The notes below the pieces were generated by a model, which saw nothing but the letters and a program-made list of their open reading frames with translations, was not told the origin of the DNA and made no database searches. Of a DNA stretch of 59,875 nt, positions 1 to 59,875 are shown piece by piece. Source of the stretch: an uncultured Synechococcus sp. (lineage in GTDB: Bacteria > Cyanobacteriota > Cyanobacteriia > PCC-6307 > Cyanobiaceae); assembly GCA_913050565.1 (NCBI GenBank), contig CAJWZW010000003.1, forward strand, positions 1 through 59,875, read 5' to 3'. Positions within the stretch are counted from its first letter, which is position 1; the number at the start of each line of letters is the position of its first letter. The position numbers and the translations under genes were made by a program.

Positions 1-2
1 TG

Positions 3-1223
3 ATGCTGTTCGAGGTGAGTCACTTCACCTTCGACAAGCCCATGTATGAGCAGGGCTTCATCTGCATGCCTCACGTCGCAACCCTCGGTTACGGCGTAGG
101 CCCCGGCGGAGAAGTCACTGATCTCTTCCCCTTCTTTGTGGTCGGTGTTCTTCACCTGATCAGTTCAGCTGTCCTCGGCCTTGGTGGCCTGTATCACGCT
201 CTGCGTGGTCCCGAGATTCTGGAGAACTATTCCTCCTTCTTCTCGCAGGACTGGCGTGACAAGAATCAGATGACCAACATCATTGGTTATCACCTGATTC
301 TTCTGGGCGTCGGCTGCCTCCTGCTCGTCTTCAAGGCGATGTTCTTCGGCGGCGTTTACGACACCTGGGCTCCGGGTGGTGGTGATGTTCGCCTGATCAC
401 GAACCCGACCCTCGACCCGGGTGTGATTTTCGGATATCTCTTCCGCGCCCCCTTCGGTGGTGAAGGCTGGATCATCGGTGTGAACTCCATGGAGGACATC
501 ATCGGCGGCCACATCTGGCTGGGACTGACCCTGATCTTCGGTGGCATCTGGCACGCCATCACCAAGCCTTTCGGCTGGGTGCGCCGCGCCTTCATCTGGA
601 ACGGTGAGGCCTACCTGAGCTACAGCCTCGGCGCTCTGAGCTTCATGAGCTTCATCGCCTCGGCTTACATCTGGTTCAACAACACCGCTTATCCCTCCGA
701 ATTCTGGGGTCCTACCAACGCTGAGGCCTCCCAGGCTCAGAGCTTCACCTTCCTGGTTCGTGACCAGCGCCTCGGCGCCAACATCGGCTCCGCCATGGGT
801 CCGACCGGACTGGGCAAATACCTGATGCGTTCACCCACCGGTGAAATCATCTTCGGTGGTGAAACGATGCGCTTCTGGGACTTCCGCGGTCCCTGGCTTG
901 AGCCCCTTCGTGGACCCAACGGTCTCAGCCTCGACAAGCTGCAGAACGACATTCAGCCCTGGCAGGTTCGTCGGGCCGCTGAATACATGACCCACGCCCC
1001 CAACGCATCCATCAACTCCGTTGGCGGAATCATCACCGAGCCCAACTCGGTGAACTACGTGAACCTCCGTCAGTGGCTGGGTGCCACGCAGTTCATCCTT
1101 GCTTTCTTCTTCCTGATCGGCCATCTCTGGCACGCCGGCCGCGCCCGTGCTGCTGCAGCTGGTTTCGAGAAGGGTATTGACCGCAAGGCAGAACCTGTTC
1201 TGGGTATGCCTGATCTCGACTGA
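3..1223 (+). CDS. psbC: Photosystem II CP43 chlorophyll-binding protein, 5'-truncated by window edge
   Basis: [19 protein letters not shown]...[39 protein letters not shown] matches CP43; the first Met is probably internal (about 55 N-terminal residues missing). Confidence 0.97.
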
Positions 1224-1248
1224 TCATCCATCAAGCGATCGTCCATCA

Positions 1249-1277
1249 CCCCCGCCGCAAGGCGGGGGTTTTTATTT
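1249..1277 (+). terminator. Intrinsic terminator after psbC
   Basis: CCCCCGCC-GCAA-GGCGGGGG followed by TTTTTATTT. Confidence 0.93.
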
Positions 1278-1326
1278 GGGAGAGGGCAACTCACTTCCGT
1301 AGCCTGCATCCACCGATCCAGCGGCC

Positions 1327-2469
1327 GTGAACGCAGGCAACAACACCCGGGTGATCCACCACGGGAGCAGCTATGCGGAAGACACCGGCACCGTGATGCC
1401 GCCGATCTTCCCGACCAGCACCTTTGCTCACGGAAACCAGGCAGGCTTCGACTACACCCGTTCCGGCAATCCGAATTTCCGCATCCTGGATGGCGTCCTG
1501 GCTTCGCTTGAAGGCTGTGAACACGCCACGGTGTTCGCCTCAGGGGTCAGTGCGATCACCGCTGTGGTGTCGCAGCTCAAACAAGGGGATCTGGTGCTGT
1601 GTGAGGAAAATCTCTACGGCTGCACAGTCCGCCTGTTCGAGCAGGTGTTCGCCAAGTTCGGTCTGCGCACCGAATGGGTCGATTTCACCCAACCGGAAGC
1701 TCTGGAGACCATTCGTTCCAGGAAGCCCGCCATGGTGTGGCTGGAAAGTCCGACCAATCCCCTGCTGAAGGTGATCGACCTCGAGACAGTCTGCTCTGTC
1801 ACTCAGCCCCTGGAGATTCCGGTGGTGGTGGACAACACCTTTGCAACAGCTCTCGTGCAACGCCCGTTAGATCTCGGCGCAACACTGTCTCTCACCAGCA
1901 CCACCAAATACATCAACGGTCATTCCGATGCCCTGGGTGGGGCCGTCTGCACAAACAACGCTGAATGGCACCAGAGGATGGTGTTCTCCCAGAAGGCACT
2001 TGGGCTGCAACCCTCCCCCTTCGACTGCTGGCTGATCACCCGCGGCATCAAAACACTTCCGTTGCGTCTGAAGCAGCAAATGGCCAATGCCGCAGCCCTG
2101 GCAGACCTGCTGGCTGAACATCCGAGGGTGAACTGGGTTCGCTACCCCCATCGAGCAGATCACCCGCAGCACTCCATTGCCAGGCAGCAGATGTCAGCGG
2201 GTGGAGCAATCGTGACGGTGAGTTTCGACGCCGACCAGCAACAGACCTACGCCCTCTGCAAATGTCTGCGCTGGTTCACGATGGCCGAAAGCCTTGGTGG
2301 CATCGAAAGTCTGATCTGCCATCCGGCGACCATGACCCATGCCGCCGTTTCAGCCGCGATGAAAGCGAAACTGGGAATTGATGAAGGACTGGTGCGCTTT
2401 TCCGTGGGTTGCGAAGACCTGGAGGATCTTCAGGCCGATCTGCAGAAGGCTCTGGAGTCGCTGGTGTGA
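1327..2469 (+). CDS. Cystathionine gamma-synthase/beta-lyase family PLP enzyme
   Basis: Cys/Met-metabolism PLP fold; YTRSGNPN motif, active-site Lys context SLTSTTKYINGHSDALGG. Confidence 0.9.
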   Translation: MNAGNNTRVIHHGSSYAEDTGTVMPPIFPTSTFAHGNQAGFDYTRSGNPNFRILDGVLASLEGCEHATVFASGVSAITAVVSQLKQGDLVLCEENLYGCTVRLFEQVFAKFGLRTEWVDFTQPEALETIRSRKPAMVWLESPTNPLLKVIDLETVCSVTQPLEIPVVVDNTFATALVQRPLDLGATLSLTSTTKYINGHSDALGGAVCTNNAEWHQRMVFSQKALGLQPSPFDCWLITRGIKTLPLRLKQQMANAAALADLLAEHPRVNWVRYPHRADHPQHSIARQQMSAGGAIVTVSFDADQQQTYALCKCLRWFTMAESLGGIESLICHPATMTHAAVSAAMKAKLGIDEGLVRFSVGCEDLEDLQADLQKALESLV

Positions 2470-3920
2470 GTGCCCGCGATCTGCTGAAGGATCCAGCCTG
2501 GCAGGGTTCGGACCTGGGGCACCCTCTGCCCGATACACCCCATGCTGTGTCGGTGGCCCTGCCGCGCTGGCGGGACGTGATCGCCTACGAAGAGAACGAG
2601 GTGGCATGCCGCGCAGCTCTGCAGACCATTTACCCGCGTTTCGGGATCCATCCCCTTTTGCAGCAGGTCACCGCTGCAGACAGCAGACCGGACAGCACTC
2701 TGTGGCCATACCCGACAACAGCCGCGGCCACTGAGGCACAGAAGCATTGCCATCGCAAGAACCCAAAGGCCCACACCCGAATCGTCAACATCTCCGGGTT
2801 GTTCTGTCTGCAGGCCGATGCCGCGGCAACTCCCGATGCCAAGGCTTTCTGGCAGCACACCGGCCTGGGAGCGTCGTCGCGTCTTGCCGCGATCGCACTC
2901 GGTGAAGATCCATGGCCCGGCGCAGGAGCCGGAGACAAGGCCCGCCTCAGGATCCGTGAACGGCTGGCAGCCATCCACAGCACAACCACCTCTCGCATCA
3001 GCCTGCATCCAGCAGGCATGGCTGCCCTGCATGCAGCGCTGAAAGCCGTGCAATCGCTGCGGCCTGGTCTCACCACGCTGCAACTGGGATTTCCCTATGT
3101 GGATGTGTTCAAACAACCTCAGGTCGTCTTCCACGGCGGAGAGCTGGTGCAGGGCGATGACCTCTCTGAGGTGGAGGCAGCGCTTGACCGGCTGAACCCC
3201 GGTGCCGTGGTCGTTGAACTGCCAAGCAATCCGCTGCTTCGCTGCGTGGATCTCCCTGCCGTCTGTGAACGTGCCCATTCCCGTGGAGTTCCGGTGATCG
3301 CCGATGACACCATCGGCACCGCCTTGAACCTTGAGGCACTGCCCTATGTCGACCTGCTCTTCACATCACTGACGAAGAGTTTTGCCGGCCGCGGTGATGT
3401 GATGGCTGGAAGCCTGGTTGTCAGCCCGCACTCCCCCTGGAGTGAACAGCTCATGGGAGCCCTGAGGCCCGCTGCCGGCCTCAGCGATGCCGATGCCATC
3501 GCCCTCGAGCAGGCCAGTCGGGATGTTGAGGAGCGAGTGCCAGAACTGGATCACAATTGCCTCGTCCTCGCGGAGCGACTCCAGCAGCATCAGGCCATCG
3601 AGAAGGTTCTGCACCCAAGCAAGTGCAGCAACTACAGGGCTCTGATGAGGAGAGGAGCTGGCCACGGCTGCCTGCTGTCCTTCGTTTTGAAGGAGGGTGA
3701 AACAAAAGCGCAACGTGTTTACGACGCTCTGAGAGTCAGCAAAGGACCCAGCCTCGGCACCGGTTTCACCCTCGTCTGCCCTTACACGCAACTGGCTCAC
3801 TACAACGAACTGGACTGGGCTGAACGATGCGGCGTCCCTTCTCATCTGCTGCGGGTCTCCGTGGGATTGGAGGATCCGAATGAGCTTTGGGAACGCTTTG
3901 AATTAGCACTTGATGCCTAA
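2466..3920 (+). CDS. Divergent cystathionine gamma-synthase-like PLP enzyme (about 484 aa)
   Basis: PLP Lys context LLFTSLTKSFAGRGDVMAG; GTG start at 2466 overlaps upstream TGA (GTGTGA), preferred over the track start at 2409. Confidence 0.82.
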   Translation: MSARDLLKDPAWQGSDLGHPLPDTPHAVSVALPRWRDVIAYEENEVACRAALQTIYPRFGIHPLLQQVTAADSRPDSTLWPYPTTAAATEAQKHCHRKNPKAHTRIVNISGLFCLQADAAATPDAKAFWQHTGLGASSRLAAIALGEDPWPGAGAGDKARLRIRERLAAIHSTTTSRISLHPAGMAALHAALKAVQSLRPGLTTLQLGFPYVDVFKQPQVVFHGGELVQGDDLSEVEAALDRLNPGAVVVELPSNPLLRCVDLPAVCERAHSRGVPVIADDTIGTALNLEALPYVDLLFTSLTKSFAGRGDVMAGSLVVSPHSPWSEQLMGALRPAAGLSDADAIALEQASRDVEERVPELDHNCLVLAERLQQHQAIEKVLHPSKCSNYRALMRRGAGHGCLLSFVLKEGETKAQRVYDALRVSKGPSLGTGFTLVCPYTQLAHYNELDWAERCGVPSHLLRVSVGLEDPNELWERFELALDA

Positions 3921-4022
3921 ATGTGTACTGGACGACAACAGTCTTTGAAAAATGTCTTAAGTGGGCCATCAACTTTGGTTTGCACTGCGTAAGTTGACGG
4001 ATTGGTGCCTACTCCACCTGCA

Positions 4023-5009
4023 ATGGCTCGCATTTACGACGACAACAGCCTCGCCATCGGCAACACTCCGCTAGTGAAACTGAACAGCGTCACCAAGAAC
4101 TGCAAGGCCACAGTGCTTGCCAAGGTGGAAGGACGCAATCCGGCCTACAGCGTCAAATGCAGGATCGGCGCCAACATGATCTGGGAGGCTGAGAAAAGCG
4201 GCAAACTCACCAAGGACAAGGTGATCGTCGAGCCAACATCCGGCAACACCGGCATCGCACTGGCCTTCACGGCTGCGGCACGGGGCTACAAGCTCATCCT
4301 GACGATGCCTGAATCAATGTCGATCGAACGCCGTCGAATGATGGCCGTTCTGGGCGCTGAACTGGTTCTCACCGAAGCCGCCAAGGGCATGCCTGGAGCC
4401 ATCGCCAAGGCCAAGGAGATCGCCGAAACCGACCCGGCCAAATATTTCATGCCCGGGCAGTTTGAGAATCCGGCCAACCCCGACATCCACTTCAAGACCA
4501 CTGGTCCGGAAATCTGGAACGATTGCGATGGCGCCATCGATGTGCTGGTTGCCGGCGTCGGCACCGGTGGAACCATCACCGGTGTTTCGCGGTACATCAA
4601 AAACGAGGCCGGCAAGGCGATTGAATCTGTGGCCGTGGAACCAAGCCACAGCCCCGTGATCACCCAGACCATGAATGGGGAGGCCGTCAAGCCTGGTCCG
4701 CACAAAATTCAGGGCATCGGAGCCGGCTTCATTCCCAAGAATCTGGACCTGTCTGTGGTCGACAAAGTTGAGCAGGTCACCAACGATGAATCGGTGGCCA
4801 TGGCCCTGAGGCTGGCCGAGGAGGAGGGACTGCTGGTGGGGATCTCCTGCGGCGCTGCAGCGGCTGCTGCGATTCGCCTGGCTGAAAAGGATGAGTACGC
4901 CGGCAAAACCATCGTTGTGGTTCTTCCTGATCTGGCGGAGCGCTATCTCTCTTCCGTGATGTTTGCAGAGGTGCCCACGGGCATCATTGAAGAGCCTGTC
5001 AAGGCCTGA
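4023..5009 (+). CDS. cysK: Cysteine synthase A (O-acetylserine sulfhydrylase)
   Basis: [47 protein letters not shown]. Confidence 0.95.
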
Positions 5010-5021
5010 TCAGACCACGAA

Positions 5022-5052
5022 CAGGGTGAGCGTTTGTTGAATGCTCACCCTG
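5022..5052 (+). terminator. Stem-loop downstream of cysK, possible terminator without a strong T-tract
   Basis: CAGGGTGAGC-N11-GCTCACCCTG perfect 10-bp inverted repeat just after the cysK stop. Confidence 0.6.
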
Positions 5053-5173
5053 CAATAGCGGTTTATTCAGGACTACATAGGCTGCCCAAATTTCAGATTA
5101 AGCGAATCGACTCAAAAATAATTCTCAGCAGTTCCAGAGCAATACAAAAAGCCTTCACCGAATCAATTTCATC

Positions 5174-6541
5174 TTAACTTTCCAATAAAGTAAGATTTTT
5201 ATGGAGAGCTGGTATGAACAATGATTTGAAGATCATGGAGATGAGAACAGCTCCACAGACGACATCTGCCATGAAATTGAATGAGGCAGGCGTAAGCGCA
5301 CTGGACACATCCAATCCGAATGTCTGCTCAAGCATTGCCGGAGCAGTGACAACCAGTGCCATTGAGATCGCACCCTTGGGACTGAAAGAAGCGAGAAGCT
5401 TTTTCTCTCTCGATGGCACCTGAGTCCCTCGAAAAAACAGAAAAACTGAGATCGGCCTGATCAAAATAATTCCAGTCCAGGCGTAGAAGGCAATGGGAAG
5501 GTGCACAAAAAATGATGCAGCATCAAGGCCAAGACCGACAACGAAAAACAAGATTGCCTCCGAAGCCATATTCACAGAATCGAGCGATTTCGATAAAAAA
5601 TTTATTTCTTTCTCAGTTGACGAACTGCGATAGGCCATTGACGTAACAACTCCCATCACAAGAGCACACAAATAACCACCTTGGTGAACAACAACAAAAG
5701 TAACGACATAACCTGCAAACACAAATGCCAAAGCAGCAAGAACAAGTTGAGAACTGGATGTCACCAGGAAGCGGATGACAAGCGTCAACATGAAACCAAA
5801 GACCAGACCTGTAACAGAACCAAGGCAAGCGCCATAGAAAATTTGAGACAACAAATCACCACCTTGATAGGCTTCAAACCCAGGATTAAGCTTGAGCCAG
5901 AAAAGAACAGCCAGCTCAGCAACAGCGACAGCAATTGAGGCGGATATTGCCGTTTCAACTTTAAAAATATCAGCCAAGATGCTTTCAAAATCTTTTATTT
6001 TTCCCGAAACAAATGCGAACGCATTCCAATCCTGAACAGCAATAGACGCAACGATCACCACAGTCATCAAAGACACGATGCTTGGCTCCACCCCCACCAG
6101 ATACCCAGCCGAGGATTGAAAGAAACCGATCCCAAACTGCAAGTAGAGCAGCCAGAAAATCATGCTGAACCCCGTGCCCAGAACGGCAAGGCGCACGGAA
6201 CTGTTTAATTGCCTGCTTTTCTTCAACAGAGACCGATCAAACGAGAGACCACTGAAAAACAGCAGGACGCTCAACGCAATGGCATGGACCTCCTCCAGGG
6301 GGAAACGTTCAAAACTGAATCCAGAGACATGGGAGAGCAACCCCGTGAAAAACAGAAAGATTGACCCAGGGATACCGATACGAAGTCCGATTTTTTCAGC
6401 AAAGATCGACAGAATCAAAAGGCAGGACAGTGCCATCAGCCCTGTCTCAAACGAGAAATGCAACTGAGAAACCTGACCCAGGGCCTGTTCTCCTGCAACA
6501 GATCCAAAAGAGTCAGCAGAGAAAAACAAATCTGCGATCAT
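5174..6541 (-). CDS. Cation:proton antiporter (CPA1/NhaP-like)
   Basis: Polytopic; LLFFSGLSFDRSLL, FSPKGAISMALVV typical of Na+(K+)/H+ exchangers. Confidence 0.85.
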   Translation of the reverse strand: MIADLFFSADSFGSVAGEQALGQVSQLHFSFETGLMALSCLLILSIFAEKIGLRIGIPGSIFLFFTGLLSHVSGFSFERFPLEEVHAIALSVLLFFSGLSFDRSLLKKSRQLNSSVRLAVLGTGFSMIFWLLYLQFGIGFFQSSAGYLVGVEPSIVSLMTVVIVASIAVQDWNAFAFVSGKIKDFESILADIFKVETAISASIAVAVAELAVLFWLKLNPGFEAYQGGDLLSQIFYGACLGSVTGLVFGFMLTLVIRFLVTSSSQLVLAALAFVFAGYVVTFVVVHQGGYLCALVMGVVTSMAYRSSSTEKEINFLSKSLDSVNMASEAILFFVVGLGLDAASFFVHLPIAFYAWTGIILIRPISVFLFFRGTQVPSREKKLLASFSPKGAISMALVVTAPAMLEQTFGLDVSSALTPASFNFMADVVCGAVLISMIFKSLFIPALHKNLTLLES

Positions 6542-6571
6542 CTTTCAACTCAACGAAGGTTCTGACGGGCT

Positions 6572-7669
6572 TCAAACGCCAGACGCAGCACCGGAGAGAA
6601 CAGCTTCCGGCGGAATCCACATGGCATCGCCATAGGAAAAAAACCGATAGTCAAGATCAATGGCATGGTCGTACAACTCCAGTAATTTTCTGCGCCCAAT
6701 CAAAGCACTCACCAACAACAACAATGAGCTTTTAGGTAGATGAAAATTGGTGAGCAGTCCCTGAACCACAGCGAAACGATATCCAGGCTGAATCACCAGA
6801 TTCACAGGACCGGTGAAAGCTCGCAGGACACCCCCATTCGCCTGAGCAGCACCTTCGAGCGCTCGCACACTGGTCGTGCCCACAGCAATCACCCGTCCTT
6901 GGCAGGTCCGAATCGCTTCAACAACGGATGGTGAAACATCGATCCACTCGCTGTGAAGTTCCAGCTGGGTGAGATCTTCGGTCTCCACAGGGCGGAATGT
7001 ACCCAAGCCGACGTGCAGCGTGATGCGAGCCAGTTGCACCCCTCTTCGCTGCAATCCAGCCAGCAGCTCATCGCTGAAATGAAGCCCCGCCGTTGGTGCC
7101 GCCACGGCACCCGGGCGATCGGCATAACGCGTCTGGTACCTCTCCACGTCCTCAGGGTCATGCCGATTGATGTAAGGGGGAAGTGGGACTTCACCGCACT
7201 CATTGAGCAGACCCTCGATGGTTTCCGCATCCGCACAGTCCGCCGGAAACTGAACGACCCTGCCGCCACTGGCGGAATCTTCAGACACCACCATCAACCG
7301 GATTGAGGTTCCATCAATGGTGAGTGCATCACCGGGACGCATCCGCTTGGCTGGTCGAGCCAGACAAAGCCAGAGGCCTTCACCGCGAGGCTCCAGCACC
7401 AGAAGCTCAGAAACGCCACCACCGGCTCGTCGAACCTTGAGTCGGGCCTTCAGCACGCGGGTGTCATTCACCACCAGCAGATCACCAGCCTGAAGTTCCT
7501 CCAGAAGGTCCCACACATGCCGATGACGCACCGATTGAATCGGCTCCTCGCGACCAGGCACAACCATCAAACGAGCGTTGTGCCGCGGCTCGACCGGTGC
7601 CTGAGCAATGCGCTGCTTCGGCAGGGGATAGTCGTAGCTGCTGAGTTGAGAGTCCCTGGAGTCGGGCAC
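6572..7669 (-). CDS. queA: S-adenosylmethionine:tRNA ribosyltransferase-isomerase
   Basis: [53 protein letters not shown]. Confidence 0.95.
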
Positions 7670-7673
7670 CCGT

Positions 7674-9041
7674 TCAGAGCGTCAGGCTTTCAGGGCGGGT
7701 CTCGATCAGTTCAGCCAGATCCTTGAGGAATGCGGCACCATCAGCGCCATAGATCACCCTGTGATCAGCCGTGAGGTTGACCTGCATCTGAGGCTTGACG
7801 GAGATCGAGCCATCCTTGGCAGCCACAACCGTGGGGCGTGAAGCTGCCACAGCCAGGATGGCTCCGGTGCCCGGGGGGAGAATCGCATCAAAACGATCGA
7901 CCCCGAACATGCCCAGGTTTGAGAGGGTGAACGTTCCGGTGCTGTATTCCTCAGGCTGGAGTTGCTTGCTGCGGGACCGCTTCACCAGATCCTTCCACTG
8001 GCGCGACAACTCATAAAGATCGATTCGGTCTGCCCCTCGCAGAACCGGAGTGATCAAACCACCGTCCTCCATGGCCACTGCGACCGCCACGTTGATATCG
8101 GCGGGATAGGCCATCCCTTCAGCTGTTGTCGCTGCATTCACCTGAGGATGGCGCGCGAGGGTCACCGCAACGGCCTTGGCCAGGAGAGCCGTCATCGTGA
8201 CGCCCTTCGTTTTCACCTGTTTGTAGAAGGCGTCCAGCTTGTCGGTGGTGATGGTGTAACCAACCCGGAAGCAAGGCACCGCAAGGCTCGCCTCCATGTT
8301 GCGGTTGACCGCACCCTGCAGCGTGTTGAACGCCACCGTCTCACCTGGGCGGCCGAAACTGTTGCCGGAAGGAGCTGCCGGCGAGGCCGCTGACACGACA
8401 GCAGCAGCACCGGTGGCAGCGGCGGCTGTGCCCTCGGCCACACGGGGAACGGAGACGGGTTGTCCTCCAGCCTGCTGGACATCCTCAGCCTGGATACGGC
8501 CATGGGGGCCGGTGCCACGGACATTCGCCAGATCAACGCCCAGCTGGGTCGCCAGTTTCTTGGCCCTGGGGCTTGCAGTGATGCGGCCGTTGTTGACGAC
8601 CGGGGCTGCAGGGACTGGTGCCGGTGCTGCAGGGACTGGTGCTGGCGATACAGGTGCAGGAGGTGCTGGTGCTGCAGCCACTGGTGCTGGCGGAGCTGTT
8701 GGATCCGCAGCAGGTTTGGCTTCTGGCGTTGTGACGGGAGCTGGAGCCGATGAGGCGGGCGAGGAGGGAGCCTTTGCCTGAGCATCGGCGATTTCGGCTT
8801 CCGACTCCACAATCAGACCGATCGTTTCGCCCACCGGAGCTGTGCTGCCTGCCGGCATCAGAACAGCTGCCAGGAAGCCATCCTGAAACGATTCCACGTC
8901 CATGTCCGCCTTGTCGGACTCCACCACCAGAACTGACTCTCCACGACTCACCTTGTCGCCGGGCTGCTTGAGCCACTCGACGATCTTTCCCTCAGTCATG
9001 GTTGAACTGAGGGCAGGCATAAAGATGTCGTGGATCGCCAA
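7674..9041 (-). CDS. pdhC: Dihydrolipoamide acetyltransferase, E2 of pyruvate dehydrogenase
   Basis: Lipoyl domain ([13 protein letters not shown]), Pro/Ala linker, peripheral-subunit-binding and catalytic domains ([17 protein letters not shown]). Confidence 0.95.
8605..8642. repeat. 21-bp-period direct repeat within the E2 Pro/Ala linker
   Basis: GCTGCAGGGACTGGTGC at 8605-8621 and 8626-8642. Confidence 0.8.
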
Positions 9042-9072
9042 AACCGTCTCCGAATTGACAGATCAGTCGACT

Positions 9073-9540
9073 TTACGAGTCGGCTGAAGGGCTCTCATCG
9101 GCTTCCTCCATCGACTGGACGACACCGTCCTTCACAACGATGGACACCTGCATTTTCCGCACGAGGTTGTCGCCCACCTTCAGCTCGCAGCTGCTCTCCA
9201 GCTGACCCTGTTCCACGATCGCGTCCATCTCCAGCTCCCGGACCTGGGCCTGCTGCTGGAGCAGGTTGCGCTTCTGCTCCTCCAGTTCGTTCCTCTTGCC
9301 GGCCACCTGCTGCTGGATGTTGGCAACTTGCTCCTGGACCCTTGGATCGAGAGGGTTGGCACTCTGACGACGCACCTGTTCCACCACCTGCTGGCCTTCC
9401 TGTTCCAGCTGCGCCAGCTGCTGATCAGCCGCAGCGATGCCGTTGCTGATTTCACGCTCGGCTTCTTCCTTCCAGGTTGGCGTGACCACAGCGCGAACGG
9501 TGATGGGGCGCTTGATGGTGAGCGAGGAGATGTCGGCCAT
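9073..9540 (-). CDS. YlqD family protein
   Basis: MADISSLTIKRPITVRAVVTPTWKEEAEREI plus coiled coil, as in YlqD homologs. Confidence 0.8.
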   Translation of the reverse strand: MADISSLTIKRPITVRAVVTPTWKEEAEREISNGIAAADQQLAQLEQEGQQVVEQVRRQSANPLDPRVQEQVANIQQQVAGKRNELEEQKRNLLQQQAQVRELEMDAIVEQGQLESSCELKVGDNLVRKMQVSIVVKDGVVQSMEEADESPSADS

Positions 9541-9620
9541 GAAGAATTCGCAATGAACGAAAGGGTCTCAGGCGAGGCGCCCCTGGTCAATCACCGGAGA
9601 ACCGCCCTTGCTCAGGACCT

Positions 9621-11534
9621 TCAAGCTCCGTAAAGCCCTTCGATCAACGCGGCATCACGGGCCGTGATCCGATCACGACGCTGTTTGAGCGTCTGCGTCA
9701 GCAGACCGTTTTCGATGCTGAAGGGCTGAACCAAGACCACCCCGGCCAGACGCTCATCCGCACGGGCACCAGTGCGCTGCTTCAGAAGGGTGTTGCACTC
9801 TTTCATCAGCAATCGCAGCAATGCCGGATCGCCGGGGCTGCCGCCAAGATCCGGCTCAACGGCAACTTCCTGTTCTGCTGCCCAGGCAAGGAGCGTCTCC
9901 GGGCGCGGCACGATCAGCGCTCCAAGCTGACGCTGGTCCTGGCCCACCAGCATCACCTGTTCAATCAGTGGACTGGCCACGAGAGCCTCCTCCAGAGGCC
10001 CGGGTTCGATGTTCTCTCCGCTGCTGAGCACGATCGTGTCCTTGGCCCGACCGGTGAGCGCAACCGTTCCGTCCGGCAGCAGCATCCCGAGATCACCGGT
10101 GTCAAACCAGCCATCAGCATCCAGCACCTTCGCCGTTGCCTCAGGCTTTCCCAGATACCCCCCCATCACCTGCGGTCCACGCACCAGAACCCGACCTCGC
10201 TGACGAAACCCCAGAGCGGCGCCTGTATCGGGGTCCACGATGCGGAATTCCGTGCCGGGCATGGGCAGGCCGGAACTGCCGCGAATGTTGCGCCAGGGTC
10301 TGCGGCAGCTGATCACCGGACTGGTTTCCGTCAGGCCGTAGCCCACCAGCAGCTCAATCCCCACGGCTTCGAAGAAGGCATCGATATGGGGGGCGATGGC
10401 ACCGCCACCACTGATTGGATACAGCAGTTGTCCGCCGCTGAGCTGACGTCGCAACTTGGGCCAGACAAGGGCTGAGGCCAGTGCATGCAGAGGCCAGCGC
10501 AGGGCAGCTGCGGCTGCACCCCGCAACCGGGACAACGAGGAGTCGGCATCGAGCATCAGGCCTCTCGCCCGTCGCAAAGCCAGGCGTTGAGCCGCACTGT
10601 TGCCGAGTGCCGCACGCAGGAGGCGCTGACGGGATGGGGGGAACGTCTTCAAGACATCCTCAAAGCCGGCCTGAACCGACTCCCACAACCGGGGAACCGT
10701 GGCCATCGCGATCGGCTGAACCCGCGGCAGATCCTTTTTGAGCTGCTTGATCGTTGTGTAGGTCTGCGTGCAGGCGCAGGACAGGAAGTAGTAGCTGGCG
10801 CTGCGCTCATAGGCATGCCAGATCGGCAGAACGCTCAGCACCGGAGAACCCGGAGCTGGATAGGCCACGCAGGCCAGAGAGCGCATCTGATGCAGGAGGT
10901 TGGAATGGGTGAGCGGAACTCCCTTGGGCTGGCCCGTTGTGCCGGAGGTGTAAAGCACCGTGGCCACCTGATGTCGTCCATGACTCGAGGTGAGTGAGGG
11001 CTGACCGGCCGCTGATTGCAGAAACGGCTCCCAGCCAAGAACACCGTCAACAGGGTCCCCTTCCAGCAGAAGCACGAATCGAAGTCTTGAGCGCTGCTCC
11101 GCTGTCAGAGCCAGCCGCTCCCACAGCGCGATGTTCTGCACCACGAGCGCTGTGGCGCGGCAGTCTTCAAGGATGTACCGAAGCTCCTCGACGGGGGCCG
11201 CTGCACCGCGAACAGCATCCGCAGCACCGGCACGCATCAGGCCCTGATCGGCCACCAGCCAGCGTGGACTGTTCTCAGCGAACAGAGCCACGACATCACC
11301 GTTCTGCACACCGGCACGACGAAACGCCACCGCCGCGGTGGCAATCCTCTGGGCCAGCTCGCCGAAGCTGAACCGTTCCGGATGCACGGCATGGGGGGCA
11401 TCCACAGCCGTGATGCTGCCGTGGTGTTCGGCCAGCCAGGGCCAGACGGCATCAACGCTGTCGAGGCTCTGAACAAAGGAATGGCGCTGCAAAGCCTGCT
11501 GTTCGCGCGCACAGGGTCTCCAGCTGGCCGTCAT
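9621..11534 (-). CDS. AMP-dependent synthetase / long-chain acyl-CoA(ACP) ligase
   Basis: YTSGTTGQPKGVPLTHSN AMP-binding motif; GYGLTETSPV; start at MTASWRP chosen because the longer track ORF overlaps lipB. Confidence 0.9.
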   Translation of the reverse strand: MTASWRPCAREQQALQRHSFVQSLDSVDAVWPWLAEHHGSITAVDAPHAVHPERFSFGELAQRIATAAVAFRRAGVQNGDVVALFAENSPRWLVADQGLMRAGAADAVRGAAAPVEELRYILEDCRATALVVQNIALWERLALTAEQRSRLRFVLLLEGDPVDGVLGWEPFLQSAAGQPSLTSSHGRHQVATVLYTSGTTGQPKGVPLTHSNLLHQMRSLACVAYPAPGSPVLSVLPIWHAYERSASYYFLSCACTQTYTTIKQLKKDLPRVQPIAMATVPRLWESVQAGFEDVLKTFPPSRQRLLRAALGNSAAQRLALRRARGLMLDADSSLSRLRGAAAAALRWPLHALASALVWPKLRRQLSGGQLLYPISGGGAIAPHIDAFFEAVGIELLVGYGLTETSPVISCRRPWRNIRGSSGLPMPGTEFRIVDPDTGAALGFRQRGRVLVRGPQVMGGYLGKPEATAKVLDADGWFDTGDLGMLLPDGTVALTGRAKDTIVLSSGENIEPGPLEEALVASPLIEQVMLVGQDQRQLGALIVPRPETLLAWAAEQEVAVEPDLGGSPGDPALLRLLMKECNTLLKQRTGARADERLAGVVLVQPFSIENGLLTQTLKQRRDRITARDAALIEGLYGA

Positions 11535-11565
11535 CCGGGCATCGGTTGTGGTTGCGCTACGCCTA

Positions 11566-12261
11566 TCACGCTTCGGCGAACCAGGCCAGATCGAATCGTG
11601 CAGCGATGGCATCCCGCAGCAGGGGTTGAACCTCCGAGGGATGCAACCCCGGCAACCAATCAGCAAGACAGCCCACCTTGCGGCCATGGAGCCCGCAGGG
11701 GGTGATCTGCTCAAACCCTTCCAGATCACAGGAAACATTCAGTGCCAGACCGTGCTGTGTGATCCAGCGCCGGCAACCCACGCCGATCGCAGCCACCTTT
11801 CGGTTGTCGAGCCAGAGCCCGGTGAGCCCTTGCTGCCGCTGACCCTTCAGCCCCAGACGAGCCAGAACGTCGATCAGCACCTGCTCCAGCTCACGCAGAT
11901 ACCAGTGCAGATCGGTCTGATGCCGGCGAAGATCCAGCACCAGATAGGCCACCAGCTGTCCGGGCAGATGGTGCGTCACTTCACCGCCTCGATCAATGCG
12001 ATGCAGCGGTGCCGGCGGCTGAGCCGGATCAAAATGCAGATGCTGGGTGCTGGCTCCCCGTCCCAGGGTGTAACAGGGGGGATGCTGAAGCAACCAAACT
12101 GCACCGGGTGCCTCGGCTTCCTCCAGCAGCCTTTTCTGCCAACGTTGTTGGGCCGTCCAGGCCTGTTCAAAAGGCACCAGGCCGGGCATCTCGAAAAGAA
12201 TTGCGGAATCAGGGTGTGCCAAATCGCCAGCCGCACTTAACTTGCCGATAACAACCGGCAC
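11566..12261 (-). CDS. lipB: Octanoyl-[ACP]:protein N-octanoyltransferase
   Basis: [52 protein letters not shown]. Confidence 0.95.
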
Positions 12262-12272
12262 AGGAGTGACGC

Positions 12273-12860
12273 ATGAAGTTGCTGATCCATGGTCGCAACC
12301 TCGAGATCACGCCGGCGTTGAGGGATTACACGCAGACCAAGCTCGAACGGGCCACGCATCACTTCGGTGATGCGGTTCGGGAAGCGGATGTCCATCTCTC
12401 CGTGGCTCGCAATCCGCGGGTGCCTCAGCAGACCGCAGAGGTCACGGTGTTTGCCAACGGAACGGTGATCCGTGCCCAGGAGCGCAGCGAAAACCTCTAC
12501 GCCAGCATCGATCTGGCTGCTGGAAAACTGGCGCGTCAGTTGCGTCGCTGGAAGGAACGCCACAGCGATCACCACCACAGCCACGGCCACAGCGCCTCAA
12601 ACACCCCCAGCACCGACGCCCTCAGCGACGACAGCCAGGTGGATGGATCCTTGCTGGATGGACGTGAGGCTGAACTCCCCGACCCGGGAGTGCGTCGCAA
12701 ATATTTCGAGATGCCACCGATGGATCTTGCGGAGGCACGTCAGCAGCTGGATCTCATCGACCACGATTTCTACTTGTTCCGCGATCGCCAAAGCGGACAA
12801 CTCCAGGTGATCTACCGCCGCAACCACGGTGGATACGGCGTGATTCAGGCTCGGGAATGA
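12273..12860 (+). CDS. hpf: Ribosome hibernation promoting factor, long form (LrtA/HPF)
   Basis: [25 protein letters not shown]-terminal HPF domain; C-terminal [33 protein letters not shown]. Confidence 0.95.
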
Positions 12861-12874
12861 TTCACCTCTGAGGC

Positions 12875-13555
12875 ATGGCCGAACGCCCCAAAGAGCTTCC
12901 CGACTTGCACCAAAGGCTTGATCAGGCCGTCCTCGATCCGTTGCTCACGAATGCACAGCTGCTGGAGATGTGCGATGGAGGTCGCCAGGAAGGGGTTCGG
13001 GGCATCTGCACCACCCTTCCGCAGCTGTCCCTGATGCGCGACCGGCTGGGTCGAAGCGACAGTGGTCCACGCCTGATCGCTGCGATCGGTTTTCCCTTCG
13101 GAGCACTGCCAGCCGAACTCAAGCTGGCTGAAGCTGAGTGGGCAGCCGCCCATGGCGCTCAGGAACTGGATGTCGCGCCGGATTTCCATGCCCTGGCCAA
13201 CAACGAAGCCAACCGGTTTTCCGAGGAGATTGCAGCGCTCTGCGACCTCGGGCTTCCGGTTCGCGTGGTGCTTGATATGGCTCGTCTGACGGAGGAGCAG
13301 CTGGGTCTTGCCGTGGAAGCATCCATCGATGCCGGGGCAAGCGGCCTGCAGACCGGCAACGGCTTCGGGCCGCCTTGTCATTCCGCTCAGATTGAGCAGA
13401 TGAAGGCGCTGTGTCGAAACCGCTGCAGCATCAAAGCAGCGGGAGGCATCCACAGCCTGGAACTGGTTATGGAGATTCTGGAGGCAGGAGCCGACCTGAT
13501 CGGCACCACCTCCGCGCCTCAGCTGGTGCAGGCTCTGCGGCGGCCTGCAGGTTGA
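12875..13555 (+). CDS. deoC: Deoxyribose-phosphate aldolase
   Basis: IGFPFGALPAELKLAEAE; VRVVLDMARLTEEQ; IKAAGGIHSLE. Confidence 0.92.
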   Translation: MAERPKELPDLHQRLDQAVLDPLLTNAQLLEMCDGGRQEGVRGICTTLPQLSLMRDRLGRSDSGPRLIAAIGFPFGALPAELKLAEAEWAAAHGAQELDVAPDFHALANNEANRFSEEIAALCDLGLPVRVVLDMARLTEEQLGLAVEASIDAGASGLQTGNGFGPPCHSAQIEQMKALCRNRCSIKAAGGIHSLELVMEILEAGADLIGTTSAPQLVQALRRPAG

Positions 13556-14329
13556 ATGGCTGAGCGTCGATTGGAAGGGCTGGCCCTCAAGGTCGGACCC
13601 CTCGGCGAACATGACCGGCTGCTCAGCCTGCTGAGCGAATCCGAGGGCGTGACACGGCTGGCGGTTCCCGGTGCCCGACGACCGAAAAGCAGTCTGGCTG
13701 CTGCAGCCCCACTCACCCTGTTGCAGCTGCAGGTGGGGGGACGCAGTGGCCTGCCCAGAGTCCGACAGCTGCGCGTGTTGAGGAGCTTCTCAGAACTGGG
13801 GCGGCAACTGGAATCACTGTCTGCAGCGCAGGCTCTGTGTGACCTCTGCCTGCAGATCGCAGCCCAGGATCCAGTGGAGGGTCTTCTGGCGATGTTGCTG
13901 CTGCACCTGGAACGACTCGAACAACGCGCGCAGAGCCCGGATCTGGTGCTGGCCGGCACCGTTCAGGCCTGCGTGCACCTGCTCACCCTCGGCGGCTATG
14001 GACTGCCACTGCAAAGCTGCTGCCTGACCGGCAAGCCCCTGGATCCACCGCTGGGTCAGTGGGAATGGCGCTGCAGTCTGCTGCCAGAGGATGGTTTCGC
14101 CATTGATGCCCAGCCCGGTGCCGCCTTGACCATGAACCCCTCGGAACTGGCTCTGCTGCAACGGCTCATCCGCCCCGACCTGCCCCGACGACGCGACGGA
14201 GAACTGATGGGCCCTCCAGCGGTGTGGCTGCGACTGCTGGCGGTGGTGGAGCGTTGGATCGGCGTGCATCTGAACCGGCGAAGTCGAGCCCTCGCGATGC
14301 TTCGTGAATCTCTTCTGACGGGCACATGA
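13556..14329 (+). CDS. recO: DNA repair protein RecO
   Basis: EGLALKVGPLGEHDRLLSLLSESEGVTRLAVPGARRPKSSL. Confidence 0.9.
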   Translation: MAERRLEGLALKVGPLGEHDRLLSLLSESEGVTRLAVPGARRPKSSLAAAAPLTLLQLQVGGRSGLPRVRQLRVLRSFSELGRQLESLSAAQALCDLCLQIAAQDPVEGLLAMLLLHLERLEQRAQSPDLVLAGTVQACVHLLTLGGYGLPLQSCCLTGKPLDPPLGQWEWRCSLLPEDGFAIDAQPGAALTMNPSELALLQRLIRPDLPRRRDGELMGPPAVWLRLLAVVERWIGVHLNRRSRALAMLRESLLTGT

Positions 14330-14357
14330 GCCAACATGGCCGCGACGCAACGCCTCC

Positions 14358-15737
14358 TTGAGCGGACCGACCCTTTCCTCACCCGAACCCGCCCTGCCCA
14401 CAGGAAGCAATCCTGAAGGCAGCCGCGGCCTGCAGGCTGTTCTGAAGCTGAACGACTTCCGCAAGCTCTGGCTGGGCCAGATCTTCTCTCAGCTGGCGGA
14501 CAAGTTCTACATCGTGCTGATGGTGTTCCTGATCGATCAGCACCTGCTGCTGATGGGAGAGGGCAGCGGAGTTCTGGCCGATATGGCCTCCGGGTACGGG
14601 CTGGACATCAGCACCCGCACCAAGGTGATCACGCTTCTGGCCACAGGCATCTTCGTGGCCAACACCATCCCGGCGATGGTGCTGGGAACGGTCGCCGGCG
14701 TCTGGGCTGACCGCTGGCCGAAACGCCGGGTGATGGTGGCCTCCAACGCGTTGCGCGCCCTGATGGTGCTGTTTGCACCGATTTGCCTTCTGCCCGGCCC
14801 CACCTGGCTTGGGCTGCCCTGGGGCTACTGGGGACTGATCGGCATGACCCTGATTGAGTCAGTCCTCACGCAGTTCTTTGCCCCCGCCGAGCAAGCAACC
14901 ATCCCCCTGGTGGTTCCTCGGCAGCACCTGCTGGCGGCGAATTCCCTCTATCAGGCCACCAGCATGGGCGCGACGATTCTCGGTTTCGCGCTGGGCGAAC
15001 CGATCCTGAGAGCTCTGCATCACGGTCTGCTGATGATCGGGATCGATGGGGGGGAATTCCTGCTGCTTCCGCTTTGTTATGGCCTGGCGGCGGTCAGCAT
15101 CACGCGACTGAGCCTGGAAGAAGCACCGAAGCCGCCCTCCACCACATCGGTATGGACGGAGATCGGTGAGGGGCTTCAGGTGCTGAAACAGGTGCCGTCC
15201 GTCCGCGGCGCAATGCTGCATCTGGTTCTGCTGTACAGCCTTCTTGCTGCCCTTTACGTCCTTGCACTGCAGCTGGCGGCCCTGATCGACAGTCTCGGGC
15301 CATCAGGTTTTGGGGCACTTCTCGCCATGAGCGGCGTCGGTATGGCCATCGGCGCGGTGGTGATCGCCCAGGCCGGGCATCGCTTCAGCCGTAGACGATT
15401 GAGTGCAACCGGACTCGGCACGATCACCTGGACCCTGGTGCTGCTCAGCCAACTGAGGGGCTCCCTGGGATTCACCCTCGGCCTGTGTGGAATTCTGGGC
15501 GTCGGTGCAGCTCTGGTGGCCATCCCGGCTCAGACCACGATTCAGGAGGAAACACCGGAATCCGAAAGAGGCCGTGTTTTCGGACTGCAGAACAACCTGA
15601 TCAACATCGCGCTGAGTTTGCCGCTTGTGCTCGCGGGAACCCTGGTGAGCAGCATCGGTCTGCAGCCGGTCCTGCTTCTGCTGGCGGGCCTTGCTCTGAC
15701 GGCCGCATTACTAGAAAGACCATGGCAGCGCTGCTAG
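14358..15737 (+). CDS. MFS transporter
   Basis: Polytopic; LNDFRKLWLGQIFSQLADKFY; ADRWPKRRVMV motif. Confidence 0.85.
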   Translation: MSGPTLSSPEPALPTGSNPEGSRGLQAVLKLNDFRKLWLGQIFSQLADKFYIVLMVFLIDQHLLLMGEGSGVLADMASGYGLDISTRTKVITLLATGIFVANTIPAMVLGTVAGVWADRWPKRRVMVASNALRALMVLFAPICLLPGPTWLGLPWGYWGLIGMTLIESVLTQFFAPAEQATIPLVVPRQHLLAANSLYQATSMGATILGFALGEPILRALHHGLLMIGIDGGEFLLLPLCYGLAAVSITRLSLEEAPKPPSTTSVWTEIGEGLQVLKQVPSVRGAMLHLVLLYSLLAALYVLALQLAALIDSLGPSGFGALLAMSGVGMAIGAVVIAQAGHRFSRRRLSATGLGTITWTLVLLSQLRGSLGFTLGLCGILGVGAALVAIPAQTTIQEETPESERGRVFGLQNNLINIALSLPLVLAGTLVSSIGLQPVLLLLAGLALTAALLERPWQRC

Positions 15738-15769
15738 TTTTTGCATTCGCCTGAGGAGGATCCTCAAGC

Positions 15770-16942
15770 TTGGTTCAAATTGCCTGGCTGGGAAAAAAAT
15801 CACCGTTTTGCGGGAATGTCTCCTACGGGCTCAGCACGACAGAGGCCTTGCGCAACAGAGGCCACCAGACGCATTTCATTCATTTCGACAACCCTCGCGA
15901 TCCGGAAAGCCCCGCCACCTCCCTGCTGGCCAACGACCCGGATGTGAGCCTGCCCTATCTGGTGAAGTCGCAGGTTTACACCATTCCCTCCCCAAGGGCT
16001 CAACGGGAATTACGGGAGTCGCTGGAGCGTCTGAAACCGGACATCGTCCACGCCAGTCTCACGCTTTCACCACTGGATTTCAGGCTTCCGGAACTCTGCC
16101 AGCAACTTGAGGTTCCCCTCGTTGCGACATTTCACCCGCCCTTCGATGCTGGCCTGCGCAACATCACGGCCGGTACCCAGCAGCTCACCTATCAGCTGTA
16201 TGCCCCTGCACTGGCGAAATACGACCGGGTGATTGTGTTCTCCGAGCTGCAGGCCGATGTGCTGGTGCGTCTTGGGGTACCGGAAAGCCGACTGGTGGTG
16301 ATTCCCAACGGCGTGGATATCAATCGCTGGTCTCCGGCGATTCCGAGCTGCCCCTCCCCCATGCTCCAGAACGTTCGGGAACGAATCGGCACCAAACGAA
16401 TCTTTCTTTATGTGGGGCGTCTGGCCACTGAAAAGAATGTGGAAGCTCTGCTTCAGGCCTGGCGGATAGCGGATCCCGGCGACAGCTGCCTGGTGATTGT
16501 GGGGGATGGCCCGCTGCGCAGCAGCCTGATCAATCAATACGACGATGCATCCGTGATCTGGTGGGGTTATGAGCCCGACCAGAGCACACGCATTGCCCTG
16601 ATGCAGTGTGCAGAAGTCTTCGTTCTTCCCAGCCTCGTGGAGGGGCTGTCCCTGGCACTGCTGGAAGCGATGGCCTGTGGAACCGCCTGTATCGCCACGG
16701 ATGCCGGAGCCGATGGTGAAGTGCTGAATGACGGGGCGGGGATCGTGCTGAGCACGCAGGGGGTGACCTCGCAGCTGCGCACCCTTCTGCCGGTGTTGCT
16801 GGAACAACCTGTTCTGACGGCGGAACTGGGCCGCAAAGCCCGAGAAAGGGTCCTGGATCGCTACACCATTGATCGCAACATCGACGCCATCGAAACGGTT
16901 TACGCCTCCCTGCTCACCCAGTCACCGGTTCAGGCTGCCTGA
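15770..16942 (+). CDS. Glycosyltransferase family 4 (GT-B); TTG start
   Basis: VVIPNGVDINRWSP; LYVGRLATEKNVEALLQAW; LPSLVEGLSLALLEAMACG. Confidence 0.9.
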   Translation: MVQIAWLGKKSPFCGNVSYGLSTTEALRNRGHQTHFIHFDNPRDPESPATSLLANDPDVSLPYLVKSQVYTIPSPRAQRELRESLERLKPDIVHASLTLSPLDFRLPELCQQLEVPLVATFHPPFDAGLRNITAGTQQLTYQLYAPALAKYDRVIVFSELQADVLVRLGVPESRLVVIPNGVDINRWSPAIPSCPSPMLQNVRERIGTKRIFLYVGRLATEKNVEALLQAWRIADPGDSCLVIVGDGPLRSSLINQYDDASVIWWGYEPDQSTRIALMQCAEVFVLPSLVEGLSLALLEAMACGTACIATDAGADGEVLNDGAGIVLSTQGVTSQLRTLLPVLLEQPVLTAELGRKARERVLDRYTIDRNIDAIETVYASLLTQSPVQAA

Positions 16943-16943
16943 T

Positions 16944-17756
16944 TCAGGCCAGTTCTCTGCTGCGTTCCGCTGCAGCAATGACGGCTTCCATCAGGGCCGA
17001 ACGCAACCCTCCTCGCTCAAGGGCACGAACGCCGGCGATGGTTGTCCCTCCTGGGGAGGTGACCATATCTTTCAACGTTGCAGGATGCAGCTGACGCTGA
17101 TCCAGCAGTGCCGCGGATCCAGCCAGGGTTCGATGGGCCAGACGATGGGCCAGATCACGGGGCAATCCCGCTGCCACAGCACCATCGGCCATCGCTTCGG
17201 CCACGAGAGCGACAAAGGCCGGACCCGATGATGTGAGTGCCAGAAAGGCATCGAGTTTCTCTTCGGGCAGCTCCAAAACCTCTCCAACGCCGGCAAAGAG
17301 GTCCTGAACGTTCTGACGCTGAGGCGGGGAGATGTTCTCTCCCCAGGCAAGGGCCGTGAGTCCCTGACCCACCAGTGACGGAGTGTTCGGCACAGCACGG
17401 ACCACCCGGTGGCCTGGAAACAAACGCTGCAACCGCGACAGGTTGACTCCCGCCAGGACAGACACCAGGAGTGGGGAACCGCTCACCGGTGGGAGTGAGG
17501 CGGCCGCAGACTCAACCTGCTGCGGTTTGATCGCCAGCAGCTGCAGGGGAGCTGTCCAGACATCCACTGCTTCAGCCGATCCAGCGGCGTGAATCACGCA
17601 CTGGCGGAAAGCACTTTGCTGCAACGCTGCAGCCGACTCAGGCTGACCGACAACAGCCGTCACCTGATCCGGCGCAATGGAGCCAGCTGCGAGCAGAGGT
17701 TCAATCAGGGCCTGAGCCATGCGGCCCAGACCGATCACACCGATTGAGGGAGACAC
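16944..17756 (-). CDS. proC: Pyrroline-5-carboxylate reductase
   Basis: IGVIGLGRMAQALIEPLL; VRAVPNTPSLVGQGLTALAWG; TSSGPAFVALVAEAMADGAV. Confidence 0.94.
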   Translation of the reverse strand: MSPSIGVIGLGRMAQALIEPLLAAGSIAPDQVTAVVGQPESAAALQQSAFRQCVIHAAGSAEAVDVWTAPLQLLAIKPQQVESAAASLPPVSGSPLLVSVLAGVNLSRLQRLFPGHRVVRAVPNTPSLVGQGLTALAWGENISPPQRQNVQDLFAGVGEVLELPEEKLDAFLALTSSGPAFVALVAEAMADGAVAAGLPRDLAHRLAHRTLAGSAALLDQRQLHPATLKDMVTSPGGTTIAGVRALERGGLRSALMEAVIAAAERSRELA

Positions 17757-17765
17757 GCCCGGGCC

Positions 17766-18332
17766 TCAGAGTGCAGCGGCGCCCCAGGCCGGCGAAGGCG
17801 CTGCAGCGACTTCGGGCTGCTCGGCCACATCCGCTTCACGGCTGACAACGGTCGGAGAAGACGTCTCTTCCTGACTGGTGTTGGTGACGGTGACACAGCT
17901 GGGGGCGAAGAGGAAGATGCTCTCGCCCACCCGCTCCTGGTGGCCATCAATGGCGAAGGTGCCACCAGCAACGAAATCAACCGCTCTCTGGGCCTGATCC
18001 GGTTCCATCATCGTGAGATTGAGGATCACCGTTTTGCGCTCGCGCAGGGCCTGAATGGCACGTGGCATCTCATCGAAGCTGCGGGGCTCCATGAGGTTGA
18101 CCTCCGCCGCAGCCGAGCTGATGCCGGGCATGCCGATCACATTGGAACCTGGCAGGCTGTCGCCGAGGTCAAAGGGATTGCTGTCGCCAATGGTGGCCAG
18201 GGCACCACCGTCGGCCTGGGCAGCCCGCTGGTCCTGCTCCACTTGATCATCGTCGTAAACCAAATCATCCAGATCGCCATCGAGATAGTCGTCACCGGCG
18301 ACGACGGCACGCAGGCGGGAAATGAGCGACAC
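17766..18332 (-). CDS. sepF: Cell division protein SepF
   Basis: [50 protein letters not shown]. Confidence 0.93.
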
Positions 18333-18423
18333 CTTGAAATTCCTCTCAGGCTGAGACGTGGTGGGCTCCCGGGAACAGGGAAACCTATGACCTTGGATAA
18401 CGTTTCAGCCAATCCTCAGCAAG

Positions 18424-19086
18424 TCAGCCCATGGCCGGCGCTGATACCGGCCGAGCCCCGAACAGTGCTGATCCCAGGCGCAACCAGGTGCTGCCGGCAG
18501 CGGTGGCATCACGCCAGTCACCACTCATCCCCATCGAACAGTCCGGCAAACCCAGGTGGTCCGCCAGATGGCGGCACTCGCTGAACAACGCCCGCCGATC
18601 CATGACAGGGCAATCAAACGGGGCCATGGTCATCAACCCGACAACCCGCATGGCAGGGAGGGTTGAAAGCTCCGCCCACACGTTTTGAAGATGATCGGCG
18701 TCGAAGCCACCCTTGCTCGGATCGGGCCGAAGCTTCACCTGGAGCAGTACAGAGGGGGACACCTCCTCCTCGGAGGCGATGCGCGACACACGCCTGGCCA
18801 GCTCCAGGGAGTCAACGGAATGAATGACTGAGAAGGCCTTCACCACGGGGCGAACCTTGTTGCTCTGCAGGCGTCCGATGAAATGCCATTCGATCTCGAG
18901 GTCCGCCAGGTCGTTTTGTTTCGGCAAAGCTTCCTGAAGCCGACTCTCCCCAAAGGCCCGCTGACCCAGCAGGGCCAGTGCTCGGATCGAACTGGATGGA
19001 TGCCCCTTGCTGACGGCAAGAAGGCGGGCGGATGCAGGCAGCTCCTCCCGCAGATTCCTCCAGCGTTCGGCGAGAGAACTGGTCAA
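18424..19086 (-). CDS. pipY: YggS/PipY family PLP homeostasis protein
   Basis: RLLAVSKGHPSSSIRAL; EWHFIGRLQSNKVRPV; CSMGMSGDWRDA; directly downstream of pipX. Confidence 0.92.
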   Translation of the reverse strand: MTSSLAERWRNLREELPASARLLAVSKGHPSSSIRALALLGQRAFGESRLQEALPKQNDLADLEIEWHFIGRLQSNKVRPVVKAFSVIHSVDSLELARRVSRIASEEEVSPSVLLQVKLRPDPSKGGFDADHLQNVWAELSTLPAMRVVGLMTMAPFDCPVMDRRALFSECRHLADHLGLPDCSMGMSGDWRDATAAGSTWLRLGSALFGARPVSAPAMG

Positions 19087-19089
19087 GGC

Positions 19090-19356
19090 CTAGATGAAAG
19101 TCTGGTTGAACAGCTGCTTCCAGTCCTTCAGATCCGCAGCACCGGAGCGTTGACATCGCTGCAGATGAACATCGGCATGGTGCCTGGCATCTCCATAGGG
19201 AATCACTTCGAACTGCGCACCCCTGGGCTGCAAGGTGACGAGAAAGAACATCCGCTGGGCGTACAACGTGGCGTAGACGTCTCGTCCTTCGCCGGCCGGC
19301 GCCACGAGGTACAGCATCCCGAAGGTGGGGTGATTGAGATAACGCTCTGCAGCCAT
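19090..19356 (-). CDS. pipX: PipX, NtcA co-activator / PII-interacting protein
   Basis: YLNHPTFGMLYLV...TLYAQRMFFLVTLQPRGAQFEVIPYGDAR matches PipX. Confidence 0.93.
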   Translation of the reverse strand: MAAERYLNHPTFGMLYLVAPAGEGRDVYATLYAQRMFFLVTLQPRGAQFEVIPYGDARHHADVHLQRCQRSGAADLKDWKQLFNQTFI

Positions 19357-19369
19357 GAAGGCGATCTCC

Positions 19370-20248
19370 CTAGGAAGCACCGTACAGAACGCGCAGCACC
19401 ACAGTCATCGGCAGCAGCAGGGCGACCAGACCGTTGAGCCAGATCCTGGCTTGCTGTCTTGGCAGCCGAAAGGCGGAGGGATCCAGCACCTGCCCTCCCC
19501 GCGCCACAAGGGCGTCCGCACCCTGTTCTGCGCGGAGCAGGATGTTGGCCAACAGCCGCTCACCGACTGCGAGGACCAGCCCGAAAGAGGCCTTGAAACC
19601 GAGCTGTTTCAGATTGACCGCACGACCTGCCAGAGATCGCAGCAGGTTCTGCAGTTCCTCCTGAGCCAGGGGGAGAAAACGCAGGGCCAGAAGCAGCTGA
19701 AATCCCAGCCGCTCCATGGGGAGACCCAGCCAGACCAGCGGAGCCAGAAGCCAGGTGAGAGCCCAGACCAGATCCTCGGGGGGAGTGCTGAGCAACACCA
19801 GATTGACGCTGTGAATCACCGTGAAGAGCAGGGTTGATGTGCGCAGGCCCAGAAGAAGAGAGGCCCGGTCCACCCGCAGAGGGCCGAAACGCAGCACATC
19901 CCAGTCCGGCCCCTCAACCAGAGCACCCGGAAGTTCATCGGGAGGGCGCAGGGCCAGAGCCGCAGCGGGATCCGTTGCAGGCAGAAACATCGACAGCAAT
20001 CCCACGCCGAGAGCCAGCAGGGTGAGAACACCCAGAGAACGCCACCAGAGCCGACGCGGCAGACCACTGGCGACGGTGAGCAACAAGAGCGCCAGCACAA
20101 GCGACACTCTCCAGACAGGCCCCGCCAGAACGGGTGTCAGCAGAAAAACCAGCGACCAGCTGAGCTTCAGACGCGCATCAAGGCGACGCAACCAGCACGA
20201 AGGACCATCCACGTACTGGCCGATGGGGATCTGCCGCAGCCAGTCCAT
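19370..20248 (-). CDS. CbiQ/EcfT-like transmembrane protein
   Basis: Polytopic with RFLPLAQEELQNLLRSLAGRAV coupling-helix-like segment. Confidence 0.8.
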   Translation of the reverse strand: MDWLRQIPIGQYVDGPSCWLRRLDARLKLSWSLVFLLTPVLAGPVWRVSLVLALLLLTVASGLPRRLWWRSLGVLTLLALGVGLLSMFLPATDPAAALALRPPDELPGALVEGPDWDVLRFGPLRVDRASLLLGLRTSTLLFTVIHSVNLVLLSTPPEDLVWALTWLLAPLVWLGLPMERLGFQLLLALRFLPLAQEELQNLLRSLAGRAVNLKQLGFKASFGLVLAVGERLLANILLRAEQGADALVARGGQVLDPSAFRLPRQQARIWLNGLVALLLPMTVVLRVLYGAS

Positions 20249-20251
20249 CCC

Positions 20252-21667
20252 TCAGCTCTGGCGACTCTGCTGACGGGCCAGATCGCGCTCCGCATCTCTC
20301 TGCTGTTTCCCCCGCCAGTACAGCTTCAGGGGCGTTCCATCAAAGCCAAGACCCTCTCTGATCTGACGTTCCACGTAGCGCCGGTAGGTGTCCCCGAAGA
20401 GCTTGGGATCATTGACGAACAGAGTGAAGCTGGGCGGCCGGCTGGCCACCTGGGTGCCGTAGTACAAACGCCCCTGACGTCCACCTCTGGTGGTGGGCGG
20501 ACTGCGCCAGCTCAGAGCCTCCTTGAGCACCTCATTGACCACGGAGGTGCTGACGCGACGACGATGCTGTTCAACCGCAAGAGCGGCCAGCGCGAAAATG
20601 CTCTGCACCCGTTGTCCGGTCAGAGCCGACGTGAACAGCATCGGCGCCCAGTCCAGGAAATAAAGCTTGGCCCTGAGCTCCTTCTCCATGGCCGTCATGG
20701 TGTGGCTGTCCTTTTCCACGGCGTCCCACTTGTTCACCACAACAACGCAGGCGCGGCCGTCCTCCTCAATTCGGCCTGCAAGCCGCTGATCCTGTTCGGT
20801 GACTCCATCAAGGGCATCAATCACCAGGACACAGACATCGCTTCGGTTGATCGCCTTGAAGCTTCGATTGATGCCGAAGAACTCGGGCCCGTAGTTGACG
20901 CTGCGGCGGCGACGGATGCCAGCTGTGTCGACCAGCCGCCAGGGTCGGTTTTCACGGACGATGCTCGTATCGATCGTGTCGCGGGTGGTCCCTCGAATGG
21001 GACTGACGATCGCGCGCTGTTCTCCGCAGATGGCATTGAGAAGGCTTGATTTGCCCACATTGGGACGACCGATGATCGCCATCTGGATCGGCTCCTCCTC
21101 GTCACCTTCCTGATCCTTCGGAGGCAGGAAGGTGAGCACCTGATCGAGCAGATCACCGGTGCCCACACCATGAATGGATGAGATCGGGTAGGGCTCTCCC
21201 AGACCAAGGCTCCAGAATTCAGCCGCCATCGCCAGCCCCTGCTCCGGCGACTCGCACTTGTTCACCGCCAGCAAGGTGGGACAGGTCCGGCTGCGGAGAA
21301 AATCGGCGATTGATTCATCCGCAGCTGTGATCCCCTGCTGACCATCCACGATCACCACGGCCACGCTCGCCTCCTCCAGAGCCAGAGAGGCCTGCTCACG
21401 GATCTCCGGCAGAAACTCACTGTCGTCGTCGAACACCAGGCCACCGGTGTCCACCACCTTGAATTCGCGATCTCCCCAGTAACCGTCCTGATAGGTCCTG
21501 TCCCGGGTCACACCGGGCTCGTCATGAACAATCGCCTCCCGACTCCGACAGAGGCGGTTCACCAGGGTGGACTTGCCGACGTTGGGGCGTCCGATGATCG
21601 CAACGACGGGACGCGCCACAGGGCGAAACATGGCTCCTTTATCGACCCTACAGACCCGAGAAACCAA
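20252..21667 (-). CDS. der: Ribosome biogenesis GTPase Der (EngA)
   Basis: Two tandem G domains ([14 protein letters not shown] and [14 protein letters not shown]) plus KH-like C-terminus. Confidence 0.97.
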
Positions 21668-21735
21668 AGACTTCTGCTGTGCGACGCATGAGACGCAGAT
21701 GAGATCGCTAGGTCCGGGACAGCGAAACCCTCCTG

Positions 21736-22119
21736 ATGATCGAGCTCATTGCCAGCCTCGTGATCGATCTCTCCGATCAGCGCCTGACCGTTTACGACGA
21801 GAACCAGCAGGTGGTGCGGGTGATTCCGGTCAGCACCGGCAAGGCTTCCACACCGACTCCGATCTTTGATTCGAAAGTGCTGACCAAGTACCGCTCAGTC
21901 ACCATGCGCGGACGCAACTACACGGTGCCTGGCGTTCCTTACACGATGTGCGTCAGCTCCAATGAAATGATCTGCCTCCACGCGGCTCCCTGGCAGGAGA
22001 ACGCCGGTCAGTCCTTCGGCGTTCCCCGGAGCAACGGCTGCGTGAGAATGCCGCTGGCTCAGGCTCGTTGGCTGTTCAACAACACGCCGCAGGGGACCCC
22101 CGTGAGTATCCAGGCTTGA
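21736..22119 (+). CDS. L,D-transpeptidase (YkuD domain)
   Basis: [21 protein letters not shown]...CLHAAPW...SNGCVRM. Confidence 0.88.
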
Positions 22120-22123
22120 GTCA

Positions 22124-22594
22124 TCAGGCCACCGGCAGGTCTCCGGGATGGCCCAGGGCTGGGTCGATCGGGATCGGGAGCTCGGGAGCCATGGGCCCAT
22201 GTTCAGGCAATGGCTCCCTTTGTTCCGCCTGCCAGGCGAGCAACCAGTTCACGGCCGTCGCTCGACGGGTGCGCCGGGGATAGAGCTCATCGATGCGATA
22301 CCCCCGAAAGGCCAGCTGCTGCTTCAACAACTGCTTGTGACACCTGGCGATGGACCGTGTCAGCCGAACGGAAGGAGGGCGCTCGGCAATCAGCTGGGGA
22401 GCCACGGGAAACGCCTCCGACCATTCCGCCGGGGTTTCGGTTCCGGCTTCCCATGATCCATTCGAGAGCTCCCGATAACCCAGCCTCTCCCAGATGCGCT
22501 CGCAGACAAAGCGGTCGCTGCAGCGGTCTTCAAGGATCTGAACCAGCAGATCGCGACTGAGAGGCCAGAGGTCGATCACATCAATCGGCAGCAT
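22124..22594 (-). CDS. DUF1823 family protein
   Basis: MLPIDVIDLWPLSRDLLVQILEDRCSDRFVCERIWERLGYR; internal start chosen over the track start at 22786. Confidence 0.75.
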   Translation of the reverse strand: MLPIDVIDLWPLSRDLLVQILEDRCSDRFVCERIWERLGYRELSNGSWEAGTETPAEWSEAFPVAPQLIAERPPSVRLTRSIARCHKQLLKQQLAFRGYRIDELYPRRTRRATAVNWLLAWQAEQREPLPEHGPMAPELPIPIDPALGHPGDLPVA

Positions 22595-22600
22595 GGATCC

Positions 22601-23596
22601 ATGCTTGCCACCCCAACGATCAGGATTCCAGGCCGCGGCCGTCCCCGTGAGCTCACCTGTCGCGTGATTCAGTCCCCGCTTGCAGGGGTCAGCGACAGGA
22701 TCTTCCGCCGACTGGTGCGGCGTTGGGCACCCCAGGCGCTGCTGTTCACCGAAATGGTGAACGCAACGAGCCTGGAAATGGGTCACGGCCTGAGCAAAGT
22801 GGAGGAGCTGGCTGACGAATCAGGACCGATCGGTGTTCAGCTGTTCGACCACCGGCCAGCTGCGATGGCCGATGCCGCCCGCCGGGCCGAAGCAGCAGGG
22901 GCCTTTTTAATTGACATCAACATGGGCTGCCCCGTGCGCAAAATCGCACGCAAGGGAGGAGGCTCCGGACTGATTCAGGACCCCGATCTGGCCCGCCGGA
23001 TCGTCGGTGCCGTGGTGGATGCCGTGGAAATTCCAGTCACTGTGAAGACCCGTCTGGGCTGGTGCGGCAGTGACGCCGAACCGGTGCAGTGGTGCCGGCA
23101 GCTGGAGGAGGCCGGCGCACAGCTGCTCACCCTGCATGGCCGCACCCGCGAGCAACGTTTCAAGGGGGACGCTGACTGGGCCGCGATCGCTGCCGTGAAA
23201 CAAGCCCTCAGCATTCCACTGATTGCCAACGGGGACATCAACAGCCCCGACGATGCCCTGCGCTGCCTGCAGCAGACCGGTGCGGCTGGAGTGATGGTGG
23301 GACGAGGCACCATGGGTGCCCCCTGGCTGGTGGGGCAGATCGATGCGGCTCTCTCCGGGAGAACGGTTCCGTCCACACCAGGCCCCGCCGAACGACTGAA
23401 TCTGGCGAAGGAGCAGCTGCTGGCCCTGGTGGAGGCCCGGGGAGACCATGGCCTTTTGATCGCCAGGAAACACATGAGCTGGACGTGCACTGGTTTTCCC
23501 GGCGCACCGCAGCTTCGCCATGCCTTGATGCGAGCCCCCACACCCGCTGACGCTGTGGACCTGCTGGACCGACAACTCGATCAGGTCATGGCATGA
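22601..23596 (+). CDS. tRNA-dihydrouridine synthase
   Basis: QSPLAGVSDRIFR; NMGCPVRKIARKGGGSGLI; LLTLHGRTREQRFKGDADW. Confidence 0.94.
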   Translation: MLATPTIRIPGRGRPRELTCRVIQSPLAGVSDRIFRRLVRRWAPQALLFTEMVNATSLEMGHGLSKVEELADESGPIGVQLFDHRPAAMADAARRAEAAGAFLIDINMGCPVRKIARKGGGSGLIQDPDLARRIVGAVVDAVEIPVTVKTRLGWCGSDAEPVQWCRQLEEAGAQLLTLHGRTREQRFKGDADWAAIAAVKQALSIPLIANGDINSPDDALRCLQQTGAAGVMVGRGTMGAPWLVGQIDAALSGRTVPSTPGPAERLNLAKEQLLALVEARGDHGLLIARKHMSWTCTGFPGAPQLRHALMRAPTPADAVDLLDRQLDQVMA

Positions 23597-24317
23597 CCTC
23601 AGGCCAGGTTTGTCGGATGAGCAGAAGCGAAAAATAAGGACGTTGGCCCGCGGGAAGCTGATCCGCCCTGCAAACCGTCTGATCCGCCCAACCAACCCGC
23701 TCGGCAAACAGCGTGTTCTCCAACAGGTCCCGCCGCTCGAGCAGTGGGCGAACCCAGCTCCAGCGATGACCCAGTTTGAGCAAGGCCAGCACCCGCCCCT
23801 GGCTGGCTGCCTCAGCAAGAGCCGCCTGAAGGTCTTCATCGGTGTCCGGACAAGGCATCACCAGCAGCTGGTCCTGCTGAAGAGCAAGGGGCCAGGCTCC
23901 GGCCGCCGCTGCCGCTGAAATGGCCGTGATGCCTGGAATCACCCGCAGCGGACAGCGGGGATGACGCTGCTTGAGAGCCAGAACCACGTAACTGCTGGTT
24001 GCGAACAGCGACGCGTCTCCTTCACAGAGCAACACCACGGCGTGACCACGTGCCACCTCAGCCGCGAGGGCTTCCGCAGCCTGATGCCATGCCTGGATGC
24101 GGGGTTCTGCAGCCTCCACCATCGGGAACAGCAGAGGGAGTCGGCGCTGGTTCTGACGGATCCAGGGCTGTGCAATCGCAGCGGCCATGCTCTCGGCCCC
24201 CTCGCGTGCAGCCGGAAAAGCGACAACCTGGGCCTGTTCGATGGCGGACACCGCCGCGAGGGTCATCAGTTCCGGATCACCCGGACCAATTCCAACGAGA
24301 GTGAGGCCGGCGGTCAC
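23586..24317 (-). CDS. cobI: Precorrin-2 C(20)-methyltransferase
   Basis: TLVGIGPGDPELMTLAAVSAI; VLLCEGDASLF; RVIPGITAISAAAA. Confidence 0.92.
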   Translation of the reverse strand: MTAGLTLVGIGPGDPELMTLAAVSAIEQAQVVAFPAAREGAESMAAAIAQPWIRQNQRRLPLLFPMVEAAEPRIQAWHQAAEALAAEVARGHAVVLLCEGDASLFATSSYVVLALKQRHPRCPLRVIPGITAISAAAAAGAWPLALQQDQLLVMPCPDTDEDLQAALAEAASQGRVLALLKLGHRWSWVRPLLERRDLLENTLFAERVGWADQTVCRADQLPAGQRPYFSLLLIRQTWPEVMP

Positions 24318-24365
24318 AGCGGAATCAAGGATGGTCAGCGGAGCGCTCCCTCAAGGATCAGATCG

Positions 24366-24926
24366 ATGAGTCGCCTGAGCATCTTTCCAGAGCCGGGTGA
24401 GCGTGTCGGGGAAGAGACCCCCGTCCCGCAGCGCATCTGCAGCGATCCCGATTCCATTCAGCGCGAGCTGAGAACCCGCGGAGTCGATTTTGAACAGTGG
24501 CCAACCTGCCGGAGGCTGAGGCGGGGCGCCGAGCAGGAGGAAATTCTCGGCGCCTATGCCGATGACATCCGCCGCATCCAGGCCGCCGAGGGCTTTGCGG
24601 CAGTCGATGCGATCCGCGTCCATCCAGACCATCCCGAGCGTGCAGCACTCCGGCGCAAATTCCTGGCTGAACACATCCATTCCGAGAGGGAAGTGCGCTT
24701 CTTCGTGGAAGGTCAGGGGCTGTTCTGTCTGCGCATCCACGGGGAAGTCCTTGTGATCCTTTGCGAGCAGGGTGATCTGATCCATGTACCGGCGGGCACA
24801 CGTCACTGGTTCGACATGGGATCAGAGCCCTCGTTCTGCGCGCTGCGGTTCTTCAACAGCAGCGCAGGCTGGGTTGCGCGTTTCACCGGTGATCCCATCG
24901 CCGATCGCTATCCAAGGCTGAACTGA
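24366..24926 (+). CDS. mtnD: Acireductone dioxygenase (methionine salvage)
   Basis: FLAEHIHSEREVRFFVEGQGLFCLRI cupin motif; GDLIHVPAGTRHWFDMG; internal ATG at 24366 chosen over the track start. Confidence 0.9.
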   Translation: MSRLSIFPEPGERVGEETPVPQRICSDPDSIQRELRTRGVDFEQWPTCRRLRRGAEQEEILGAYADDIRRIQAAEGFAAVDAIRVHPDHPERAALRRKFLAEHIHSEREVRFFVEGQGLFCLRIHGEVLVILCEQGDLIHVPAGTRHWFDMGSEPSFCALRFFNSSAGWVARFTGDPIADRYPRLN

Positions 24927-24984
24927 AACACGACCCTGCACTGCAGCGAAGACAGCGGCAAGATGGCGCAGCTGATGCGCAGGA

Positions 24985-25353
24985 ATGCTCCGTTGGGTCG
25001 TGGTTCTGATGGCCTGCAGTGGCATCGGCCAGGCTCCGGCTCTGGCGGATCCCCTGCCAGACACGGTTCAGCGCAGGGTGACCCGGATTGAACTGGCTCG
25101 CAGCATCCGCGCCTTTGCCGCCGGAACACTGGCGAACGCAACTTGCCTGATCGACAAGGGGGAGCTCAACCGCAGACAGGCTGATGCGGCCATGAGCTTT
25201 GCGCTCAGTGAACTGGGGATCCATCCAGCGGTGCTTCGCAATCCGCAGGTGGAAAAAGCCGCAGAACTGCTGAAGCCCCAGCTCGACAGCGGGTGCGGAC
25301 TGAGCGAACTGGACGAGGCAACAGCACGACAACTGATCCAGGACGAGCTCTGA
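24985..25353 (+). CDS. Hypothetical secreted protein
   Basis: Signal-peptide-like N-terminus MLRWVVVLMACSGIGQAPALA; no family recognised. Confidence 0.6.
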   Translation: MLRWVVVLMACSGIGQAPALADPLPDTVQRRVTRIELARSIRAFAAGTLANATCLIDKGELNRRQADAAMSFALSELGIHPAVLRNPQVEKAAELLKPQLDSGCGLSELDEATARQLIQDEL

Positions 25354-25445
25354 TTCGCAACAACCATGGGAAGCCGTCACTTTTCTGTTGCCCAAGGAAA
25401 AAAATATGTCCTTAAGGTTCCGCACTCACCGGGTCAAAACGAGGT

Positions 25446-25970
25446 ATGAGGAGCCGTTTCTGCAGCCTTGCTCTGCTGCTCGCAGCCACAGCAGCACCGG
25501 CATTCGGCCAGGAGATTGCAACCCAACCGCTTGATGCATCACGGCTGGTGCTGAGTCGCACAGACCGGCGACTGGCCATCACCGGTGATCCGATCTGGAA
25601 TCTCGAGCTGCAAACCCCTGGATCAGACAGCCTCGACTTCGAGACCGTCACCGGACGAGCCCACCGGCAGAACGCTGATCGACACCGTGCCGGAACACGA
25701 GCTCCGCTTCCACCGGGCACCTACAGCGTCGGGCCCGTTGAAGCTCTCGGCCCCCAGGACCCGGCCGAACTTGGCCCGGTCTGGATCGGCCTTGAGCCGC
25801 GTTTCCCGACAGGTCGCGGTCACCTCGGGATTCACCTCGATCCCAGTGCCAACCGCAATGCCAACAGCGGCACACTGGGCTGCGTGGGCCTGATCCACAG
25901 CGATGACATGCTGATGCTGGCCAGCCTGATCGAGCAGCGCAAGGTCCGGAAACTGGTGGTGATGGAGTGA
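25446..25970 (+). CDS. Secreted L,D-transpeptidase-like (YkuD catalytic motif) protein
   Basis: Signal-like N-terminus; HLGIHLDPSANRNANSGTLGCVGL resembles the HxxN-SxGC YkuD motif. Confidence 0.7.
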   Translation: MRSRFCSLALLLAATAAPAFGQEIATQPLDASRLVLSRTDRRLAITGDPIWNLELQTPGSDSLDFETVTGRAHRQNADRHRAGTRAPLPPGTYSVGPVEALGPQDPAELGPVWIGLEPRFPTGRGHLGIHLDPSANRNANSGTLGCVGLIHSDDMLMLASLIEQRKVRKLVVME

Positions 25971-26488
25971 TGTTCTCGAGCTGGGGATTCAGCTGGGGCG
26001 GATGGCTGGACAACCGACGTGGCGAGTGGTGGCTGATGGGTCAGATGCTGTTGATCGGTGCTCATCTGCTGCCGCGATGGCCGCAACTGTCCTCACTGGG
26101 CTTCGCCCGTTGGCCCTGGCAGCTCAACCTGATCGGTGCCCTGCTCGTGCTGGCTGGTCTGACCCTGGCCGTTCAGGCCTTTGTCTCCCTTGGCTCCAGC
26201 CTGTCACCCCTTCCTGAACCCAAGGAAGGAAACCGACTGATCAGCAGCGGCGCCTACAAACGTTGCAGGCATCCGATGTACCAGGCCGTTCTGCTGTGCT
26301 CTCTCGGCGTTGTTATCGGGGTTGGCAGCCTGCTCCATCTGCTCCTGCTTCTTCTGCTCGTCATGGTTCTGGGGGGGAAAGCCCGACGAGAGGAGCGGAT
26401 CCTGCTCGCACTTCACCCGGACTACGCCAGCTATCGCCGCAGCACTGCAGCGATCATTCCGAATCTGCCCTGGCTCGACTGGCGCTGA
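25967..26488 (+). CDS. Isoprenylcysteine carboxyl methyltransferase / PEMT-like membrane methyltransferase
   Basis: Polytopic; LISSGAYKRCRHPMYQAVLLCSLG; ATGA overlap with upstream CDS. Confidence 0.8.
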   Translation: MMFSSWGFSWGGWLDNRRGEWWLMGQMLLIGAHLLPRWPQLSSLGFARWPWQLNLIGALLVLAGLTLAVQAFVSLGSSLSPLPEPKEGNRLISSGAYKRCRHPMYQAVLLCSLGVVIGVGSLLHLLLLLLLVMVLGGKARREERILLALHPDYASYRRSTAAIIPNLPWLDWR

Positions 26489-26537
26489 CTGGGTCGGGAA
26501 CGGAGGGTCATGCTCAAATACCAGGCGATGACAGCTG

Positions 26538-27485
26538 TTGATGCGATCAGCTTCTAACCGCAGAGGAATCATCCTGGCCGGAGGCAGCGGCACCAGGCTT
26601 CACCCGATCACCCAGGCGGTGAGCAAGCAACTGTTGCCGGTTTACGACAAGCCGATGATTTACTACCCGCTGAGCACGTTGATGCTGGCGGGGATCAACG
26701 AGGTGCTGATCATCACCACGCCCCACGACCAGGCCGCATTTGAACGGTTGCTGGGAGACGGCAGCCGGTGGGGAATGAGGATTGACTACGCGGTGCAACC
26801 GAGCCCTGATGGCCTGGCCCAGGCCTTCCTCATTGGTGCCGATTTTCTCGGCGGAGCGCCAGCGGCCCTCGTGCTCGGAGACAACCTGTTCCACGGCCAT
26901 GACCTTGTGCCGCAGCTTGTTGGCAGCGACGAGCGTGATCAAGGCGCCACGGTGTTCGCTTATCCGGTCAGTGATCCCGAGCGCTATGGCGTGGCGGAAT
27001 TCGATGCCAGCGGCAAGGTTCTGAGCCTGGAGGAGAAACCCAGCCGACCCAGAAGCCGTTATGCCGTAACGGGCTTGTATTTCTACGACTCGTCCGTGGT
27101 GGATCGAGCCCAACAGGTGAAGCCATCAGCGCGCGGGGAACTGGAGATCACCGATCTCAATCAGATGTATCTGAATGAGGGCCTGCTGCAGGTGGAACTG
27201 ATGGGTCGCGGCATGGCCTGGCTGGACACCGGCACCTGTGACTCCCTCAACGATGCTGCGAGCTACATCCGCACCCTGGAGCACCGGCAGGGACTCAAAG
27301 TGGGTTGCCCGGAGGAGGTGGCCTGGCGGCAGGGCTGGATCACAGCTGAAAGGCTGGAGGAACTCGCACAACCCTTGAAGAAGAGCGGCTACGGCACTTA
27401 CCTGTTGCAGCTGCTGGAGGAGAGCAGCAGCGACCATGCGGCACTGCAGAGCAGTCTTGAGGTGGAGGCATTTCATGCAGGTTGA
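26538..27485 (+). CDS. rfbA: Glucose-1-phosphate thymidylyltransferase
   Basis: [41 protein letters not shown]. Confidence 0.97.
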
Positions 27486-28065
27486 TCAGCTGAAGTCAAA
27501 TCAGGGGGAGGTGATGGATGGCCCCCTGCTGATCACGCCTTCTGCGTTTGGAGACGAGCGTGGCTGGTTTTTCGAGAGCTGGAATCAACGGACATTGGAT
27601 GAGGCTGTCGGAGAAGCAGTGGTCTTCTCCCAGGACAACCACTCCCGATCAGTGCGGGGTGTTCTGCGCGGTCTGCACTATCAGCTGGCACCGGAGCCCC
27701 AGGCCAAACTGGTGCGTTCCAGCCTCGGCTCGATTTTTGATGTTGCGGTGGACATCCGACGGAGATCACCCACATTCGGGCAATGGGTGGGAGCGGAGCT
27801 CACAGCGGCCAACAAGTCTCAACTCTGGATTCCGGAGGGGTTTGCCCACGGGTTTCTGACCCTGAGCGACGTCGCTGAAGTTCAGTACAAGGCCAGGGGC
27901 TTCTGGAACAAGAGCTGCGAGCGGGCGATTGTTTGGAACGACCCCGACATTGCGATCGACTGGCCGTTGGAGCAGCTGGAGGGTACGGAAGTGAGCCTTT
28001 CGGGGAAAGATGCTGAGGCCGCTGGCTTCAGGACGGCTTTGGCCGCAGAGGATGTCTTCGCATGA
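27475..28065 (+). CDS. rfbC: dTDP-4-dehydrorhamnose 3,5-epimerase
   Basis: [20 protein letters not shown]; start at MQVDQLK. Confidence 0.95.
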
Positions 28066-28964
28066 AAGTTCTGCTCACCGGTGCGGCCGGCCAGCTGGGC
28101 CAGGCGCTGCTCGCATCGGCCCCGCAAGGCCTTGAGCTGTTGGCCAGCAGCCGCAGTGGTGGTGGAGACCTCCTTGCACTCGATTTGTCAGACCCGTCTG
28201 CCTGCAAGGCGGCTGTGGAGGAGTACCGGCCCGATTGGGTTATCAATGCCGGGGCTTACACAGCTGTGGACAAGGCGGAATCAGAGCCGGAGCTGGCGGA
28301 GGCGGTGAATGCCGGTGCGCCCGAGGCCCTGGCGGCTGCTCTCAAGCAGCGGAACGGTCGCCTGCTGCAGCTCAGCACCGACTTTGTGTTCAATGGCCGG
28401 CAAGGGGCGCCCTATCGCACCGATCAGCCCCGCGATCCCCTGGGTGTCTACGGCGCCACCAAAGCCAGAGGCGAGGAGGCCGTGGAAGCAGCCTTTGGCG
28501 GCAACGGTGATGGGTTCATCCTGCGAACCAGCTGGGTGATGGGACCTGTGGGGAGGAACTTTGCCCTCACGATGCTGAGGCTGCACCGCGAAAAAGACGA
28601 ACTGAACGTCGTTGCCGATCAGGTGGGCTGTCCGAGCAGCACCCTCAACCTGGCATCCGCCTGCTGGCAGGCGATTCAGCGCCGCAGCGAAGGCATTGAG
28701 CTCCCCCCCGTGATGCACTGGAGTGATGCCGGTGCTGCCAGCTGGTACGACGTCGCCGTCGCTGTCGGCGAGCTGGGGGTTGAACTCGGCCTGCTGAAGC
28801 AGACAGCCTGCGTCAATCCGATCACAACAATCGACTACCCGACCCCGGCCCGACGACCGGCTTACTCACTGCTGGACTGCCAGGGAAGCAGACAGGATCT
28901 CGATTTAAAGGCCGAGCACTGGCGATCAGCTCTCAGAGATGTTCTGAAGAACGTTGCGCACTGA
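28062..28964 (+). CDS. rfbD: dTDP-4-dehydrorhamnose reductase
   Basis: [51 protein letters not shown]. Confidence 0.95.
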   Translation: MKVLLTGAAGQLGQALLASAPQGLELLASSRSGGGDLLALDLSDPSACKAAVEEYRPDWVINAGAYTAVDKAESEPELAEAVNAGAPEALAAALKQRNGRLLQLSTDFVFNGRQGAPYRTDQPRDPLGVYGATKARGEEAVEAAFGGNGDGFILRTSWVMGPVGRNFALTMLRLHREKDELNVVADQVGCPSSTLNLASACWQAIQRRSEGIELPPVMHWSDAGAASWYDVAVAVGELGVELGLLKQTACVNPITTIDYPTPARRPAYSLLDCQGSRQDLDLKAEHWRSALRDVLKNVAH

Positions 28965-29000
28965 ATTCAGGACCTGACCACTCCTCAAGACCTCTCAACC

Positions 29001-30062
29001 ATGACCGCCTCACTGCCGAATGCCGCTGAATTACTTGGATCACGCCGCAGGATCCTCGTCACGGGCGGCGCGGGCTTCATTGGTGGAGCCGTGGTGCGCA
29101 GGTTGCTGCGTGAAAGCGATGCCGTCGTGTTCAACCTCGACAAGATGGGATATGCCAGTGATCTGAGCTCGATTGAGGCGGTGCTGGCCGATCTTGGATC
29201 CGATCATTCAGAACGGCATCAGCTGCTGAAGGTCGACCTCGCCGACGCTGAAGCGGTTCGAGTTGCGGTTCAAACGGCAGATCCGGATCTCGTGATGCAT
29301 CTGGCTGCTGAAAGCCATGTGGACCGATCAATCGCAGGCCCGGGTGTCTTCATCGAAAGCAATGTGACCGGGACCTACAACCTTCTGCAGGCTGTACGCG
29401 AACACCACGAACAGCTCAACGATGAACGCCAGGCCCAGTTCCGTCTGCATCACATCAGCACCGATGAAGTGTTCGGGTCACTGGGAAGGGAAGGACGTTT
29501 CTGCGAGACCACTCCCTACGATCCGCGAAGTCCTTATTCATCAAGCAAAGCTGCCAGCGATCATCTGGTGAGTGCCTGGCATCACACCTATGGATTGCCG
29601 GTGGTGTTGACCAACTGTTCCAACAATTACGGACCCTGGCAATTCCCGGAAAAACTGATCCCCGTGGTCACACTCAAAGCCGCTCAAGGTGAGGCCATTC
29701 CGCTTTACGGCGATGGGCTGAATGTTCGGGATTGGTTGTTCGTGGAAGATCATGTGGATGCTCTTCTGCTTGCGGCCTGCAATGGAACATCCGGACGCAG
29801 CTATTGCGTTGGCGGGTACGGAGAACGAACCAATCGTGAGGTTGTGGAGTGCATCTGCTTGCATCTCGATCATTTGATTCCCACTAAGACGCCCCACAAC
29901 AATCTGATCCAGATGGTGACGGATCGTCCTGGCCATGACAGGCGCTACGCCATTGATCCAAGCCGCATTGAAAACGAACTCGGCTGGTCTCCACGACACG
30001 ACTTCTCTTCAGCGATTGAAGAAACAGTGCGCTGGTTTCTGAATCACTACGGCATCAGTTGA
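29001..30062 (+). CDS. rfbB: dTDP-glucose 4,6-dehydratase
   Basis: ILVTGGAGFIGGAVVRRLL; HLAAESHVDRSI; HISTDEVFGSLG; YSSSKAASDHLV. Confidence 0.96.
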   Translation: MTASLPNAAELLGSRRRILVTGGAGFIGGAVVRRLLRESDAVVFNLDKMGYASDLSSIEAVLADLGSDHSERHQLLKVDLADAEAVRVAVQTADPDLVMHLAAESHVDRSIAGPGVFIESNVTGTYNLLQAVREHHEQLNDERQAQFRLHHISTDEVFGSLGREGRFCETTPYDPRSPYSSSKAASDHLVSAWHHTYGLPVVLTNCSNNYGPWQFPEKLIPVVTLKAAQGEAIPLYGDGLNVRDWLFVEDHVDALLLAACNGTSGRSYCVGGYGERTNREVVECICLHLDHLIPTKTPHNNLIQMVTDRPGHDRRYAIDPSRIENELGWSPRHDFSSAIEETVRWFLNHYGIS

Positions 30063-30158
30063 TCGGCACCGACACACACCACGGAACACTGGTGCCTCCC
30101 TTGAGCAAGGGGAATGAAGGGCATCCCTACGATCAAAGGTTTGGGACGGCATTCTGCG

Positions 30159-31556
30159 ATGGGTGGCCAGCTGCGGCAGGAACACGACAGCATGGGTTGC
30201 GTTGAGGTCCCGGCGGAGGCTCTCTGGGGCGCACAGACCCAGCGCTCCTGCAACAACTTCGCCATCGGCAACCAGCTGATTCCTGCCGAATTGATTCATG
30301 CCCTGGCACGCATCAAGGGATGTTGCGCTGAGATCAACGGTCGCCATGAACTGCTCACAGCACAGCAGGTGCAGGCCATTGAACGCGCCGCAGCAGCCAT
30401 CTCCGAAGGGACACACGACAACCAGTTCCCTCTCAGCGTCTGGCAGACCGGCAGCGGCACTCAGACCAACATGAATGTGAACGAGGTGATCAGCAACCTT
30501 GCCGCCAGGGACACCGGTCACGCCCTTGGCAGCCATAACCCTGTTCACCCCAACGACCACGTCAACCGATCCCAGTCGACCAACGACGCCTTTCCCGCCG
30601 CCATTCATGTGGCAGCCGTTCTTCTGCTGCAGAACGACCTGCTGCCGGAACTGGACCGGCTGATCGCCAGCCTTGACGAGAAGGCCGGCAGCTGGATGGA
30701 CATCGTCAAGATCGGTCGCACCCATCTGCAGGATGCGGTGCCCCTACGCCTCGGAGACGAAGTGAGTGCCTGGAGGGATCAGATCCATCAGGGTCGGGAA
30801 TGGCTGGAGAAGGCTCGGGAGGACATGCTGGCGCTGCCCCTCGGCGGGACAGCCGTGGGCAGCGGCTTGAACACGCCCGCTGGATTTTCCAGCGATGTGG
30901 TGAATCTTCTGGCGGAACGAACAACAACCGCTTTTCATCCGGCGCCGAATCTGTTCGCTGTGATGGCGGGCCATGACGCTCTGGTTCAGGCCATGGCCCA
31001 GCTGCGTCGCCTGGCCGTGAGCCTGCTGAAAATCGCCAACGACATCCGGCTTCTGTCGTGTGGTCCGCGTGCAGGACTCGGTGAACTGCTCCTGCCGGCC
31101 AATGAACCCGGCAGTTCGATCATGCCTGGCAAGGTGAATCCAACCCAGTGCGAAGCCCTTGCGATGGTCTGCACCCAGGTGATCGGACTGGATGCGGCCG
31201 TTGCCGCCGCCGGAGCGGGTGGTCACCTGCAGATGAACGTGTACAAGCCTCTGATCGGCGCCAACCTGCTGCAGGGGATCAATCTGCTGAACGATGCCTG
31301 CCGCTGTTTCCGCCTGAACCTGGTCGACGGAATGAAGCCCGACAGAGAAAGGATCGCAGCCTTTGTCGAACGCTCGCTGATGTTGGTGACAGCCCTCACA
31401 CCCGAGATCGGTTACCGATCGGCCAGCGCTATTGCGCAACATGCCCATCGCGAGGGGCTGAGCCTGCGGGACGCGGCAATGGAGCTGGGTCACATCTCCC
31501 CGGAACGCTTTGATGCGCTGATGAATCCAGCCGTCATGGCGCAACCGCACACCTGA
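30159..31556 (+). CDS. fumC: Class II fumarate hydratase
   Basis: EHDSMGCVEVPAEALWGAQTQRS; GSGTQTNMNVNEVI; GSSIMPGKVNPTQ. Confidence 0.95.
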   Translation: MGGQLRQEHDSMGCVEVPAEALWGAQTQRSCNNFAIGNQLIPAELIHALARIKGCCAEINGRHELLTAQQVQAIERAAAAISEGTHDNQFPLSVWQTGSGTQTNMNVNEVISNLAARDTGHALGSHNPVHPNDHVNRSQSTNDAFPAAIHVAAVLLLQNDLLPELDRLIASLDEKAGSWMDIVKIGRTHLQDAVPLRLGDEVSAWRDQIHQGREWLEKAREDMLALPLGGTAVGSGLNTPAGFSSDVVNLLAERTTTAFHPAPNLFAVMAGHDALVQAMAQLRRLAVSLLKIANDIRLLSCGPRAGLGELLLPANEPGSSIMPGKVNPTQCEALAMVCTQVIGLDAAVAAAGAGGHLQMNVYKPLIGANLLQGINLLNDACRCFRLNLVDGMKPDRERIAAFVERSLMLVTALTPEIGYRSASAIAQHAHREGLSLRDAAMELGHISPERFDALMNPAVMAQPHT

Positions 31557-31558
31557 GT

Positions 31559-34309
31559 TCAGGCGGCCCGTTCCGTGGCGGGATTCGATGCAGCATTCTG
31601 CTGCTGAAGATCCTCCGCCTCGGCAACCGGGAAACGGTTGATGGCTCTGAGAGCCTGGCGGGCATGACTGCGAAGCTGCTCACTGATGGCTTCGCAGTAG
31701 TTCACCTGCGCCAGCAGGTCAACCGTACGGCGCATGATGCGCACCACATCACCTTCATCGAGTGAGGTGTTGGCGATCAGATCGGTCCAGTCGGTGCCTC
31801 GCGCCCAGGCCTCCACCAAGCCCATCAGTTCCGGTTCCCACCAGGCCGGCACCACAACTCCATGGCGCTCCTGCGCTCGCAGCAATTCACGGCGAAGACC
31901 TGAAAGGTCCTGCAGTGCCTCTTCAGCGGCCGGTGGCGGGGGAAAGCCGCTCCAGAGATCCGGACGATTGACCTCGGTGCTGATCGCTTCGAAAACCGCC
32001 GCAAGATCTGCCGGGGAAAGATCGTCGAGATGGCCACTCATCAGGGCCAGACCCAGCCAGAGTTCGTTGTCGCCACGGAGGGCTGCCACGGTGCGGCCGA
32101 TCTCCGTGGGCTCGAGGTCATCCAAACAGCCGAATTGCTGCAGGATCTCCATCAGAGCCAGAAATGTCTCCCAGTGGCGGTTGGAGCGGTGATGGAGCAG
32201 TCTCTGCCGCTCTTCGATCTCCTGCTCCAGCTCCTCCATCCGACGACGGTGCTTCTTGAGCTGCTTGCGATCGCCCCAGCGATGGGCCGGATGCTGCTGC
32301 TGTTGCTCCTCGAGATCACGCACCGAGCGGGCCTGGGCCAGCACCTCTCCAGCCAGGTCGTACTGAGGTGTGGTCATGTCGTGACGACGGGCCATGTGAG
32401 CCACAGCAAGAGCAAGACCACCACTGGCCTGATCCCCGTGCCGCAGCTCGCCGGCCCGGCTCAGATCCGGCGCCGTCACTCCGCTGACCTGAAGACAGCT
32501 CAGTTCAGCGTGGATGCTCACCACGGCCTGACAGGGCAGCAGCACCCAGAGGTTGTCGTCCGTGAGGCAGAGCAACAGGGGGAACTGTCCAGGACCATCC
32601 ACCTTGTCGACAATCACCGCAGGCGAGACACGACCCCGCAGCTGAGGTGATTTCAGGCTGACCAAAGTGCCTGTGCTGGCGAACTGGAGGGCCAGGGTGA
32701 GCTCGTTGGCCAGAGTCTCTTCAGCCTGCTGTTGAAGAATCCGCAGCAGACGACGTTCTTCCCGCAGGCGTCCACGAAGTTTCTCGTAATCCTCGAAGTC
32801 TTCCCAGGGGATGTCGCCCGCAACCCCCTCCAGCTGACCCAGCTGCAGGCGCAACTGAGCCAGCAGATTCTCCTCATCAACGAGATCCAGGCCGGCCAGA
32901 TAGCGACCGAAGCTGCGTTCCACCAGATCTCGGGCCTTGGCCAGGTCATGGCGCTGCAGAAGGTTGAGCACCATGCCGTAGCTCGGGGTGAACTGGCTCA
33001 CCAGGGGATCCGCCGGGCTGGTGGCGAGCTGGCCCGCTTCGCGAACCCCTTCGAAACGACTCTGAACGGTGACGACATAACCGCGGGAATCCAGACCCCG
33101 CCTTCCGGCCCGTCCGGCCATCTGCAGGAACTCACTGCCCATGAGCGGGCGGTGACCTCGCTCGGTGCGTTTGGAGAGCGAGGCAATCACGGTGCTGCGG
33201 GCCGGCATGTTGATGCCTGCGGCCAGGGTCTCCGTCGCAAAGACCACCTTGACCAGACCTTGCTGAAACAACTCCTCGATCAGCTCTTTCCAGGCCGGAA
33301 GCACACCGGCGTGATGGGCAGCGACTCCGCGCAGGAGAGCATCGGCATGAATGCCGTCCCTCACCGCTTCAGGGTTGTTGTCGGTGTAGGTCCTGAGCCT
33401 GGCGCTGATCAGGGACTGCTCGTCCTTGGAGACAAGACACTGCCCCCCGAGATCCCGCACCGCCTTGTCGCAGCCTCGACGACTGAAAATGAAATAGATG
33501 GCGGGAAGCATGTCCCTCTCGGCCATCTGTGCCACCACAAAACCGATCGGTGGGGGTTCAGGCTGAGGCGGCCGGGACGGGCGACCTTTGCGCTTCTGTC
33601 CTTTGGGGGCGCGCCAGACCTTGCAGTTGGGATGCAGACCGGTTCCGGCCTCATTCAGCAGTGGATGCAAACCCTTGGCGCTGCAGAAGCTGAACTGCAA
33701 CGGCACAGGTCTGAAGTCGCTCACCACCAGCGTGGTGGGCCCGTGCACTTTCTCGATCCAGTCGGTGAGCTGCCCGGCGTTGGCGACTGTGGCGGAGAGG
33801 GCCAGCAGCTGAACCGGAGGCGGGCAGTGAATGATGGACTCCTCCCAGACCGTGCCCCGCTGGGAGTCATTCATGTAGTGGCACTCATCAAGCACCACCG
33901 CCTCAACATCGGCGAGCGGATCATCACTTTCATCCGCTTCGGCGTAGAGCATGTTGCGGAAGATCTCGGTGGTCATCACCACGATCGAGGCCTCGCGATT
34001 CACACTCAGATCACCGGTCATCAGACCGACGTTCTGGTCTCCGAACTGCTCTCTGAAATCCCGCAGCTTCTGGTTGGAGAGGGCCTTCAGCGGAGTTGTG
34101 TAGAAGACCTTCTGGCCATGGGCCAGGGCGCGATAAATGGCGTACTCACCCACGAGCGTCTTGCCTGAACCCGTGGGAGCGCTGACAACAACGGAATGCC
34201 CGTGATTCAGTGCGGCGATGGCATCCAGCTGAAAGTCGTCCAGCGGAAACGGAAAGATCGCAGCCGGATCAAGGCCGGATGATGCTGCTTCTGAATCCGG
34301 CTTGATCAT
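31559..34309 (-). CDS. Ski2/Mtr4-like DEAD/DEAH-box RNA helicase with DSHCT C-terminal domain
   Basis: APTGSGKTLVGEYA; VVLDECHYMND; LSATVANAGQLTDWI; QMAGRAGRRGLD. Confidence 0.92.
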   Translation of the reverse strand: MIKPDSEAASSGLDPAAIFPFPLDDFQLDAIAALNHGHSVVVSAPTGSGKTLVGEYAIYRALAHGQKVFYTTPLKALSNQKLRDFREQFGDQNVGLMTGDLSVNREASIVVMTTEIFRNMLYAEADESDDPLADVEAVVLDECHYMNDSQRGTVWEESIIHCPPPVQLLALSATVANAGQLTDWIEKVHGPTTLVVSDFRPVPLQFSFCSAKGLHPLLNEAGTGLHPNCKVWRAPKGQKRKGRPSRPPQPEPPPIGFVVAQMAERDMLPAIYFIFSRRGCDKAVRDLGGQCLVSKDEQSLISARLRTYTDNNPEAVRDGIHADALLRGVAAHHAGVLPAWKELIEELFQQGLVKVVFATETLAAGINMPARSTVIASLSKRTERGHRPLMGSEFLQMAGRAGRRGLDSRGYVVTVQSRFEGVREAGQLATSPADPLVSQFTPSYGMVLNLLQRHDLAKARDLVERSFGRYLAGLDLVDEENLLAQLRLQLGQLEGVAGDIPWEDFEDYEKLRGRLREERRLLRILQQQAEETLANELTLALQFASTGTLVSLKSPQLRGRVSPAVIVDKVDGPGQFPLLLCLTDDNLWVLLPCQAVVSIHAELSCLQVSGVTAPDLSRAGELRHGDQASGGLALAVAHMARRHDMTTPQYDLAGEVLAQARSVRDLEEQQQQHPAHRWGDRKQLKKHRRRMEELEQEIEERQRLLHHRSNRHWETFLALMEILQQFGCLDDLEPTEIGRTVAALRGDNELWLGLALMSGHLDDLSPADLAAVFEAISTEVNRPDLWSGFPPPPAAEEALQDLSGLRRELLRAQERHGVVVPAWWEPELMGLVEAWARGTDWTDLIANTSLDEGDVVRIMRRTVDLLAQVNYCEAISEQLRSHARQALRAINRFPVAEAEDLQQQNAASNPATERAA

Positions 34310-34400
34310 GGATCGATCCTAAAGATCAATCTCAAGGCCAGTCCTGAGGTGACAACCAAGTGAACCGATGCCATGACATGGGAGTGAATGCGAGCACGCC

Positions 34401-34625
34401 ATGGCAGGGACTGGACAACTGCGGGACGTCCTGACAGAGGAACGTCTGATCGATGCCCTGCGGGGATGTTCCAGCACCGAGGAGTTGATGACCCTGCAAC
34501 AGCGTTTGGCGGAGGAGCCCGATGCTCCAGCCCTGTTCGACTGGATCTGCAACATGCTCGTGTCCCGCCGGCTGTCCCGGGGGCTGGCCGCCCGGTTGCT
34601 CAGTCAGTTGCATCGCGGGGGCTAG
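34401..34625 (+). CDS. Hypothetical protein (74 aa)
   Basis: Intact ORF in a short intergenic region; no family recognised. Confidence 0.55.
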   Translation: MAGTGQLRDVLTEERLIDALRGCSSTEELMTLQQRLAEEPDAPALFDWICNMLVSRRLSRGLAARLLSQLHRGG

Positions 34626-35538
34626 AGGGATTCAGGCGGCGCCACCATCCGGCGAGAGCACTGCCCAGCATGCAGTGCACCACGGCTGAAATGGCTCCCG
34701 GGAGCGCCGTCAGCGGGCTGGCAAAACCGCCACTGCGTGCCAGCACAACCGCCAGGCCTGAGTTCTGCATGCCCACTTCAATGCTGATGGTGCGTTGTGC
34801 CGCCACCGATTCACCGCTCAGCCGGGCAATGACAAAGCCCAGACCGAATCCACCGGCGTGCAGGAGCAGACAGGCCAGCAGAAGCAACAGCCCCTGGTCC
34901 AACAGCAGCTGGCGCTGACTTCCCACAACACTGGCGACGATCATCACGATGGCGACCACCGAAACCGGCGGCATCACCGGCTCCACCCGCCGGGCCAGTG
35001 ACGGCAATCCCTGTTTGAGCAACACACCGCAGGCCACCGGCACCAACACCACCTGCAGCACGCGCAACAGCAGCAACCAGCCATCCACAGGCACGTACTG
35101 ACTGGCCAGCACTTCGGTCAGACGCGGGGTGAACACCACAGCCGCCAGAGTGCTGAGGCTGGTCATCACCACGGAAAGAGCCACATCAGCGCGGGCGATC
35201 AGGGCCACAACATTGCTTGCGGTTCCACCGGGGCAGCACCCCACCAGAATCAATCCCACCGCCAACGGCGCCGGCAAGCGCAGAAGCGCCGCAATGGCAG
35301 CCGCGAGGGCTGGCATCACAGCGAACTGGGCGATCAGACCCACCAGGGCTGGGCGCGGGCGCCGGCCCACCCGCAGGAAGTCGTCAGGCGAGAGCCCCAG
35401 GCCCATGCCAAGCATGATCACCCCAAGTCCCAGGGTGATCCAGATCCCGCTGAACCAGGTGAACAGTTCGGGGCGAACCAGAGCCAGCGCCGAGCCCAGC
35501 AAGGTCCAGAACGGAAAGAGCGTCGTGAAGCGCTCCAT
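34600..35538 (-). CDS. Bile acid:sodium symporter (BASS) family transporter
   Basis: GLGLSPDDFLRVGRRPRPALVGLIAQFAVMP; LVGCCPGGTASNVVALIARADVALSV. Confidence 0.88.
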   Translation of the reverse strand: MERFTTLFPFWTLLGSALALVRPELFTWFSGIWITLGLGVIMLGMGLGLSPDDFLRVGRRPRPALVGLIAQFAVMPALAAAIAALLRLPAPLAVGLILVGCCPGGTASNVVALIARADVALSVVMTSLSTLAAVVFTPRLTEVLASQYVPVDGWLLLLRVLQVVLVPVACGVLLKQGLPSLARRVEPVMPPVSVVAIVMIVASVVGSQRQLLLDQGLLLLLACLLLHAGGFGLGFVIARLSGESVAAQRTISIEVGMQNSGLAVVLARSGGFASPLTALPGAISAVVHCMLGSALAGWWRRLNPSSPRDATD

Positions 35539-35598
35539 GGTCACCCCCAACCGTCGAAACAACCATCCTCACTGCCGGCCGCCGAGCAGACTGGGGAC

Positions 35599-36729
35599 AT
35601 GGCCACCCTCGATCCAGCCAGGCGCCGCTCGTTGCATAGCTGGAGAACGGGTCCAGAGAGCTGGACACTGCTGCGGGATCAACCCAATCCAGGCGCAGCG
35701 TTGGTCGACCTTGCCAGCAACGACTACCTGGGTCTCAGTCGCCACGACGCCTTGATCGAAGCCGCCGTGCAGGCGGTTCGCGACGACGGAAGCGGAGCCG
35801 GTGGATCAAGGCTTGTGACCGGCAGCCGACCGCGGCACGGACGGCTGGAGCGGGAGCTGGGGGAGTGGCTCGGCAGAGACACCGTTCTGCTCTTCCCCAG
35901 TGGGTTCCAGGCCAATCTTGCTGCGGTGTGTCTTCTTGCGGATCGCCACAGCACTGTTCTGGCAGACCGGCTGATTCACCATTCGCTTCTGGTGGGTGTC
36001 CAGGCGAGCGGTGCTCGGTTGCAGCGCTTTCGCCACAACGACCTGATCGATCTGGAACGACGGCTCAGCAAGCTCGATGCAGGTCAGGGCTCAGTGCTGG
36101 TGATCAGCGAGAGCCTGTTCAGCATGGAAGGCACCAGCCCCGACATGGATGGCCTGGTGGATCTCTGCCATCGTTTTGGAGCCAGGCTGCTGCTGGATGA
36201 AGCCCATGCACTGGGGGTGCTCGGTCATCAGGGCCGCGGCCTTGGCTATGGCCGCGAGGGGATCCATCTGATCAGTGGCACCTTCGGCAAGGCGTTCGGC
36301 AGTGGTGGAGCGTTCCTGGCCTGCGACGAGGTGCTTGGCGACAGGTTGCTGCAATCCAGTGGCGCCTTTCGATACACCACCGCTCTCGCCCCGGCGCTGG
36401 TGGGGGCCGCCCAGGCCGCTCTGGACCTGATCCGCTCCAATCCCGACTGGGGGAAGCAGCTGATTCAGCGGAGTGGCCAATGGCGTGCGGCTCTGGCTGC
36501 CGAAGGATGGCGACAGCCCGATGGATCCGGGCAGGTGCTGCCTCTGCTGATCGGTTCCGACAGCGCTGCACTGGAGGCTCAGGCAACACTGGAGCAGGGC
36601 GGTCTGCTGGCAGTGGCGATCCGGCCACCCACCGTGCCCGAGGGAACAGCTCGGCTCCGATTGGTGCTGAGGCGGGATCTGCCTGAGGACACGCTGAACC
36701 GTTTGCTGCAGATGCTCTCCAGACGATGA
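35599..36729 (+). CDS. bioF: 8-amino-7-oxononanoate synthase
   Basis: DLASNDYLGLSRH; GSGAGGSRLVTGSRPRHGRLE; SGTFGKAFGSGGAFL. Confidence 0.93.
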   Translation: MATLDPARRRSLHSWRTGPESWTLLRDQPNPGAALVDLASNDYLGLSRHDALIEAAVQAVRDDGSGAGGSRLVTGSRPRHGRLERELGEWLGRDTVLLFPSGFQANLAAVCLLADRHSTVLADRLIHHSLLVGVQASGARLQRFRHNDLIDLERRLSKLDAGQGSVLVISESLFSMEGTSPDMDGLVDLCHRFGARLLLDEAHALGVLGHQGRGLGYGREGIHLISGTFGKAFGSGGAFLACDEVLGDRLLQSSGAFRYTTALAPALVGAAQAALDLIRSNPDWGKQLIQRSGQWRAALAAEGWRQPDGSGQVLPLLIGSDSAALEAQATLEQGGLLAVAIRPPTVPEGTARLRLVLRRDLPEDTLNRLLQMLSRR

Positions 36730-37418
36730 AACACGTGATCGCCGCCCACGGCTGGGCCGGAGACGCATCGGTCTGGAAAGCCTGGCAACGGGGATTTGAG
36801 GCTCAGGGCTGGCAATGGCAATCCGCAGAGCGTGGCTACGGCGGCGAACCATGTCTGCAGCCGATCTGGTCCCAGCAAGACCAGCAGAGGCTGATCATCT
36901 GCCATTCCCTTGGACTGCACCTCCTCTCTCCCAGCACCCTTGCTGCGGCAGAGGCCATCGTGATCCTCGGAGGATTCACGGCCTTTGTTCCTCCCGGAGG
37001 ATCCGGACGCCGACAGGCAAGAGCTCTTCGGGGAATGGCTGAACGGCTGGGGACTCCAGAGGAGGGGGCCATGCTGCGGACATTCCTGGATCGCTGCGCG
37101 TCTCCCATGCCGGCGACAGCGCTGCCCCCCCACCCGGTGCTGACCCAGCTGGATGACTCAGGCCGTGAGCGGCTCAGAAACGACCTCACCCTTCTGAGCC
37201 ACTGTTCCGATCTGCCGGACGGGTGGCCACAGCTGGCGCGGGTTCTTGTGGTTCAGGGAGAGCAGGACGCGATCGTGTGCCCTGAAAGCCAGAACCTGTT
37301 GCTGACGGCGCTGAGGAATCAGCGGAACGAGCTGATTCGGCTGCCGGAACACGGCCATGCCCTGATCACGACGGCTGTCCTGAAAACAGTCCTGGACTGG
37401 GTCGAGGCAAGGCCATGA
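36726..37418 (+). CDS. bioK: Alpha/beta hydrolase, probable pimeloyl-ACP methyl ester esterase (BioK type)
   Basis: AAHGWAGDASVWKAW; nucleophile motif CHSLGLHL; position between bioF and bioC; BioK is the esterase described for marine picocyanobacteria. Confidence 0.75.
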   Translation: MKHVIAAHGWAGDASVWKAWQRGFEAQGWQWQSAERGYGGEPCLQPIWSQQDQQRLIICHSLGLHLLSPSTLAAAEAIVILGGFTAFVPPGGSGRRQARALRGMAERLGTPEEGAMLRTFLDRCASPMPATALPPHPVLTQLDDSGRERLRNDLTLLSHCSDLPDGWPQLARVLVVQGEQDAIVCPESQNLLLTALRNQRNELIRLPEHGHALITTAVLKTVLDWVEARP

Positions 37419-38161
37419 CATCAGGCTGGAGTGCAAGGGTTCTGAACGCTTTCGGAGCCTCAGCAGCGCAATACGACGCTTCCGCTGAGCTCCAGCGGAC
37501 CATGGCCCGACAGCTGGCCAGACGTTGCCGGCATTCGGCCATTCCTGCAGGACTCTGGGTGGATCTCGGCAGCGGAACCGGGTGTCTTGCCGATGCCCTC
37601 GAACAGCAGCATCCGGGACAGTCGGTCCTGCGTGTGGATGGCAGCGACGCCATGCTGCGCAGCCAGACCGGGGCCGGGGCGACTCTTCTTCACGACCTCA
37701 ATGAAGAGTTACCGACGTGGTCGTCAGCTCCGACGCTGTTGTGCTCAAGTTTCGTTCTGCACTGGCTGGATGATCCGCCGGAGCGTTTGCGCCACTGGTT
37801 CGACCAGCTCGCGCCGGGCGGCTGGCTGGCACTGACAGTGCCGGTGGACGGCAGTTTTGAACAGTGGCATCAGGCTGCCGAGCGAGCCGGGGTCCCCTGC
37901 ACCGCTCTGCCGTTTCCGCAAATGGAATTGCTGCTGGCCGCCGTACCCGAACAGGCGGTTCGATGGAAGCGCAAGCAACGGTTCAGCAGCAACGGCCGCC
38001 ATCCATTGGAGCTGCTGCGACCGATGATCAGAACCGGTGCCGACACCACCCCCTCGGCAGGCCTTGGACCCTCAGAGTGGCGACGGGTCTTCAGGAGCTG
38101 GCCCGACCCCGAACATCCAACCCTCAGCTGGCATGTGTTCACCCTGATGCTGCAGCGATGA
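37415..38161 (+). CDS. bioC: Malonyl-ACP O-methyltransferase
   Basis: WVDLGSGTGCLADAL SAM-binding motif; position in the bio operon. Confidence 0.88.
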   Translation: MTSGWSARVLNAFGASAAQYDASAELQRTMARQLARRCRHSAIPAGLWVDLGSGTGCLADALEQQHPGQSVLRVDGSDAMLRSQTGAGATLLHDLNEELPTWSSAPTLLCSSFVLHWLDDPPERLRHWFDQLAPGGWLALTVPVDGSFEQWHQAAERAGVPCTALPFPQMELLLAAVPEQAVRWKRKQRFSSNGRHPLELLRPMIRTGADTTPSAGLGPSEWRRVFRSWPDPEHPTLSWHVFTLMLQR

Positions 38162-38814
38162 CAACAGCACAGCCTCAAATTGTGGTCTGCGGCACCGACA
38201 CGGATGTCGGCAAAACGATCGTGAGCGCCTGGCTTGTGCAGGGTCTCGGAGCCTCCTACTGGAAACCGGTGCAGAGCGGCCTTGAGGGCGGTGGGGATCG
38301 CGGCCGGGTCAGTGATCTGCTGCAGCTCACGAACGATCGCCTGCTGCCGGAGACCTATGCCTTCCAGCAACCGGTCTCGCCCCACTGGGCAGCGGAACTT
38401 GATGAGGTGACGCTTGATCCAGAGGCGCTGATGCTGCCGGCGATCCCTGGACCGCTGGTGGTGGAGACCGCGGGCGGATTGATGGTGCCCCTCACGCGCA
38501 GCTGGCTGCAGATCGACCAGCTGCAGGTGTGGGATCGACCCGTGGTGCTTGTTGCCCGCAGCGGACTGGGCACGCTCAATCACACTCTGCTCAGCCTGGA
38601 AGCTCTTCGAAAACGCCGGATCCCGATTCTGGGACTGATCCTCAACGGACCGCCCCATGCCGACAACCCCGCCACACTGGAACAGTTTGGTGGTGCACCC
38701 GTCCTGGGCCACTTACCTCCGCTGCAACCGCTCACGGCTGAGGCTCTCGAGCATGAATGGGAACTTCAGAATCTGAGTGATGTGATCCGAACAGCTCTGG
38801 AGAAACTGCATTGA
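38158..38814 (+). CDS. bioD: Dethiobiotin synthetase
   Basis: VCGTDTDVGKTIVSAWLVQGL; KPVQSGLEGG; VETAGGLMVPL; ATGA overlap with bioC. Confidence 0.93.
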   Translation: MTTAQPQIVVCGTDTDVGKTIVSAWLVQGLGASYWKPVQSGLEGGGDRGRVSDLLQLTNDRLLPETYAFQQPVSPHWAAELDEVTLDPEALMLPAIPGPLVVETAGGLMVPLTRSWLQIDQLQVWDRPVVLVARSGLGTLNHTLLSLEALRKRRIPILGLILNGPPHADNPATLEQFGGAPVLGHLPPLQPLTAEALEHEWELQNLSDVIRTALEKLH

Positions 38815-38969
38815 GATCACACCGTCAACCCCTGATTTATGCGGTGCTGACCTTGGTCTGCACCGCCATTCTGGTGCTGTTCACCGATGTGGAAAGCGAT
38901 CTTGAGCGCCAACTGAAGTGCAGCGCGCCGGCGCGCTTCGCTGGAGCTCATTCCGACACCTGCGACTGA
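38811..38969 (+). CDS. Small single-TM protein (52 aa), not in the supplied ORF track
   Basis: TTG overlaps bioD TGA (TTGA), GGAG 8 nt upstream; (M)RSHRQPLIYAVLTLVCTAILVLFTDVESDLERQLKCSAPARFAGAHSDTCD*. Confidence 0.65.
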   Translation: MRSHRQPLIYAVLTLVCTAILVLFTDVESDLERQLKCSAPARFAGAHSDTCD

Positions 38970-38981
38970 AATCGAGGCCTG

Positions 38982-39248
38982 TCAGCCCAGCGATTTCGAG
39001 CGCAATGGACAGGTGCCGAGACGGATCGCAACCTGTCGAACAGCCAGAGACAGGGGCCATCCCTGGCGCAACTGATCATGAATCAGTTCGATATGCGTGG
39101 GAGACCAACCCCGCATCTCGAGCAACGCTCGGATGGAAGGCCAGCACCCCTCGGAGAACACCTCACTGCGGCGCTGCTGTTCAGCAAGGGATGAAGGCAG
39201 ATCCCTGTGCGGCGAGAAAAATCGATTGGAAAGGCGTCTTGCACGCAT
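38982..39248 (-). CDS. Hypothetical protein (88 aa) between bioD and bioA, opposite strand
   Basis: Intact ORF, GAAGG upstream of ATG; soluble helical-looking sequence. Confidence 0.5.
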   Translation of the reverse strand: MRARRLSNRFFSPHRDLPSSLAEQQRRSEVFSEGCWPSIRALLEMRGWSPTHIELIHDQLRQGWPLSLAVRQVAIRLGTCPLRSKSLG

Positions 39249-39287
39249 CGTGACCTTCGGGCAACCGGAGCTTCACGGAGTTTCAAT

Positions 39288-40604
39288 ATGGCAACAGCAG
39301 GAAGGGCTGTCATGGGAACAACGACTGATCCATCCCGCCACCCGAACCTGTGGCCACCGTTCACCCAGATCGCATCAGCACCGATTCCCCAGAGAGTGAC
39401 CTCCGGTGAAGGTGCACTGCTGCACCGTGAGCAGGGGCAGCCGCTGATCGACGCCATCAGCAGCTGGTGGGTGACCTTGCACGGCCATGGACACCCTGTG
39501 ATGGCGCAGGCGATCGCGGATCAGGCTGCCCGGCTTGAGCAGGTGATCTTTGCGGACTTCACCCATGAACCGGCGGAACGGCTGGGAGAACGACTGAGTG
39601 CCCTCACGGGTCTTCAACGACTGTTCTTCTCCGACAACGGATCAACGGCCGTTGAAGTGGCATTGAAAATCGCCTGCCAGTGGTGGGTGAACCGAGGCGA
39701 GCCACGACACCAGATCGTTGCGTTCGACGGCGCGTACCACGGCGACACCTTCGGAGCGATGGCTGTTGGAGAGCGCAACCTGTTCAGTGAACCGTTTGAA
39801 GACAAGCTCTTTCCCGTGGCTCGCGTGCCCTGGCCTGCCACCTGGTGGCAGGACACCGATGTGAGCGAGAAGGAACAGGCTGCTCTGGCGGTGCTGGCGG
39901 AAACCCTTGAAACCCCAACAGCCGCCGTGATCCTCGAACCACTGCTGCAGGGTGCAGGTGGCATGACGATGGTGCGTGCGGAGTTTCTGCAAGCGGTGGA
40001 GGCCCAGATCCGCAAGGCCGGCGCCCTGTTGATCGCCGATGAAGTGCTGACGGGATTCGGGCGTTGCGGTGATTGGTTCGCCTCCCGGCGAGCTGGTATC
40101 CAGCCGGATCTGATGGCGCTCTCAAAAGGACTGACGGGAGGCTGTCTGCCCATGGGTGTGACCATGGCCAGCGAGCGGATCTTCTCCGCCTTCATCGGCG
40201 ATGACCCCACGCTCACCCTGTGGCATGGCCACAGTTTCACCGCCAACCCTCTGGGCTGCGCGGCTGCCAATGCCAGTCTGGATCTGCTTGAAGCACAGCC
40301 GGACGCCTTTCTGAACTTCGAACAGCGACATCGACCGCATCTGGAGCAGCTGCAGCGACATCAACGCGTGATCAATTGCCGCCTCACCGGCACCGTTGCA
40401 GCGTTCGATGTTGCCGTTGCAGGCGATTCGGGATATCTGAACCCCACAGGGCCCACGATCAAGCGGATCGCCATGGAGCACGGGGTTTTTCTGCGTCCAC
40501 TCGGCCAGGTGGTGTATCTGCTCCCTCCGCTGTGCATCACCGATGAGCAGCTCGAACGCTGCTACGACGCCATCGGCAACGCCCTGGATTCACTGGAGAA
40601 TTAA
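39288..40604 (+). CDS. bioA: Adenosylmethionine-8-amino-7-oxononanoate aminotransferase
   Basis: NLWPPFTQ; DAISSWWVTLHGHGHP; LIADEVLTGFGRCGDWF; start could also be 39312. Confidence 0.94.
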   Translation: MATAGRAVMGTTTDPSRHPNLWPPFTQIASAPIPQRVTSGEGALLHREQGQPLIDAISSWWVTLHGHGHPVMAQAIADQAARLEQVIFADFTHEPAERLGERLSALTGLQRLFFSDNGSTAVEVALKIACQWWVNRGEPRHQIVAFDGAYHGDTFGAMAVGERNLFSEPFEDKLFPVARVPWPATWWQDTDVSEKEQAALAVLAETLETPTAAVILEPLLQGAGGMTMVRAEFLQAVEAQIRKAGALLIADEVLTGFGRCGDWFASRRAGIQPDLMALSKGLTGGCLPMGVTMASERIFSAFIGDDPTLTLWHGHSFTANPLGCAAANASLDLLEAQPDAFLNFEQRHRPHLEQLQRHQRVINCRLTGTVAAFDVAVAGDSGYLNPTGPTIKRIAMEHGVFLRPLGQVVYLLPPLCITDEQLERCYDAIGNALDSLEN

Positions 40605-40870
40605 GGGCCAGCCTGAATGGCTGCGGTCACATCCTCTCTCGAGAGCCCGTAGGGCAGGGAGCAGGGCGAAACGTCCGCATCGCGGTTGTTCCAGACCACC
40701 ACAAGATCTTCACGTTCAAGGCGCAGCTCAGCTGTCCAGGCCTCCGTCTCCAGAGACCAGCGACAGCGGTCGCCATCGATCGGTTCAGCACCCAGGGTCA
40801 GCAGCCACTCCTCAAGAGCCCTCAGGGAGTGCTGATTGAGCGGCGTTGTCGGCGGTGGGAGCGGTGGCAT
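40601..40870 (-). CDS. DUF3143 family protein
   Basis: [22 protein letters not shown]...YGLSREDVTAAI; start at MPPLPPP. Confidence 0.75.
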   Translation of the reverse strand: MPPLPPPTTPLNQHSLRALEEWLLTLGAEPIDGDRCRWSLETEAWTAELRLEREDLVVVWNNRDADVSPCSLPYGLSREDVTAAIQAGP

Positions 40871-41357
40871 TGGACAGCCAGTCGGGAGATACCTGCCAGG
40901 CTCGCCCCTGAACCCCCGCAACACCAAGTCCGAGAACCAGACTCAGCAGCAAGGCCAGTCCCAGAAGCAACAGAGCAAACCATTCACCACCGGAAAGGGG
41001 GCGTCTCTCGCCGATCCCGTTCCAGCTGTTGCTGGACGGCATGGGCGGTGAAACAGGGGGGGGATTCAGGCGCAGCTGCTTCTGCTGCTGCAACTGAGCG
41101 TCATACCGGCGACGACGTTCCGGGTCCGCCAGAAGGTCGTAGGACTCGCGCAGAAGCTGAAAATCCCTCGCTGCTTCCACCGCAGGGCGGCTGGTGGTGT
41201 CGGGGTGCAGTGTCTTGCTGAGGCGGCGAAAGGCCTGCCGAAGTGTTTCGGAATCGGCCTGAGGGGACACCTCCAGTCGCTCGTAGTGGCTGAGCTTGCT
41301 CTGGGGCACACCGAACACCCGGTCATTCATCCTAGGAACAGTTGTTGCGAGACCCAT
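40812..41357 (-). CDS. J-domain protein with C-terminal TM helix
   Basis: [59 protein letters not shown]. Confidence 0.85.
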
Positions 41358-42087
41358 GACCGACTCCGTCCCGGGAGCCGCGTTCTGGGACAGGATCGGC
41401 TGGACGCCGTCGACAGAGCAGCAGCAGCAGCTGCTCGCACTGCAGGGTGAGCTGCGTGACTGGAATCAGCGGGTGAATCTCACCCGACTGTTGGAGGGAG
41501 ACGATTACTGGATCAACCAGGTTTTTGACAGCCTCTGGCCTCTCCAATCGGAACTGAAGCAGCCGGAGCAACAGCGAACGGCCATTGACGTGGGAACCGG
41601 AGGGGGGTTTCCGGGGCTGGCCGTGGCGATCGCCCTGCCGAAAACACACGTCACCCTTCTGGATTCCGTTGGTCGCAAAACCGCCGCTGTGGAAGCCATG
41701 GCAGAGAGCATCGGCCTGAAGGATCGGATACGGGTGATCACCGATCGAATCGAAACCGCTGGACACAAGCCGGATCTGCGGGCCAGTTTCGATCTGGCCA
41801 TGGCCCGCGCCGTGGCCGCGGCCCCTGTCGTGGCGGAGTATCTGGTGCCACTTCTGAAGTCGAACGGAGAAGCTCTGCTTTACAGAGGCCAGTGGGAGCA
41901 AGCTGACACGACCCAACTGCAGCGTGCTCTCAAACCCCTGAAGGCTCAGCTTTCCTCAAAAGACATGTGCCAGCTCCCCGGCGATCGAGGCATCCGGAAT
42001 CTGCTGAGGCTGCGCCTGGTGAACCGCTGCCCGGATGCTTATCCGAGGGCGGTGGGCATCCCAACACGGCAACCCCTGGGCCAATGA
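41356..42087 (+). CDS. rsmG: 16S rRNA (guanine527-N7)-methyltransferase
   Basis: [43 protein letters not shown]. Confidence 0.93.
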
Positions 42088-42103
42088 GGCACAAGGCCGT
42101 GAT

Positions 42104-43306
42104 TCAAACGCTGCTCAGGCGCATCTGGGACTCACCGGCGAGGCGTTCCTTCAGAGCGCGGAGAATCCCGGGAATGCGATCCCGCCAGGGACTGTCACCC
42201 AGCACCGCCAGGAGCTGGCCGTCGTCAATGGACTCACCGAGGGCATCGGCATTGGAACCTGCGAACCAATGGCCTCCGCTTCCGAGCAATCGGTACCTGG
42301 CGCGGGCATAGCTCTCCAGATCCCAGGCTTCGAGAAGGTTGTGCAACCACAACAGCACCGGAAGGTTGATCCCGCCGGGTGTGTCCTGCCAGGACGGCAG
42401 TCCATGCCGCCAGGTGCTGAGCCAGTCATGGCCGAGAGCAGCGGCAGCAGCCAGATGAAGCCGTTCCTGTACCGGAGCAATGAGAGTTGAAGCATCCTCA
42501 AGGCGGGCGACGGCCTCGAGATGGCGTTCAAGATCTTCAGGGCGCGACGCTCCCACACTGATCGTGTGGACCCTGGGATCCCTGAGACAGAACAGATCGT
42601 TGAACACGATCGGGTGCAAGGGATCACACAGCTCCAGCAACCGCTGTGAAGGGGAATGCAGATGCCCGCCCTTGTCGGTGGGACTGATGATGAAGACCCC
42701 CATGTCCTGATCGCGTGCTGCATCCAGTGACGGGCCGTTGTCCTGACGGATGTAATACCAGTGCAGATTCACGTAATCGAAAGCGCCGCTGTTGCAGCTG
42801 GCGGTGATCAGCTCTGTCGGTCCGTGGGTTGAAAATCCGACATGGCCGATTCGTCCATCGGCCTGCCAGCGACGGACAACATCCATGCAGCCACCGGGCC
42901 GCAGTGTCTGATCAAGATGCTCCGGCAGGTTGATGCCATGGATCCCCAGAAGATCAAGACGACTGCAGTTGAGCCGCTCGAAGCTCAGCCTCAGCTCAGC
43001 CTCGAAAACATCAGGATCCTCCCGGGGAGGAACCTTGCTTTGCAGGATGCGACCGGGGTCCTCGCAGCGCGACAAAGCCCAGCCCAGCTGTCGTTCGGAG
43101 CTGCCGTAGTGGCGGGCGGTTTCCACATGATGGAAACCCTGGTCAACGGCCAGTTGAAGAGTTTCCTCGAGATTGACCTGAGACTCGCTGGTGATATCCG
43201 CAGCGGGCAGGTCGGTCCAGCTCTGCTGGAATCGCATCCCACCCAGGGAAAGAAGGGGAATCTGAAGTTCCGTTCGACCGAATCTGCGTGTCGGGAGACT
43301 CACCAT
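42104..43306 (-). CDS. Aldo/keto reductase
   Basis: RRFGRTELQIPLLSLGGMRFQQSW; GFHHVETARHYGSSERQLG; start at MVSLP gives an ATGA overlap with the ferredoxin stop. Confidence 0.87.
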   Translation of the reverse strand: MVSLPTRRFGRTELQIPLLSLGGMRFQQSWTDLPAADITSESQVNLEETLQLAVDQGFHHVETARHYGSSERQLGWALSRCEDPGRILQSKVPPREDPDVFEAELRLSFERLNCSRLDLLGIHGINLPEHLDQTLRPGGCMDVVRRWQADGRIGHVGFSTHGPTELITASCNSGAFDYVNLHWYYIRQDNGPSLDAARDQDMGVFIISPTDKGGHLHSPSQRLLELCDPLHPIVFNDLFCLRDPRVHTISVGASRPEDLERHLEAVARLEDASTLIAPVQERLHLAAAAALGHDWLSTWRHGLPSWQDTPGGINLPVLLWLHNLLEAWDLESYARARYRLLGSGGHWFAGSNADALGESIDDGQLLAVLGDSPWRDRIPGILRALKERLAGESQMRLSSV

Positions 43307-43674
43307 CAACCCTGGGGTCTGGCCTGAAGATTCTGGCGAATCAGTTGCTGCTGAAGCGACGGCAACGACTCGAATGGAACCCAGTGGATGCAATCCACCG
43401 GGCACGTGTCGATGGCTTCCTGAATGCAGTCAGTTGAATCGCCATCCTGGCGAATCGCTCTGGAACGACCGAGATCGGGCTCCATCACGAACGTGTTGGT
43501 GGCCACATGGGCGCAGTAACGACAACCGATGCAGGTGGATTCATCCACCCACACGGCTTTCTCTCGCAAGGCACCACCCAGAACCGGCTCACAGCCGGTT
43601 CGTTCGATTAACTCTCCGGCGAGAGTCTGAAAAGCAAGAACTGGGTCCAGAAACTGATCGTTGGCCAGAGTCAG
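43306..43674 (-). CDS. [4Fe-4S]-type ferredoxin; track start is TTG at 43569, extended start proposed at CTG 43674
   Basis: CIGCRYCAHVATNTF...CPVDCIHWVP; 35 further sense codons upstream of the TTG. Confidence 0.75.
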   Translation of the reverse strand: MTLANDQFLDPVLAFQTLAGELIERTGCEPVLGGALREKAVWVDESTCIGCRYCAHVATNTFVMEPDLGRSRAIRQDGDSTDCIQEAIDTCPVDCIHWVPFESLPSLQQQLIRQNLQARPQG

Positions 43675-44063
43675 GCGTCCCAGCGGGTGACGACGAGCTC
43701 AATGGAGCCGTCCTGGGTGACGCGCTGCTCGGACACCTGAAAACCTTCGCGATCCGTTGCTGAAAGAACGGTGTTGAGGGCGTAACGCTGGGTGAGTTTC
43801 GCCAGGAAACGCTCAATGGGGATGGTCTGCTTCCACAGATCAAGATCCGTCACCAGTTCGTAGGCACCGGTCTGATCATTCCAACGAAAACCCAGGTCGC
43901 CGCCCTCCTGCATGGCAACAGCAAGATCAGCAGTCACGGTCTGGCCGCGATAGCCGCGAACAGGCTTCTCACCCTGCTCAGGTGTGTAACCCAGATCTTC
44001 GAGGGCCTGAACCAGTGGCTCGAGCTGACGCAACTCTGTTTTTACGGTGCTGAAGTGAGACAT
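43671..44063 (-). CDS. ycf35: Ycf35 / DUF1257 family protein
   Basis: MSHFSTVKTELRQLEPLVQALEDLGYTPE...VRGYRGQTVTADLAV. Confidence 0.88.
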   Translation of the reverse strand: MSHFSTVKTELRQLEPLVQALEDLGYTPEQGEKPVRGYRGQTVTADLAVAMQEGGDLGFRWNDQTGAYELVTDLDLWKQTIPIERFLAKLTQRYALNTVLSATDREGFQVSEQRVTQDGSIELVVTRWDA

Positions 44064-44266
44064 CAGTTCAGTTGAGCGGGCAATGTCTGGTTCTGGGTTT
44101 CGGGTTGAAGGAAGGATTCCGCAGTGGATTCCCGACGTTCAACGGTTCCGAGTGCAGCCTCCAACTTTTCGGTGAGCTGCTGACACGTATCTCCGACAAC
44201 GCCTTCGACCCGCTCTTCCACACGACCATCCGGCCGGATGGTGAAACGAACCGTGCGTTGAGGCAT
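44063..44266 (-). CDS. DUF2997 family protein
   Basis: RTVRFTIRPDGRVEERVEGVVGDTCQQLTEKLEAALG; TGATG junction with ycf35. Confidence 0.8.
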   Translation of the reverse strand: MPQRTVRFTIRPDGRVEERVEGVVGDTCQQLTEKLEAALGTVERRESTAESFLQPETQNQTLPAQLN

Positions 44267-44349
44267 CCGGAGACGTGTTGAGGCACGCATGCTAATGGCG
44301 CAACTCTGAATTCGTTGCGGAGTTTGTTACACGCTGATGGTTCTGAAGC

Positions 44350-45159
44350 TCAGCCGATGAATCCTTCATCAAGAAGGGTCTGCAACCTGGCGAGAACGCC
44401 GGGATCTTCAAGCTGCTCCAGAGCGATTTTCGCTTCATCACGAACCGACGCCTCACCGTCATGAAGCAGGGAATTCACCAGTGCTTCCACCATCTCCTGC
44501 TGACGGGGAACAACGAGTTGCTCAAAAAGTCGTCCGAGGGCCCAGATGCAGTTGCTGCGCACCACTGGCTCGCTGTCGACCCGAAGACTCTGCAGCAGCT
44601 GCCCGGCAGCGGGATCAGCCTTGACAGGAGAGCGGCTTCCAGCCTCCGCCAGAGATCCCGGGCACCACAGCCTCACCGCAGAAATATCGATCTGCAGTGC
44701 CCGAATCAAGGGATTGAGGATGGGTGCATCGGGGAAATTGCCAAGGCTCCAGGCTGTTGCCTTGCGTACATAGGCATTGGAATCAGCCTGAAGCAATTTC
44801 AGCAACGGCTCCACAGCCTGCGGTGATGGATTCCGGCCCAGGGCATAAACCGCACTCATTCGCTCGACCGGGCAGGGCTGATCAAGCAGGGCCATCAACG
44901 GCGGTATCGCTCTGGGATCTCTGTGTTCACAGAACACACGCAGCCCCTGGAGGCGGTCGTCATGCCCCCCCTTGAGCCAGACAAGGCCCTGGTCGCAGGC
45001 GCGTGCGACTGCCTGTGAATCGTTGGTTTGTTCATCGGGTCCGATGGACTCCAACGGATCCAGATCCGCCTCGGCGGCAAGCTCTTCGGCCAACAGCTCC
45101 GGATCAAGAGCAAGGCTCGAAAGGCTTTGATCTTTCCTCCGGGCTTCGCTTTGAGTCAT
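44350..45159 (-). CDS. HEAT-repeat (CpcE/IaiH-like) protein
   Basis: Repeated PLMALLDQPCPVERMSAVYALGRNPSPQAVEPLLKLL units. Confidence 0.85.
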   Translation of the reverse strand: MTQSEARRKDQSLSSLALDPELLAEELAAEADLDPLESIGPDEQTNDSQAVARACDQGLVWLKGGHDDRLQGLRVFCEHRDPRAIPPLMALLDQPCPVERMSAVYALGRNPSPQAVEPLLKLLQADSNAYVRKATAWSLGNFPDAPILNPLIRALQIDISAVRLWCPGSLAEAGSRSPVKADPAAGQLLQSLRVDSEPVVRSNCIWALGRLFEQLVVPRQQEMVEALVNSLLHDGEASVRDEAKIALEQLEDPGVLARLQTLLDEGFIG

Positions 45160-45223
45160 GAGCTGATGTTAAGGCCGCCCCACCAACCCAGGGCGAACCA
45201 TCGGAGACAATGCCAATCCTGTC

Positions 45224-46303
45224 TTGACGACCATGGCGTCCCCGTCGCCAGCGCAGCGAACCGTGTTTCTCCACGTCGGGATGCACAAAACCGCCTCCAC
45301 TTACATCCAGAGGAGGCTGGTGAAAAATCGGGACCTGCTGCAGAAAAACGGCGTTCTGCTTCCTGCTCGCAGACAACAGAACAACACCCTGCTCAAGGCC
45401 ATCGTCCAGGAGCGATGGAAACCATGGGGACGATGGCTGAAACGTGCGGAAGTCAGGACGTGCAATCTGCTGATCTCCCATGAAGCGCTGTCGTCCTCGC
45501 TTCATCAGATCTGTCGCGATGGCGAAACCTCACATGGCCAATGGCTTGCCGATCAACTGAACCGGTGTGGGTGGAAACTCAAGGTGATTGGCTTCATCCG
45601 AGACCAGGAGAGCTACCTCAATTCTCGGTACACCCAGCTCGTCAAACGTCTTGCCGTCCGCTGCGATTTCACCACCTACACCGCGGGGGTGATGCGGGGA
45701 AACACCATCAGTGAATGCGACCTGATCACGCTGTTCGGCTGGCTGACCGGACTGCCCGAGGTTGAAAGGGTGATGATTCCCTTCGGTGCGAGCCGGGATC
45801 ACCACGGCCGCGGGCTTTCCAAGCGTCCGGACCCCTTCCGGCAACTTGCTGAGGAACTCGCACTGCCGGAGGCGGTGATCAGTCGCTGCAAACCCGCTCC
45901 TTCGCGCAATCAACAACCAGGACGTCTTGGCGTTGCGCTGGCTCTGGAAATCAGCAGATTCCTTGAGAGACATCAACCCATTGCGTTGACGCACCATTCG
46001 AAACAACTGCGGGGAGGGATTGAACGAATGGCCAAGGCCAAGGGATGGCCGGCTGAACCCTTCAATGGACTGGAGAGCAGCATTCAGCAGGCGATTCGCC
46101 ATCGATACGAGGCAAGCAACGCCGAGTTCTGCCGATGCTTCTGGCCTGAAATGACCTGGAGTGAGTTATTCGAGAGCCACCGAAAGGAATCTTCTGAACC
46201 CAGCGGAACATCAAGAGAAGAAGATGTTGAGCTGAATGCTTGCCGCAGGAAGGTCATCGCCGATAATCTCCCGGCCCAGATGGTGAATGAGCTTCCGGGA
46301 TGA
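45224..46303 (+). CDS. Sulfotransferase-like protein
   Basis: PAPS 5'-loop-like VFLHVGMHKTASTYIQ; 3'-binding-like VIGFIRDQESYLNSRYTQLV. Confidence 0.7.
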   Translation: MTTMASPSPAQRTVFLHVGMHKTASTYIQRRLVKNRDLLQKNGVLLPARRQQNNTLLKAIVQERWKPWGRWLKRAEVRTCNLLISHEALSSSLHQICRDGETSHGQWLADQLNRCGWKLKVIGFIRDQESYLNSRYTQLVKRLAVRCDFTTYTAGVMRGNTISECDLITLFGWLTGLPEVERVMIPFGASRDHHGRGLSKRPDPFRQLAEELALPEAVISRCKPAPSRNQQPGRLGVALALEISRFLERHQPIALTHHSKQLRGGIERMAKAKGWPAEPFNGLESSIQQAIRHRYEASNAEFCRCFWPEMTWSELFESHRKESSEPSGTSREEDVELNACRRKVIADNLPAQMVNELPG

Positions 46304-47097
46304 TCAAAAATTCCTTGTCCCGGCCGCTGATATCACTTTGCGACATCAGTCGAGATGTCAACAGCAGCAAAGACAACGTCAGACGTCTGCTTAAAAATGT
46401 GAGCTGGGAACTTCAGGAAGGGCAGAGAGTCGGGGTGATCGCTGAATCAATGCAGGAAGCCCATGCCTTTCTCGATTGCGCAGCGGGAATAACAACACCA
46501 CAGAGAGGACATGTCTCCATCCAGGCCCATGTGAGCTGGCCTCTGGGATCGAAGGGAGGATTGTCCAGCGTTCTCAGCGGCCGACAGAACGCTCGTTTCC
46601 TGCAGGGTGTCTATGGCCGTGGTGGACAGCAACGCAACGAACTCGATCAGATTGAAAAACTGGCGGATCTGGAGAAGAACTATTTCGACAAACCTCTCAA
46701 GAGCTACAACAAATACATGCGAGCAAGGTTTTATTTAGCAGTCTCGCTGGTCTTCGATTTTGATGTGTATGTGATACCTCAGCAGTTCGCCTGGAAATCA
46801 AACACAAGCTCTGAAAAAGTTCTTCGACTGCATCAAGCTCTGAGGGATCGAACGTCCGGTAAATCGATCCTGATGACCAACACCGACTTCAGCTTTCTTG
46901 GACAGTTCTGCGACGAAGGGATCGTGCTGGATCAGGGATCCATCGCTTACTCAGGATCCTTCTCCGACTGCCGAGCCTGGTACGAAGCCAACATCAGCAA
47001 GGCTCCGGAAGAAGACATCGACCTGCAGCTTGATCCTGAAGAGACAGTTCCGACCACCGAACTGGAGTCGGACATCCTCGAGGACGACCTGTGGTGA
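46300..47097 (+). CDS. KpsT-like ABC ATP-binding-subunit homolog with degenerate catalytic motifs (pseudo-ATPase)
   Basis: RVGVIAESMQEAHAFLDCAAGITTPQRGHVSIQAHVSWPLGSKGGLSSVLSGRQNARFLQGVYG collinear with KpsT but without Walker A/B residues. Confidence 0.75.
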   Translation: MIKNSLSRPLISLCDISRDVNSSKDNVRRLLKNVSWELQEGQRVGVIAESMQEAHAFLDCAAGITTPQRGHVSIQAHVSWPLGSKGGLSSVLSGRQNARFLQGVYGRGGQQRNELDQIEKLADLEKNYFDKPLKSYNKYMRARFYLAVSLVFDFDVYVIPQQFAWKSNTSSEKVLRLHQALRDRTSGKSILMTNTDFSFLGQFCDEGIVLDQGSIAYSGSFSDCRAWYEANISKAPEEDIDLQLDPEETVPTTELESDILEDDLW

Positions 47098-47131
47098 TCC
47101 AACCGGCATCAGGACCCGGACGAGACAGGAC

Positions 47132-47266
47132 CTAGCCAACGGGCGCTGGAGCCAACATGTCGCCCGGCAACCAGATGCGGGCACTGACCGCAAACAGAGC
47201 CATCGAGAACAGCAGAACGATCAAAACCGGCAGAACCGTCGACCGAAAAAACGACACCGCTCTCAT
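47132..47266 (-). CDS. Small single-TM protein (44 aa) coupled to the sodium:solute symporter, not in the supplied ORF track
   Basis: ATGA overlap with SSS stop; MRAVSFFRSTVLPVLIVLLFSMALFAVSARIWLPGDMLAPAPVG*. Confidence 0.7.
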   Translation of the reverse strand: MRAVSFFRSTVLPVLIVLLFSMALFAVSARIWLPGDMLAPAPVG

Positions 47267-49026
47267 ACAAGGGATTCACCATTGTGATCGGGTGAGCGAC
47301 GAAGCAGCAGCACCGCCACAGAGAAGACCACAAGACCGACCCAGCCGCTGGATTGCTGATGCAGCAGAAATCCACCAATGCCGATCAAGCCACCGAACAG
47401 AACGGCGCAGGCCAGGCCGAAGCGGCGCGACATGGCTGGTAGAGATTCAAGGGGTGTGACCTGACATCGTCGCCGCAGCCCGGACCAGCCCGGTCCGGGT
47501 GGGCGCACCTGGCGAACGAAACGTTCCAGAACCGCATCGGACTCCGGCGGCGTGCACCACATCACGGTGAGCCAGACCACTGCTGATGCAACCGTGATCA
47601 CCATCAGCCGCAGGCCGTAGTCCTCAATCCGAACCAGCGGCAGAACGCTGGTCAGCAGCCCCACCACAAATCCGCAGAGCATCGCTGCCAGCTCAGCTGC
47701 TGCGTTGACCCTCCACCAGAACCAGCGCAGCACCAGCACCACACCCGGACCGGAGCCGATCGCGATCACCAGGCGGAACACAGCTCCGATGCTGTCACTG
47801 ATCAAGGCGGTGATCACCCCCAGCACCAGGAGCAGCACGCTGGTCAACTGACCCACCAGCAGCAGTTCACGTGGCGCGGCCTGAGGCCGAATGAAGCGCT
47901 GATAAAGATCGTGGGTCAGGTAGCTGGCCCCCCAGTTCACCGACGTGCTCACCGTGCTCATGAATGCAGCAACCAGTGACACCACAACAAGTCCAAGCGC
48001 CACAGGCGGCAGCAGGGACACAGCGAGGGCGGGATAACTGAGCTCCCAGTCGCTCTGCTCGGGGAGCAGCACCAGTGCGGCAAGAGCCACCACCACCCAG
48101 AGCCAACTGCGAATCAGGTAATTCACCACCAGGAAAACCCATCCCGCCAGGCGGGCCTGCTGTTCATCCCGTGTGGCCAGCATGCGCTGAATGAATTCCC
48201 CACCACCATCACTGCGGCGAAAACTCCACCACTGGACTGCCACGTACGACAGGAACATCGGGATGGAAATACCCGAGCCATCAAGCCAGCGAAAACCATC
48301 GCTGTCCCAGTTCCATGGCACCAGCGACAGCAGTTCAGGACGTCCCAGCCCCTGGAGTTGATCCAGCAGAGCACCCATACCGCCGGCGGCATGAAGAGCC
48401 GCAACAGCGACGGCCAGGGCACCGACAAGAGCGAGCACAAGCTGCACCAGATCGGTCACCACCACGGCCCAGAGACCACCGGCCACGGTGTAGGCCAACA
48501 CCAGAACCGCCACGAGGGCCAGCAGCCCAACGGTGTCTGTGACCCCCGGCAGGACGAGCTGTCCGGAAACAAGGCCAAGGGCTTCAACCACCTTGCGCAG
48601 GGCAAGGAAGGCATACCCAATGCCGATGCAGTTGACCGGAACAGCGAGGAGAAATGCCTTGATTCCTCGCAGCCAGGCCGCTGCAGCTCCGCCGTAGCGA
48701 AGTTCGGTGAAGGCCGCATCGGTCAGCACTCCGCTGCGCCGCCAGAGGGGTGCGAAGACCACGGCCATCGCCACATGCGCCAGGCCAAAGCTCCACCACT
48801 CCCAGTTGCCCGCCAGGCCGCGACTGCCGATCAATCCCGCGACGTAGAGGGGGGTATCAATCGAAAAGGTGGTGGCCGCCATGGACGCACCGGCGAGCCA
48901 ACCGCTCAGACGACGGCCGGCGAGGAAATAATCCTCCTCACCCCGATTGCGTCTGGACAGCCAGATGCCAAGGGCAAGGGTGAACACCAGATAGAGCCCC
49001 AGAAGAGCCCAGTCGATCGCTGTCAT
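47263..49026 (-). CDS. Sodium:solute symporter (SSS) family transporter
   Basis: WALLGLYLVFTLALGIWLSRRNRGEEDYFLAGRRLSGWLAGASMAATTFS. Confidence 0.9.
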   Translation of the reverse strand: MTAIDWALLGLYLVFTLALGIWLSRRNRGEEDYFLAGRRLSGWLAGASMAATTFSIDTPLYVAGLIGSRGLAGNWEWWSFGLAHVAMAVVFAPLWRRSGVLTDAAFTELRYGGAAAAWLRGIKAFLLAVPVNCIGIGYAFLALRKVVEALGLVSGQLVLPGVTDTVGLLALVAVLVLAYTVAGGLWAVVVTDLVQLVLALVGALAVAVAALHAAGGMGALLDQLQGLGRPELLSLVPWNWDSDGFRWLDGSGISIPMFLSYVAVQWWSFRRSDGGGEFIQRMLATRDEQQARLAGWVFLVVNYLIRSWLWVVVALAALVLLPEQSDWELSYPALAVSLLPPVALGLVVVSLVAAFMSTVSTSVNWGASYLTHDLYQRFIRPQAAPRELLLVGQLTSVLLLVLGVITALISDSIGAVFRLVIAIGSGPGVVLVLRWFWWRVNAAAELAAMLCGFVVGLLTSVLPLVRIEDYGLRLMVITVASAVVWLTVMWCTPPESDAVLERFVRQVRPPGPGWSGLRRRCQVTPLESLPAMSRRFGLACAVLFGGLIGIGGFLLHQQSSGWVGLVVFSVAVLLLRRSPDHNGESLV

Positions 49027-49078
49027 GCCGAATCCGATCAGATGAACAGCCTGAACGCCTTCTTAGGCTGAAAGGTCA

Positions 49079-49779
49079 TTGAAACAGTTCAACGTGAAAG
49101 GCAAGGGTTTCCTTTACCTCCCGGAACACTCACTTGTCTTCGCTCGAATCCCCAAGTGCGCCAATACATCCATCAAGACACGTTTATCCACTCTGATTTC
49201 AACCAAAAACGTCCAACATCCACGGCAGAACCGCATCCTTGAGCCAACCAATGATCTGTTCTGGAGAAAGTGCACCAAACAAGCTCGCTGGCTCAAGCCT
49301 GATCAATACACAGCTCTTTATCACTCCGTGACTTCATTCACCGTGATCAGAAACCCACTCAGCCGACTTCAATCCTGCTACAGAGAAAAAGTCCTGAGGG
49401 ACAAGGTTTTTCCATCGATGAAAAGGCTCGGATATCGCAACGACATGTCGTTTGAAAACTTTGTTGAATTCACCTGCAATCTCGCCTTACACGAGATGGA
49501 TGTTCATACACAACCGCAGACTTTTCTGATAACAGATTCAAAAGGAAGACTGCCCCATTTCATTGCCAGACTTGAACATCTTGATCAGGACTGGAACACC
49601 TTCAGCGCATTGATGCGGGGCAGACATGTTGATCTCGGAGGAACCCTGCCGAGGCTCAACAAAAGCCGGGATCCTGCCAGCTCACCATGCATCAGCCGTC
49701 CGCTTTCACCCACCGTTCAACGGCAGTACGAACTCACCTACGGCTCCGACATCAAGCTGTACGAAGCCACCATGGAGCC

Positions 49780-49795
<16 letters not shown>
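49079..49795 (+). CDS. Sulfotransferase family 2-like protein (TTG start in track)
   Basis: [22 protein letters not shown] loop; [18 protein letters not shown] 3'-phosphate motif. Confidence 0.82.
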
Positions 49796-57050
<7,255 letters not shown>

Positions 57051-57098
57051 TGACGGTTAAGGAAGAAGGAGCGGGGTGTCTGTTCGTTCGTAAATCCG

Positions 57099-59875
57099 TC
57101 AGTCCTCGTCGTAATCCGCGACGCCGAGGGATTCGTAGGTGGGGCGGCTGGGGGTGCTTCGCCTTGGGTTCACGTCCTGCATCAGGTCAACTTCCTTCCC
57201 TTCATCGGTATACACAGCGATGTCGAGTCCCAGGGACTGCAACTCGCGCATCAGCACCTTGAAGGATTCCGGCGTGCCGGGGCGTGGGATCGGCTTGCCT
57301 TTGACGATCGCGTTGAGAGCCTCGTTGCGGCCCTGCATGTCGTCCGACTTGACCGTGAGCAGTTCCTGCAGCGTGTAGGCGGCGCCGTAGGCCTCGAGTG
57401 CCCAGACCTCCATTTCTCCCAGTCGCTGTCCGCCCTGCTGGGCCTTGCCTCCGAGGGGCTGCTGAGTGACGAGGGAATAAGGGCCGGTGGAACGGGCGTG
57501 GATCTTGTCGTCCACGAGGTGAACCAGCTTGAGGAAGTGGGCATAACCCACGGCGACCGGTTGATCGAAGGGCTGGCCCGTACGGCCATCCCGGAGAACA
57601 AGCTTGCCTGGATCTTCCGGGTTGTAGACCCAGCCCTTGCCGGGCTGCTTGGCCGCTTCAGTCAGGAAGGTCTCACAGGTGCGCTGCGACATCTCCGGTC
57701 CGTGCATTTCATCGAAGGGAACGATGCGCACCCGGGAGTCGAGGTTGGAGGCAGCCCAGCCCATGAGCAGCTCGAACACCTGGCCCACATTCATCCGGCT
57801 CGGCACACCGAGAGGATTGAGGCAGATGTCCACAGGAGTGCCATCGGGCAGATAGGGCATGTCCTCCCTGGGAAGGATGCGGCTGATGATGCCCTTGTTG
57901 CCGTGGCGGCCGGCCATCTTGTCGCCGACCTGGATCTTGCGGCGCTGAGCCACATAGACCCGCACCACCATGTTGGCGCCGGGGGGCAGCTCATCACCCT
58001 GTTCACGGGTGTAGATCCGCACATCCACCACACGACCACGCTCGGTTCCGGGAACTCTCAGGGAGTTGTCACGAACGTCGCGGGCCTTCTCGCCAAAGAT
58101 GGCACGCAGCAGTTTCTCTTCCGGCGGCTGATCGGATTCACCCTTCGGGGTGACCTTGCCGACCAGGATGTCGCCGCTTTCGACGAAAGCGCCCACCCGG
58201 ATGATGCCCATCTCATCGAGGTTGCCCAGACTTTCCTCGGCAACATTCGGGATCTCACGGGTGATCTCCTCCGGACCAAGCTTGGTCTGCCGGGCCTCGA
58301 TCTCATACTTCTCGATGTGCACCGAGGTGTAGAGGTCATCGGTGACCAGCCGCTCGCTCACCAGCAGAGCGTCCTCGAAGTTGTATCCCTCCCAGGGCAT
58401 GTACGCGATCAGAACGTTCTGACCCAGGGCAATTTCACCACCCTCACAGGCTGAACCATCCGCCAGAACCTGGCCGACGATCACCGAATCGCCGCAGCGA
58501 ACGATGGGGCGGTGGTTGAGGCAGGTGTCCTGGTTGGAACGCTGGTATTTCTGCAGGAAATGGGTGTGGTCATTGCCCTCCTCGTCCTGCACCACGATGG
58601 CTGTGGCATCCACGAAGGTGACCGTGCCATTGACCCGTGAAATCGGCACCATGCCGGAATCGCGGGCGACCTGAGTCTCCAGACCGGTGCCCACCAGCGC
58701 CCGCTGAGGACGCAGCAGCGGCACAGCCTGACGCTGCATGTTGGAGCCCATCAGAGCGCGGTTGGCGTCGTCGTGCTCCAGGAAGGGAATCAGTGAAGCC
58801 GCAACGGAAATCACCTGAACAGGTGAAAGGGCGACGTAATCGACCTGCTCCGGGGAGACCTTCTCAAAGTCCTGGCGGTAACGAACCGGAATCAGATCTG
58901 CGGAGATGCGGCCATCGGCTTCCGTGGCGACGTCGCCAGGGGCAACACGCACCTCATCCTCACGATCAGCGGAGAGATAGATCGGATCACCGTCTTTGAT
59001 CACCACACCGTTGTCCACCTTCCAGAAAGGGGTCTCGATGAAGCCGTACTCATTCACCCGGGCGTGGGTGGCGAGGGAATTGATCAGACCGGCGTTGGGA
59101 CCTTCCGGTGTCTCAATCGGGCACAGCCGGCCGTAGTGAGAGGGATGAATATCACGGACAGCGAAACCGGCGCGCTCACGGGTGAGGCCACCCGGTCCAA
59201 GCGCTGAAATGCGGCGCTTGTGGGTGAGCTCTGCCAGTGGATTGGTCTGATCCATGAACTGGCTCAGCTGGCTGGAGCCGAAGAACTCCTTGATCGCCGC
59301 AACCAGTGGCTTGGGGTTCACAAGCTGCGCCGGAGTGAGGGAATCGGTCTCGCCGACGGTCATCCGCTCTTTGATGATGCGCTCCAGGCGGTTCAGGCCA
59401 ACACGAACCTGGTTCTGGAGAAGCTCACCCACCGAGCGCACCCGGCGGTTGCCGAGGTGGTCGATGTCGTCAAGGCTTGCCCCGCCGACATCCAGCTCAA
59501 GGTTGATCAGATAGTCGAGCGTCGAAAGCACGTCCTCATGGGTGAGGGTGCGCACCGTGTCGGGAATGGTGAGACGCAGCTTTTTGTTGATCTTGTAGCG
59601 GCCGACCCGTCCGAGGTCGTATCGCTTGGGATCGAAGAACCGGGTCTGCAGCAGTTGCTGACCACCACTGACCGACGGTGGCTCACCGGGGCGAAGTTTT
59701 TTGTAGAGCTCAAGCAGAGCCTGGTCTTCCGAGCTGATCCCCTCGTCGTTGGCCGCTTCGATGGACTTCTTGTAGAACTCCGGGTGCCGCAACTTGTCGA
59801 GCACGTCGTTGTCCGACAGCCCCATGGCTCGCATGAGCACGTGGGCATTGATCTTCCGGGTTTTATCAACCCGAA
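57099..59875 (-). CDS. rpoB: RNA polymerase beta subunit (RpoB), N-terminus truncated by window edge
   Basis: [71 protein letters not shown]; frame open to window end. Confidence 0.98.

Follow-up and report, generated by a model that had tools for sequence, protein, structure and literature searches.

A KpsT-like protein that lacks the catalytic motifs of its ATPase relatives is conserved with capsule-export genes in Cyanobiaceae

Capsule-export ATPases of the KpsT type have a relative in Cyanobiaceae, here termed dKpsT (degenerate KpsT), in which every catalytic motif has been replaced while the gene has stayed intact and under purifying selection. The sequence comparisons set out below make it probable that dKpsT is a pseudo-ATPase that a group-2-like capsule system has kept as a subunit, catalysis having been lost once, early in an exporter lineage specific to this family. 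The gene lies in a 59,875-nucleotide stretch of DNA from an uncultured Synechococcus sp. (contig CAJWZW010000003.1 of assembly GCA_913050565.1; the window), directly behind a second open reading frame:

45224..46303, forward strand: sulfotransferase-like gene of 359 amino acids, overlapping the dKpsT gene by ATGA; its HxGxHKTASTxIQ motif resembles the PAPS-binding motif of sulfotransferases
46300..47097, forward strand: dKpsT, a KpsT-like pseudo-ATPase of 265 amino acids; ATG start, intact reading frame

The initial annotation of this DNA had described the frame as intact and joined to its upstream neighbor, and the sequence bears this out, the ATG start of dKpsT and the stop of the upstream frame sharing the letters ATGA. 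Coding on the reverse strand of the locus was ruled out, as stops interrupt it.

The homology of dKpsT to KpsT is far above chance, as the collinearity with capsule-export ATPases proposed at the outset had implied. The protein matches the KpsT structures 8tsh/8tsi in the PDB at E=1e-22 over residues 28-236 (phmmer), NCBIfam models of galactan, TagH and VexC ATPases at E=1e-17 to 1e-8, and one canonical cyanobacterial KpsT at 3e-26 across 209 residues (BLASTP); a profile of the dKpsT family finds 8tsh at 6e-34. No match to Pfam ABC_tran (PF00005) is listed, the gathering score not being reached, which is expected because the catalytic motifs are gone. An AlphaFold2 model, suggested earlier as a check and built here with ten family members, has the fold of an ABC nucleotide-binding domain (NBD) with a pLDDT of 79; its top Foldseek matches are KpsT, the best PDB chains being 8tsl_A and 8tsh_A (TM-score 0.83-0.86, normalised by target length). 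Sequence and predicted fold both place the window's protein in the KpsT/Wzt/TagH group. A more divergent type-B relative is also predicted to adopt the NBD fold, with structural matches to KpsT and TagH, and a viral structure library returned nothing for dKpsT beyond generic ABC proteins.

Alignment to canonical KpsT locates four sites at which the catalytic machinery has been replaced:

46441..46467, forward strand: former P-loop (Walker A), residues 48-56, AESMQEAHA, aligned to GxNGAGKST; Lys and Ser/Thr lost
46705..46731, forward strand: former ABC signature, YNKYMRARF; canonical YSSGMRxRL/V (YSSGMRSRV aligned)
46765..46800, forward strand: former Walker B and D-loop, VYVIPQQFAWKS; canonical VYLIDEVTSAGD
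46864..46890, forward strand: former H-loop, SILMTNTDF; canonical DFIMVDHNL

The register in which these replacements had first been read is thus correct. The Walker B core reads VYVIPQ against the canonical VYLIDE, the H-loop core MTNTD against MVDHN, and inspection of the whole protein disclosed no Walker A or B motif elsewhere, the presence of which would have spoken against a pseudo-ATPase. The loss is a property of the family: neither Walker A (GxxGxGK[ST]) nor the Walker B Asp and catalytic Glu occurs in any of 33 dKpsT proteins, so that all 33 have lost their motifs as compared with none of 11 canonical KpsT proteins. The signature pattern [LY]S[SG]G, absent from the window's protein (YNKYM), survives only in some relatives from genus g30, as YSSGM, YTSGM or YSVGM; since some of these retain YSSGM without a P-loop, the P-loop may have gone first. 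The H-loop His, replaced within TNTD in the window's protein, is not conserved across the family, and in some clade-A relatives a His stands one column off its position.

All of the relatives found, 33 in five Cyanobiaceae genera, share this loss of motifs and form one clade with 100/100 support. Among 34 genomes searched from the window's own genus, eight type A or A-like proteins were recovered, the window's included; the other seven are 44-73% identical to it, and its nearest orthologues 71-73%. Most of the remaining genomes carry relatives of types B and C that are roughly 20-30% identical and have no P-loop. Sources include Synechococcus single-cell genomes and metagenome-assembled genomes (MAGs; for example AG-679-D13, AG-670-B23 and MED650) as well as Vulcanococcus sp. 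Clear-D1. A contig search with the single window protein as query recovered no relatives, its patterns being too specific, and a sample of the phylum outside Cyanobiaceae yielded distant permease matches only, with no origin beyond the family.

Frameshifts in most orthologues would have pointed to a pseudogene; none is frameshifted, and the frames are open and free of stops. Pairwise dN/dS (Nei-Gojobori) is 0.08-0.20 for dKpsT rather than neutral, in keeping with the initial view that this is not a decaying gene. KpsM, the permease, gives 0.03-0.09 in the same pairs, dKpsT evolving the faster of the two, and neighboring housekeeping genes in clade A mostly 0.01-0.06. Between the window's protein and its nearest orthologues the ratio is about 0.09-0.10, a rough value with dS near saturation, so that a recent relaxation could be missed; the replacement motifs are nearly unchanged in these comparisons. 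dKpsT thus combines two marks of a pseudoenzyme, loss of catalytic residues and continued purifying selection. Two further segments stand out:

46534..46614, forward strand: conserved block SWPxGxxGGL...LSGRQN..FL..VY, residues 79-105, in the former Q-loop and permease-contact region
47002..47094, forward strand: acidic C-terminal tail, predicted to be disordered (pLDDT below 50, residues 235-265), ending ...DDLW

The conserved block makes up a tenth of the protein, yet of the 21 columns best conserved across the family, 10 fall within it (residues 80-105; P=2e-6); by analogy with ABC transporter architecture, it may be the surface that contacts KpsM. Within clades, few segments are better conserved than the loops that replace the former P-loop and signature (94% in clade A and 85% in clade B; the former signature site alone has 94% mean identity inside clade A), which speaks for a new function and against decay. 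Thirteen of the last 35 residues of the window's protein are Asp or Glu. Acidic tails occur in most dKpsT proteins, and every clade-A and A-like member ends in LW, a possible candidate docking peptide.

In most relatives dKpsT is the first gene of an operon dKpsT-KpsM-KpsE, in which KpsM is identified by a profile match to 8tsh_C (1.5e-46) and KpsE by TIGR01010 (4e-47); neither is truncated, and purifying selection on both is strong. A KpsM profile matched in 63 of 398 Cyanobiaceae genomes surveyed. Of 20 loci read outside the window's genus, one was cut off; 11 carry an intact KpsT between KpsM and KpsE (KpsM-KpsT-KpsE in 10, the mirror image in one), and eight, from genera g9, g30, g34 and g45, have dKpsT-KpsM-KpsE. 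Trees of KpsT and of KpsM each separate the dKpsT systems from the canonical ones with 100/100 support, and the dKpsT and KpsM sub-trees broadly agree; the agreement extends to clade A, whose dKpsT genes are not linked to KpsM and lie ~17-19 kb from any KpsM and KpsE present.

The rest of the capsule pathway follows the same distribution. Among 19 near-complete genomes of the genus, 15 have dKpsT, KpsM and KpsC/KpsS (PF05159) together, exactly the same 15 for each, and four have none of them (Fisher P=2.6e-4); all 15 also encode a KpsD-like Poly_export protein, as does one of the four others. At the level of the genus, the KpsC/KpsS Kdo-linker enzymes and KpsD/OPX of a group-2-type pathway are therefore encoded. 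The four remaining genomes (G013, G004, G028 and G029; L029-L032) carry a canonical Wzt-type ATPase, which we read as a swap of surface-polysaccharide systems. The KpsC/S/D locus also encodes an acyl carrier protein (ACP), a ketosynthase (KAS), an acyltransferase-like protein and DUF6716 glycosyltransferases. At one such locus (L222:9319-11469) KpsS is fused to a PlsC-type acyltransferase (PF05159 + PF01553) and adjoins genes for an ACP, a ketosynthase and an OlsF-like acyltransferase; the lipid anchor of the capsule is possibly unusual.

A Walker B mutant (E151Q) of the canonical exporter abolishes secretion (PMC11041684), and a dead NBD should for this reason block export in the absence of another energy source. 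One alternative to a subunit that has lost catalysis for good, which we hold to be possible if rather unlikely, is that the exporter is still driven by ATP through another ABC ATPase in trans, either a shared NBD or the active half of a heterodimer, dKpsT being the inactive half or an adaptor. Shared ABC ATPases exist in other systems, each genome here encodes many generic NBDs, and the constraint on KpsM and KpsE, together with the presence of KpsC, KpsS and KpsD genes, would fit this. The survey of canonical KpsT and KpsM proposed in the initial annotation nevertheless found KpsM alongside dKpsT and, with a KpsT/Wzt family model and one canonical cyanobacterial KpsT as queries, no canonical KpsT, and no KpsT/Wzt-type ATPase, in the dKpsT genomes of the genus; a second canonical KpsT acting in trans was set aside on this ground. 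Comparison of one dKpsT genome (G030) with the KpsM-less G004 likewise speaks against a dedicated partner: of 23 ABC proteins read, 21 have orthologues in G004 (60-89% identity) and the other two, rather than free NBDs, are MsbA-like exporters of the fused type, so that no stand-alone ABC ATPase private to the dKpsT genome was found in this pair. For two further ABC loci of G030, outside the 23, G004 has counterparts of matching length. The KpsC/S/D locus was ruled out as the place of a hidden ATPase, no P-loop occurring in the eight loci read, and a 252-residue NBD that seemed common in dKpsT genomes was dropped, being unlisted for G001, G003 and G030.

The KpsM partners of dKpsT differ from canonical KpsM at a site of direct consequence. 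Canonical KpsM Arg94, called essential, tolerates neither Lys nor Ala, and Lys disrupted export (PMC11041684); the partners of dKpsT have Lys at this position, or Gln in three, so the transport step itself may have changed. Together with the loss of the ATPase, this substitution lends some weight to a somewhat more doubtful alternative, namely that dKpsT-KpsM-KpsE has ceased to be a translocator and now binds or anchors glycolipid, or acts as a sensor, while a different exporter, for instance one like MsbA, flips the capsule lipid. The ACP, KAS and acyltransferase genes of the KpsC/S/D locus, hinting at an unusual lipid anchor, would fit this, and G030 encodes an MsbA-like fused exporter (L272:720-2465) that has no reciprocal best hit in the KpsM-less G004 and is a possible alternative glycolipid flippase; that correlation, however, comprises two genomes, and KpsM keeps the equivalent of Arg89 in nearly all members of the window's genus and remains positively charged.

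The window's own lineage departs from the arrangement of its relatives. The initial annotation had placed dKpsT in surface-polysaccharide export as a scaffold or regulatory partner; the export role is supported in the relatives, by their dKpsT-KpsM-KpsE operons and co-occurrence with KpsC/KpsS, whereas the window's own MAG, at 87% completeness, yielded no KpsM, KpsE, KpsC/S or KpsD, and a part as scaffold or regulator remains our inference. The site that holds the export genes in relatives is recognisable:

30063..30113, no strand assigned: junction of the rfb sugar cluster and fumarase, at which relatives have KpsM/KpsE or a dKpsT-KpsM-KpsE block (window 26538-31556 compared with L080, L082 and L073)

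Here the rfb sugar-nucleotide cluster abuts fumarase directly (26538-31556), where relatives have DUF1997-dKpsT-KpsM-KpsE or KpsM-KpsE, and the capsule-export block looks to have been lost from this lineage. The species may thus have lost its capsule machinery and kept dKpsT, or the missing genes may lie in the unassembled part. That dKpsT is here a remnant of a lost system, drifting toward a pseudogene, would agree with the absent partners and the closed junction, and near-saturated dS could hide a recent relaxation; we nonetheless judge it improbable, given the intact frame, the identity and dN/dS to its nearest orthologues, the nearly unchanged replacement motifs and the incompleteness of the MAG.

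The sulfotransferase-like gene lies immediately 5' of dKpsT in all seven clade-A genomes, and G016 and G020 carry paralogues of it next to the KpsM locus. Its 359-residue product has no match in Pfam, NCBIfam or the PDB, a PDB profile search giving one chance hit, so the assignment rests on the motif. Two genes downstream of dKpsT, at 49079-49795, lies a Sulfotransfer_2 gene (PF03567, 1.8e-21). Sulfotransferase-type genes on both sides of dKpsT suggest a sulfated surface glycan.

That dKpsT still binds and hydrolyses nucleotide at a non-canonical site is highly improbable, as the predicted ABC fold is intact but the P-loop Lys and Ser/Thr, the Walker B Asp and the catalytic Glu are absent, the H-loop His is not conserved and the signature Ser-Gly is gone outside genus g30.

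On the reading we prefer, catalysis would have been lost once, early in a Cyanobiaceae-specific KpsT-KpsM-KpsE lineage, and the NBD-like fold retained as a subunit. The conserved SWPxG..GGL block would anchor dKpsT to the KpsM dimer on its cytosolic side, and dKpsT would hold or gate the KpsM-KpsE cage, while other partners, for example enzymes of glycan synthesis or sulfation, would bind to the acidic tail and to the former catalytic loops, which are conserved in novel forms particular to each clade. Energy for export would come from a shared ATPase in trans, from polymer synthesis or from the envelope. In the window's lineage dKpsT appears to have been relocated beside the sulfotransferase-like gene, and in this species, if the absence of KpsM and KpsE from the MAG is real, it may act without KpsM.

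Among known systems, the KpsMT-KpsE exporter of Schlegelella thermodepolymerans (8tsh/8tsi/8tsl; PMC11041684) provides the best match in sequence and fold; its KpsT shares with dKpsT the SWPxG..GG..L block and, in the relatives, the KpsM and KpsE partners, but dKpsT has lost all catalytic motifs, bears an acidic C-terminal tail and, in the window's clade, is unlinked from KpsM. Canonical cyanobacterial KpsT (L121-L131) belongs to the same system family, in Cyanobiaceae and with homologous KpsM and KpsE, yet has intact GxNGAGKST, YSSGM, D-E and H, stands on the opposite side of the 100/100 branch and occurs in M-T-E rather than T-M-E gene order. Wzt, TagH and TarH, from O-antigen and teichoic-acid exporters, resemble dKpsT in fold and moderately in sequence and are themselves active ATPases. 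ABC transporters of the ABCG5/G8 type have one functional site left per transporter. Loss of catalysis at a retained NBD site thus has a parallel in such proteins with one degenerate site (PMC7756502), although dKpsT systems yielded no further intact NBD from that family. Dore et al. (PMC7522525, PMC10119275) reported kps loci in marine Synechococcus that resemble those of E. coli group 2/3 and are missing from CRD1 strains; these are likely the same as, or overlap with, the loci considered here, and in the main-text passages on them no mention of KpsT degeneracy was found. A phylum-wide survey could not tell KpsT from other ATPases (PMC4594306). We found no prior description of a degenerate cyanobacterial KpsT in the open-licence literature searched, so an earlier one is possible. 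Annotation pipelines will miss the gene, which has no Pfam match, or possibly call it an ATPase.

ABC transporters are defined by ATP hydrolysis. Across several marine and freshwater cyanobacterial genera, however, the permease, the cage and the Kdo-linker enzymes of a capsule exporter have been kept although its sole dedicated ATPase is dead, and the conservation of that dead subunit implies either an unrecognised means of powering the transporter or the conversion of the NBD into a scaffold. We tentatively suggest, as a possibility short of probable, that this picocyanobacterial exporter lineage functions although its own NBD hydrolyses no ATP, that polymer synthesis or another source would energise KpsM-KpsE, and that the dead KpsT may serve as a recruiting platform for the enzymes of glycan synthesis and sulfation.
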